Both the position numbers and the translations under genes were made by a program. 64,000 bases of DNA from positions 124,001 through 188,000 of the forward strand of contig WJXW01000010.1 in assembly GCA_015832175.1 (NCBI GenBank), in the 5' to 3' direction. Shown here piece by piece: positions 1-64,000 of the stretch. Each line of letters starts with the position of its first letter. The first letter of the stretch is position 1. Under the pieces are notes generated by a model, which was not told the DNA's origin, ran no database searches, and saw only the letters and a program-made list of their open reading frames with translations. This DNA is from Paraphaeosphaeria minitans. Taxonomy: Eukaryota > Ascomycota > Dothideomycetes > Pleosporales > Didymosphaeriaceae.

Positions 1-1113
1 GCCTATCTAAACTTAAAGCGTTATTATAGCAGCGTCTATTACTTTTTCTTACTAGAGGTCTTTTTAAGTAGCCTAAGCAGCTTACTTATCTAAAAGCACT
101 AAGCGATTACTAAAGGCCTAGAGCTAGGGTAAAAGAAGCTAGTAGAGTAGAAAGAGCAGGAGGATCTTAGCAAAAGGATTAAGAGCTTTATTTAGTAGTT
201 TTTATAGCCTTTACTGCGTGTGCTTTAGCCAAATTATTAGACATTTAACAGAGTTAGCAAAGCTCTAAATAATAGAAAGAGTGTAAGATAATAATTAGAA
301 GAAGAGAACCTACTATAAGGTAGTAGGATTTAAAGACTTAAACTAGTAGGCTTATATTAAATAGGAAGTTAAACCGTTAAAAGTAAAGGATTAAAAAAAG
401 AAGATTAAGCGCTAGCTAAGGGCTTATATACTCTACTGCCTATTTAATTATTAAGCGCTAAATACACTCCTTCCTTACTACTTATTTCTCTTACTACTAC
501 TTCTTTCTAATTAAAACGCGCCTGCCTATTATACTTACTAGCTAGTAAGAGTAGGGAAATTACCTTATAGTTAATAGAAAGTAAGCGAAAAGAGCAGTAG
601 AATAAAAGCGTTTACACTCTAGGCCTTTATACTATGCTTATAAGCTTCTAACCTACTAAAAGAAGAGATTCTAGACACAATTTATAATAGGATTCGTGAT
701 TTAAAAGATAAACAGCAATTATTTTACTATTACAATAAATAGGGGGTAATAGAATTACTGTTCTTAAGATAAGGAGATTTAGAAGAATAATTCTTAATAG
801 TTTTTTAATCTTTAAATAGCCTTTAGATGGTTCTTCAAAGACCTTTAGGAAGGATTTAGACAATTAAAGATTACTTCTTAAAATAGGTAATCCGCTTTAA
901 GCAATTACCTAGGGGGTGTGTTAAAGTAAAACACTCACTTCTATAATTCTTTCTAGATCCACTAATTTATATTACAGGATTCTTGCTAAGAGGCTTGTTT
1001 CTTTTGTATATAGTCTGCCCTTTTAGCATCCTTTCCTACAATTAGCTATTTGTATTCTTTACAACTCTGCTCCTGAATATCCTGTGATAGTTCGAGCCCT
1101 TTTTACCACAATA
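1..1113 (+). mobile_element. 3' end of a copia-type LTR retrotransposon, truncated by the window edge, RIP-mutated
   Basis: This is the 3' end of a second copy of the copia-type element found at 7444-14696, here in the opposite orientation. Positions 1-918 match the reverse complement of the region next to the left LTR of that element. A purine-rich AGGGGG tract (polypurine tract) at 911-916 immediately precedes an LTR. The internal part carries a plus-strand frame broken only by TAA/TAG codons at about 120-400, as expected after RIP. No family could be assigned to that frame. The 5' part of the element lies outside the window. Confidence 0.75.
919..1113 (+). repeat. 195-bp copia LTR (3' LTR of the truncated copy)
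   Basis: Reads TGTTAAAGTAAAAC at the start and ends with CCACAATA, a RIP-altered form of CCACAACA. It is the reverse complement of the 195-bp LTRs at 7444-7638 and 14502-14696, differing mainly by C-to-T and G-to-A transitions. Confidence 0.8.
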
Positions 1114-2604
1114 GCTGCTAAAGAAAGAGGACTACAGTTTATAGTAATAGTGTATTAGGGTTCTATAGGCCCCCTAGGAATAGCAATATTAAGGGTAAAA
1201 AAAGCCTTCGAAGTATAACTAGAAGGAGCCTAAAAGTAGGTTATACTAATAGGAATAATATTAGCAGCTAAAATAATATTATCTATAAAAGGACTAGTGC
1301 TAGGGTTAGCTAGCTTATCTAAAAGGAAAGAGATATTAGCTTAGGTAATAAAGAATTAAAACTAGAACTTATAATAAAAAGAGTAAAAGGTATAGTTACT
1401 ATTTATTTAGCACTTATTATACCCTCCCGAGTTTAGTAGCTTATCTTCTAGATAGGAAATGCTATATTTACTACTAAAATAGAGCTTACTCCTCCTACTC
1501 TTATTCTAGTAGTAGGTGCAGTAATAGTTAATTAAAGAAAAGAGAGGAAAATAAAAAGAGGTAGTAGTATGCTAGATACCTATATTAATATTAGTATTAT
1601 AGTATCTACGCTTTAATAGAGCCTCCTTAGTGCCTAAGCTAAAGAACTTAGTAATAGTCTCTACTTTAGTATTACTAATATTAAAGTGCTAAATAGTAAA
1701 GTCTAAATAGCTATTATTTTTGTAGATACTAGCAGTGCAAAGAATAGAACCTAGGACAACACCCTATATGCCTAGGCTATAGATAAAGTAAGCTAGTTTA
1801 CGTAGAAGGTTATAGTTTACGCGCTAATTAGCCTTCGCCCTAATTAGGAAGGTTAGTAATAGGATACGAAAGGTTTTTAGGATAATATACACTACTTAAT
1901 AATATACTCTTTAGCAGACTTAGAAAGGTAGATAAAAAAGTCTACCTTTATATTACTAGTAGGGCTACGCTTATTTAAGTTATTACTACTCTTCCTGCTA
2001 CTAGCACTAGAAGTGGCTATTCTACTTAGGGTATAGTTAACTACAGCTATAACTGCAGCAGAGTTATTAAAGAGGTATTAGAAGGACTAAAAGAGAGAGA
2101 GGAGAGTAGGAGTAAAGGTTAGAAGAAAGATAGAGTAGAAGAAATCCTAGGGTTATATACCCTAAAGATTAAGCGTAGGCTTTTTAAGTGGCTTAGTAGA
2201 AGCGTTTACAAGAGAATATTACTATAATATTATTATCTAACATACTAAAAGGTCTGTAAACGACTTTAATTATAGGGATATAAGTAGTAGATAGGTAATA
2301 AGTTAGTAGTTAGAATAATTAGGCATAGTTAGTTAGCTAGAGGCTAAGGTGAAATTATAGGCTTAGAATTAAACTAACGCTGCGTCGCTGCCTAATATAT
2401 AAAGAAGTTAATAAACGACTTTAATTATAGGGACATAAGTAGTAGATAGGCAATAGGTTAGTAGGTAGGATAATTAGGTAAAGGTGGCTAGCTAAGGATT
2501 AAGGAAATTATAGGTCTAGGAGGTAACTACTAATAAGGTGTTAAAAGGGTAGTAAGGTAGTAGGCTTAAGGGACTAAGCCTAGAAGAGAGGGAGGAAAAT
2601 GTAG
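1114..2604. other. AT-rich RIP-eroded repeat relic without intact gene
   Basis: All six frames are closed at short intervals, mostly by TAA and TAG, and TpA steps are very frequent. The segment ends in a purine-rich run (about 2583-2600) directly in front of the LTR at 2605. It may therefore be the 3' internal part of the element to which that LTR belongs. No domain could be recognised. Confidence 0.5.
2258..2520 (+). repeat. Two-unit direct repeat, about 155 bp spacing
   Basis: A segment of roughly 105 bp beginning AAACGACTTTAATTATAGGG at 2258 recurs at 2413. The two copies differ mostly by transitions. They lie just upstream of the LTR at 2605 and may be an internal tandem repeat of a retroelement's 3' non-coding region. 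Confidence 0.6.
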
Positions 2605-2826
2605 TGTAAAGGTTAGCCTACAATAGAGAATTAGAGAAACATAGAACTAATTAGCTATTATTTAAAATAGCTAATTAGGGAACAGACAAAGAGAGAGAGC
2701 GCTAACTAGACAAGACATAAAGAGACCTAATAGACAATTAGAGTAGTTGGATTTGTATAATAGATTTTAGATAGGATAACTTAACTTATTCTTTTATATT
2801 CCTTACTTAAGGCAAACGCACCTACA
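2605..2826 (+). repeat. LTR of a third retroelement family (about 222 bp)
   Basis: Starts TGTAAAGGTT and ends CACCTACA, in TG...CA form. It matches the reverse complement of 19098-19317 over almost its whole length, including the well-preserved stretch AGTTGGATTTGTATAATAGA. A purine-rich tract precedes it, so it is probably a 3' LTR read on the plus strand. No target-site duplication was found, and the last 20 bp align only with a gap. Confidence 0.55.
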
Positions 2827-3842
2827 ACACCACACTAGTAAAGCAGCTTTAAAATAAGCTAGATTTATAGTAACCTATCTTTTTTCCTATAACATAGCCC
2901 TAATTACTTTATCCTAGTCTCTACACTAGCGAAGGAAATCGTATATTTCTTGCACCTTATAGGTGTTTACATTACCTCCTTTTAGGCAACTCTCTATTAG
3001 CATTCTATATATAACTATAGTCTTATTATCTTAGCTAAGACCTCTAAAGAAAAGAGTCCCTACTTCTATCTATATAATTTATAATTAGGTAAGAGTAGCT
3101 TAGGTATAGCTATTAAACTTATAGAAGTAGTTATTTAGTGTAATAGGCTATTAGCTTACTTTATTAAGCTAGCTCTTAAGGTAGGCTCTAGTTAATTTTT
3201 AGTACTCTAAGTCTATTAATAAGTACTTAGAGTAAAGTATCTTCTAGAAGACTTCCTAGTTAACTAAAGCGTTTTTATAGGCTAGTAGCTTTATAATATC
3301 CCTTTAGTAGGTGCCTAAGTAGAAGTAAAGTAGCTTTTATTTCTTAAGCTCCTTACTCTACCCTACTCTTTCTACTTAAAAGTTGTAGTCCTTTAAGAAA
3401 GTAGTAATATTAATACTACTAAAGCTTAGTGCCTTACTGTTATTTAGGCTTAGAGTAAACTAAGCTATATTTCTCTTTTAGAAGAAGCCTTTTATTCCTA
3501 GTTCTCTATCTTTAAACTACTTTCTTTTATCTATATCTTCTAAAAGGTAATTAGTAATACCCTAGCTTATCTAACTAGTGCAGCTCCTAGCAGGGGTAGT
3601 TAGATAAATAGATTATTATAAAATCTAATTAAATCTATTTTGTCTATTTTTTAATTTTCTTCTATTGTCTGCTTATTTTTATATTAGTTTTCTATTAGTA
3701 ATTTAGCTTTAGGTATATAGATAATAATCTTACTAAATAGAATCCTACTACTAATACCTTGCTTACTCTTTTCTTCCTAACTTAATTATTACTTAGACTA
3801 GAATTGTTTAGGGTCTATTATATTTACTCTTTCTAGGAGTTA
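2827..3842. other. AT-rich RIP-eroded sequence, no gene seen
   Basis: Stop codons are dense in all frames. The sequence lies between the LTR at 2605 and the short-period repeat array into which the gypsy element inserted. It may be flank or internal sequence of an older element. Nothing identifiable was found. Confidence 0.4.
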
Positions 3843-3972
3843 AGTGGCTACTTAAAGCTCCTCTAGTCTATCACTCTTTCTACCTAATAGCTACTTAAAA
3901 GTCTATTTGTCTATTGTTATTTTATTCTTGGGTAACTTATACCTACTTAAAAGTCTATACACTCTATACTAG
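3843..3972 (+). repeat. Left part of a short-period tandem array (core CTACTTAAAAGTCTAT), with ACTAG target duplication
   Basis: The core CTACTTAAAAGTCTAT or a close variant occurs at about 3848, 3891 and 3943. The array stops at the ACTAG target duplication (3968-3972) next to the gypsy LTR and resumes after the second ACTAG at 18781. The spacing of 43-52 bp is not a multiple of three, which argues against a coding repeat. Confidence 0.6.
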
Positions 3973-4383
3973 TGTTAAATCCAAGAGGGTAGCTAGTCCT
4001 AAAGGGTTAAGGTTGGTTCTTAGGCAGGAGTACTTACAGAAGGTAGAAGGTCTTGTTAATACAATAGTATCTTACAAATTATAACGAGTTAACAATTTAG
4101 TCTACTAGAATCTAAACGATAGATTAATAAACAGATTAAACACAAGTATAGAGAGCCTATCCTCGCGTTCCTATATACTTTAAGCGATTAGTAGACTAAT
4201 CGCTCTAATTAAACTAATTAAGCACTAATTAGTTACTTAGTATATTAAGTGCTTAGTCTAATTAGTTGTCTTAGCGCTCTAATCACACTAATTAGGTTAC
4301 GTGACCTCTTGTGCTGTGCCGCTTAAATAATAAATATAAATATATATAAAGATCCTAGAAGGCCTAGCCTTTAGATCTTAATA
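3973..4383 (-). repeat. Gypsy LTR (3' LTR in element orientation)
   Basis: A 411-bp LTR beginning TGTTAAATCC on the plus strand and ending GATCTTAATA (RIP form of ...TTAACA). It is nearly identical over its full length to 18370-18780. Confidence 0.85.
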
Positions 4384-4492
4384 TTATCTCCCTACTTACT
4401 AGGATTTGTCCTTAAATTATGTAACTGTGTCTTATACCTAGTTATAACTAGAGCTTGTCCCGCATTATAAGTAGCGTTAGCTTACTTATATT

Positions 4493-5490
4493 ATGCCTAA
4501 ATAACCTTTTAAGTCTAGCACTAGTTATCGCTATTACCTAACTAATTTTATTAACTCCTTTAGCGAAGTTATAGTTAAGAAATACTTAACGTGCACAAAA
4601 CATAACTATATTTATAAAATTCACGTTTAGTCTAGAAAATGTAGGAAATATGTTTATTAAGGTTAACGTTGCAATATACGCGTTTTAGAGTCTAAGTTTA
4701 AGCGTTTATTAGTGTTAAATCTAAGAGGGTAGCTAGTCTTAGAGGGTTAAGGTTATTGCTTAGGCAGGAGTACTTACAGAAGGTAAAAGGTCTTGTTAAT
4801 ATAATAGTATCTTGCAAAGTGTAATAAGTTAACAATTTAGTCTGCTAGAATCTAAACAATAGATTAATAAACAGATTAAACACGAGTATAGAGAGCCTAT
4901 CTTTACGTTCCTATATACTAAGGCTGCTCCGCTGCTTAGTGCCACTAAGTAACTAAGCACCTTATGTAACCTACTCTACTACTTAGTGCTACTAAGTAAC
5001 TAAGTACATCACATAACCTAATCTAAGTTACTTGGCGTCTCTTTGTTACGTTCGTAACCCTGTCGTCGCCTCATCACACCTTCATAAGCGCCTGAGTCCC
5101 ACGTTGTTATCTGGTACGTAACAATTAGCAGAGAAAGAGAAATTGCGTGTGCAGATAAAAGAGTTAAGAGAAACATAGGAGGCTGTGTTTAAGGCCTATA
5201 AGGAGGTATTAGAGAAATTACAGGTTACATATACACGTAAAGATTAGTTACGTTAGTAAATAGACTTACTAGATAAGTGTACTAAGGATATAATAGTAGT
5301 TAAGAAGAAGAATATTAAGGAGGCTAAATCTTATAAGGCTATTAATCTAGTAGTTAATAAGACTCCTTTAGGTCCCTTCTTATCTCCTGCGACGTGGAGC
5401 GCTTTTAAGGATTTTCTATTAGAATTCTAGGATAATTTAGTACCTTTACTATCTTAGGTATAAATATTATTATACTGTGTAGGTTATTAA
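4493..5490 (+). pseudogene. Accessory reading frame inside the gypsy element, antisense to pol, split by a solo LTR
   Basis: An ATG at 4493 opens a frame closed only by TAG/TAA codons of the kind RIP makes from CAG, CAA or TGG. If the solo LTR 4713-5123 and one ATTAG copy are removed, the frame runs through to about 5455-5490. The frame carries Cys-rich N-terminal pieces (LTCTKH, SRKCGKY), then a Lys/Glu-rich coiled-coil-like stretch (EKEKLRVQIKELRE), then a C-terminal part with LGPFLSPATWSAF. This resembles, from memory, small cysteine-rich coiled-coil proteins repeated in ascomycete genomes near retroelements. That assignment is tentative and no function is known. Confidence 0.55.
4713..5123 (-). 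repeat. Solo gypsy LTR with 5-bp target duplication
   Basis: Exactly 411 bp, like the two gypsy LTRs. The first 210 bp or so are clearly homologous and the rest is diverged, so it is a related subfamily. It is flanked by ATTAG at 4708-4712 and 5124-5128. No internal retroelement sequence accompanies it, so it is a solo LTR left by LTR-LTR recombination. Strand is given as for the parent gypsy LTRs. Confidence 0.82.
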
Positions 5491-7438
5491 TAGAATTCTT
5501 TAATCTTTTATTAATAGTTTCCTAGGTAATTCTCTAGTTCCTAAGTGTTTTCGCTATGTAGGTAACCTTTCTACTTAATAAGGTACACGTTGCTATGCTA
5601 ATTATATTCTAGAATTCTTTTAACCTCAAATTTATTTTCTTCTTTAGTTCTGTAGTAGAAGGCGGTTCCAACTAGTGTATTAGGGTCTATTAGTTCTAGT
5701 AGTAATACGTAAAATACTAGGTGTATTTTTGCATTTAGCAGTAGTTCTAACTTATAGTTTACTAGTAATATTTACTTAGAAATATAAAATAGTCTAACCT
5801 TAATATAATCTAGTTTCTTGTGTTTTTTTTTCTAAGTTTAAAAGTTCTCTATAAGCAGATATACTTTATCCCTCTTCTTTAGCTAAGGTGCTATTTTTCG
5901 TTTTTAGTTTTAGTATAAAATTAATTACTGCTAAGCTTTCTTAAGATTCTCTTAGAGTTATTAGTGTATTTTCTTTATATTTTCTACTATATCTATAGCT
6001 TCTTTTGCTTTAATTGTTGTAGGAAATTGTTAGTTAAAGAGATATAGATGTTTTCTATAGTTTATATAGAATAGTGTATGTCCTAATACTGCTAATACTT
6101 TGTTATTATAGGCTATTTGTGCCATAAGTAGTAATAAAACCTAGTTATTCTTCTAACTGTTATAGTAGATGCGTAGGTACGTTTCTATAGTTTGGTTCGT
6201 ACGTTCTATCTATCTATTTATTTATAGATAGTAAGCTATTAATAGCTTTCGTTCGTTCTAAGTAGGGCTATAAGCGTTATCTAGTAATTTAACGTAAAGA
6301 GCTTATCTCTATTACTAATAATTATTTTTAGTATTCTGTGGTGTCTAATTAGTTAGTTTAGGATAAAAAAGGCGAGTTCCTTTACTATTATTCTTTTAAG
6401 GCATGAAATAAGCTTAATATACTTAGTTAGTTAGCAGACTATTACTAGTATACTATCGTATTTAATTCCTATTATTAGATCCTTAGAGTTTAGAATTCCT
6501 ATAACAAAGTCTATAGTGATATCTTCCTATAGTGCTGTTAGTATTCTGATCACTTACATCTCTCTATATTTGAGATATATACTATATTTATTTCTTTAGT
6601 ATTCTACACATTTGCAGATATAAGTTATTACAGCGTCCTTAATTCCTTTAAAGGTGTAATTCCTTTAGATAAGTTCTATTATTTTCGTGATACCTAGATG
6701 TCTGTATATAGGGTTATTATAGTATTATTAGATAATCTTAGTCTGTAAATGTTTTAGAACTTCTTAGTTAATTACTAAAAGTTAAGTTAGTTCTGCTATT
6801 AGTTCTAGAGATCTATCTTTGGCTTTGCAAAGAATTGCGGAGAAAGTTTTTACCTTTTCTTCTACTAGATTACTTTGTTAGCTAAGAGCGTCTACTCTGC
6901 TATTTTCTTTTCTAGCTATATAGATAATTTTAAACTTATACTACCTAGTAGTCTACAACTATCTTTATTATTATAGCGTAAGTTCTTTTGTTGTCGTGAA
7001 CCTTAGAAAGTTCTTATAATCTATATAGATTTCTAGTGTTAAGTAACTAAGTGCGTAAATCCTCTAGTGCTTTAAGGCTTTAATAATAGCGTAGAGTTCT
7101 TTATTATATACATTATATCATGTTTTGGCGTTATTAAATTTGCATAAGTAATAGGTAATTAGGTGCTATTTACTATTACATTCTTATTTAGCGTAGGCGC
7201 CTAGCGTAAGATCGCTAGCGTCTATTTTAAAGTGTAGTAGTTTATCGCTTCTAAAATAAATAAGGATAGGTTCTATAATACATACTGTCTTAAGGAGTTA
7301 GAATAACATTCTACACTTATCTATCTATTTAAAGGGTACATCCTTTTTTGTAAAATTTATTAAGGGTATTGTAACCTTTATATAATCTTAGATAAATTAT
7401 TAGTTAAATCTATAGAATCCTAAGAATTCTTAGATGTT
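5491..7438 (-). pseudogene. Gypsy pol 3' part: RNase H and integrase, RIP-broken
   Basis: The minus strand at 7084-7225 translates to a degraded RNase H domain: KIDASDLTLGAYA, then YNVYNKELYAII, with stops between. Around 6600 is the HHCC-type zinc segment CKCVEY and at about 6510 the integrase core ITIDFVIGIPNSKDLI. TAG/TAA stops and Asp-to-Asn or Cys-to-Tyr changes are of RIP type. This is the 3' half of the pol gene whose 5' half lies beyond the copia insertion at 14702-18300. Confidence 0.75.
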
Positions 7439-7443
7439 CTTAG

Positions 7444-7638
7444 TGTTGTGGTAAAAAGGGCTCGAACTATCACAGGATATTCAGGAGCAGAGTTGTAAAG
7501 AATACAAATAGCTAATTATAGGAAAGGATGCTAAAAGGGCAGACTATATATAAAAGAAACAAGCCTCTTAGCAAGAATCCTATGATATGAATTAGTGGAT
7601 CTAGAAAGAATTACAGAAGTGAGTGTTTTACTTTAACA
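7444..7638 (-). repeat. Copia LTR (3' LTR in element orientation)
   Basis: A 195-bp LTR running from TGTTGTGGTAAAAAGGG to CTTTAACA on the plus strand. It matches 14502-14696 and the reverse complement of 919-1113. Confidence 0.85.
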
Positions 7639-10260
7639 CACCCCCTAGGTAATCGCTTAAAGCAGATCACCTATCTTAAGAAGTAATCTGTAATTGTCTA
7701 AATCCTTCCTAATCTTAAGAACAGCGATTCTATTACCCCCTATTTATTATAATAGTAAAACAATCGCTGTTTATCTTTTAAATTACAAATCCTATTATAA
7801 ATTGTGTCTAGAATCTCTTCTTCTAGTGGGTTAGGAGCTTATAAGTATGGCATAAAGGCCTAGAGTGTAAACGCTTCTATTCCGCTACTCTTTTTACTTA
7901 CTTCCTATTAACTATAAGGTAATTTCCCCGCTCTTACTAGCTAGTAAGTATAATAGGCAGGCGCGTTTTAATTAAGAAGGAGTAGTAGTAAGAGAAATAA
8001 GTAGTAAGAAAGGAGCGCATTCAGCGCTTAATAATTAGATAGGCAGTAGAGTATATAAGCCTTTTACTAGCGCTTAATCTTCTCTCTTTAATCCTTTACT
8101 TTTAACGCTTTAACCTCCTATCTAATTTAAGCCTACTAGTTTAAGCCTTTAAATCCTACTACCTTATAGTAAGTTCTCTTCTTCTAATTATTACTTTACG
8201 CTCTTTCTATTATTTAGAGCTTTACTAACTCTTTTAGATAATTATTAACCTAGCTAAAGTATACATAGTAAAGGCTATAAAAGCTACTAAATAAAGCTCC
8301 TAATCCTCCTACTAAGATCCTCCTACTCCTTCTACTCTACTAGCTCCTCCTACCCTAGCTCTAGGCCCCTAGTAATTACTTAGTGCTCTTAAATAAGTAA
8401 GCTACTTAGGCTGCTTAAAGGGAGCTCTAGTAGAAAAGAGTAATAGACGCTGCTATAATAATACTTTAAGCTTAGGTAGGCGCTGCTATACCTACTTTAC
8501 CTACTCTTACACTGCTATATATAAAGTTATCTTATTACTTTAGCTAATTTTGCTAATTATTTCTATAGCTAGCTATATATTTAGACTCTAGCTATAGATT
8601 TTATCTACTATTAACTATTAGAGGGTACTAATATAAGCTTTTATTCTAAGATTCTTTCTAGATTTAGCTAATACTTTTTATAATAGAGACTAATTACTAA
8701 GCTACATAAAAGGGTTAAAGTAGCCTTATAAGATCTTTTTCCTACTAGCAGTTAGGAGGAGTAAGCTTAGTATATAGCTACTATTCTACTCCCTCCCTTC
8801 TAGCTTATCTTTAGTAGAGGATAAAGTAATTACCCTTTTACTTTACCTATTAAGGAGCAGCGCAGTTATAGCTAATACCCTAATTAAAATAGCTAGATAA
8901 GCGGCCTATTAGCTCTAAAGTAGAGTAGAGGCTAGGTAAGTGCTTCTCCTCCTACTAATTAAAAGAGGGGAGGCTAGAGTAAGGAATTACTTATTACTAA
9001 TTTAAGGAGAGGTAGAGGAGGTAGATAGGGTAAGGAATTACCTACTATAGAGAGGAGAAAAAGAGAAGGATAGGAAGAATCTTCTACTACTAATTATAGG
9101 GGAGATTCTCGCACCCCTGCAATTAAGTAAAGGAGGAAAAGGGTTTATAAGCTTATAAATAAGCTCTTTAATCTCCTCTTCCTCTAATTCCTATTCTCTC
9201 TCTAATCTTTTCTTTCTTTTCTTTTTCTTTTCTTGTTTCCTAGCTCTAAATTAATAATTCTAGGTAGTTAATAGATTATTTCTCTACTTACTTACTCTTA
9301 TTCTATAATTATTATACTCACATCTTATAGATTTAATAGCCTTTTAAATCTATTAAACTGCTAATAAGTAAGAGCCTTTATAAGGCTATGTACTAGCATT
9401 TTGCTAGTTAGAAAATATTCTATTTAAAACAATTCTTTTGTATACTCTTACTATAACTATATATTCTAAATATCTATATAGCGTAGTTAAGTAGTAATTC
9501 TTTCGTTCTTTCTAATTACTAAATAAATAGTTTAAAGATTATTGCAATAGACCTTCTATAAAGGTCCTAGATCTAGAGTAAGCTTAGTAAAGAATCTTTT
9601 AATCGCTATAGCTTCTTTACTTATATATTTAAGCGCTAGAAGCTCTGCTTCTATTATTAAAGTAGTAATTATGTTCTATTAAGCTGCTTTCTATAGGATA
9701 GCTCCTCTAAACAATAGGATAATATATCTATAGGAAGATTGCTGTGATATTAGATTATTAGCGAATAAGGCATCTCTATATATTAGCAGATTAGGTCTAT
9801 TGTAGCCTCTAAAGACTATAGCCTACTATCTAGTTTAATAGAGGTAAAGGATTACATAATTAATAGTAGTAAAGTGTTCTTTACTTAGATTTATTAGAAA
9901 GTGTAATAGCTTTAACACTGCAAAGGCTATATCTAGGCGTAGCATAATTACTGTATAGAGAGCTAATCCTACCTCTTCTTAAAAGAGCTTTATTTGTTAA
10001 GGAGTAGCTTCTCCTGTGCTTAGAATAAGATTTTCTGCTAATAGAGGTGTAGGAGGGAAGCTCCTAGAGTTTAAAAAGTTAAACTTTTTTATAATCTTAT
10101 TAATGTACGTATTATAGACTAAAGAAATTAATCTTGCTTCTCTGTCCCTAATTACTTAAACATCTAGGAACTACTCTACTAGTCCTTTTAATTTAATCTT
10201 ATATTTGTTCGCGATCTTCTTCTAAAAATCTAGGGCTTCTTTCTCTTTACTCTTGTAATA

Positions 10261-10297
10261 GAGAAGAAGAATGTTATTAATATAAAATAGAATAATA
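10261..10297 (-). pseudogene. Copia reverse transcriptase active-site box, destroyed by RIP (YVDD to YINN)
   Basis: The minus strand reads LFYINNILLL. The family consensus here is FYVDDILLL, where the two Asp residues bind catalytic metal. GTT/GAT/GAC to ATT/AAT/AAC are all G-to-A transitions, so the element cannot be active. Confidence 0.7.
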
Positions 10298-13200
10298 ATA
10301 CTTTAATTACTATTAAAGAAAAGGCATAGCTCTTCTAGTAAAGCTAAGAGTCTATAAGATTAAAGTAATCCCGCAAATTCCTTATACTAAAGAAGTGGTA
10401 AATTTCTTAAGCTATATAAAGCTTAATTTAATCTTACACACTTTCCTAGCTTTTTAAAACTATTAGGTAATTCACAAGTTACTAGATTAGCAGCTGTAAT
10501 AAGAGCATTTAGAAACGCTCCTACTACATTAAATTATAAGATTTCTAGATTAAATTCTACTGCTAGAGCTACAGCTAATTAAAAAGATCTTACTACTAGG
10601 GTAGTAGTATAGGTAGAGTGGAGAGTATTTTTTTTCTAAAGATCTTCTCTTATAATAATTTAAGCTTTACACTTTTTAAAGTATCTATTTTAATTAAACT
10701 TATAGGTAAAGACTTACTTTAAAGGGAGTAGTTACTCTAACACCTCTAATTATTTAATCTCTATCTAGGTATCTTTATCTTATAAAGTTGAGATCTCCTT
10801 ACGAGTAGTAAGGAGGAATAGCTTCCTATATAAATAATTGTAAAAGTGTTTCTATAGAGTTAGCTCTAGTGTAAGCTTGTCTCTATAAGTCTAAGCTATA
10901 TAAGACGCTCTAGGCGCCTTTCTAAGTATAGAAGCGAATACTATTATATTTAGTATAATATATTCTTCTTACTTAGACTAGGCCTCTACAACTCCTAGTA
11001 TAAACGTGTACTCTAATATTACATTAAGATTACTTTAAAGATAATTAGTAATTAGTGTATAAGCACCTAGCTTCTACCTACCCCCTAGCTAATTATCTTA
11101 ATTATTTTGCTTCCTTAATCTTTGTAATAGCAGATAGTAATTTATTAGTTAGTTAATTTCTAGTGCTTTACTATAATTTTACCTACTTATTCTACTTACC
11201 TCTAAATAGATCTGCCTTCGCCTTTAGCGCGCTAGTAGGTTATCTACTTTATCTAGCGTAATTAAGTTATCTGCGCTAGGTTAATTAGTAACCTAATTAG
11301 TTTATACTAATAAATAGGGTATTAAATCCCTAGATTCTAGCAGGCTAGCTCTCCTAGTAGTGTTCTAGTGGCTGCTAGATATTTCTTAATTACTTAATAA
11401 ATTACCCCTAAGATCACCTGGCTCTAGTGTCTAATTAGGGGTTATAAGTCCTGTGCTTCCTTTCCTATTTAAGCAAATTCTTAGCTGCTAGCTAGCTAAG
11501 CCTATAGCTTACTTAGTAGTAGGTACCTTAGGTTCCTAATTACTTAGCTAGCCTACTTCGCTTTTAATTACCTAAGGATTACCTATAGGTCTAGTAGCAG
11601 TTCTTGTATACTTATTTATTTTAGGAAGAATATTAAGCACGTCTTTATACACTTTTCCTAGATTATTTAGCTCTCCTTTTTAGAGGCTTTCTACTATTTT
11701 TAACACTTCTATCTTTAGAATAGATTATTCCTCTAATCCTTTATAGAATAAGAACTTATTAAACCTTACGTTTTGTGTAGTAATTACCTAATTGAGCTAG
11801 AGAATCTATATTTAGTAGATATTAAAAGCTTTATAGTCTACTAGGTATCTAATATAGCCCCTAGGATTTACTTTAAATCCTCTTCTGTTTTATCTAGCTA
11901 CACGCTTCTAATCTAAAGGGTAAGCTTAGTAGCTATAGGCGTAGATAGCACTCTAGTTTAGACAAAGATTAGCTATTTTATATTATGTTTTTGCTAGTTT
12001 AAAATAATAAAAATATTGTCTTAACTAAGTATCTAACGTTTTATTAGGTAATTAATAGCCTAATACTAGGCTAGGAATTATTCCTTAGAGCTAGCATGCC
12101 GCTTATATAATCTTAGGCTAGAGATTTAATAGTAGATTTACGCTTATTTATATTTTAATTACTTTTATTATAAGCGCTTAGCCTTCTCTTTCTATAGCGC
12201 TATTAGGCTTATACGTATAGGGCGGTAGTCTGCTAATTGTTATCCCTTCCTAATTAGCCCAAAATTCGTACTAGGATTTCCCTCTCTATAGAAGTGTTGC
12301 TGTATTATTGTCCTAGTAGATTTTCGTGATTTAAAGCTCGTATTTTGTATTAATAAGAGCTAAGAAATCCTGCTACACTTTTATTATCTTAGAAAGCGTC
12401 TTTATTCTAAAATTAAAAATATAAGGTTTCTTACTAAAATTTTCTTTAATTAGCAAAACCTAGTTTTCTCTATTTTAAGCAGTGGGCATATTAAATAGAT
12501 CCTAGAATAATAAGTGAAATAGCCTAGGTAATTATTCTCTAGGTCTCCTAGAGATTACCTAGATTATATATACAGTAGCATAGTGCTTGCAATCCTTTTT
12601 TAACATTCTAGTAATCTTTACACCTTAGGCTATAGTTACTAGAGCTTATAGGGCTCTACTTCTTACATGCCCTACTTAAAGGTGCTAGAGGCCCTTAGAA
12701 TCTAATCTCTTAATATTAACCTAGGATAATCCTTTAGTAGTTACACTTATAATAGTTAGATAAGAGCAGATTAGCTTATATTATAAGAAAGTAAGGTTAT
12801 ACTTATATTTTAGGTCTACTAAGATAACACTTTATTCTAGACTTCTAATCCTAAGGGTGTAATCTAAACTAAAGTACTAAATTTTTACTTTCTTTAAAAA
12901 AGCTTCTAATATAATATTTATATAAAAGCCTTCTACTACTCTTACTTTTTAGAGTAGTAGATTTTTTATAAATCTTTTATTTTTTCTATATAAAGCGTTC
13001 TTAATTAGTCTATTACTAATTCCTAAGATTAGGAGGCTTTATGTACCTACCTCTACACTCTTATTTAATAATTAAAACGTCCTAGAAATAAGTCTTTTAT
13101 AATTATTAACTAGGTAAACTGCTACAGCACTGTCTAGTATTATACATTCTAATAGAGGATAAGCGTTAGAATATAGAGTAGAGTAGACACCTAATGCTCC

Positions 13201-14501
13201 ATTATCTATAGGCAGATTAAATAGGTTTAGTAGAGCAGTAGTAATACTACTAGGATACTTAATAGTCTTAGTAGGGAATTGTTTCTTATTCTATCCTGCC
13301 TTTGTAATCGCATTACAAAGGTTTAACTACTTAGGCTGCTTAAGTTAATTAAGAATTTCTAATTTTTCTTTATTAGTAAGATTAAATAATAATATTCTAT
13401 CCTAGGGTAATCCAGCTATCGCGGTTTAAAGTCTTCGGCACTCTATTAGTTTCTACCTATAAGCATAGGGCTTATAGGGATAGTTTAGTTATTTCTTTGT
13501 CTAATTAGACAAACTAGAACTATTAGAGTTAGTAGATTGTCTTAATAATCCATTAAAAGTGGCAAATACCCCACTTATTTTATTAAAACTAGATTAGATT
13601 AAATGCTCCTAGATAAGCGCTAAAAATACCTTCCCTAAATCGTCTAGCGTAATCTAATTCCGTTCTAGCGTCTTATTCTAGATTAGCTGTTAGTTTATTA
13701 ATTAGGCCTAATCTAGTGCTATACGCGCGGCGATTACATCTAGAAAATCTTAGGTAGTAAGCAGTCCGCTAATTTCGCTAATTAAGTAGGTCTTTACTTT
13801 TTAATAGAGGAGCTACCACTCTTTAAACTAGGTCTTAAGACTTTGTCTTACCTACTTAGCCTTCTTAAGATAAGCGCAGTATAAAGCTTAAACATTATTT
13901 TATATAGCTCCTTTATTTAGTGCGAGATCTTTCTTTAAAAGTTAAATTAGGGACTAAAGCGTAGTTTAGCGTGTATTAACTAGAGTAATTATGGCAGGAG
14001 TAAGCAGATTAGGCGATACTATAGCGTTTACCTAAGTCTAGAAATTCTATATCTTAGTATAGTCTGCTTACCAGTCTAAAACTGCTGCTCTATATTCCGC
14101 TATTTATAAAGGAAAGCTCTCCTTATCTATTTTATACTTAGTAAGCTCTGCTTTATATAATTAAATACTCGCCACAGAGACTATATCCGCAATAAGTAAT
14201 AGTTTCTGTAAAAGTAGAGGTTATTCTAGCTTTACATAATTAATTGCTAGAGCGTTAATCGCCTCTAGATTAATTTAGTTCTAGATTCCTTTTAAGTTTA
14301 CTTAGAATTAAAGCTAGACAAACTAGTAGGGCTAGCTAGCGTGATTAATAAGCTATACTTCTACTATTTTAACAATTTTTGTAATTAGAAATAGAGGGGT
14401 TGTATTGTAGAGAGGTTCTAAATAGAGTGTTGTATAATAATTTAAGCGTTACTAAGTAGGTAGGGAGAATTATCCTACATTCTAAGCGCTAGGCTTATAA
14501 C

Positions 14502-14696
14502 TGTTGTAGTAAAAAGGGCTTAAACTATTACAGGATATTTAGGAGCAGAGTTGTAAAGAATATAAATAGCTAATTGTAGGAAAGGATGCCAAAAGGGCAG
14601 ACTATATACCAAAGAAATAAGCCTCTTGGCAAGAATCCTGTGATATAAATTAGTGGATCCAGAAAGAATTACGGAAGTGAGTGTTTTACTTTAACA
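14502..14696 (-). repeat. Copia LTR (5' LTR in element orientation)
   Basis: 195 bp, matching 7444-7638. It marks the right end of the nested copia element and is followed directly by the CTTGG target duplicate. Confidence 0.85.
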
Positions 14697-14701
14697 CTTG
14701 G

Positions 14702-17700
14702 CTATCTTTAGTATTAGCTAGTTCTTAATGCATTTAATTTTACTTAGTGCCATCTTAATTCCTTCTATAGTAATAATATGTCCTAGGAATTTAAGTTATT
14801 TAACGTTAAACTTATATTTCTTAAGTTTAATATAAAGGTATACTTTGTCTAGTGCTTCTAGTACTATCTATACATGCTTAGTGTGGTCTAATTTGTTTTT
14901 AGAAAAGACAAGGATATCGTCTATATACGCAATAATAAATATGTCTAGATATTTATAGAGTACGTTATTAATAAGTGCTATAAAAGCTACTAGTGCGTTT
15001 ATAAGTCCAAAAGGCATAACCTTATATTTAAATAGTCTATAGCGTAATTAAAACGCTATTTTCTATTCTTTACCTTTCTTAATTTGTATAAGGTAGTAAC
15101 TGTCTCTTAGATCTATTATTATGAATATCTTAGCTTAAGATAGTTAATCTCGTAGCTCTATAATGTTTAGTAGTAGATATTAGTTCTTTATCATCATGTT
15201 ATTAAGTTGTTAGTAGTTAACACATAGTCTGTCTAATTTATCCTTTTTCTTAATAAACATAAAAGGACTTACTACTAGTAATTTTAATAGTTATATATAT
15301 CCTTGTAAAGAGGAGGTAGAGGCTAGAGGATAAAGGGTAACCTTCTAGACCTTCTAGTACCTTCTCTCCCCTAGTACTAGTTACCTAGAATAGTAGAGAC
15401 TAGAGTAATAGAGGGTAGATCGAACGTAGTTAAATAGAGCAATAAAACCTTAGGTATAGGCTTAGAATTGCTATCTAGGATAAAGAGTATACGTAGAAGG
15501 TGACTCTCCTTATATACATACAGTAGAGATTCTAGAGTATTCTACTTAGTAATTCTCTACTATCTATAACGTCACCTATGACGTCACCTATAACGTTACC
15601 TTATGACGTCACCTTTAACGTTACCTAGTATCCATAGGGCTATAACGTCATTATGACGTCATTATAGAAAGTTCTAGAATATAGAAAAGGTAACTCTAGG
15701 AACCTTTAAAGGTTACCTATTCCTTATAATCCTTTCTTAAGATTTATCTTAATAAAATCACGTTTTTTAAGGAGTTGTTCTCCTATCTTACTATATAGTA
15801 GTCTAAAGGGTAGCGTCTTCCCTTCTTCTAGGTCTATTATAAGATCCTAGGGTTAATATTCTAGTAGGTTTGCTTTTCCTTCCTTTTCTATAAACATATA
15901 TGTCTATTTCCTATACTCTCTTAGTAAGGTAAAGGGTGTACTATTGTCCTCCTTCTCGCACTTCTTAACCTAGTAGTTTCTACTAGCGTCTACTAAGGTG
16001 TGCTTCTATTTTTTAACTATCTATTATAGTATTATGTTATTAATAACTCTCTTATCTACTATTATTTTTAGTTAATGCGTAGGCTTTACTTATAATATAT
16101 AATTATAGCGTTTAAATAATATTTTCTTTATACCCTAGTGAATCTGCGGGTTGTATAGTATTAACTAAGGTAATCCTAAAACTAACTTATACTTAGATCC
16201 TAGTAAGATATCTAAGGTAAGTTCCTCTCTATATCCTTAGACTATTATTGTGGTAGTAACCTCCTAGTATATCTAAGGTGTCTTAGGCATTAGGGATCTA
16301 TTCGCGATATAAATAATATAGGGTACTTTTTTCTCTAATATTATAAGTCCTACTTATCTTACTATCTAATAAAATATAAAGTTCTTTTCTGCTCCTAAGT
16401 CTATAAGAGCTTAAGCCTATATTCCTTTAAGCTATACTAGTAGCTTAACTAATGCTATGTTTACTATAGTATTTAATTTAATAAAGGTGTTTTCTTGTCT
16501 AAGTTTAGGCCTAAAAAAGACATCTATTTATATAGGTTGTAGTTAAGTTCTAGTGCCTAGTATATATTTCTAAGTATCTGCTTCTATTACTGTTCTTAAG
16601 TACGTAGCTTATATAGATTATCTTCATCTTCCTTCTATAAGAATATTCTTTTGTTTTTCCTCCCGCAGTCTTCACTATTCCTATATATTAGTTAAATTAA
16701 TAGTTCTATTATTATTTCTTACGTAAGGCAGTTTACAAAGCCGTCTAAACGTTTAGCTATATAGTAGTATTTATAGTTTTAGTTTAGACACGTATACTAG
16801 TATAGTTATATATAGTCTCTGTTAATAAGCATATTATAGTATGTATTACCCTTTAGCGTAAGGTAAGGAAAGTACTTTACTTATTATTTATCCTAGAGGT
16901 GTTTATTCTAGGCTGTAATAGGGCAGTTATCTATATCTATTTATAGCGTAGTTTTCTTCTAGGTTATTTCTTATTCTCTTTTTTCTGTACCTTATATTGT
17001 GCGTATGTTGGTTCTTCGTAATACATCCACATATAGAATTAGTGTATAGGATTTTAGTGGTCTAGATAGTATTTTAGTATATAGTCTAACTTCTTATTTT
17101 TATAGAGTTGCATTCCTTTTAGTGCCTAGTAGGGTTCTATGTAGTCCTAAACATTTAGTTTATACTTAGGTAACATAGGGTTGTCTTCTTCCTGCCTACT
17201 TTATAGGTAAAAAGTAAAAGATCTTAGTATCTCTTCTACGTTTTCTGCGTTATAGTATACGTTAGAGTTATCTTCTAGATCTTTATATAGTTATAAGTTA
17301 GGTAAATCTAATTACTTACTTTGCTCTAGTGTAATACGTTAGTAACTAAATAGCGTTATAATAACTTCCTATTCTTTATTAGATTCTTAGTCCTTAATAG
17401 TTAGTACATTTAACTTAGTTTAATAGACTTTATTCTTTAATCTATATTTCCTAGCTATATAGCCTAGTCTACCACATATAAAGCATTTATAGGTCTTAGT
17501 TATTAGTTATTAACTTCTATTAGAGACGTGTTTATTAGGCTGCTTAAGGCCTATCCTTCCTTCTTTTCCTTTACCTATATAGTTAAACTAGATATTTTCT
17601 ATTAGTTTGTATCTCTAGTAGTTCCTTAGCTATTATTTTTAGATAATTCTAATAAAGTACTTATAAACTACTTTTGCTAGTTGTCTAAAGCTTATTACTC

Positions 17701-18300
17701 TAGGGTTTTAGTAAAGCTCCTATTACAGCAAGAACTATTCTTTATTAATCCTAATAGTTTCTTTATATAGTTCTTTAAGGTTAGTAATTCGTGCACTACT
17801 ACGTAAAAGTTCCTTACATAGTTTCTGTTTAAGTCCTTATTTATATATATCCTAAAGAGATTTATTGTCCTAGTTAAGTTACACAGCGTATCTATAAAAC
17901 TTAGCTATATACTTAGCTGCTAATTATTTCTAAGTTATAGTCTAAATCTTTACTTTTATAATAGAGTCCTTATTAGAAATCCTAAAGAGTTATTTAAGGC
18001 ATTTCTTAAAGTTATTATAATTCTTAATAATGTTAACTATATTAGCGTGTTTGTCTACGTAATCGCTGTTATTATTATTATAGTCTATTCCTAGGTACTT
18101 TTTAAGGTAAAGATAGATTTATAATCCTGCATCTCCTCGCATATATATTACTACGAAGATAACCTTTTTCCTATTTTTAAGAGGTTTGTCTAAGTTAAAA
18201 AAGTAGAGGTCTAACTAAAGAATCTATACGTTAGTTTAAGATTGTTTACTAAAGTAGAAATTAGGTTTATACGCCTTACTGCTATCCTTTATAAAAGTAA
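14702..18300 (-). pseudogene. Gypsy gag-protease-RT part of the polyprotein gene, RIP-broken
   Basis: Read on the minus strand from right to left: a CX2CX4HX4C zinc knuckle at 17444-17485 whose His and last Cys have become Tyr; an aspartic-protease active site ALIDLGAEKN at 16381-16410, where Ser of D-S/T-G has become Leu; and an intact RT box AYIDDILVFS at 14901-14930. Numerous TAA/TAG stops break the frame. The nested copia copy cuts pol just downstream of the RT palm. Confidence 0.8.
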
Positions 18301-18369
18301 TCTTAGCAGCACCTAAAGCTGTAGAAGAGGTAAGAGTTTGTAAAGTACTTATATTAAGGATGTTTAAGA

Positions 18370-18780
18370 TATTAAATCTAAAAGGGTAGCTAGTCCTAAA
18401 AGGTTAAAGTTAGTTCTTAGGCAGGAGTACTTATAGAAGGTAGAAGGTCTTGTTAATACAATAGTATCTTACAAATTATAACGAGTTAACAATTTAGTCT
18501 ACTAGAATCTAAATAATAGATTAATAAATAGATTAAATATAAGTATAGAGAGCCTATCCTCGCGTTCCTATATACTTTAAGTAATTAGTAGACTAATCGC
18601 TCTAATTAAACTAATTAAGCACTAATTAGTTACTTAGTATATTAAGTACTTAGTCTAATTAGTTGTCTTGGCGCTCTAATCACACTAATTAGGTCACGTG
18701 ACCTCTTGTGCTGTGCCGCTCGAATAACGAATATAGATACATATAAAGATCCCAGGAGGCCTAGCCTTTAGATCTTAACA
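18370..18780 (-). repeat. Gypsy LTR (5' LTR in element orientation)
   Basis: 411 bp, matching 3973-4383 with mostly C/T and G/A differences. It is followed by the target duplicate ACTAG at 18781-18785. Confidence 0.85.
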
Positions 18781-19010
18781 ACTAGCACTAGATAGCTACT
18801 TAAAAGTCTATTAGTGTGTTATTTTGTTTCTAGGTAATTAGTAACTACTTAAAAGTCTATTAATCTGTCTGTCTATATAACTAATAACTACTTAAAAGTC
18901 TATATAGTTTGTCTATTTGTGTACCTAATAGCTACTCGAAAGTCTATTAGCCTTATTACTTTATTCCTAGCTATCTAGTAGCTACTTAAAAGTCTACTAA
19001 ATAGATTCTT
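18781..19010 (+). repeat. Right part of the short-period tandem array (core CTACTTAAAAGTCTAT)
   Basis: The core recurs at about 18796, 18845, 18888, 18932 (as CTACTCGAAAGTCTAT) and 18982, spacing 43-50 bp. Together with the three units at 3848-3943 this makes at least eight units, split by the gypsy insertion. Confidence 0.65.
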
Positions 19011-19097
19011 CTAGTTTTCTAAATACTATATACTCTACTTCTTTATATCCTTTTAAAAGCAGCCCTATGTCCCTCGCTAAAAATTATTATATCGTGG

Positions 19098-19317
19098 TGT
19101 ACCTTAAGTGAGGAGTATAAAATAATAAGTTAAGTTATTCTATCTAAAATCTATTATACAAATCCAACTACTCTAATGGTCTATTAGGTCTCTTGTTTAT
19201 TTCTTATCTAGTAGTATGTGTAGGGAGTTTTCTTGTTCTGTTCCCTAATTAGCTATCTAAACAATAGCTATTTAGCCCTATGTTTCTCTAACTTTCTATC
19301 GCAGGCCAACCTTTACA
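19098..19317 (-). repeat. LTR of the third retroelement family, inverted relative to 2605-2826
   Basis: On the minus strand it begins TGTAAAGGTTGGCC and ends AAGGTACA. It is less RIP-altered than its partner at 2605-2826. Leftward on the minus strand it continues into a possible primer-binding/5' leader sequence (19097 down to about 19060), so it may be a 5' LTR whose internal region was lost or overwritten. No target duplication was found. Confidence 0.55.
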
Positions 19318-20130
19318 CTATAGTAGATATTAGGTAGAACTATTCTTTCCTTATATTAAAAGCTTTAGCAGGCTTAACTTTAGGATAAGTATAGATATCT
19401 TTATCTATTAATTAACGCTTATATTTATAGGCATAGTAGTATAATTTTATACAACACTAGCTTTATTAATATTATAAACTTTTATAACTATAAATAGAAA
19501 TAGTGTTCTAGAACCTTACTTTATAGCTTTCCTACAACACTTAGAGCCTTAATAAAAACTCTAGACTTTAGGTCCCTATACTCCTAATTAATTAAAATTA
19601 TACCTTTTAGACTCTCTACTCTTTAATAGGTATATAAATTTATTTATTTTCTACTATGCAGACTTTCGGCTATTGAATATTATAGTTATAAAGGATAGTA
19701 GTATTATTAGGATTATTAATTAGGAGTCTGCTACATTCTATCTAAAGTTCTAGTTAGGGACGAAGCCACTTATCTCTGCTGGTTTCTACCTTTATAGCCT
19801 AGAGAAGCGGGCCTCAGCAGTCTTACTGGCAAATACTCTATAACGTGAAGGACTTTTGTTAAATATGGAAATATATAAGACTTAGAGAAAAGCAATTGGA
19901 TAATAATCTTATTTAAACGCTATGAATAGCTAAATAGGTAGGATTTACTAATGAGAACACGACTAATACCTATAATACTAACTATAGTATTTTATGCTTA
20001 CTAGGTTCCTCTAGTAAGAGCCGTTCCACACTTCTCGCAACTCTCTGCACTAGTTATGTTGTTGAATCTATAACTTGGGCAAGTCTCATAGTTAATTGGC
20101 TAACTAGTGATTGCTGTAACCATGTTTAAT
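19318..20130. other. Transition zone from RIP-mutated to normal DNA, no gene seen
   Basis: AT-rich and stop-dense until about 19,750, then mixed composition. A short open frame at 20139-20351 (70 codons) has no recognisable features and is not called a gene. Confidence 0.5.
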
Positions 20131-20559
20131 GGCTTTTAATGTTTACAATGTTAGCAATTAACAAAGACTTAACTAAAGTGCTCTACATACAAAGCACAGC
20201 AGGAATGCTTCTCTTAAGGTTAATAGATAATAAGGGTATGGCGGACGAAGAGCTTAATGCTCTTGCCAATGAGTCGAGATCGCTCTCTTTATGTTGTGTG
20301 AGCGGTAGCACTCATTCATCCCAGAGGACTGATGTCTGTATTGCGCCATAGTAGGCACTAATGGGCATTTTCCACTAGCTAGAGTAGGATATAGAGACTT
20401 CTCATCGCGTGTTCATCTCGTCCTTGCTAAGTGGGGAAATCCCATTCCATTAATGCACTCGGCACAACCTGGTGGTAGTTTAATAGCATTTCATTGGCTA
20501 GTTTCACAAGCGAAATATAGGTATATTAACTTGCATCTGCTCCTGCATGAGCTGTGCGT

Positions 20560-20870
20560 AGGGTGAGCAAGCGTGAGACCGCTGTGCGTCGGGTGCGAGA
20601 AGAGCATGAGAGGGTAAAGAGGTAATACAGCGGTGCGCAAGGTGCGCAAGGCAAACATAAGTTGCACTAGGGGGAAACACGGTGCGTCCTGTGAGACGGT
20701 GATGCGCAGGGTGAGACGGTGAGACGGTGGTGCGAAAGGTGAGAGCAGGGTCCGCAGGGTGGAAACACGCAGCGTTAGGTGGGAAGGTGGGACAGCGGTG
20801 CGGAAAATTAAGAACAGGATACGCAGGGTGAGCAGCTGCGCACTCTTGCTCACTCTGCGGCATAAGGGGG
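20560..20870 (+). repeat. GC-rich imperfect minisatellite-like block
   Basis: Variants of GGTGCGCAGGGTGAGACG repeat irregularly: GTGAGACGGTGATGCGCAGG, GTGAGACGGTGAGACGGTGG, GGTGCGAAAGGTGAGAGCAGG, GGTCCGCAGGGTGG and others. Two antisense open frames here are Pro/Thr/Leu-rich products of the repeat and are not called as genes. Confidence 0.6.
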
Positions 20871-21957
20871 TAAGTCAGCATAGTGCATGGACTAATGTGG
20901 CAGTCTGCATAGCGACCATCCTGTAATAATAAAGTGGATATATACAGTAGGTTCTATGATTACTTTAAGCATAAGCTCGTACCGTACACAATACTATTAG
21001 GCAGATAACGTACTACATGTTTTGTAGCGCAACGTTGTTGCAGTATACAGCGACCGTCGCAGACTAGTCTTAATATACTACTTCGGGGTTGCAACTGCGG
21101 AACTGTCGCTGTGACAGCCGAACTAAGTAGATATGTGGTCAACAGAGAAACCCTTTCTAAAGCCAAAAAGCAACCATCGACTCCTCCAAACCGCTTTCTA
21201 TGACGAGGTGGCGCCAGGGCTTCTGCAGCTGAGGCGGAGTGTGTCTTCGCACGTGACTGGACAATTCCAGTTATGTGCGGCGAATGCATCTGCTCGTGCC
21301 TCCCATGACTACGACCACTCATTGTACGTCTCCTGCCCGGAATTATGTCGTCAAAACAATCAATTTAAAGCGGCATTCGCAGCAAGGCCTTCTTGCGCAG
21401 CGCCAGGCGGAAATCAGCATCTCCTATGAACACAGCCATATACCTTGAGTCGAAGATTTCGTACCGATCGTCGATTTGAAGAAGAGCATGGTGCATACAA
21501 GAAAAGAAAAATACGAATCTGGGCGCGCACCGAATTTCACATCAATTTTGACAATGAGGAGGATGTCAATGGAAAGGAGCTAAGTGTAAAAGGAACACAA
21601 AGCTACGATAGGGGGGAACTCCTAATGCAAGATCCGGCAAAGACGGTATGGATAATGATTGCGAAATTCACAGTGGCGGCCTAGATAGTTTTACAAATCC
21701 ATACAATTAAATTCATGTCTTCAAACTCGAAGCATTGTTCCCTGCTCACGGTATGCTCCACCTTCGGAATGGTAGTAAAATACGTCTAGCACGGAGACAT
21801 TCCATAGCACGCTGAACTTGTTATTAGTCGTAAGTCATCAATTAGATATATTTGACGTACAGGAAAAGAAAGCCGCGGGCATCAGGCCGTTCGTTCGAGG
21901 ATAAAGATTGTACCACATCCTGCGCAAAGATTAGTAGAGAAAAACCACTCGCCACAG
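20871..21957. other. Intergenic, no supported gene
   Basis: Short open frames at 21133-21429 and 21445-21684 (plus strand) lack start context, introns or recognisable domains. They could be degraded gene fragments. Nothing else was seen. Confidence 0.4.
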
Positions 21958-22251
21958 CTACCAGGTTACGTACGAATTCCCATTCACAGTTTCTCCAAAC
22001 ACATAACAGTAAATCTGCACGGTAGAACCGCAGGGGGTGGTCCCAACTGGAGCGCATCGACCGGTATCAGTGTGAGGACATCCATATCGAGTAAGAGCTT
22101 TGATGGAGCAACCGGCGGCAGCTCCACCGTTAGCAGTGCAGGAAACTGGGGCCTTTGATTGACGTTCATAGAGCTGCGGAACAACGGCTGGAGTAGCCTG
22201 AACCGAAAGGAGCAGTGTCGCAATCACTGGGACGGCTACGTAGCACTTCAT
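21958..22251 (-). CDS. Small cysteine-rich secreted protein, effector-like
   Basis: A 97-residue protein. The first ATG in frame is at 22251; the open frame extends four codons upstream only through a TTG. The N-terminus MKCYVAVPVIATLLLSVQA is a clear signal peptide. The mature part has six cysteines, in the contexts SCTAN, AGCSI, YGCPH, GRCAP, TPCGS and IYCYV, enough for three disulphides. No intron is needed. I do not recognise the family. Small secreted proteins with an even number of cysteines near RIP-affected repeats are often effectors or antimicrobial proteins, but that is inference only. The gene stands alone, about 2 kb from the repeat block. Confidence 0.6.
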   Translation of the reverse strand: MKCYVAVPVIATLLLSVQATPAVVPQLYERQSKAPVSCTANGGAAAGCSIKALTRYGCPHTDTGRCAPVGTTPCGSTVQIYCYVFGETVNGNSYVTW

Positions 22252-23513
22252 AGTGAATTTCAATTGAGTAGAAACTGAATTAAAGGGAATTCTTCAAAGG
22301 ATTACAATGATACTGTATACTCTTTCCTCATTTATAGATGTGGGCTGGAAGTGTTGCCAAGATATCCGTACGAGCCCGAGACTCAGCTGGCCCTGTACAA
22401 CCACAGAGGAGGAGAGACATGGCTGCAACAGTATATTGAATCTAAAAGCTCTTACTAGATCCAGTTCACCGGATAACATGCAGTCGAATTAGAGAAAGCT
22501 GAAGAACTCTAGTAGGTTACATTGCATGTAACAGGCTGCGGCCTGGATTCGTTCTGGCCAATCCCTTACTCTCAAACTCACATGCCGATTCAGGAATGCT
22601 GGGGCTTCCCGAAGCCGTCGTGATGTTGTAGTATCTTCGAAAATACTGACCAATAGGCTCCAAACTTTCATGCACATTGTTTTGCCAAGGTGAACATATG
22701 GCTTGTGTCATACGTTGGTCTGGAGCATTACGTTCTCCAACTCCAATTTTCACGGTCTGATGGTCTTTACGTATGTCCCGTTCCACGTTACCTGCTGCAT
22801 GTGACCTGTTGGCTTGTAATGCAACGAGGTTAATGCACGTTAGGTGCACGCCGAAGAAAAGACGAGTGATGTCTTAGTCGTAGGCATTTATACATTCGCC
22901 TAGAGGTGCAAGAAACGTAAGCAAACATCGATGATAATCACCCTACATCGTGCAGGTGCAGCTCCGGGATTCGGCAGGCTAGAAGGGTATAGGTCGCTGG
23001 GAGCTGCCTGGTTTCAAATTTCTCTGTGAGAGCGCCCACGCTTGTGTATCAGTTTCCGCTTAGGTACGCTGTATATGACTCACACGGAGGTTGCTGGTGG
23101 CAACCTTCCTTGGGCTGACGAACCGGACTTAAGACCGTAGACATGATTGGTATCAGAAAGTGACTAAGAGTTCCAAGGGAAATGCCCACAAAGTTCTGTC
23201 AGTTTCAACGACCCTAAGTACTGGAAGCTCTTAGAAACTCAAGTCTTCCTTTGTCTGTGGAGAAGCTTTAAGGAACAAGCCACAGGTTCCCTATGAGAGG
23301 TCATGACCGTGCGAACATATTCTATTTAAAGTTTTCCTGCTGTATTGTTTGCCACGCCACCATTTCCCCCTCCATTCTCCTCCTTTCTTTACCTTTACCT
23401 TTACCCTTGCGATTATTCCTCCTGGATCCCAAATCGTGATGCTCTACTCTAACCGCCCACCCCCTCGGCCATTCGCAAGAAGCTAACGCACACGCAAAAG
23501 CTACACTGCGATG
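22252..23513. other. Intergenic, nothing supported
   Basis: Open frames here are short and mutually antisense, for example 22517-22849 on the minus strand. That 110-codon frame has no signal peptide or motif I recognise. A pyrimidine-rich stretch lies at about 23355-23410. Confidence 0.4.
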
Positions 23514-23870
23514 TTACCCGGCTGCGCAGAAAGCCGAGATGCGGATTTTATAGGCGGAAGTTTCACCGAACTCCGCAGTAGGATCCAATGCATCGGTACC
23601 AAGAACCCGTTCCAACTTCTCGCAAGCCATGACTGCATCATCCTCAATTCGATTTTCATGTCGATGTCCGCGCGTGTCGTCAACCATTTCCCACTCTTCC
23701 GAAATCTGTTCACGCACTCCTTCCGCGTCCGCCTCTGTATCTCTCCTGGACAAGCTTCCTTATCTAATTCTCCGCCCTCTCAAGCAACTCCACAAATTTC
23801 GTCTCCCTCTGCATCTCCACTCTCAGCCGCTTGTCCACCCCCGTATACCCATCTTTAACATTTTCCGGCG
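23514..23870 (-). pseudogene. Possible gene fragment, acidic/coiled-coil, frameshifted
   Basis: On the minus strand a charged segment (VDKRLRVEMQRETKFVELLE) from about 23850 runs into a TAG. A shifted frame then continues with RRDTEADAEGVREQISEEWE and on to 23514. Charged amphipathic composition suggests real but broken coding sequence. The protein is not recognised, and an unrecognised short intron instead of a frameshift cannot be excluded. Confidence 0.25.
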
Positions 23871-24738
23871 GGTTAGGAATGGCGGAGGAAGAAGAGGAGG
23901 GGAGTGAGCATGCGATGTTACATGCAAGGAGGGGAGTGGGCATGCAACGTTACATGCAGGTACACTGAGGACATTTTGATTTCGCTTTGCCCCGCAATCA
24001 AGTCTCCCCTTTAGAAACCTCTGTATAATTGATGGATCAAATTTGTTTGGCAGCAGTGTGGAGGTGCCGATTACCTACCGAAAGCAAGACCTTCGGCTTC
24101 ATTGCCGCCTAACTGTGTTATAGGCCAAAGGGAAACTTGCACGGCCTCGTTTCCGAACTGACAGAATGCTAGAAACAATTGACATCAAATCTTGTTAAAT
24201 TTAAATTTTCGATTTCATGATTAAAGTCATTTCTTAAACTTTCTTCGTTGATGCATGACTCAGTCGATCCAGATGTGAGCCATGACGTTAGCGGTTCCGA
24301 TCTCAGGTTCGCGCTTTGCGAAACAGTGCAATAGGTCTGTAGACATGACCCCAACCTCGACATTTACACATCTCGCATCCTTCTCTTTGGCAGACAAACC
24401 TGCACTCACTACTAGCAAGTTGGTTTCATCTCATGAATCACGTGGACTCGATGAGAAATGAATGTAATGTCATTATTGGGATACTAGGTCATAGTAGGAA
24501 CAATTGATCCACTCGCGATTGCTACTAGCATGGTTCATCATCACTTGCTGGCTCGGCACCACTATGACACCCAGCACATCGAGCGCCCCAACTCTTGTAC
24601 CTCTTCCAGCCCATTGGTTTCTTCCTCCGCCGTTCGCCCCATCCCTGCATGTTCATCAGCAATCAAGGGCTCTGCGACCGGTGCGACCAATGTATCTACT
24701 CTTGACGGCCGGAGGTACTGTGGAATGCACGATTCTTC
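23871..24738. other. Intergenic / 3' flank of the Ppo gene
   Basis: Two copies of a GGAGGGGAGTGnGCATGCnA(T/C)GTTACATGCA motif lie at about 23895-23960. No gene was found. A 96-codon frame at 24504-24794 overlaps the end of the Ppo gene on the other strand and looks like a chance frame. Confidence 0.4.
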
Positions 24739-27700
24739 CTACTCATCGTAGTGTAGGGTTAGGCTCGTCGGGATCTCTGCTTCTCTCGAGCTAGCATCGA
24801 GGAACTTCTTTATCTTGAGTTCTCCGACAGTGTGCTCAACAATTGTGAATACACCCTGCTTTCCAGGTGCGCGCCGCACATTCTTGAGCTTGAATATTTC
24901 TCTTAGCGTTGCCGTGAGTGAGGCGCCAACAAGTTCCTGGCCAAAGAAATGGTGTAAATCATGCCCGAAAAGCATGCTGTAGGCTTTCTTGGGGCGCCGA
25001 GGATTGATTTTCTCAGGCTCTGGGAATGCGACAGGGTCCATGGCGGCCCTTGAGGTTGCGATGAGGACAGTATGGCCAGCTGGGATGAAAATGGATCCAC
25101 GAGCGCCATCAACAATGGTCACATCGCGGGCTGTCACGCGCGGGAGACCAGGGATCGAGTTTGCGTGTCGGATGCCCTCGAGAACAAAGCCTAGCAATTC
25201 TTCATCAGATGCTACGTCATTCTTTTGTGCCAGCTGAATGATGCGTTGTCTGGACTCTTCGTACTCGGGACGCAGGTATAGATCGATCAAAAGCGATGCT
25301 TGCTGTGTAAGATTGCCGATGACAGGAGTACTGATTCTGATGCAGTCCGCGACAAGTTCCTCGATCTAGACTTCTTAATAATCAGTGCACGATACAGCGA
25401 GTGCATGACTTACAGGAAGTCTAGTATCGCTGAGGCCGTGATATAGACGATCCGCATGGGGACCTATTCTGTCAGAGTTGCAGTGACCCCGAGGGCGCAA
25501 TTTGTCAGGACTCACCAACTTCGAATGCACTGCCCTTAGCAAGCCAGTCGACAAAGTGTTCAACGGCCCCTGATTGCGTCCTAAGGTGGGCCTGAAAAAT
25601 CTTCTGTAGAGGCTCTGCCGCTTTCGTTGCAGCCTCGCGCAACCTCCACTCTTCTGCGGGACGGATGTTGAAGCTTTGGTACAAAAACAGCGTGAGAAAT
25701 GCAGTGAGCGTTTCATAAATGGACAGGACTCCTCTTGGCTGCTCTGTGGTTTTCAAAGGAATCGCAAAACGTTCCGCAATCCAGAGTACAGGTGCAATAT
25801 TCGTCACATCTCGAACTACGTCCAGTGCCCTTCGACCTTTGACCGTCGCGAGTGAGTTGTTCTGGATGAGCTTTTGGACTGTAGTGCTGAAGAAGGCAGC
25901 CACGTTTTGTTCGAAACCGTCCTCGAAAAGCAACTTACGCAAGCTTTTTGACCGTGGATCATGGCGTTTGGGATCATTCCATCCGATCAGAAACTCATTA
26001 CCGCCGGTTACGTTGTGCACAGCCGTTTGGTACATTGGGCGGAAAGTATCATGGTCTTCCAAAGCCTTTTTGCAGCCTTCATTTGTCTGGATACTGAGGA
26101 TCTCGCGGTCGCTCGGGGGTCGACTCATCTCATACAGGTGGAGGACGTCATTGCCCTTGAGGATTTCTCGAGCAGCGTCTGGCGTATAGAAGGGTAAGAG
26201 TGCGTAGGGAGAGGTTCCTGAGAATCCTCCAGGTAGGGCATTGAAAATCAGCCTCGAGAGCACCCCGCCGTACGAGCCCGCCGCCGGCTCCTGGAGCTTT
26301 GCAGCACCCCAATTAGTCAACGTATTACTGTTGAAGTCGTAACTCAGGAAGCGGTCACCTCGAACCAGAGACACAGCATCGTCAAGTATGCCGCGGCCCG
26401 TAGTCTGTCCGGGGCATACACCGCTGCCCGGCATAAGGGGCTTGGTGCATTCGGCCATAAGCCCGGGGTAGAGCTCCATATCCTCAATATCACCGTAGAG
26501 TAGCTCAGCTGCTCGAGCAACCGTAATGTCTGGATTCCAGTCCTCAAAGGTGTCGTACGGTTTAAGGTTCAGATAGCGACGGAACTCGTTCAGGGTGCAG
26601 ACGTTGAAAACATCGCGCGCCTGCAACTGGCCCATGATATCGACAATCTTCAGACTCTGGGGAGTACCGTGAGCCCCAAACGCATGTGCCGGCTCCTCGA
26701 TGCAGTCTTTGATGAGTTCGGCAAGCTCTCGGTCGTCAAATCGTCCATCAGGCCCGCGCTGCAGTCCTCCGAAGGTCCATTCCCTCGGTTCTTGATCCCT
26801 GAACCTTGATCCGTATTTCATCATCATCTCTCTATACATGCCCGGTGTGAGTTCTTGGATCGAGTTGATATCAGGGAATGCATTCGTGATGATGTCTTTC
26901 ATCCATTGGTCGTCCGCTGCGCTTAAAGCAGCGTGCCAATGATAGAGAACGGCAAACTCCACAGACACAAGGTTGCCAGTCCCACGCTCAACTCGTTTGC
27001 CGCGTTCCTTGATTTCTTTTCCAAGGGCTAGAGACCACTCAGAGTTAGCGCGGGGGGTATTCAGAATGGCTGCAACGTAATCGCGGAGTACAACCGAGGC
27101 AAAAAAGCCAACGTTGATGTTTCGCGTCAGTTGGAAGATGTCCTCGTCTTGCCTGCAGCAGCATTCCATCAGCTATTCGATTCTGTCATCACTTTGATAC
27201 TGCCTACCATTTCTTTCCTGCATCGTCGAGCTTGTTCCACGGCTTGTATTTGCCGCATTCGTTCACCGCGAAGAGGTTTTCCGCTACATGATTGTGATTG
27301 CGCGAGAAGAGCAGCATCACTGCGACAACTCCGGGGGGCATCATCATGATGCGATCGGACGCAATTGAATCTGGATATATCAACCCGTTCTCGTACGTGC
27401 GTACGTATTTCTGTTCCTTTTCGGTGTTGCCGTACAGGGTGCCGAGGTCCACATAGCTCGACGTCTCGTTGATCCACGGATCTGATCTTGACGTCTGGAA
27501 ACACTCGTGAATGACAACGGTAGCGAAGGAGAAGAACAGGCGGTTCAGGCCGGACGGGTGCTTTCGAAAAGGACCTTCACGTTTGAGTAGTGCCTATTGG
27601 TCAGTGTACACTTCCGACGAAGGAAGCCCCGGTCATACCTCGTACACGTCTTCGACGTTTGGCAGGTTCGGGCCCTTCGGCTTCAGGGGAGGTACTAGTA

Positions 27701-28171
27701 GGAAAAATGTCAGCTGGCATTCGCACTGTCTTCACCAAACTTCGTACCGTTTCGTGCGTACGGTGAGCCAGCCTTCCCCAGCTCCGGGTCCCATGGACTA
27801 TTTCCGCCGCCATCATGGCGACGGTAGCGAGCAGTTGGTCCAGCGACAGTTGGCGGCGGATGAGGCAGGTCGCGCCAGAGCATTGTGATGAAGCCATCTG
27901 AGATCTTCTCGCTCAGGCTACTGTTCAACGGCATACCCTGCAACATAGACACGCCATTCTCGAGAAGGAGCTCCTTGTCGTCGATCGGGTCTCCGCTGCC
28001 CAACTGCGGGATAGCCTCGACGATGGTTTTGGCGTTCTTGAGGCCCAAATTTGCGACGTCGTGGCTGATGCTTGTTTTAGTGTCACTGGCAGCTTCTGGG
28101 GAGCGTCCGTTGGCTGCCCGAGTCGGCTTTTTCTTAATTGTGCCGAAGAGCGACATAAGCTGATTGGGCAT
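24739..28171 (-). CDS. ppo: Psi-producing oxygenase (fatty-acid dioxygenase / P450 fusion), PpoC-like
   Basis: Six exons fit frame and splice rules: 27748-28171, 27639-27694, 27208-27593, 25516-27152, 25414-25463 and 24739-25365. They give 1059 residues, normal for Ppo/linoleate diol synthases. The N-terminal haem dioxygenase has distal His189 (VVIHECF) and the Tyr359-x-Trp-His362 motif (LYHWHAALSAAD), matching the catalytic Tyr and proximal His of the family. It would oxygenate oleic/linoleic acid to hydroperoxides, precursors of psi factors that govern sporulation and mycotoxin balance. The C-terminal P450 keeps an E-x-x-R (EGIR), but the cysteine of the haem loop is missing: FGHDLHHFFGQE has Phe991 where FGxGPHQCLG is usual. 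P450 isomerase activity is therefore probably lost, as described for PpoC/10-dioxygenase types. Internal stops are absent, so the gene looks functional. Confidence 0.92.
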
Positions 28172-29035
28172 TTCGGGGTGTTTTGGGCTTCAACGAGGTC
28201 TCTAGGGGAGGTAGCAAGATGGGTAGGAAGCAGGACAATATGGTGAGTGCATAAGACTGTGAGGGGATTGAAATAGGGTTGAGGGGAAGCTGCAACATTT
28301 GCGGAAGGCAGCACGGTAACGAGGAAAGGGCCTGAGAGCGCGGGGCGCTATGCTGTGGTTGGGAAGTCGCCGTGGCACTATCCTGCACGTTCATCGAGAT
28401 AGAGAGAAATCATCTAAGATTAACTTCCATACGATGAGCACAACTATGCTCGGGAGGGGGCGCTGTCAGGCATAACGCGAGAGGACCTGTGGGCGAGTGT
28501 CCAATGGAGACTCTTGTGCTGCTGCACAACGCATCCAGGAGCGAGCGACGGCGACCATGGCGGCTAGTTGTGCGATAAGAGACGAATGTTGTCGTTCCGA
28601 GGCGTGCGCCAGCGATGCAGTGCACATCACTGCACAATCACTTGGAGATGGATTGGAGCTTCAGCTGAAGTCGTGTCGCTGTCTCTAAACCGGGTGGGGC
28701 AACCCCGGAGCCGATCTGTGCACGGGCCGGCCTCCACAATGCCGAATCACGCCCCAAGCCTTCCCGTTTCCACCCTCCTACCTGTTACTATTTCTCCGAT
28801 TGTGGAACATATTCAATAAGATGGCGGCTTGGGGTTATTGGACCCCGCACGAGGCTTGTTGAGCTGATATGCAATGCATGCTCAGGTGTCGATTGCTTCG
28901 TTGAGTGATAGGTATGTAGGTATGTCCCTCCAATCGAGACAGAGTTCGTCGACTGCTTTGGCGTCGAAGACGACAGAACTGCCGGAATTGGAAGTTGGTC
29001 AGGCCGTTTCTCAGGTCGCATAACTTCAGAGCAGC
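28172..29035. other. Upstream region of the Ppo gene, no gene seen
   Basis: Holds the presumed minus-strand promoter and 5' leader of the Ppo gene. Only short overlapping antisense frames occur. Confidence 0.4.
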
Positions 29036-29520
29036 ACAGTCACGTGTGTGAAATGCTTCCAGGTTTCACAGTTCCAAGCAATACTGCATACCAAGAGTCT
29101 GCGACGATATCACAGTCTCATCGATCGCCAACGTGCAGCCAGTGTCTCATTTTCGCCTGAAACTCAAATGCCTGGCCCCCTCTCGGATTGTCCGCAATGC
29201 TGTCCAGCGATTTGGTGTCGGATTTTGAATATCCCCTCGTCAATTAAACCTCTGAAGCGAAGACTATGGCCAGCACTACAAACATGAATACTGTGAAACG
29301 AACCCGTGGAACAGGATTTAGGATGCAGAGAATCACGGTACACCCTACTACCGATGCAAGCCCGGTCGCCCAAAGCGCGCGTACGAGGTTGCCCTCCAAA
29401 ACCCGGAAGATTAGCTGTGTCTTGTTCTCGAGAAGGGAGTAGCTGTTCCAATCGAGACGATACTTTACGTCGTCTGGGCCTTTATCCGACGCTAGACTAC
29501 GTACTTTCGTGCGCCAGAAC
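29036..29520 (-). pseudogene. Decayed membrane-protein gene fragment
   Basis: One minus-strand frame can be followed for about 160 codons with three stops. It begins FWRTKVRSLASDKGPDDVKY, continues NKTQLIFRVLEGNLVRALWA into two hydrophobic stretches (GLASVVGCTVILCIL and FTVFMFVVLAIVFA), and after a TAA at 29244-29246 goes on with GGQAFEFQAKMRHWLHVGDR and DCDIVADSWYAVLLG. The coherent composition across the stops indicates a former gene. I do not recognise the family with certainty. Confidence 0.45.
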
Positions 29521-29989
29521 TTAATAATAAGTTGCGGTTAGTCTAAGTTGAGACCACATCTTGCAACATCGTGCAAGAACTGACATGTGAATGTTGCCTA
29601 CATTTCTCAGCCGATTTCAGCGAAAGCTTCATGATGTGGGAATCGATTGAGCGACATGAAATACCCACTAGAACCTCTGCTTCGGGCTTCGACACTATAG
29701 GTCCATGTGGATCACTTATGAATTTGATCAGGCTCTCCCAGACACTCTTGTACCAATCAAAGGATGTTTTGTTTTGCATTCGGGGCGTTGTGCTGGTCTA
29801 ACTTGCCGGAATGCTGACCTGTGGTTCGGGCCTGGATGTTTTCTTGCATACTCTTTCTGGGACTGGAAGGATTCGGTCCATTGGCCTCCTTTGGAGGGCC
29901 GTTCTGCTGATCAGCGTTCACTCGAACGCTCGATGTGCCATCAATCTGCGCAATGGCTGCCAATGAACCACGGCTGGAGACATTCCTTA

Positions 29990-30710
29990 TCGATGCGTGA
30001 TATATATTTCAGCCTGTCCATCCCGCTCCAACAAAAGACATCGAGGGGTTTCTGGGGTAGTCAGAAGTTCGACGGTGGCTAGAATTGCTAGTGTAGGACC
30101 AACCCCGATCACTAACCGCTATATCGCATCGGCGATCAACGCAGCCTTATCTCGAGGGGACTCCGATGGGTTGAGTGCAGCTCTATAGCGAGCACTCATA
30201 ATTCTTAATGCAGCAAGTCTAATATCTTACGCAGTAAACCGCGCTACTGGTTGCATCATAAGAACAGCTGCCAGCATACGGCTGCCAGGTTCTGTTAAAA
30301 ACCACTCGGACGCGATCAAGGCCGATAAAGTTTATTGCGCTCCTACTCCGATCCCCAATAGTGTACCCCAGAGTATGATACAAGAGATAATGTACATCGC
30401 TTTGTTTTCATAACCAGCGGGTGCTCGGGTAAGCCACTACGTAGCACAATCCACGATAACCAGCTCGACTGTATCTAGGCGTTTGCGTCCAAAGTTGTCC
30501 GCTAGGTATCCGAAAAAGACCATGCCTGTACAGGTACCCACGAGTGTAGCGATTTTTGAGCCGAGGCTGTGGCTGCTTTCCTTTGTCTCTAGCTAGTACA
30601 TGTATCCAAGTGCTAGCGCAATATAATCCATACAAAAGATTGTGTATACTAGCAATGGCTGTCTGTTAAATTTGTCTAGCCAGGTAAGGGAGAACAAGTA
30701 GCACTAGTGA
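29990..30710 (-). pseudogene. Pho84-like phosphate:H+ symporter (MFS) pseudogene
   Basis: A single minus-strand frame carries hallmarks of the phosphate-symporter branch of the major facilitator superfamily: GTCTGMVFFGYLADNFGRKR (the loop 2-3 motif), then LWGTLLGIGVGA, TLSALIASEWF, GSRMLAAVLMMQPVARF, and RLVIGVGPTLAILATVELLT followed by TPETPRCLLLERDG. At least four in-frame stops break it (complements at 30437-30439, 30332-30334, 30227-30229, 30119-30121). One is TAG where the family has Trp before RLVIGVG, a G-to-A change of RIP type. The C-terminal half is not recognisable downstream (29540-29980), so the gene is also truncated. Confidence 0.72.
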
Positions 30711-32519
30711 AGAAACTAGTAGCAGTAACAAACAGGATGATTTTGCTACGTTTATTCTCTTGAATTATTCTAAGAATAATTACTTCAATCTTCTTAAAGT
30801 TACGGCTCTATGTGTTCTATAGCGCGTCGCTGTTAGCACTATCATATATCGCTTGAAATCGCCCCAAAAAGCTCCCTAGTTGCAGCTGCGGGGTATTTCT
30901 TTGGAAGGGTGGAGGTGGTGTGCGGTGTGTGATGTCATCTTGATTGTATAGCAGCAGTGAAGAACGAACGATTTGTTTTCCAAACAAGGCTGCAGGCTGC
31001 AAGATATAAGCCTGAGCTTGAAAAATTCTCGCATGAGGTCTGGATGATTAGGGGAGTCACTGGGGAATTCAGCAACATGATTGGTGTCCGGTTTCCAGTA
31101 GATTTGGAGACACCCCTGTAGCTTTGGTCGCAGTACCCAATACTAAGCAGATGCATGCTTCTTGATCCACAGATAATCTGGACGCATTCTTTCTTGTGCG
31201 CTTGGCGATGCAAACGCGAAAGTTGCGAGACCATGACCCCGTCGAACGATCGACAGGCAGAATTCCTGGCGCCCCGGCTGCAAGTGTCTACCCATTGAGA
31301 CACGAATAGGTACCGTCGCCAGGGACCCGGACCCCGTGTCTGGGAAACGCGCTGGAAAGTCGGTCACGATTGTGAGGAGACACCGCATTTGTTGAGGCCT
31401 GTGTCAGGCTTCTATGCTTTTACTCGCGCACCTGTTCCCGTGCACAGAACTCTTCTAGGTGATGAAAGCCAGGCTGTCTAAACTCTCTAATGCTGCTGTT
31501 ATGCTTAGCATGCTGGTAAAATTGAGTACAGGTCTCGAGCGATAGTATGGTTCACGTCACGCCTACATGATGCTATTCCCGTCATTTGCTTCTATTCGCA
31601 CTCAAACACTGCGGGCAATCCTGTTCGCGAGTGAAGAGTGGAAGATGAAGGTCATTTCGCTTCCCATCGATTTCCGTAGGATTCCTGCGGGATGGAAAAG
31701 GCCAGTGTGGGAAAAGACCTCGAATAATCCAAGACAGTGTTTTCGGTACCATTTCTGCCGACGATTACGGAAACAGATCTGAGTTTAATCTAAAGCACCA
31801 GGAACGTCACGAGAGCCTCTGCATTCTTGGTGAAGGTGTTAAACCGACTTACCTGCAGCAAAAAGCTGCCGACGAGGGATATATGTTGTGAATGGTCGCT
31901 TAAGAAAAAGATCGCAATAGTGGCACCAACGTATCATATCTAGGGACAATGAGGGCTTGATTAGATGTCTTCCCAATTAAGTTTATTGACTTCATCTAGG
32001 TCCGGACTAATCTCTTCATACGGAGCGTAGCTGGCTTCTGTTATGGTATAGCCAATCTTACTTCTCTCTTTTTGCAAAAAACTAAAGTACTATCCTGCAG
32101 AAGACGTCTTGAGATTAAATGTGAAGTTTAAGACCTTAAAGATTGCGCCATGACGGAGTTGGTTTATCTATGTCTGTGGGCCAGAAGAAAGTCTGATCTA
32201 GGATTCCAATTAGGCTGAGTTAACGCATTTGGTAGGATAAGACTCGCAACTTGGTGCTAAACAAGTCGTATTTTGCAGGTGCTACAGTGCTACAAAGTCA
32301 GTAAACGCTTCGAGCTGGTCGAATTCGTGTGCATCGGCCATGGAGTTCAGCCGAGCGACCGTCGCAGGCACCAGAGTATGGGCCTCCAAAGCGTGAGCAA
32401 ACCCGTGGCGCGTATTTTTGTCCATGACGTGCCTAGTCTTTCGTAAGGTGTCATAGTTGAGCATCCTTATTGCCTGACAGGTATTCGTCGCCGCCGATAA
32501 AGCAATGTAAAGCTTGAAT
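30711..32519. other. Intergenic / unrecognised gene debris
   Basis: On the minus strand a frame at 31143-31388 (from MRCLLTIVTDFPARF) continues past one stop to about 30880 with fairly protein-like composition, but no family was recognised. A 60-codon ATG frame at 32282-32464 (MLNYDTLRKTRHVMDKNT) is similarly orphan. None is called as a gene. Confidence 0.35.
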
Positions 32520-33118
32520 ACTTAGATAAGAAACGTACTTCATGCCGCACCAAAAGATTAGGAACGGTTTCCACTCATTGGTACCTGTGTATTTAGAACC
32601 GGAAAACACTTCCCTTAGAACTACTGTAGTTAGTGTTGGCCTCTATGGCTTAGAACAAGGTGCAACACTTAATGTAGCTAGTTGTTGTCCTGACAACGTC
32701 GCTGAGCCAGATAAGGCATTGAAAATCCGTTTGCAGTATAGAGCCGTCTTCACCATAGTCACATATCTGGCGCTGATGCCCACTACAACATCCTGCACAA
32801 CCAATCTTCCTAAAACCTTTGTTCTCCAAAATTTGCCAACTTCATTTCCCGGTGTCCAAATGATAATGGTATATGCAATAGAAGTGTCGTTTCAAACATA
32901 TTCATCCCGCTCTGGGCCAGGACAAAGCCTTCCTGTTCACAATAGCTTCGTTCGCCGTACATATGGTCAACTGAGGCCCAGGCGGTGAGCATGTAGAAGT
33001 AGGAAGGGTGCATGCTGTATGGGCGTAGCGCAAGGTAGGCTGTGTCGCAAAGCGTGACTGGGAAGACCCATAGACACCAGAAGAGGATTGGTAAGCATGA
33101 GGTACATGGGAAGGACAT
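32520..33118 (-). pseudogene. EXPERA/emopamil-binding-like membrane protein pseudogene, frameshifted
   Basis: ATG at 33118 (minus) starts a frame with hydrophobic LPILFWCLWVFPVTL, then DTAYLALRPYSMHPSYFYML, SVDHMYGERSYCEQEGFVLA and QSGMNMFETTLL. This pattern (VDxxYG, AQSxMN, ET) is typical, as I recall it, of fungal EXPERA-like multi-pass proteins. The frame stops at about 32810. A shifted frame carries on with VLGRLVVQDVVVGISARYVT and MVKTALYC, and further down REVFSGSKYTGTNEWKPFLI, the expected later part of the family. The frameshift and the lost middle segment make it a pseudogene. Confidence 0.55.
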
Positions 33119-35901
33119 TGTGTTCTTCAGGTAGAGCTAAACTAGAGTGACGTAAGTGAGAAGGTCGAGTATAGATATAGCCGCTGATGACAAAGGCGGG
33201 ATTCGTGAGGAGTTGGCAATTAGGCGTGTCGCTGAAACTCCCGAGCTTATTTTTCCGCCGACTGTGCTATGTGACCTTCACCATTGGCCATTCTGTTCAA
33301 CGTATTGACTTAGCAGACGAAAATGCGATAGGATCAACCTTTTAAAACAACGACGGAGTTGCCAGGGTACTGGGAGAGTAGGCGGAGGAATGCTTTAGCA
33401 AGACGGCTCGAGTGCAGCTGAGCAAGTGGAAAGCTCTATTCGACGGTCCGATTGTCGCAGTCGAGAAAATTTCCACAGAAGCATATTTGGCCACAGCTTT
33501 TATGATTATCTATTTGAATGGTTGGTAAGGAACATACATAGACTAAACACCAGTCTCCCAAACTCAACCGATAGACAGCCTGTTGCATCATGACAAAAGA
33601 CCTATCGTAAGTGGCGCTGCCTAGAGACAACATAAAGTCAAGACTTGTGCAATCATTAGTTTGTATGACTCCACGCCATTCCAGGTGGAGTGTCCAGTTC
33701 TGGAAACGCCATGAGTCTGTCTTTGGTAGCTGCTTATTGGCCTGGCTCATAAGAATCCTTCAAGTTCTAGGAGCATGATAGCCATAGAATACGATGGCTT
33801 CCTCATGGGCTGGAAAGCGCTACGAGCTAGTCCCATGGTGGCTGTCCTAGGAATATAGATGCAAGTGGCAGCCATTGGAGAGACGAGGATCTTAACGAAG
33901 ATACAACCCGCATAACCCAGCAGATACCCAGCGTCACGCCTGCGTTCATCGTTTGTAACACAATAAAATAACCATAAGTATTGGATGGGCGGTACCAAGG
34001 TCATAGAACCCTGGATTGTAGGTCTCCTGGGGAAAGGGGTACCGAAGCATGGCCGCGACGTTGACGTGAACACGCCGAAAATGAGTCGCTGGATCACATT
34101 TCTTGACGGAGTCACGACTGGTGATTTCAAGATAGACGTCGAAGCACTGGCCTTGCGGTGCGTGTCGAAGCGGAAGTCGAAACACGGTGGAGTCACTGTG
34201 GCGAACGCCACCCCGCTGATCGTTTGGCAAACAATATCTACCAGAAGTGATTGCTCTTGACTCCAGCTCTTCGAGACAAATCGCTGTATCGTACCTACTG
34301 CATGAACATTATCTAGAGCACAGCGTGGCCTTAGTCTTCACTTCACCGCCAGTGGAGGGACTTTGTCCGTCACTGCTGGTGCCTGGGCCAGGAAGGCAAA
34401 TGCGCCCGACTAGAGCATCCGCCCTGGAGATACCTATTAGGTTGCTCGTCGCTCTGTCTCATGCCCCGGACCATGGTTGGAATGGCTGGGCCCGAGACGA
34501 TGTGTGTGGTGTGAGGGATACCTAGGTACCTGCCCTAGGCGTCCGGATAACAGGTGGGATGAACATACTCGAAGAGATTCTCGGCCCTTGTGGTCGAGAA
34601 TTTTCATGCGAGTCTGCAAAAGCGCAAGGTGTCGTACAGTCAAGAGCTTATTTCCAGTCGTGGTGGTGGGCTGGGCGAGGCGGGAGGCGGCCCTCGCCAA
34701 TGAATGCCCGCTCGCGCTTGGACCTGAAACATCACGACAAAAGGGGGCCTTTTCTCGACTTCATCTCTTCTACGCGACCTTCGAAGCGCTCTTTGGGCGC
34801 GTCGTCGCCTGTCGTCGCGTTGTGCAAGACGAGCTTCCGAACGTCGTCGCGCCCGATGTTCTTTTCGCCGTTGTGTGCGCGCGGTGGCGCGTACCGCCCT
34901 TACCATTCACTCCACCCGATCCTCTGGCATGCCGAACTATCGCAGACCTTGCCGGTACCGTAGGCCTGACGATGGTCAGTGTCGCATTTTCGCCAGAACC
35001 TGGTCGACACCTACATGGCGCAATCTAACGACGCACAGCGCCCGCAGTCTTGCCTGCGAAAGCAACCCAAGGCCCGATGTGATGCTCGAGGTTCATATTT
35101 CGCGTTGCAAGCGCAGTTACACTCGCTGGAATACTCGTTTCCATGACTGCCTGAGCCTCACCAGCGCAGCAGGGGCTCTTTTCAACAAGAACTCTACGCG
35201 CGATGCAGGTACACGGCATAGACGCCTCGAGGTCGGAACCATTTGCGGGCGGCTACATGGTAGGTCCCGCTTACCCACTTTTCCTTGTTGAAACACAAAT
35301 CCAGCACCACATACTCAGGCACCGAAAGGCTTGCAATATGGACAGCGCGTGGTGGCGTCTCCCAGTTTCGGCCAGTCTGGTGCGCTGCTCGCGATTGGCT
35401 GCTGTGATCTCTCCCGCTTCTGGCTCTGCGATTTCGTCTCACCACCCATTCACCCGCCTGATATAAGGGTTGCACCCCGTTGGGTAGCACGCTCACCTTC
35501 ACCTTCTTGTCGTTGCGCGTCGCCTCTTTCCTCCTTTTCGCCTTTCAGTCTTTTCGCACCTTCCATTCTTCGCCACAGGTGGCTTAGTTTTCAGGTCATC
35601 AAAGGTCTTCATTGCGCAGCCTTCACTTTCTTTTCTTCTTATTGGCCGTATTGTGAACAATGCCTTTGTCGCATATCGAGGTGAAGGGCTAAACCTCTTC
35701 ATTTCACATTGTACTTCAACAAGCCAGTTTGTTGTGCCTCTCTACACGCCTATATGATCCTTCCTACCGCATCAACTTCCTCAACCTTCTACAACCACGA
35801 GATCATCGAAAACGAACTCAAACTACATTATTCCAAAACTGGCATACCATATTGGCTGGCCATATCGTCAAGTTAATAACCGCACATTGCCTTCACGAAC
35901 T
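33119..35901. other. Intergenic with possible debris; upstream region of the DUF7492 gene
   Basis: Minus-strand frames at 33436-33750 and 33747-34211 follow one another and may be remnants of one gene, but no motif is recognisable. From 34,300 to 35,900 the sequence is GC-richer with long overlapping frames on both strands (for example 34477-35028 and 34640-34906) that lack domains. The last few hundred bases are the likely promoter and leader of the gene at 35902. Confidence 0.35.
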
Positions 35902-37287
35902 ATGCGCTACACTTCGATCGCCGCTGCCGCGGTACTGGCCTGCGCGTCTCGGACTGCAGCGCACTCCTGGATCCAGCAAATAGTAAAGGTCAAGGACAAC
36001 GGATCGTACGTCGGAGACTGGGGCTACCCCCGGGGCTTCTGTGCTAAGGGCGACACATGTGATCCTGGCACAGTGAACAACTTTCAGATTCCTTCAAATG
36101 ATGCAAACGAATTATTCATCACCGAAAAGGACAGTCTTTGCAAAGACAGTCAAAGAAAGCCGGTGCAGTTGGATACTGCGAAGTATCCTCGCCTCAAGGC
36201 AGCTCCAGGCATGCACATCGCACTACGTTACGCGGAAAACGGGCACGTCTCTCTGAACGGTACCCCAAAGGAAGACACGAATAAGTTTAAACCCAATGCG
36301 GGAGGCACCGTTTTCATTTACGGCACCACTGACCCCAAAGAGGATGAAAAACTTGTCAATGTCTTGCGGTGGACGAAAGTGGGTAACGGTGGCGACGGCC
36401 GAGGTGTTCTCCTAGCAACAAACGACTTCGACGATGGCCGATGCTATGAAGCCAACGGCTCTCCCATTTCCATGCAGCGTGCAGCCGCTAATCCCTCCTA
36501 TGCGAAGGGGCAAACGGGCCAGGGCACCGGGGAATTTGGTCTTCCATGCGAATCGAACGTGTTATTGCCCAAGAACCTGACCGCCGGCAAGCCCTACACT
36601 CTCTACTGGGTTTGGCAGTGGAACACGCCGCCAGGAAAGGACCAAAACCGGTGGAAGGGCAAAGATGAATACTACAGCACGTGCATGGATGTAGATATCG
36701 CTGATACTTTCGCTACTGAAGCCATCGCAGATGCAAAGTACTTCTCTCCACAGCAAGACGATACGTCGGCTGCTGTGAAGAGCTTTGCCGACCGCACTGC
36801 CCAGTACACAAACCCAATCAAGGGCGAGATCGGACCGGTGTTCTCGCAGGACCAGACCGCGACGGGCGCCCCCTCAGCTTCTGGACCCGCATCCACTGCC
36901 CCGATTCCAACCCCTACAGATGTGTCCTCGATGACCACTCGCCTCGGTAACTCGCAGCCTAGCTCAGGACCGTCGACTGGCCTAGATGGTAACGGGGGCA
37001 GCGGATACGGCAATGGCAATGAAAGCAATGGAAATGCCGTCACCGTCACCGATATTGTCTACATTACCGTCACGGCGCCTAACAACGCCTCTTCCACTCT
37101 GTCGACTGTTTCGGTACCTACATCTGGGAATGTACCGGACACTTCATTGTTGCAATCTACTGGCAAGGCGCCGGCTCCAACAGACGTTCCAGCAATGGCT
37201 CAACGCCCGGGCACCGCGCAGCCAACGGCGCGTGCGGTCCCATTGCGAGGCCCGGTTCCATTCCGAGGTCGGTTCTACAGGGTATAG
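35902..37287 (+). CDS. DUF7492-type secreted protein with N-terminal His after the signal peptide
   Basis: A single-exon 461-residue protein. The ATG at 35902 (MRYTSIAAAAVLACASRTAA) starts a signal peptide; an in-frame TTG 15 bp upstream is not the start. Predicted cleavage leaves His-Ser-Trp (HSWIQQIVKVKDNGSYVGDW) at the mature N-terminus. The globular part to about residue 275 has conserved features I associate with fungal DUF7492: GYPRGF, PRLKAAPGMHIALRYAENGH, GTVFIYGTTDPKEDE, YTLYWVWQWNTPPG and STCMDVDI. A Ser/Thr/Pro/Gly-rich tail follows, ending RGRFYRV without a hydrophobic GPI signal. An N-terminal His on a secreted beta-type protein recalls the copper histidine brace of lytic polysaccharide monooxygenases, but that is inference. 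Confidence 0.85.
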   Translation: MRYTSIAAAAVLACASRTAAHSWIQQIVKVKDNGSYVGDWGYPRGFCAKGDTCDPGTVNNFQIPSNDANELFITEKDSLCKDSQRKPVQLDTAKYPRLKAAPGMHIALRYAENGHVSLNGTPKEDTNKFKPNAGGTVFIYGTTDPKEDEKLVNVLRWTKVGNGGDGRGVLLATNDFDDGRCYEANGSPISMQRAAANPSYAKGQTGQGTGEFGLPCESNVLLPKNLTAGKPYTLYWVWQWNTPPGKDQNRWKGKDEYYSTCMDVDIADTFATEAIADAKYFSPQQDDTSAAVKSFADRTAQYTNPIKGEIGPVFSQDQTATGAPSASGPASTAPIPTPTDVSSMTTRLGNSQPSSGPSTGLDGNGGSGYGNGNESNGNAVTVTDIVYITVTAPNNASSTLSTVSVPTSGNVPDTSLLQSTGKAPAPTDVPAMAQRPGTAQPTARAVPLRGPVPFRGRFYRV

Positions 37288-38038
37288 ATGCCGTCTCAGC
37301 CTTGCGTGGAGAGCGTTGACATGCGTTATGATTTTTATTTTGATTCCCCGACATCAGCATTTGTTTTCCTTTTCCAGCATCGACGTAGCATTTCTCAACC
37401 AAATAGAATTTGCATTCTCAAGGGCCGGCCGTTGAGACATATGTTGGTAAGAGGAGCGCACAAAGGTGATGGATTACGAGACATGTATATAATATTCTTA
37501 CGGCATAGGTGGCTTCCTTTGGGCTCAGGAAATACCCCTGCATACATATGGCGTTCTTTGGGATCGGTTTGAGACTTCATTGGGTTTTGGAAATCGTCCC
37601 GCAGTGCGAGATTTTGTATTGTTGTTGCTTATACTGAAATACATATACTTGTTGACAAGTACCTAGACGGTAATGCCACCTTTGAATTGAATCAAATTCC
37701 AGCATGAATGCATGGTCTATATCATCAAGTCAACTCAACTCATCGTGGAGAGTCGCAGCGTCAACCACTCAGCGTGACCTCGAATCTCATTCGTTCCAAC
37801 TCTCTTGCGTGAGCTCCTCCAACTAGACCTCAAATTCACACCGCTTGCCTAATTTTCTCATACATCAGAGACGAGGAACTCACTCGAATCTTCTTGGCAG
37901 CTGACTAACACCACCCGCCGCGCTAGCCCCAAGCTCCTCAGCAACACCGAAAGATCCATCGCGAACTCAGCAGCTCTCCACGCGCCACCGCATCCCACGC
38001 CCAGTACACCTCCGTCCGCACGCGCGCAAACCCCCATC
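37288..38038. other. Intergenic, 3' flank of the DUF7492 gene and promoter of the U2AF small subunit gene
   Basis: No gene seen. The last 250 bp are C-rich with pyrimidine stretches, the usual look of a fungal housekeeping promoter/leader. Confidence 0.4.
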
Positions 38039-38747
38039 ATGGCCAACTACCTCGCCTCCATCTTCGGCACCGAGCAGGACAAGGTCAACTGCAGTTTCTA
38101 CTACAAGATCGGCGCGTGCCGCCACGGCGACCGCTGCTCACGCAAGCACGTCAAGCCGTCGTACTCGCAGACCATCCTGCTCCCGAACCTGTACCAGAAC
38201 CCGCAGTACGACCCCAAGAACAAGATGAACCCCCAGCAGATGCAGATGCACTTTGATGCGTTCTACGAGGATATCTGGTGCGAACTGTGCCAGTACGGGC
38301 TCGTGGAGGAGGTCGTCGTGTGCGACAACAACAACGATCGTGAGTCTCCCCTTCCTTGCCTTTTTTCCCGGGGGCAAAGCAAAACACCACAAGCTCATCA
38401 GACGCTAATCATGCATGCCTACCGCAGATCTCATCGGCAACGTCTACGTGCGTTTCAAGTACGAAGAAGACGCGCAAAAGGCCTGCGATGCGCTCAACAG
38501 CCGCTGGTACGCGGGCCGCCCCATCTACTGCGAGCTGTCCCCCGTCACCGACTTCCGCGAGGCCTGTTGCCGCCTCAATTCGGGCGAGGGCTGCGTCCGC
38601 GGCGGCTTCTGCAACTTCATTCATCGCAAGGAGCCGAGCCCCGAGCTCGACAGGGATCTGGATATGAGCACGCGCAAGTGGCTCAAGGAGCGTGGCAGGG
38701 ACGAGAGGAGCATGAGCAGGAGTCCTACGCCGCCGATTAAGCGGTAG
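38039..38747 (+). CDS. U2AF1: U2 snRNP auxiliary factor small subunit (U2AF35/23)
   Basis: Two exons (38039-38339 and 38428-38747) with an 88-bp GT-AG intron give 206 residues. The start [20 protein letters not shown] is diagnostic. The order is CCCH zinc finger 1 (C-x8-C-x5-C-x3-[21 protein letters not shown]), the UHM RNA-recognition domain ([20 protein letters not shown]), then CCCH zinc finger 2 ([20 protein letters not shown]). It binds the AG dinucleotide at 3' splice sites with the large U2AF subunit in the nucleus. The C-terminus is short ([12 protein letters not shown]), nearer to S. pombe U2AF23 than to the RS-rich human protein. The intron joins CA(C/T)-split His codon NNND-HLIGN cleanly. 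Confidence 0.95.
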
Positions 38748-39514
38748 ATGCGATAGGGAGAACGAGGGAGGAAGATTGATGGATTGAGATGGACGCGGTG
38801 TTACGATATGGGCGCATGCTGAGGGCATAGACTTGTGGCGTGCAGCAGCGGACGCGGCGGAGCGCTGATCGGGCTCTGTGCACGCCAGACAATGCAAGTG
38901 CCGCGCGACAGATGGAAGCGCAAAAGAAAAGCAACCACGGCGTTAGGGAGTTTGATACCTTGTAGGTCCTGGAGCCAGGGCGCCATCTGGTGCGATTGTA
39001 CAGTACACTACATGCCCCATGCAGTCTGCTGACTGGTCTTAGGTAGATAAGTCATTGCAGTTTTGGACGATACCCAAATTGCACACTGTTTCACGCGTCT
39101 GTTCGAGAACCCTTGAGGACCTGCTTTTTATCACTTGTTTGCTAAATTTTGATTCCCATGCGATTCGCAACCGCCTGTGCGGCGTGTGGTATCATCCGTA
39201 GAATGTACAAGAAAAAGTCTGGTCATGCCGACGACGTAGCCCGCCTCTTCGGGCGGCTGCTAAACAGGGACTTTGCCCTCGGCTCGGAGCCAGAAAAGAA
39301 ACCAGTAAAACCGCCGTATGAACTCATGCGCTCGTGTATATGCGCCCGGAACTCATCATGCGGTAACGCCAATGTGGACGCGTGTCCTCCACTCAATGCA
39401 TGCGCATGGAATCCCTGGGCCAACAACCATATTGCTATCCGGTGTGCCACTTCCATTTCCCCAAGAGTACGTGCATGCGCGATATGCAGCCGACCTTCGG
39501 TTGTTCGACCCGCC
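38748..39514. other. Intergenic between converging genes, no gene seen
   Basis: Lies between the 3' ends of the U2AF gene (plus) and the small membrane protein gene (minus). Frames from 39149 on the plus strand are antisense to the latter. Confidence 0.4.
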
Positions 39515-40134
39515 TCATGTCTTGATGATGCCTTTCGACTTCAACACCAAGACTGCCGTGACGGCGCCTCCGACCAGCAGAAGAAGGCATATCCAGAACG
39601 TCCAGCACACCCACGCGCGATGCCGCCGCTTCCGGCGCTGGCCCTCGAGCCACGAATCTCTGTTAGTAGGGTCAGCGGTCACAGAAGTCCAAAACTTGAA
39701 CCGGCTCTGTGGACGCCCGGAAAATGCGAGCGTCAGCTGCGAGCCATTGCCGTGACGCGCGAAAGGGGTACTCTTCGTGCTCTGGGGGTTATGTGCTTTC
39801 ACGAGGGGTTTGAAATGTGAAGTCGAACTGGGCGACGGGGGCTCATATGCGGTGGTCGGTAAGTGGGGTGACAAAAAAGCAGGGGAGAGTGGTCGCAGGT
39901 GCGAGCTGGAAAGCAAGTGGGCTTCCGTGGTGGGTCGTATTGTTGTAGGCGAAGGCATGTCCGCGAGGGATATCACGTACGAATGCTTCAACTCGGCATG
40001 CTCGGCCAACTCTTGCTTTGCGGCGTCATCTTGGTGACTGGGGCTTGCGTCAGTGGGGTCAGAGGGGCCGGGAGACGGGGAACGTACACTGCGATGCTGA
40101 AGCGTTTCCAGAAGTTCGGGTCTTGAACCGCCAT
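39515..40134 (-). CDS. Small single-pass membrane protein with C-terminal anchor
   Basis: Two exons (40088-40134 and 39515-40037) joined across a 50-bp intron give 189 residues. I chose the ATG at 40134 because it gives MAVQDPNFWKRFSIAV-HQDD, a start I recognise from a conserved, uncharacterised fungal family. The longer single-exon frame starts only with TTG. The middle is Ser/Pro/Thr-rich and disordered. The C-terminus has DSWLEGQRRKRRHRAW followed by one hydrophobic span (about residues 158-180, VCWTFWICLLLLVGGAVTAV) and KSKGIIKT. A basic cluster before the span suggests a cytosolic N-terminus and tail-anchored topology. Function is unknown. Confidence 0.75.
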
Positions 40135-40503
40135 TGTGCTTATCGCGCTGCTGCAATTGCGAACACTGGGCTGTGGGAGAGGCGTGGAATGGACGTGGGA
40201 GTCGTGGAATGAACGTGGGCGTCGTGCTAAATGCAAAGGTTGAAGTTCAAGTCGGCTAGAACTGCACTGCAGGAGGGAAGGCGCCAAATGCGAAGTCGGA
40301 CGGTGAGACCGGGGCGGTGGTACCAATAGACTATGTCACCTGCAAAGTACGAATCCAGTGCGGCGTTTCGGTGAAGGTGGAGGGAGGTTGAAACGGAATG
40401 CGGGCGGGTACGTGTAACGTGACAGCTGCAGGCAGGCGCGACTGAGTGGGTTCGTAGTCGTCTCGTGATGGCTGAACGCTGTGCAATGTACGAAGTGAAG
40501 CTG

Positions 40504-40605
40504 GAAACGCTGGAGAAGGTGGACAGACGTGTCAATGTTTGGAAACGATGAAGAAGGTGGGCAAACGTGCCAATGTTTGGAAACACTGATCAAGGTGGAG
40601 CAAAC
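40504..40605 (+). repeat. 38-bp tandem repeat, about 2.5 copies
   Basis: GAAGGTGG(A/G)CA(G/A)ACGTG begins at 40515 and 40553, and a third partial unit begins CAAGGTGGAGCAAACG at 40591. Each complete unit contains CAATGTTTGGAAAC. Confidence 0.7.
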
Positions 40606-41180
40606 GGACGCAGCTCCTCAAGGCGCGTTTCGCACAAAAACAGCAGGACCAAGGAGTGTGGGGAAGGAACGACCAGCCTCAGGACGAGGAAAGGGCCACC
40701 GGTGTATTTGACAGCAACAGCAAGTAGCCATGGCAATTCATGCGAGGTCGCGCCTTCTTGTTCCGGCCTCACTTCCGCATGGGCCACGATTCAAACGACT
40801 CTCTTGCGGCACCATACGAGGCGAGTCATTCCAGTACTTGTCACGAGGAGCCAGGTCGCTGGGAACGCCTTCACTGTTCAGTTCGCCCAGGTGAAGGCCT
40901 CGTCCCATGGCGAACCGGTAAATTATACTCGACCAGGTGCATGGCTAGAGCCATCCTGATGATCGCTTCGTGGGCGAATCGCAGCACCGAGACGCGCGAC
41001 AGCCGTTGAGGAAGTGCCGGCCTGCAGATGAGCGCGGCCTAGTTCGCCGAGATTGCGGGATGCTTGAAACAAGGCACGATGCTTCCGCTGGCATACTGTG
41101 ACCCGGGATCTGGGAGTTTAGTTTGTTGACGGCAGTGGGCGGTCAGAACCCATTGTGACGAGATGTGGCAGAGTGGAGTG

Positions 41181-41260
41181 TAGGTAGGTAGGTAGGTAGG
41201 TAGGTAGGTAGGTAGGTAGGTAGGTAGGTAGGTAGGTAGGTAGGTAGGTAGGTAGGTAGG
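41181..41260 (+). repeat. (TAGG)20 microsatellite
   Basis: Eighty consecutive bases of perfect TAGG, about 150 bp upstream of the DUF3605 gene start. Confidence 0.97.
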
Positions 41261-41411
41261 ATGCTGCAGCGCCAGCGAGCACGCTGAGCAATGTCTAGGT
41301 AGCGCTAGGTACCTATCAAACGTGGTACCTGGACGACAGCTTTGACTTTGCCCTGTGCCATTCTCCCATACCTACCTATGCCAAATTGCAACCACATCAC
41401 ACCGTCCAACC

Positions 41412-42184
41412 ATGCCGTACGAGGAGCCACTGCCGTTCTGGCTTGTCAATGTAACGCGCGATCAATGGCCCGCAGAATGCCCCGACTTTCTCGAGGAGCT
41501 CGGAGACAAGGATCGTCGCATCATCGGGACGCCTGACTCCGAGTTCAAGAGGCTGACCTGGGACGAGGTCAAGCACTTGATCAGTACGCCTCGGAAATTT
41601 GCTTTTGTGGACTGGGGAGGGTGATCTGACGCCTGGCAGGCATCGACCGGGTGGACCTTTTCCATCGTGTGCCTTCCGAGCTCAGGCGGTATCGGCAGTT
41701 CACGCACCGACTGGTGAAGCAATATGGAAGCATTATGAATTTCATCGTCAATGAGCGGCTGCAGTGGAAGAGCATGAGCCCGCGAGGGCGGCCGTTCGAG
41801 TACGACGGTACGACGCTGAGCAACACGAGTGTGCATGGCTGATGCTGACACGACGAAGAGGACGTGAAGATTCTCTACAACGACTGGCCGTATGGAATTG
41901 ACGACAAGACGGTGCACCTGGTCATCTGGACCAAGTTCGAGCTCGAAGACGACCCGGCGACGGGCTTGTCGACGCCCGAATCCCACCGCCAGATGGATTC
42001 GTACGTGCAGAAGACGTTCGGAGGCAGGCTCAAGCCCGAGAATTTCGCATGGTTCAAGAACTGGAAGAGCCTGAAGAGCGTGCATGCCGTGGAGCACTTC
42101 CATGTCATGTTGTATGACCCGGACCCCGTGTTCATCAAGGAAATCACCAGCGACGACGTGCCAATGACGGCAAAGTTGCCGTGA
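41412..42184 (+). CDS. DUF3605 protein (N-acetylglucosamine-induced protein 1-like)
   Basis: Three exons (41412-41583, 41640-41807, 41859-42184) with 56- and 51-bp introns give 221 residues. It begins [20 protein letters not shown]. Conserved family segments are [77 protein letters not shown], and [20 protein letters not shown] followed by YDPDP. Both introns interrupt codons that rejoin in frame (HLI-S-IDRV and EYD-E-DVK). The family was first noted in Candida as induced by N-acetylglucosamine; the biochemical function is unknown. No signal peptide or membrane span is present, so it is probably cytosolic. Confidence 0.9.
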
Positions 42185-43331
42185 GTTTGGTCTACACAGT
42201 AAGTCGAGTTCAGATAGAGGGCGCATTATATACTAGGCTGGGATAGACGACTACATGGTACAGGCATTGGTCAGAACACGTGGCATTGCCATGCAGCCGA
42301 TGCAGATTGCTGGGGGCGTCTAATTTCAGCATTTTTCTTGGTGGGATCACCATGAGCTCCTGTGCGGCAACAAGGGAGCGTTTCTTGAGGTTCGCAGCAA
42401 AAGCCGCATTGTTCTGTTGGGCATGCGACGCTGGCATGACGGAAGGATCTGACCCCAACGAGGACGCTGATGAGCAGCAGCTTCAGCCAACGCGGGAGCG
42501 GCAGCAAAAGCGGGTGCAGCAGTAAAAGCGGGTGCAGAAGCGGCCCCAGCTCGAAAGGGGAATTACCGAGGGTGCGGGGACTAAACCGCTCTAGCGTGTG
42601 GCGCGGGTTGTGGCGTGGGCTGTGGCGCATACAACTCAAAGGAGGCGCATAATAAAAAATCGAAGGGGAGGTGGGACTGGTCCGTCGTCAGTGGGGGAAG
42701 GTGGCGGGTGTCATTTCTTTCCAGTGGTCCAGCGTGCAGCAAAGGGCATTTGATGGTGAGCGCACAATAGTAGGCGTCGTGCGCAAGTTGCTTTGTTGTC
42801 GCATCCTGCTTCGATGGGAGTTACTTGTACTGGCGTAGCACCACAAAGCGGTGAGAGCCTGCTTTCGCGACGGCGATAGTCTACCCACCTAGCCTCGAAA
42901 AGTTCAGCGCACGCCCCACGCCCACCGCGGCAGGAACCAGGGGCTTCGGCCCGCACAGAGGTAGTCCTCTTGTCCCTCTCGCAATTCCTCGAGGCCCGCG
43001 TGCTCTCCCTCTTCCCCGCCATAGCGAAGCCTCACGGGCGTGCACGCAGCCTTCAACAGCCCCCGGCGCCGCAAGTCCGTCCCTCAACTCCGGACTCTGC
43101 CACATTCGATCACAGTCCGTGCTCCAGGAAGGTGGGTAGCGATACCAGATGGATCAATGTGAAGAAAGCCGAAGATTGACTGACGTCCTCAGCAGCACGC
43201 TGTCTTGCGACCCCATCGCACCTTCCTCCAGGCTTCACAGGGCGCAGCCACTCCTCCGGCGTCACCCCATGCTCGAATCCCTCTGAGTGCCGCACACCTC
43301 CGCCCACCGAGGCTCCTGCAGCACCGACACC
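42185..43331. other. Intergenic, promoter/leader of HMG-CoA reductase
   Basis: No gene seen. A short imperfect repeat of AGCAGTAAAAGCGGGTGC lies at about 42500-42540. The 43,000-43,330 part is C-rich, as expected for a strongly expressed housekeeping gene leader. Confidence 0.45.
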
Positions 43332-46300
43332 ATGTTTGGCTTTCTCGCGAACCGCTTCCAGAACCCGCGCGCGGGCGAACCGACCCGCCCGGGCTGGTTC
43401 GATCGCCACTGCACGCCCGTCCTGCTCTCCATTGCGAAGAAGGCCTGCACGCACCCCGTCCACACCATCGTCACCATCGCCTTCCTGGCCAGTTACTCGT
43501 ACCTAGGCGTACTCGACAAGGGCTTCCTCGAGCAAAATGACCCCACCCCGGGACAAGTCGATTTCTCCACCCTGTTGGCCGGCAGCAAGCGACTGAGGGT
43601 CGGCCAAGAAACGGCATGGAAGTGGGACACGGAAGAACACAGGCCAGCCAGTGTCGACAAGGTACGTGGGATGGTACTCGGTAGAGGTCTTCGCTGACAG
43701 AAAGCCACAGGCGCAGGAAACTGCCCTCGTTACCCTCGTCTTCCCCGCCTCGAGCGCCATCAACTCGGCGCCATCGCAGATCGCACTCCCCACCAATGTT
43801 TCCGCGACACTGCTCCCAAGCTCCTTCAACTCTTTCTCCACCATCTCACACGATACGTCTCTTGCATTTGCGATCCCCTATGCTGAGGCCGCCGACTTCC
43901 TCCTGGCCATGCAGGAGATCTCCGCCCCGAAAGATGCCTCCGAATCGCACGGCTCCCAGGCTGAAGGCACACTGGAGGAGAAGAAGTGGATCATGAAGGC
44001 TGCGAAGAGCGGACATGCTCCAGGCGGCATCCGCAACTGGGCCCACGATTCTTGGACGTCGTTTGTGGACCTCCTCAAGGTGTGTTTCCCTCCACTTGGC
44101 TGAAAATGCTGGAGTCTGTTTTGCTCACAACATACAGAATGCGGATACCGGTGACATCGTCATCATGGCCATGGGCTATCTGGCCATGCATCTGACTTTC
44201 GTCTCGCTCTTCCTCGCTATGCGCCGTTTGGGATCTAACTTCTGGCTCGCCACCGCCGTCCTTCTCCAGTCAGCATTCGCCTTCTTGTTCGGCCTCGCCG
44301 TGACCACCTATTTTGGCATTCCCATCAACATGGTCCTTCTCTCCGAAGGTCTTCCATTCTTGGTTGTCATAATCGGCTTCGAGAAGCCCATCGTTCTGAC
44401 CAAGGCTGTCCTGTCTGCCTCGTTGGATGCGCGGAGGAATGCCGAGGGACACCGTGGCGAACCACTTACCATTCAGTCGGCTGTGCAGAAGGCTATCAAG
44501 AAGACCGGATTTGATATCGTGCGCGATTACTTTTTCGAGATTCTGGTCCTTGTCGCTGGAGCCTTGTCGGGCATTCAGGGAGGATTGCGCCAGTTCTGCT
44601 TCCTCGCTGCTTGGATCTTGTTCTTCGATGCCGTCATGCTCTTGACATTTTTTACCGCTATCCTGACCATAAAGCTGGAGATCAACCGGATCAAGAGACA
44701 CGTCGCCCTTCGCCGCGCTCTGGAAGACGATGGCATCGCCCGTAGCGTGGCTGAGAATGTGGCTCTCAACAACGACTGGCCCACCGCTAGCGACGTGCTG
44801 TCCCGTTCTTCGACTACCACTATCCTCGGCAAGAAGATCACCGTCCCGAAGTTCAAGATTATCATGGTCGCTGGATTCTTCCTGGTCAACATCCTCAACG
44901 TCGCCACATTGAGATTTGGTCTGTCCCACAAATCTGCCCACATGTCCGGTGTCGGCGCTACAGCTCCTCTCGACCCTTTCAAAGTTGCTGGGAGTGGTTT
45001 GGACACTATCTTCGAGCACGCGAAGAAGGCCTCGATCTCCACGATCGTCACTGTCCTCATGCCGATCAAGTATGAGTTGGAGTACCCTTCGATCCATTAT
45101 GCTGAACCCAACCTCACCGATGACGAGGTGACTTTTGGTAACAACATCAGCACCCACTTTGTTGATGGCGTCTTGAAGAGCATGGAGGACCCTTTCCTGA
45201 GCAAGTGGATCATCGTGGCTCTCTTCTTGAGCGTTGTGATGAATGGCTACCTCTTCAACGCTGCGAGATGGACGATCAAGGAGCCCCACAAGCCTCTCGA
45301 ACCGCCTACTGCGGCCGAGATTCAGGACGGCACTCCGCCAACACCTGCCCCTGGTATCCCGCATCTGCATATGCCGACCCCACCGATCACTCCAGGCCCC
45401 GAGCAACAGGCAAACCGCGGAGTAATCCAGCCTTTAATCCCACAGCCCGCTCCGGTCCAGCGTCAGCTACATCAGCTTGAGACCGCCAAGGCCCCCACTG
45501 AAGAGGAACAAAAACAGCCCAACAGGCCTTTCGAGTTCTTGGAACAAGCTCTGAAAGAGAAGCGTGTGACCAGTCTCACTGACGAAGAGCTCATCGAACT
45601 TGCTGTCAGTGGTAAGCTCCCTGGTTATGCCCTGGAAAAGACCCTTGGCGACAAGACTCGTGCCGTGAAGGTTCGACGTGGCCTTGTATCCCGAACACAT
45701 GCAACCCGCGAGACTTCCACCCTGCTTGAACGATCTCTACTTCCGTATAAAGACTACAACTACGAACTGGTGCATGGTGCCTGCTGCGAGAACGTCGTCG
45801 GTTACCTTCCTCTGCCCGTTGGTGTGGCTGGACCTATTATGGTCGATGGTCAGAACTACTTCCTTCCTATGGCCACTACCGAAGGTGTCTTGGTCGCGTC
45901 TACTTCGCGTGGCTCCAAAGCGATCAATGCCGGTGGCGGTGCTACTACCGTTGTTACTCAGGACGGTATGACCCGTGGACCTTGTATCGGTTTTGAGAAC
46001 CTTGCTCGCGCCGGCGCTGCTAAGCTTTGGCTCGATTCAGAGGAGGGTCAGAGGACAATGAAGAACGCCTTCAACTCGACCTCCCGATTTGCTAGGCTGC
46101 AGTCGATGAAGACTGCTATCGCAGGTACGAATCTGTACGTGCGCTTCAAGACGACTACCGGTGACGCCATGGGTATGAATATGATCTCCAAGGGTGTGGA
46201 ACACGCTCTTACCGTTATGGCGAACGACTGCGGCTTTGACGACATGCGTGTTATCACCGTGTCTGGCAACTATTGCACCGACAAGAAGGCGGCCGCCATC

Positions 46301-46984
46301 AACTGGATCGATGGTCGCGGCAAGGGTGTCGTCGCTGAAGCAATCATTCCTGGCCATATCGTCAAGTCTGTGCTCAAGTGCGAGGTTGAAGACCTCGTGC
46401 AGATGAACATCTCGAAGAACTACATTGGTTCTGCCATGGCCGGTGCGCTGGGTGGTTTCAATGCCCACGCCGCCAACATCGTCGCTGCCATCTACCTGGC
46501 CACCGGACAAGATCCCGCGCAAGTTGTTGAATCCTCCAACTGCATAACAATCATGAACAAGTAAGCCATGACAAGATTTATCCCTACGAAACATGTACTA
46601 ATCGTGCGTAGCGTCAAGGGCAACCTCCAAATCTCTGTCTCCATGCCGTCAATAGAAGTGGGCACCATCGGAGGCGGCACGATCCTCGAGCCGCAATCCG
46701 CCATGCTCGATCTTCTGGGTGTCCGCGGAGCTCACCCAACCTCTCCCGGAGACAATGCACGACAATTAGCTCGCGTTATTGCCGCCGGTGTGCTTGCCGG
46801 TGAACTTTCTCTCAATGCCGCTTTGTGCGCTGGTCACCTCGTCAAGGCACATATGGCACACAATAGAAGCAACGTCGCCAGCCGTGCTGCTACACCTGCA
46901 CCATCCACTCCCGCCAACGGCAACATGATGCCAGTCACAAGCGCATTGACGGCAAGCTCCAGCGGACCCTTGCCTAAGCGGTAG
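43332..46984 (+). CDS. hmg1: 3-hydroxy-3-methylglutaryl-CoA reductase
   Basis: Four exons (43332-43661, 43711-44079, 44138-46560, 46612-46984) with 49-, 58- and 51-bp introns give 1164 residues. It makes mevalonate from HMG-CoA, the committed step of sterol and isoprenoid synthesis, in the ER membrane. An N-terminal membrane span ([18 protein letters not shown]) is followed by a lumenal loop, then the sterol-sensing domain (about residues 240-400, [20 protein letters not shown] and [16 protein letters not shown]). After a Pro-rich linker the catalytic domain shows [16 protein letters not shown], the TTEG glutamate, [31 protein letters not shown] and the late catalytic His ([11 protein letters not shown]). 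The last intron falls in TIMN-N-VKGN. The sterol-sensing domain implies sterol-controlled turnover. Confidence 0.97.
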
Positions 46985-47763
46985 GCTTTAGCTTGAACAG
47001 CATCTGCATATACCCTAATTCATCGATTTGTTTGGTAGCTCATTTTGGTGCCATAGTAAGGCAGCTCCGGGTCTGGTGTTTGTGGGCGTAACTGCGGCAG
47101 TGGGCATCTTTTGTCTTCGGAGAAGCGTAGGAGGCAGTATATCCATCGCGGGAAAACTACGAGGTTGTCTAAGTGTGACATCAGTTTGTGGATATACTGA
47201 AGAAGGCGTACACATTGCACAGCTATGCATACTGGCGTTTGTAGATGCGTACCGTTTAGAACTGGCAGATTACTTCAGAATATATGATTGAAGCTACAAA
47301 TTCATTCCATGCTGATCAACAACATAGGAAAGGGCACCTCGACACGAGACACCAGGTACCGATCGCTCGACCATCATGTCCCGGTCCAGTGATCGCTCGC
47401 ACCATCCTGCTTCCGGCAATGCGCGATGTAAATCAGGAGTGGTACCTGACCTGGCGCCGGCGTCACTTGTACCCCGCTCGGCGCTACCTCGAAATTCCCC
47501 TCCCGCACACGTCCCGTCCCCAGCAACCTGGGGTTCCGAAGAAATTCAATTGGGCTTCAAGTGCCGGCGCAGAAGTTCAGCCAGGGTTCCGCGCAGTCCG
47601 GAGGGGTACCTATGACGACTTGTGCTCCGCGCTGGCCGAAGTTGTAGGTACAAGTACCAAGGGCATGGACGGCGCTGTTATCGGGAATATCCACGCTGGC
47701 GTGCACCTCGTGCTAAGTCAACTACCTGTTGTCTGGAAAGTTATCGTCACTACGGCAACGACT
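46985..47763. other. Intergenic; open frame upstream of the lactonase-like gene
   Basis: From 47284 the plus strand stays open in frame with the following gene for 160 codons, but the translation is low in family resemblance and lacks a signal peptide. It may be an uncalled 5' exon, leader or chance extension. Confidence 0.4.
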
Positions 47764-48867
47764 ATGTCGAGCATTGTACCCGTCGATTTGCTGGCGGCTG
47801 CCACGAATCCCCTGTATTTTCAGAACCTCGTGACGACAAACGCGTCGGATCCTTCTACCATCGCGCTGCTGAGCTACAACGACACCTTCCGCAACGATGT
47901 TCTGGGTGAGAATGCCACTGCAAGGAGGCTGTATAATCTGGATTGGCAAGCGTTCCATGAGATGGGCACCTACAACCGCAAGACCAACAGCATCTACGTG
48001 ACGAGCAACTACCAGTCGCTGGACAACCCCATCAACGTCACCATCATCGACCTGGGCAATGACAACGCCGTCTCCTCGACGCGCTACACGAATCTGGCCG
48101 AGGCCAACGGCGGCACAAACTGGTATCCCCCTGGGTCCACCCAGGACAACAGCACTACACCACCCAACCTCCTTTTCTGCGACGAAGGCGACTTCGACCG
48201 CTACTCCGGCCTCGTCAGCGTCGACCCCTCGACCAACGAATCAACCGTCATCCTCGACTCCTTCCTCGGCCGCAACTTCTCCTCCGTCAACGACGTCCGC
48301 CAGCACCCCGAGACAGGCGACATCTGGTTCACCGACGCGCCCTATGGCTTCTGGCAGAACTTCCGCCCAAAAACCCAAATCCCCTCCCAGGTGTACCGCT
48401 TCGAGCCCGCCACGGGCAACATCCAGGTCGTCGCCGATGGCTTCATCGCGTCCAACGGACTGGAATTCTCGCCCGATCTCAAGACGCTGTACGTCACCGA
48501 CACCGGCGCGCAGCAGTCCCTCGTCGGCGGTCTAAACGGCACGCGCCCGGCGAGCATTTACGCGTTCGATGTCGTCGACGGCACGCGCCTGGCTAATCGC
48601 CGCACCTTTGCGTGGGCGGAGAATGGGTTCCCCGACGGGATTCACACGGATACGCAGGGGAACGTGTGGGCTGGGTGTGGGGATGGGGTGCATGTGTGGA
48701 ATGTGGAGGGGAGGCTGGTTGGCAAGGTGTGGAATGGGGTCGAGAGCAACAATTTTGCATTTATCCCTGGGGGCGTGCTGGTGTTTAGCAATGCGCAGTT
48801 GTGGATCGTCGAAGGGATCAGGGCGGTGGGAAGGGAGATTTGTAGGGATTTTGGGGTGTGCGAGTAG
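47764..48867 (+). CDS. SMP-30/gluconolactonase/LRE-like beta-propeller protein
   Basis: A 367-residue protein from the ATG at 47764 (MSSIVPVDLLAAATNPLYFQ). The same frame is open further upstream (ATGs at 47665 and others), so the exact start is uncertain. Family hallmarks are DWQAFHEMGTYNRKTNSIYV, LLFCDEGDF, FSSVNDVRQHPETGDIWFTD, ASNGLEFSPDLKTLYVTDTG and NGFPDGIHTDTQGNVWAGCG, which provide the metal-binding Glu/Asn/Asp residues of the six-bladed propeller. It would hydrolyse a lactone or related ester. Many N-x-S/T sites (NATA, NVT, NSTT, NES, NFS, NGT) suggest it is secreted, so an upstream signal-peptide exon may be missing from this model. Confidence 0.85.
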   Translation: MSSIVPVDLLAAATNPLYFQNLVTTNASDPSTIALLSYNDTFRNDVLGENATARRLYNLDWQAFHEMGTYNRKTNSIYVTSNYQSLDNPINVTIIDLGNDNAVSSTRYTNLAEANGGTNWYPPGSTQDNSTTPPNLLFCDEGDFDRYSGLVSVDPSTNESTVILDSFLGRNFSSVNDVRQHPETGDIWFTDAPYGFWQNFRPKTQIPSQVYRFEPATGNIQVVADGFIASNGLEFSPDLKTLYVTDTGAQQSLVGGLNGTRPASIYAFDVVDGTRLANRRTFAWAENGFPDGIHTDTQGNVWAGCGDGVHVWNVEGRLVGKVWNGVESNNFAFIPGGVLVFSNAQLWIVEGIRAVGREICRDFGVCE

Positions 48868-50139
48868 GACGGGTTGGAGAGGAGGCGAGGGTACGGATAG
48901 GTATGGACGGAAGTATATACTATGAGCTACGTTGGAATGATATGAACTGCTTGCGCAGAAAAGTAGATACTGCCACAGGTTTGAGACATGTATACGCTCC
49001 ATCCGTTTCATCGTCATCGCTAATTGGCAGAATTAGGATAGACTGGTTTCGACACTACCTCTCCGTCGATACACTGTCGCGCCTCTTCAAAGTAGCCATC
49101 TCGACATATTTGCATGTTTTGAAATTATTGCGAGTGCAGCTTCTTTTCTCCAACCGCGACTCTCAACATCGCACCACATAGCTTGATTCCGCCAGGACAT
49201 CTCTCACCCATATCGACGACCATCTGCCACTTGTACCTGTCTCCATGAAACACCGCCTAAATGCACCGCTTCCAGTCAGAATCCCCCGTCTCAAAATCAA
49301 GGTCCACGCAAGTCTATATGGGACCGCGCCTTCCCCTGTCGCCCAGAACGCTAATGTTTGATCTAATGAAACCTTCATTGCAGACACGTTCATGCGTTTT
49401 TCGCCATGCATAAAGAAGGCGTCTCATAGAGCACCTGTCAAACACGTGGGACGTGTCTCACGTCCCGAATAATCTCGGCTAATTCTATTTCAAACAAGAC
49501 ACCCGGCACAGCGCGACCCAAACACGATCCGGAGCAACCATTCATTCAAGAAATACTTTCGAATTAGGCCAATTGATCTGTTCCTCAGGGTTGCGATGTG
49601 TGCAAGGTTGGGATAGTGAGTCGAAGAAAGAGTGGGAGGGCATGGGGGTGATACACTTTCTGGGCTTCGACTTGTACGAGGGAAATGAGAAGACCATTTG
49701 GCAGCTGTTCTTCCTCGGTCGCGAGTGGATACACCCCTCTTATGCAGAAGATGGGCGAGGTGTTCAGGCTGAGGCGCAGCTCTGATGGGCCACTGGAAAA
49801 GACTTGATAAGTATCCGTGGCTTTCTCGTCATTATGAAGCCCAACCGCAGTCGCTCCTTTGCATTTGTGGCTGTTTTCTGGAGAAGTCGTTGTTCATGGA
49901 CTCGTAAAGCTCCGCCTCATTCGTTTATTCATTATCGTACTGTGCGACTACGTTCGTTATTACTATTGCAACACGACACTCATTGATACGGTATTGGCGC
50001 AACACGACATTCATTAGCATTCTCGCGACACGACGTCAGCTATTATTCCGAGCACTACACTCATTTATTATCAACGCAGTCGACCAAACGCTCATTTCCT
50101 ACGCTTTACACATTCTTTCCGAAGCTCAGATCATCCACC
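48868..50139. other. Intergenic, no gene seen
   Basis: Only short frames. At 49960-50070 an irregular repetition of (A)ACACGACA(C/T)TCATT occurs in the promoter region of the next gene. Confidence 0.4.
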
Positions 50140-51309
50140 ATGCGCCACTCAACAATACTCTCGCTCTTTTCTACGCTCGTCACCCTAACTCACGCCCAAA
50201 CGACCGAATCCCTCGTCGTAACTGCCGCCCAAATCGCCCAATCCATAAAACTCTCTCTCCCAAACCCCAGCCTCGCCCTCGTGCCACAGCCCTACTACTG
50301 GTGGCAATCCGGCATCGTCAACAACGCCCTCTTCACCTACGGCTTCGTCACCGGCGACAGGCAGTTCGAGGACCTCGCAAAAAACACGCTATACAACCAG
50401 GCCACAGGCGCAAACGATTTCATGATGCCCGAAGCCACCGGCAACGACGATCAGGCATGGTGGGCACTTTCTGCGTTGACTGCCGCCGAGAACAACGTTG
50501 CCGTACCAGCAGGCAGTCCAACGTTCCTATCCATGGCCCAGAACGTCTTCAACGAGCAGAAAGCGAGATGGGACGAGAGCTCCTGCGGCGGGGGCATGCG
50601 GTTTAAGATCAACGCCGGAGACGCGGGCTACGAGTACAAATCCTCCATCGCGAACGGCCTCTTCTTCCAGCTCGCAGCACGCCTTGCCAAACTCACCGGC
50701 GACGCGGACGCCCGGGCTTGGGCCGAGAAAAGCTACGACTGGATCACAGCCACGGGACTCGTCGATGCCGAGTACAACGTGTACGACGGGACGGATGCGG
50801 CGGGCGCGTGCGTGGACCTGAATCGCAACCAGTGGAGCTACAACGCAGGCGTGTTCCTGTACGGCGCGGCGGTCATGGCGAGCCAGACGGGCGATGCGAA
50901 GTGGGTCGATCGAAGCAGCGGCCTGCTCGCGGCCGCGCAGAGAACCTTTGTGCGCGACGGGGCGCTGTATGAACCTACCTGCGAGGACCAGGGGAACTGC
51001 AACAACGACCAGGTCAGCTTCAAGGGGATTCTGGCGCGCTGGTTGGGTGCGACGGCTGTGGAGCTGCCTGCATTGAAAGACTCTATCGCGGGGACGGTGG
51101 GAGATGTTTCGGGGCGAGTGCAGAAGAGCTGGGCGCCATCGTTGGGGCCGATGGAGCAATTTGTTGCACTTGAGAGTGTGGATGCGGCAGTGAGGGCGAA
51201 CGGGGGTGTGGCGGCAGCGTATGGGATGATTTCTCCTAGGGGGAGCATGGATGGGGTGGAGAGGAGGGTGAGGCGGAGTGTGGCTGGCAGGATCCTGTGG
51301 GACGCTTAG
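50140..51309 (+). CDS. GH76 family endo-1,6-alpha-mannosidase-like protein (Dcw1/Dfg5 type)
   Basis: A single exon of 389 residues. Signal peptide MRHSTILSLFSTLVTLTHAQ. The GH76 core shows YYWWQSGIVNNALFTYGFVT, then FMMPEATGNDDQAWWALSAL with the paired catalytic Asp103-Asp104, then CGGGMRF, YKSSIANGLFFQLAARLAKL and WSYNAGVFLYGAAVM. The family cleaves alpha-1,6-mannan or moves GPI mannoproteins from the membrane to wall glucan. Unlike Dcw1/Dfg5, the C-terminus (VRRSVAGRILWDA) has no hydrophobic GPI signal, so this copy is probably a soluble secreted enzyme. Confidence 0.92.
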   Translation: MRHSTILSLFSTLVTLTHAQTTESLVVTAAQIAQSIKLSLPNPSLALVPQPYYWWQSGIVNNALFTYGFVTGDRQFEDLAKNTLYNQATGANDFMMPEATGNDDQAWWALSALTAAENNVAVPAGSPTFLSMAQNVFNEQKARWDESSCGGGMRFKINAGDAGYEYKSSIANGLFFQLAARLAKLTGDADARAWAEKSYDWITATGLVDAEYNVYDGTDAAGACVDLNRNQWSYNAGVFLYGAAVMASQTGDAKWVDRSSGLLAAAQRTFVRDGALYEPTCEDQGNCNNDQVSFKGILARWLGATAVELPALKDSIAGTVGDVSGRVQKSWAPSLGPMEQFVALESVDAAVRANGGVAAAYGMISPRGSMDGVERRVRRSVAGRILWDA

Positions 51310-52647
<1,338 letters not shown>

Positions 52648-53689
52648 TCATGAATATTTGGCAGCCAAGGCACCCACTAATCTGCTCCTTCGAATGCTGA
52701 CTCGGTTGTCGGGTACCTCTACTGGGTCAGGGAAGGTAGGAGCCTCTACAGGGGGTGTCGTTGCGTCTGCTTCCGCATAGTATGCGTGCTTATGCGGGTG
52801 CTGGCCGTGTAACCCTTCCATATCTGATCCCGCATAGTTTGGGTCATTCTGCGCTCTCGCAGCATAAGCATCTCTGCGCCATGCCATCGCTTTGGAGACC
52901 CAGACCCCAAGCATAACGAGTAGCACGGCACCCAGGACTGCACCTATAGCTATTCCTGCTTTGGCCCCTCTTGACAAGTCCGAGTTCTCACCGGGTGTTA
53001 CTCGCGGGTTGTCAATGCCAGTTCCTGAAGGTCCACCAGATGATGATGTCCGGCTTGTTTCAATGATTGTAGTATCTGGGGTAACTTCTGGCATAGTCAG
53101 AGTGCTCGAGGAGGCGTAAGATGTCGAGGTTGTAGCAGCCGTCGTAAATGTAGGAGCTAGCGAGACCAAATCGGTTTGATCGGTGGAAGTGCAGCATTCA
53201 TCGGAATCGCCGCAGCACCATGTCAGTGAGCTGTTCTTGCCTGAACAGGGAATCACGCGCACAAGGCCTGATTTCTGTGGATTGTGAGCTTCGTGCTGCT
53301 CACATATCCATGAGAGTACCTACATTCCCCGCCGTGCGTGTGCACACATCGTCCAAACACTGCCCCGTACTCCAGTCCGGATTTGTGCACCAATTTCTGC
53401 CCCATTGCAAGTAAACCGATCCGTCCTTGAGTAGTGATTCGTTCTGGCAAAGCCCGTTTGGCAGGCATGTGTCGCGTATTTCGGATGCATTTATCGACGT
53501 GCCCGGGGCTTTCGGTCGATTCGTGATGCAGCAAATATGGCTCAGAGGGTCCGACGGGTCGTTTGAGCAAGGCGCAATATCATCTCCTTGCACCGCATTT
53601 CCATCCGGTGTATAACATGTTGCGGTAGCGAGTGTCGTGCAACTCGCGAAAAAAACGAGTGCCTGCAGCAGGCACGCAGCCCGAAACAT
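52648..53689 (-). CDS. Cysteine-rich single-pass surface protein
   Basis: Two exons (53324-53689 and 52648-53274), 49-bp intron, 330 residues. The start MFRAACLLQALVFFASCTTL is a signal peptide. The ectodomain begins ATCYTPDGNAVQGDDIAPCS, contains CCITNR, RDTCLPNGLCQ and WCTNPDW, and after the intron CSGKNSSLTWCCGDSDECCT, so it is disulphide-rich. A Ser/Thr-rich stalk follows, then one transmembrane span (about residues 228-249, AGIAIGAVLGAVLLVMLGVW) and a cytosolic tail of about 80 residues. The plan resembles fungal cell-surface proteins of the CYxPDG-starting group common in Pezizomycotina. Ligand and role are unknown; a sensor or adhesion role is inference. Confidence 0.85.
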
Positions 53690-55308
53690 TGAAGGCGACT
53701 GGCAAAAAGCGACAAAAGAGGGGTGGTAGGGACCAGAAGACTAGGCCCTTTCGTACGAAGGAGATTCGACATCTTAACGTTCGTGCTAGTCAATTCCGTC
53801 CGTTGCTCGGGTCTTCCCATGATCGACGTCTTGGGGGCGGAATCCGTGCATTGACATGGGGTTCGGACATTGAAATTTGGACTTGCGGATAAAAGGCTAG
53901 ACTGGCCGGCGAGCGCAGCTTAACCACATCCCGATGCAGTAACGCATCATGTACGGTACGGAAAACGCCTTTCGATCCTTTCGATCTTCGTTGAAACGTT
54001 CTACAGGCACTTTCCGTTGGCGTGGGGCTGAGTCGGTGTTTGGTAGGTCAGACGTGGAAAGAGGCGGAAGGAGACCGCGGGGGGCTGTGTCAATACCGAC
54101 AGTTGGTTTCAGGATGCGTTGTAATATTTCGAGGAGATATATTGCGGAGAAGTACCTGGTGCTCAGTCGTGATGAACGGTGGGCGATGCCGATCCGCTCA
54201 TTGACAAACCAGGCACTCGGCTTGGTAGGTACCTAGGTACCTATAATACCTAGGCTTAAACGACTTGGCAAGAAGCCACCAATATAAGATTGATAATGCG
54301 TGCTTATGAAGTCAGACCGAGGCGGTGCTAAATGGCTATTTTTTCTACAGCTGTTGCTAGAGCCGAAGAAATGTTTGCATCCGCAGTTATACCAGTACTT
54401 CGGAATCCGCAGAAGTCATGATGGAAAGACAGTCTGCATGGCCATCAAATAATTACACCTATGTGAAGAGCAAAAAAAAATTAATTATCAAGAGGCAAGA
54501 GCGCTTTACTGCGGAATTGGTAAAGGTAGGGGAGATTGAACCTTGTGGCAGTGTTGGTAGGCATAGACCCACCTACGCGATCGATAACGCTAGGTACCGT
54601 ACCTAAACACGCAATTAGCCTATTTTCATCCATAAGGGTCTTAGCATGAGGACCGCTGGTCCGACCAGAAGTGGGCACAGTGCGCCCCTATAAAATGTAC
54701 TTACATCCGCCCATCGTGGGATTAACGAGCGTCCAAGAGCGGTTTGACCCCAAATCATTGATCTTGGGGGCCATTTTAGGAGGCCAGCTGATGAAACTGC
54801 TATGCGAGGTCGTGGATAATGCAGCTACTGCCAGATCAATTCCCAACGTTATTAGATTTTAACACTTCCAATCATTCATTCGTTGAAGCTGCATATCATT
54901 GATCTAGATTTGATAAAGGCGGCTGTTAAAGCAGTTGAAGCCAAATCCTGCAAAATTGACCACCAGTTAATAGCGTTGGCCGTGGCTAATTTATTCCACT
55001 TCATTGTGCGATCGGAGGCCGAAATATACGACGAGGATTTTGTAAACGATGTGCTTGCGGGCAAGACTGGGAGAATAGGTCATGGCAGTTACTCGGGGAA
55101 GACCAAATTCGGTTAGTTCCTGCCGACGAGAGTGTTATGTGACTGAGGTGCGTCCTCGAGCTGGACTTAAACTGACGTTACTGTAGGACCGAATGCTGTG
55201 TGAAAGAGCGGGTTTCGAGAGACTGACCTAATCATGTGCATATCATCTTAAGCAGAGATATAATTCGTCCAGAAGAGAGCCAGTCGTGGCAGTTTTAATC
55301 ATCTTTCG
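53690..55308. other. Intergenic, with unassigned open segments
   Basis: Contains a palindrome-rich stretch (GGTAGGTACCTAGGTACC at 54224-54241). Two adjacent plus-strand frames, 54671-54862 (ILGAILGGQLMKLLCEVVDN) and 54883-55116 (LIKAAVKAVEAKSCKIDHQL), have protein-like composition, but no ATG, family or splice pattern supports a gene. They may be the remnant of one. Confidence 0.35.
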
Positions 55309-58300
55309 CTAGTCAAGCCATATCTTTCTCCTTCCCTCTTTCGCAATCGCTCGCCAAACTTCCTCTGACATGCCCTGGAACTGAACCGAGCCTACCCTCC
55401 GGAACAATGAACTTTCATCTCCTTCATTCCCTGTCACGTAGCGCAAAGATGTCCTAAGAGTAGCCACAAGTACTCGAATATCTGTTGTGCGATCCACCAG
55501 AGACTTCCCCTGGCCGTATGGTGGGTCTGGCCATGATTGGTCCGGCGAGCGTGCAACAACCTCCTGAAGAAGTGCTTTGAAAGCTTTGTTCTGCGGTGCT
55601 TTGTACGTTGCCAAAGGTGTAAGGAGAAGACCGATGCCGGAGTAGCTCAAGGGAGAGGAATTGCGCATCTCATGCCGGGCGGTCTTCGTGGACCGGATAT
55701 CATTTTTAGATCCACTATTATGAGATGGTATTACCGGTCGGCTTCCATCTGCCGACATGGCAGTTGCCGCAAGGATGAGGAAGAATGAGGGTGGTGGATC
55801 GGTACCAGCAGTTCCAGGGATATCTTCATCAAGAAAGATGGTGAAATTCCCAGCCAATTCTTGCTGACCATTTCCAAGTATGTCGAGAATAAGAGAAGGG
55901 GAGGGGCTTTTTTGAAGACACTGTATTCGTGCAACATACCCTGACAATGCCATAGGGATTCTCTCCAACTCTGGCTCATTGTCTTTAGCCTCGAAGTGGC
56001 TTTCGAACGTGATCGCGCCTCCGGCGTGGTTCTCAACAACATACTGCCTGGCTGTTGAAAGGCGACTACGAGCAACGATCGGTCCTTTCATCGATGCCCA
56101 TGACCAGCTAGGATATCGACTTTGCAGCTCCGGTAATCTACCGTCGCTTGCAGACACCACGCCATACGAGTGCCATGCAAGTTGCTCCTCCAGGTTAGAT
56201 TCCCACAAGCCACCGCCATACCTTTCTCCCAGGACATCGCGTACCAGCTTGGCTATACTCCATATTGCGACTGATTTGTCGCCTTGGTCGGTGAGATTGC
56301 AAGATGTGTAACTCAGCAACGCAGAGCGCCAGAAGTTTTCTATGGAGTCATCGTTCGCCCCAATGACGGGCACGTCATATTTTTGCGGGGTATCGAACAA
56401 CATTCGCTGCATGCGACCCCGCCAATTTCGGTCGGTGGATGCTTTCGCATCTAAGGAATGAGGAAGTCCTCGAGGAAGAGCTTCACAAGCGCTCAGTGTG
56501 CTACAGTCCCAAAATATCTGGGAATCTGCAAAGTGCAGGATACGAGGCGAAAGCATGCGTTCTAGTACCGTCAGAAAGTCATACTGACCAGAATGCCACT
56601 TTAAATAGCCAAGAAAGCTTCAATAATAGACGGTGCTTACAATACGCTTTCAATTGAAAGCACACCAGCTTACATAGTAGGAAAATTACGCACCTTGAAA
56701 CACCCATCCCCTGGTGTAGATTTTGGTGGCAAGCAGCTTTTTACCCCACAGATCGTCTTCCAGGATTCTCCATGTACCGCGTGGTAGTTTGCCAGTCCCA
56801 TCGGCCTCGATGCGCATGGGTAAGATGTTCGTTGGGTTGCGCTGCCGGAACAATCCACCCTCTGAATCTGAGGAGTCTGCGACGGCAATGTTGCAGTGCG
56901 AGTGGCGGTACACTTTGTGCATGAGCTGACCTTCACTCTTGAAGTCTCCTCCTGGACCTTGCTTCGTACGGTCAGTATAGGGGGCGTGGGCGATTATGCT
57001 CTAATACATACCATGATGCATAATGAATCAATCCAGATGTAGCGTATTCCAATGAACTTCGCCACCGAGATGGCCTGTTGGAAGTTCGTAGTAAGCTTAG
57101 AAATCCCCACACCTTGGCCCATAAGCTCGATTTCATTTTCCCGTCTGAGCTGTAGGAAGGTGGGTGGTCCCCATGAATGGCTAAGAGTCAGGTAAGGGCC
57201 CGTGATATTCTTCTTCGCCGTGTTGACGATCCGCACCATGTTGGTGTTTTCCATTCCCAGATCCACGAGACGGGTAGGAACAAAATTCGATTTTCGATGG
57301 TTGTTACAATTTTCATGAGTCTCAGCACAATTCTTTATCCACTCCCGGATTTGCAAGCCACCTCCAAGTTCGTTCGGATTCGTGGAGAATGCAAGCGTCC
57401 CTTCGGCAGCAACATGAGCGTCTACATCAGATACTATGTGATACTTTCCGGGATGTAGTAACCTGGTCAATGTCTCTTTTACATTGGCCTGGGGTGTGAA
57501 AATAATCTGAAAAGAAGAATTGCAATTTTGCGAGCGACCAGTGCTTCGAAGCGCCCATTTATAGCGACAGTCCTTGAATGAAGAGGGCACCAGTTCCGGG
57601 AGGCGGTGTACTGCTTTGACGCCATGCAGATACAAGTCCGTGCAGATAACGCATCCACTGATCAGTGAATTTAGTACTGCTTCGTCGGATGTGTGATGGC
57701 TACCAGCAGGGTCGTTGCTGTTGAATACATGCTCCTGGCAGACCTTACACAGGGTTACTGCTGGTGCAATATGTTCTTGTGTCTCAATAACACCGCTTTG
57801 AATTGGCAAGGCTCCAGTGCGTTCGGAAAGCCCCTTCGGCTCGTTCGTACGAGGTACTGTCGTGCTACTGCGTAGCTTCGTGTTCATCGTTGAAGAGCGC
57901 GAATAGTATGCACTATCATGACTAGAGCCCGTAGCGTCCATATAATCCTCATTCTCAAACTCATCCGACATTGTTGGAGGAGAGGTAGTCGAGGGCGCTA
58001 TATTCCATGGTCTGGTCGCCTCAGCATGAGGCGGGTCTCTCTCAGGAGATAATCTCGCATTTGCTTTGTACAAAGTCTCGTTGTAATCTTCCTTCGCATA
58101 CAGTTTGAACATCTTGTTAAAGCATGCGACATATAGGTCGTCCTCGTAGGGTTGTAAGACAAGCAACCCGTTCGCTGCAGTAATGACATCTTCCAGGCTT
58201 CTGGTGGGGTGAAGGACGAGATGGGGTGACGAGTTTTGCGCCTGTCGTAGTATTTTTGCCAGATCGGCGGCCTTCATCCCGTAACCTTGTGAATCTTCGT

Positions 58301-59436
58301 ACTGTGCAACCGAAGCAACGGCCATCACACCTAGATCGCGATCCACCGGGTCACTGTGCATGAGACAATCAATTTCCGCATCAAAGAAGGCAACGACACT
58401 GCGTGGAAGCCGGTCCCTTAGCATCTGATCATCGGGAATATCAACCACTGCCAATATGTCATCGATCGCAAGCTTCGCAAGATTTACGTTGCCGCCAACC
58501 CTCGCTGAGATATCTGCCGCACGTTGCTTGGCAGTCTGCGTGTTGACATTAGAGTACATTTCAAGTTCATGGGCAATGAACTCATTCATTGCGGACCGAG
58601 GCGTTTTTGTCACATCGATATCGATGCGACTGTAGGGTTCCGATAGAGCAAATTTGTGTTCTTCATTCGTACAGAGTACACCGGTTTCTTTGCAATCGCA
58701 GCAGTATTGTGGCCCGTTGTCGCCGCAATCTTGGCACTTCCAATACAAGTTGAGGTGGCTTTGATGACAGCGATCACAGGTAATATTGTAATTTTCAGGT
58801 CGTTTATAGGGTGGACTGCGCCGAGTCACAAGGAGTGATATATTGGAAAAGCCTGGATCCTTGAGTTCGTGATCAATCAACATGCATGTGGCCATGTCTA
58901 ATGTGTCGTAGCCGTCGAAGATAATGAAGCTGTGTTCATTATCGGTCAACTGCTGATGTAGTGCTGCCCGGATACGCTTGCGTCTCTCAGTCGATGCCTG
59001 GCCGGTCCGAAGGGCGCTCTCATAAGCATGAGATGGTCTACTGCAGACTTGTTCGTACAAGTAAAAAAGAAAATCCTCAACGAATGCCGCATGATGGCCC
59101 GAAACACGCTCCTTGATGTGGATATACGCTACAAAGATGCCTTGACTGTCATGACGCTGTTTCAGATCCTGCACGACTCGTAACGCAAAGGTTGACTATG
59201 AATTATTAGACTAAGAAATTGTACACATGCTGAGACTTTACCTTGCCACATCCCGGACCACCATAGCAATGGAGTTGCCATGGCTTGTAGCCTGCGGCCC
59301 ATTTAACGTACCGTTCATCCTCTAGAAAACCGCTGACTAACGGTTCAAATACGTCGACCGGAAGCTTGTTGCTCGAAGTTAGAGAGGGATGTAGCAGGTG
59401 GGTGCTGCCGGCTGTTGGAGCGAACGGGTCGGCCAT
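55309..59436 (-). CDS. NACHT-type P-loop / ZZ zinc finger / HET domain fusion protein (NLR-like)
   Basis: Four exons (59242-59436, 57012-59195, 56694-56961, 55309-56561; introns 46, 50 and 132 bp) give 1299 residues. Start ATG at 59436 (MADPFAPTAGSTHLLHPSLT). Order: Walker A GGPGCGK-ST at residues 59-67, split by intron 1; Walker B-like FIIFDGYDTLD at about 155-165; LLVTRRS; a ZZ-type finger at about 205-245 (CDRCHQSHLNLYWKCQDC, CCDC); a helical region; a Ser/Thr-rich linker at about 455-520; a second Cys-pair segment (LCKVCQ, SGCVICTDLY); then the HET domain (PYLTLSHSWGPPTFL at about 732-746, YIWIDSLCIM-QGPGGDF, VYRHSHCNIAVADSSDSEGG, TRGWVFQ-ERMLSPR). The family governs heterokaryon incompatibility cell death. 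HET lies C-terminal, opposite to HET-E/HET-D. Exon 2 alone spans ATPase, ZZ and the start of HET, so the fusion is real in the DNA. Confidence 0.88.
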
Positions 59437-60080
59437 GTGATTTGACCGTGAGCGATCAATGCGTATCGTGCCTATGTGATGCGCGTAGTGCAATCGAATG
59501 AGTAATGTGCGCAGAAGTGAACCCTTTCAAATGTCGCAATCTACTTCGTGTAGTCTAGATTTTGCCGCATATGTTTGCTTTTGCGTAAAACTAACCCAAA
59601 GTCGAAGCTCGTCGGAGATTAGAATCTTCAGCCGCAAGTATTGTGGATGAGAAGACCAGCACACCGATCAAATCACGCCGACCAGGCCTTAAAAGGCAAA
59701 TGTTACGACCATGTGAACCCAAATAGCCCCCAAAAGCTTGTCGTCGCCCCTGTGGATTCATGCACACCAATGCATTTGCGGACCAGATCATGGAGGGTTA
59801 ATGATCGTACCGTACTCATTGGTCAGTGTTTTTAGACGGCAGGCTGGAAGCTGGTTGGCTGGACACATGGCCCCCAACGCCCATAGCACCGAGCTCTGGC
59901 CGTCTGCCTGCTATGTGGGCAGTGTGACCGTGGTGGAAGTTTAGTCATGCACGCCACGGAGAAGGCTGTGTTCGAGAATCATTGAGTTGGCCCCTGATGT
60001 ATAACATCATGGACCCGCATCGTTTGACGAAGGGTGTGGAGAAAATATTTTCCTAGCACGGTTTCCATTGTTGCATCGCA
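59437..60080. other. Intergenic, divergent promoter region
   Basis: Lies between the divergently transcribed NACHT-HET gene (minus) and S41 peptidase gene (plus). No gene seen. Confidence 0.45.
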
Positions 60081-62850
60081 ATGTCTGTCTTTCACCGCTG
60101 TGTGTTGGTGTTCGGAGTGTTGAGCGGATTTGTGTCGGCTGCGCCCGCCGCCTCGGAGACGCTAATCTCGCCTCCTACGCCAACGGAAGCGCCTGATGTT
60201 GCCAGCACGGCATGTGGAGACATCATCGTCTCCAAAGAACAAGGTCCGTCGTCGCAATCCTACGTTTCATTCTATGCATCTAACCTGCAGCAGGACAGAC
60301 TCTTTTCTGGGCCTCAGACTTGTTCGAGTGCTTGTCAAGTGTTCCATTCATTCCCGATGTAGCCTCTCGTTTCATCAACTATTACAATCAAACGCTGCAG
60401 TTCCAGAGCACGCTCGCGTTCTTACGAGATCCTCCCGAAGGCTACCAGCAACCTCCTGTCGATGTCGTTGCTGAGCTAGTCCTGTTACAAGAGAAAGTCG
60501 CGGAAGGAAAATACATCACGCAGTATGCTTTCGAAGCTGATCTACAGCTCCTGATCAACCGCATTCATGATTCACATGTATACCTGAGTGCAGGACTGCT
60601 GGCACCTTTTACTTTTATCTCACCATTTCCTCTTGTATCGGCCTCCCGCGATGGGAAGGAATTACCAACTGTCTACTTCCAACAAGAGGTCGTTGATAGT
60701 CAAGCCGAGGGTTGGGAACCATCACCCATCGTCAAGATTAACGAAATCGATGCGGTGGAATACCTGACGTCTTTCTCTGAGCTTAATTCCGAGGGGTATA
60801 TTGAACCACACGCCGACTGGAATTCTCTCTTCGAGCACCCAGCACTTGGTAAGGAACAGCGCCCCTCCCCCTCAAATATCGAAAGCGACGTGCTAACTTG
60901 CGTTTGCTTGCAGACATCCAGAACTACCAGAGTGTTCTACACTCAGCCATCTTCTACCCCGGTGATGCCATCAACTACACCCAAGCCAACGGTACGGTCA
61001 CGTCCTCATACTGGCTGGTTTCCTACAGTGAGGCTGGCCACACTGGCCCCTTGACAACTGCTGGCGACTTCTACAACTACTTCGTACTAGGACTCCTTCC
61101 CGATAGTTGGAATGCTTCAAATCCCCAGTGGTGGCCGACGTGGGAAGGAGACAATGGCGACTCTGGAGACGATAGCAACGAACAAGGGCCCTCTCAAGCG
61201 GTTCGCAATTGTAAAATCGGCAACCCTAAGAATGCCAGCTGGTGCGTAGAGTCCAACGGGGCTTATCCCAATGATCCGGACTACGCACAAAAGGAACTCA
61301 GCCGGTTGAAAGGCGGAGTAGTAACGGGGTATTTCCTGGACGACGGTACGGGCGTGCTCAGCATACCCAGTTTTCTCCAGCAAGGAAAAGACTTGCTCAA
61401 CTTCTTCGATATCATCGACCAGTTCCTCGTCAACGCTGCGAAAAAGAACACCACAAGAGTGATCATCGATCTCCAGCAGAACTATGGCGGGCTAAAGCTG
61501 CTTGCTGTATCTGCATTCAAGCGCTTCTTCTACGATCAAGAACCCTGGACAGGCAGCCGCATTCGTACAACTGATATGTCTCATACTTTGGGAGAGAGCT
61601 ACTCCTCCTGGTGGAGTGGCCTTGAGACTGGAGACGATGGCGCGCTTGATCCCAACTACCGATATTTCGCTTCAAGCGAATGGGTCGTGGGAAACAGGAT
61701 TAATCCTAAAACAGGAGCGAACTATAGCAACTGGGATGAGTACGAAGGCCCTGTCTCCTACCGGGGTGGGGCGTTCTCAAATTTGCAGCTCTATAATCTC
61801 TCTGACCAGGTGTTCGATGCTGCCGGTTTCCAAGGTTGGATCCCTTATGGTTATGGCGGAGAGAAACCCAACCCGCCACCACCATCCTGGGCGCCAAATA
61901 GCATCGCCCTCCTCACCGACGGCCTTTGCACTTCTGCCTGTGCAGTTTTCGTGGAGCTTATGGCGGAACAGGCAGGCGTGAAGACTGTCGTTGTGGGTGG
62001 TCGCCCTGCTACTGGTCCCATGCAAACCGCATCCGGTAGCCGTGGCGCCCGTCTGTACTCCTCCGAGGCACTTGATTACGACTTCAGCAATGTCAATTAT
62101 ACCCTAGAGAATTTTGAAGCCTACGCGAGACTCCCACAGCGCGATAACAACGACCTCTTCATCAACTTTGCTGGCTTCAATATCCGCGACCAGATCCGCG
62201 AAGGGGACAAAGATGCCATTCCGGTGCAGTTCAAGTACGATGCAGCTGAATGCAGAGTTTATTACACGCTCAAAAATATCTACAACCTTGAGCAACTTTG
62301 GAAAGACGTCGCTGCCGCAGCCTGGGATGATCCATCTCTATGTGTTGAGGGGTCCACGGGTTACTCAGAACGTCATAATGCCACCGAAGCTAAGACTCCA
62401 CCCAAACGCACCGCACAAGCGCCAAATATGAGCCTGGATCACATAACCTTTTCCGACCTTGCCTCCAATATCTCCGGGTCTCCCTCCCTGTACGATGTTA
62501 TTCAGAAAGACTCCGTCTCTACGACGGATCTCAAACAGTGCTTCGATACAAACGCATCCACAGACTGCAAGGGCACGACTCTACAATGTAGATCGTTTCC
62601 TGTGGACTGCAATGGCGACGGAAGTGTATTCAAGGAAATGAGTGCGTGTCTCCAAGACACGACCAATTTCGCAGGCGCTTGCGGCGACAACATGTTTTTC
62701 CAGCCGACGACTGATGCTGACTCGAAGAAGAACTTGCCAAAGAAGAATGGCGTCAATGTGCCTTATCAACCGGTCATTGTTACGGACGGCTATTGTGTAC
62801 CTTACTACGTTGACACGGTCAAATACGGCCTGGGTTGTCCACGGCAATGA
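60081..62850 (+). CDS. Secreted S41 family peptidase (CPAF-like)
   Basis: Three exons (60081-60243, 60294-60848, 60914-62850) with 50- and 65-bp introns give 884 residues. Signal peptide MSVFHRCVLVFGVLSGFVSA. The N-terminal region reads ACGDIIVSKEQ-GQTLFWASDLFECLSSVPF once intron 1 is removed, then INYYNQTLQFQSTLAFLRDP, as in fungal S41/CPAF-like proteins. The catalytic part contains TTRVIIDLQQNYGG and the nucleophile segment ALLTDGLCTSACAVFVELMA, where Ser of TSAC is the likely nucleophile, followed by TVVVGGRPATGPMQ. The C-terminus is Cys-rich (QCRSFPVDCNGDG, GACGDN, GYCVPYY). Related fungal enzymes include UstP-type peptidases of ribosomally made peptide clusters, but no precursor-peptide gene is seen here. 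It is probably a secreted or secretory-pathway protease. Confidence 0.9.
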
Positions 62851-64000
62851 TCGCGTGTTCTATTTTAGAAACAGGCTATAGTGTATAGACGTAATAATAA
62901 TTCCAGAAAGTATCCATTTATGCATAGGGTTTTGACATGAAGCGGTGAATTTGGAAAAGACAAGGCCACAGTCTACGCTGCGGGTGGTAAGTAGCATGTG
63001 GGTCTAGCTTGGTGAGCTAGTAGACGTTGTGGAAATCAACCATAGGAGACAGTGGATTTGAGGAGGGACTGTAATTATCTAATGGATTGTAGTTTCATCG
63101 GCTGTTTTCTGGAAAAAAATAATCATGCGTTTGGTGATCTTTGTTCTGAGTCTGTTTCGAATCCTTACTCTCTTCTTCGTACCCCCAGTTTGCTAAGTCT
63201 ATTTGTATCCTAAACCACAAGGCTCGCGCGGTTATTATAACATCTCGTATTGTATATTTTGAAAGCATACAATTAGCTGTGAGAACGGAAACACGCGTGC
63301 ATCGAATGCATGGCTCCACTGGACCACGACCACAAGGCAGTGAAATTTGTGATGGAGTAAACACTTTCAACACACGGTCCATATCCCATGAGTTCCTGAG
63401 GTCTACTAGGCCTATGCTTATGTGTACATGCCTCTACACTATGCTGAGATAATTCGATCTGTACCACACCGCGCTGTACTTGTCTGGAATCTAGAAGATC
63501 CTTACGTGCATGTAGATCACCAAACGCTTATTCATCGTTGTTATATCAAGTGGGACAAAGATGATGATCATTCAAGCGATAAAAAAAGATCAAGATAGAA
63601 AATATGATAACAGATCACCAAACCAGTAAGAAAAGTGCATGATAACACTAGTAAAGCAACACGCAGATGCCCAAGGGAAGTCTACAACATCACTAATAGC
63701 GATCTAAAGAACAGATAAAGGCTTTAAGGAGTGCATAGTCTAAGTTTGAAAAGTGCATAGTCTAAGGAGAAAGGTGCATCTCTTACGGGGGCCATGCCCA
63801 ATTAGTAGGTTTTTTTAAGGGGATTGCAGACCGTAGGCGGTCTAGAGGTGGGCTTAGCAATTAGCCGTTATAAGAAGTTCAAGGAAGATTGAGGTAGATC
63901 AAATCATAGTGGCTAACAGTGAAAACCATACTTTATAGCAATTCGAACCCAGCATAAACAATTAAATGATACTTATATGAGCGTGTCACTCCAAGTATGT
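62851..64000. other. Intergenic to window end, no gene seen
   Basis: Composition becomes AT-richer after 63,500. AGTGCATAGTCTAAG occurs twice at 63732-63765. Frames are short and without features. Confidence 0.4.

Follow-up and report, generated by a model that had tools for sequence, protein, structure and literature searches.

According to PMC10197012, PMC4986451, and PMC9815663, fungal NLRs carry effectors N-terminal to the NOD and sensors C-terminal to it. In the HET-E, HET-D, and HET-R proteins of Podospora anserina (HNWD), the order is HET, then NACHT, then WD40 repeats, and the same source lumps every C-terminal annotation that is not WD, TPR, or ANK into one class, REST (PMC4986451). 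For Aspergillus nidulans, a HET-s/LopB domain with NACHT at its N-terminus was described for one member in 2005 (PMC1325252). HET alone is reported to suffice for fungal cell death (PMC10197012 and PMC12881547); its mode of killing is called unknown in PMC10890737, hydrolase activity on NAD+ is mentioned in PMC12881547, and PMC10197012 counts the killing mechanism of HET domains and the role of the unannotated sequences flanking them among the gaps of the field.

HET-last NACHT proteins could hide within the REST class of PMC4986451. No description of such proteins was found in the open-access papers searched, among them PMC10197012, PMC4986451, PMC9815663, PMC10890737, PMC12881547, and PMC1325252, a result that covers these papers and does not prove absence in print.

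Gene structure

The gene considered here lies on the minus strand of a 64,000-nucleotide stretch of Paraphaeosphaeria minitans DNA (hereafter, the window), at 59436–55309, and its four exons encode a protein of 1299 amino acids:

59242..59436, minus strand: exon 1, from the start codon to Walker A (residues 1–65, ending in GGPGCGK; N-terminus identical in relative P0001)
59196..59241, minus strand: intron 1, 46 nt, GT..AG, splitting Walker A between GK and ST
57012..59195, minus strand: exon 2, residues 66–793, one open frame with the remaining NACHT, finger, arm, linker, Cys-pair segment, and first HET part
56962..57011, minus strand: intron 2, 50 nt, GT..AG
56694..56961, minus strand: exon 3, remaining HET domain (HET profile match)
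56562..56693, minus strand: intron 3, 132 nt, GT..AG
55309..56561, minus strand: exon 4, post-HET segment, C-terminal domain, and stop codon (module profiles)

The exons join in frame across the three GT..AG introns (GCGK–ST, CIM–QGPGG, and WVFQ–ERML). Exon 2, which contains the junction between the ATPase and HET, takes up 728 codons of one 733-codon stop-to-stop frame; base composition alone predicts approximately 1e-14 frames of at least 733 codons over all six frames of the 64 kb. Relatives P0005, P0009, and P0013 span most of exon 2 and stop just past the same CIM/CIV position. The MxDPF start is common to P0003, P0006, and P0007 as well, and the gene model of P0003 has extra residues GCGKVKAYQKTWWLS exactly at the intron 1 site, and apparently reads through this intron. 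The independent NCBI model PMIN03_008399 (P0001, Paraphaeosphaeria minitans; Pleosporales, Didymosphaeriaceae) also has 1299 amino acids and differs from the window protein by eight substitutions. The initial annotation had described a single gene with one open exon at 57012–59195 and in-frame splice joins at Walker A and HET; the exon and the joins are borne out by the 728 codons in the stop-to-stop frame, the GT..AG introns, and the NCBI model of equal length, and the single gene, in addition, by the module order in relatives.

The head-to-head neighbor on the plus strand, at approximately 60081–62850 of the window, encodes a CPAF-like PDZ domain and a Peptidase S41 domain; its start codon, as we read it, and that of the HET gene are separated by about 640 bp, and a shared promoter region is possible. 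Other genes noted in the window are ordinary, namely, an HMG-CoA reductase with a sterol-sensing domain (43997–46561, plus strand), an animal-type haem peroxidase (25508–27172, minus strand), and a family 76 glycosyl hydrolase (49987–51306, plus strand).

Domain organization of the protein

From the N- to the C-terminus, the protein consists of a NACHT/NPHP3_N ATPase, a ZZ-like finger, and a helical/winged-helix-like arm, from which a disordered linker leads into a whole HET-only-type protein. The modules in exon 2 are:

58818..59195, minus strand: NACHT/NPHP3_N ATPase past Walker A, residues 66–191 (Pfam)
58635..58805, minus strand: ZZ-like zinc finger, residues 196–252, bounds approximate (module profile and Cys conservation)
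58041..58538, minus strand: arm, a helical/winged-helix-like segment, residues 285–450, bounds approximate (profile and structure model)
57756..58040, minus strand: disordered linker of about 95 amino acids, residues 451–545, bounds approximate, carrying SPPTMSDEF and DSAYYS
57216..57755, minus strand: Cys-pair segment of HET-only proteins (CxxC...CxxC), residues 546–725, bounds approximate
57012..57215, minus strand: first HET part, residues 726–793

In the Pfam search of the window protein, NPHP3_N was matched at residues 37–189 (E 3.1e-11, 44.2 bits against a cut-off of 24.8), NACHT at 58–191 (E 1.3e-6, 28.8 bits against 26.7), and HET (PF06985) at 733–883 (E 9.3e-27, 94.6 bits against 22.5), the latter match covering profile positions 1–146 of 146. 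Both Walker A and Walker B are present in the nucleotide-binding domain, where we take FIIFDGYDTLD to be Walker B and LLVTRR to be sensor-1-like. As only 36 residues precede the NPHP3_N match and HET is C-terminal, the protein has no N-terminal effector domain, and the Pfam scan revealed no known effector domain besides HET. Likewise, the same scan, run up to E 10, listed no WD40, ankyrin, or TPR repeats, with HMMER filters discarding most matches above approximately 0.1; repeats as a hidden sensor were rejected as a candidate on this ground.

The disorder of the linker is predicted from pLDDT below 50 across exon-2 residues 385–479 of the structure model. With Foldseek alone, neither the exon-2 model nor that of relative P0018 had a match at E ≤ 0.001. 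At a structural second look, the chains listed for the exon-2 model included Cdc6/ORC, an archaeal ATPase, and the plant NLRs RPP1, NRC4, and a resistosome, and those listed for the arm of P0018 included SAMD9, CED-4, NRC3, and NRC4 among other winged helices. As to a TIR-like fold of the HET part, no TIR chain was present among the 50 matches listed per structure search, the P0018 model being weak (mean pLDDT 51.0).

The profile searches for NACHT and HET that the initial annotation had called for thus placed both above the cut-off. The order reversed to NACHT before HET, proposed from the sequence, stands according to Pfam and the relatives, as do the complete HET-only-type protein, Cys-pair segment included, after the ATPase (module profiles) and the lack of WD40, ankyrin, or TPR repeats in the scan up to E 10. 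The parts preceding HET had been given as the ATPase and the finger; both are there, and so is the helical/winged-helix-like arm, which that description lacked.

Conservation of the module order

Three homology searches, the broadest of which gave the best 120 of 701 matches, yielded 139 proteins. These are a sample of the nearest relatives, and hence their proportions are not natural frequencies. Together with the window protein, 140 proteins were scored with eight module profiles, each built from up to 15 aligned family members. HET was matched in 134 of the 140, and the arm in 56 of those 134. In all 56, the arm lies ahead of HET, without any violation of the module order; the ATPase, finger, arm, Cys segment, HET, and post-HET segment occur all together in 33 of the 56. 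The Walker B motif DG[YFLH]D is present in 41 out of 41 fused proteins with an ATPase match, and Walker A was seen in 14 out of 56, many of the other 42 apparently beginning past that point or, as P0003, reading through the intron; the catalytic Glu is not strictly kept, according to a conservation check among relatives. Half of the 56 (28) come from jgi, lgn, or ena sources, which we read as metagenomes, and the remaining 28 are NCBI-named models or the window protein.

Among the named hosts are Paraphaeosphaeria, Didymosphaeria, Westerdykella, Melanomma, Ampelomyces, Phaeosphaeria, Lophiotrema, Periconia, Corynespora, Clohesyomyces, Alternaria, Parastagonospora, Ascochyta, and Paraphoma. All five species whose taxonomy was looked up are Pleosporales, and we assume the same for the remaining named genera. 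The same N-to-C order, which the initial annotation had proposed to look for across Dothideomycetes, is kept in these relatives. Moreover, in a search with the first 460 residues, 23 out of 23 matches also carry HET according to precomputed Pfam domains; as this search covers proteins that are 0.55–1.75 times as long as the query and have exact words in common with it, other designs may be missed.

Conservation is uneven along the chain. For relatives P0006 to P0053, identity to the window protein is 51–62% in HET and 51–64% in HET plus the post-HET segment, 23–49% in NACHT and the arm, and 11–30% in the linker. By these identities, the effector (HET) end is the constrained end of the protein. 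Among the 78 HET-bearing proteins without the arm, the Cys-pair segment begins at residue 8 or earlier in 50, some of which are partial models.

A gene model joining two adjacent genes is an extremely improbable explanation, and we rejected it: the junction lies within a single open exon, and the same order is found in 55 relatives, that is, in 27 NCBI-named models and 28 jgi, lgn, or ena proteins besides the window protein. Merged-looking models do exist in the databases, e.g., P0061, named arginase yet holding HET; still, since the arm precedes HET in all 56 arm-bearing proteins of the set, the fusion is not such an artefact, and, because the order is conserved in relatives, two separate genes, named initially as the refuting outcome, are unlikely.

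Zinc finger

Each of the seven Cys of the finger is kept in 41–43 out of 43 fused proteins with a matched finger, a pattern that we take to be a ZZ finger with one added Cys. The ZZ profile (PF00569) has no match in the window protein in the Pfam scan up to E 10, and the window is also absent from the genome-wide PF00569 search. Among seven relatives scanned, ZZ scored above the cut-off of 21.4 bits in two from Alternaria, P0078 (25.1 bits) and P0096 (28.4 bits), with no match in the other five. Thus, of the ZZ finger claimed initially, the ZZ-like character stands, given the seven Cys and the two relatives, and the assignment to Pfam ZZ in the window protein itself does not; by its sequence, the window finger is a ZZ-like variant.

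In the genome of P. minitans (G000), a weak finger match at G000:C1 falls in a NACHT/NPHP3_N–winged-helix–ankyrin gene (L017). Its finger is 37% identical to that of the window protein over 46 amino acids and scores 20.1 bits with ZZ, just below the cut-off of 21.4. As an ankyrin-type NACHT gene has a similar finger, the finger is not private to the NACHT–HET design; judging from this gene, at least one more NLR-like gene makes use of a ZZ-like finger, placed in that case at the sensor end.

HET and NACHT genes in the same genome

The profile search of G000 listed 76 HET and 32 NPHP3_N matches. Nine HET/NPHP3_N pairs lie within 5 kb, all on the same strand and all with HET upstream; eight of these are 806–938 bp apart, center to center, as expected of the classic HET-first order, and the ninth, 3166 bp apart, could be two genes. 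Two of the eight, G000:C19:554109-555203 and G000:C29:3157-4251, have equal scores and spacing and are perhaps a recent duplication or an assembly duplicate. The window gene is absent from the NPHP3_N list, as expected if intron 1, splitting Walker A, breaks the match, and other genes with a split Walker A could escape this search likewise. No close copy of the ATPase–finger–arm module was found elsewhere in the genome, where it has two weak matches; among the other HET matches, the one closest to the C-terminal half shares 35% identity with it.

Tree of HET regions

The tree comprises 118 rows, as 16 of the 134 HET-bearing proteins have no region of the set length. One supported branch (99/98) splits it into 64 rows (53 without the arm, 10 counted as truncated, and one, P0113, with the arm) and 54 rows (41 with the arm, seven truncated, and six without it), so that 41 out of 42 fused rows fall on one side, together with 13 rows in which no arm was seen. 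With the rows scored in this way, the fused proteins do not form a single clade: their label takes 13 changes on the tree, and 13 are forced by starred branches. Six of the 13 armless rows on the fused side are named "partial" (P0029, P0040, P0048, P0050, P0056, and P0071), and P0030 starts in the linker; P0027, P0055, P0061, P0063, P0081, and P0111 have no such explanation. We read this as a single origin of the fusion, with the multiple changes coming mostly from truncated models; this is our reading and not the result of a test, and in the unrooted tree, with P0027 on a very long branch, gain and loss are indistinguishable.

Two proteins stand out. P0113 from Cucurbitaria berberidis, named tol protein, has the arm ahead of HET, yet groups with HET-only proteins, and may be a remnant of an ancestral fusion or a second fusion. 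P0061, from Pyrenophora seminiperda, has Pfam arginase and HET, groups with the fused proteins, and is probably a merged gene model.

Proposed mechanism and alternatives

With about even chances, we regard the window protein as a STAND/NLR-type switch that has its effector at the unusual end and the finger as the most likely sensor or docking surface, clustered HET leading to death. The gene structure, domain order, conservation of this order, and Walker A and B motifs are the directly observed parts. At rest, the NACHT ATPase and the winged-helix-like arm would keep the protein off; when a ligand is sensed, the ATPase/arm platform would oligomerize, probably driven by ATP. The ZZ-like finger between the ATPase and the arm would most likely be the sensing or docking surface; the similar finger of L017 lies after ankyrin repeats, the usual sensor end. 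The flexible linker would tether the switch platform to the whole HET-only-type protein, and many HET copies brought together could cause cell death or a related immune response, the death effector occupying the place where sensor repeats normally are.

We tentatively suggest, as a possibility somewhat short of even, that these proteins form a distinct conserved STAND class of Pleosporales, where the death effector replaces the sensor repeats, the ZZ-like finger senses, and the C-terminal HET is activated when it clusters or is set free at a linker open to degradation. If so, fungi would have a counterpart of the NLRs with C-terminal effectors, fungal NLRs would not be bound to one arrangement of their parts, and a conserved gene with separable halves would offer a ready way to test HET activation by oligomerization.

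NLRP1 is an NLR with a C-terminal effector, and an analogous release, with the N-terminal module inhibiting and linker cleavage or phosphorylation-dependent degradation freeing the HET part, is an unlikely alternative. DSGxxS-type degrons are known, the linker is predicted to be disordered, and DS[AG]Y[YFG]S is found between the arm and HET in 19 of the 56 fused proteins, at no other place in the fused proteins, and in none of the 78 HET-bearing proteins without the arm; however, it is missing in 37 of the 56, the contrast is partly built in, as many of the 78 start at the Cys segment, without a linker, and we know of no cleavage site or E3 ligase for such a release here. The position of HET after the arm, where repeats normally sit, and the existence of armless relatives, in Pleosporales too, would also suit an integrated HET-only copy that serves as bait and is watched by the ATPase. 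We think this rather improbable: HET and the post-HET segment are the most conserved (51–64%, compared with 23–49% for NACHT and the arm), which fits a constrained effector better, and Pfam revealed no other known effector domain in the window protein.

That the gene is a conserved non-immune regulator of stress or development, and not a death receptor, would agree with the order and sequence kept between genera of Pleosporales, with the lack of a second close copy of the N-terminal module in the own genome, and with the two P. minitans sequences differing at just eight out of 1299 residues; given that HET death activity has been reported for other proteins, we consider it improbable. The same eight substitutions, which form no divergent block between the two sequences compared, together with the absence of Pfam-detectable repeats able to diversify, make a het locus controlling vegetative incompatibility in P. 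minitans very unlikely, even though the combination of HET and NACHT is common to HET-E, HET-D, and HET-R (PMC4986451).

Comparison with known systems

Like the HNWD proteins, the window protein combines the HET death domain and a NACHT-type ATPase on one chain; unlike them, it has NACHT first and HET last, with no repeats found by Pfam, an arrangement other than HET–NACHT–WD40, and by this architecture it is not an HNWD member. The HET-s/LopB case of A. nidulans is similar in that NACHT precedes a fungal domain linked to cell death, but the domain is a different one. The NACHT/NPHP3_N–ankyrin NLR of the same genome (L017, G000:C1, approximately 1007–1010 kb, within 1005500–1013500) shares the NPHP3_N ATPase, the winged helix (Pfam GPIID_WHD), and the ZZ-like finger with the window protein, and differs from it in having ankyrin repeats, with the finger after them, and no HET match in the two frames scanned. 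HET-only proteins from Pleosporales, Colletotrichum, and others, some named TOL by depositors, match the whole C-terminal half, from the Cys-pair segment onward; the arm was not found in them, and most fall on the 64-row side of the supported branch (99/98) in the 118-row tree. Proteins of the family are already present in public databases, mostly as HET-domain-containing or hypothetical proteins. Thus, as far as sequence comparison tells, the window protein is a conserved, so far uncharacterized variant of a known fungal receptor type with the order of its parts reversed.
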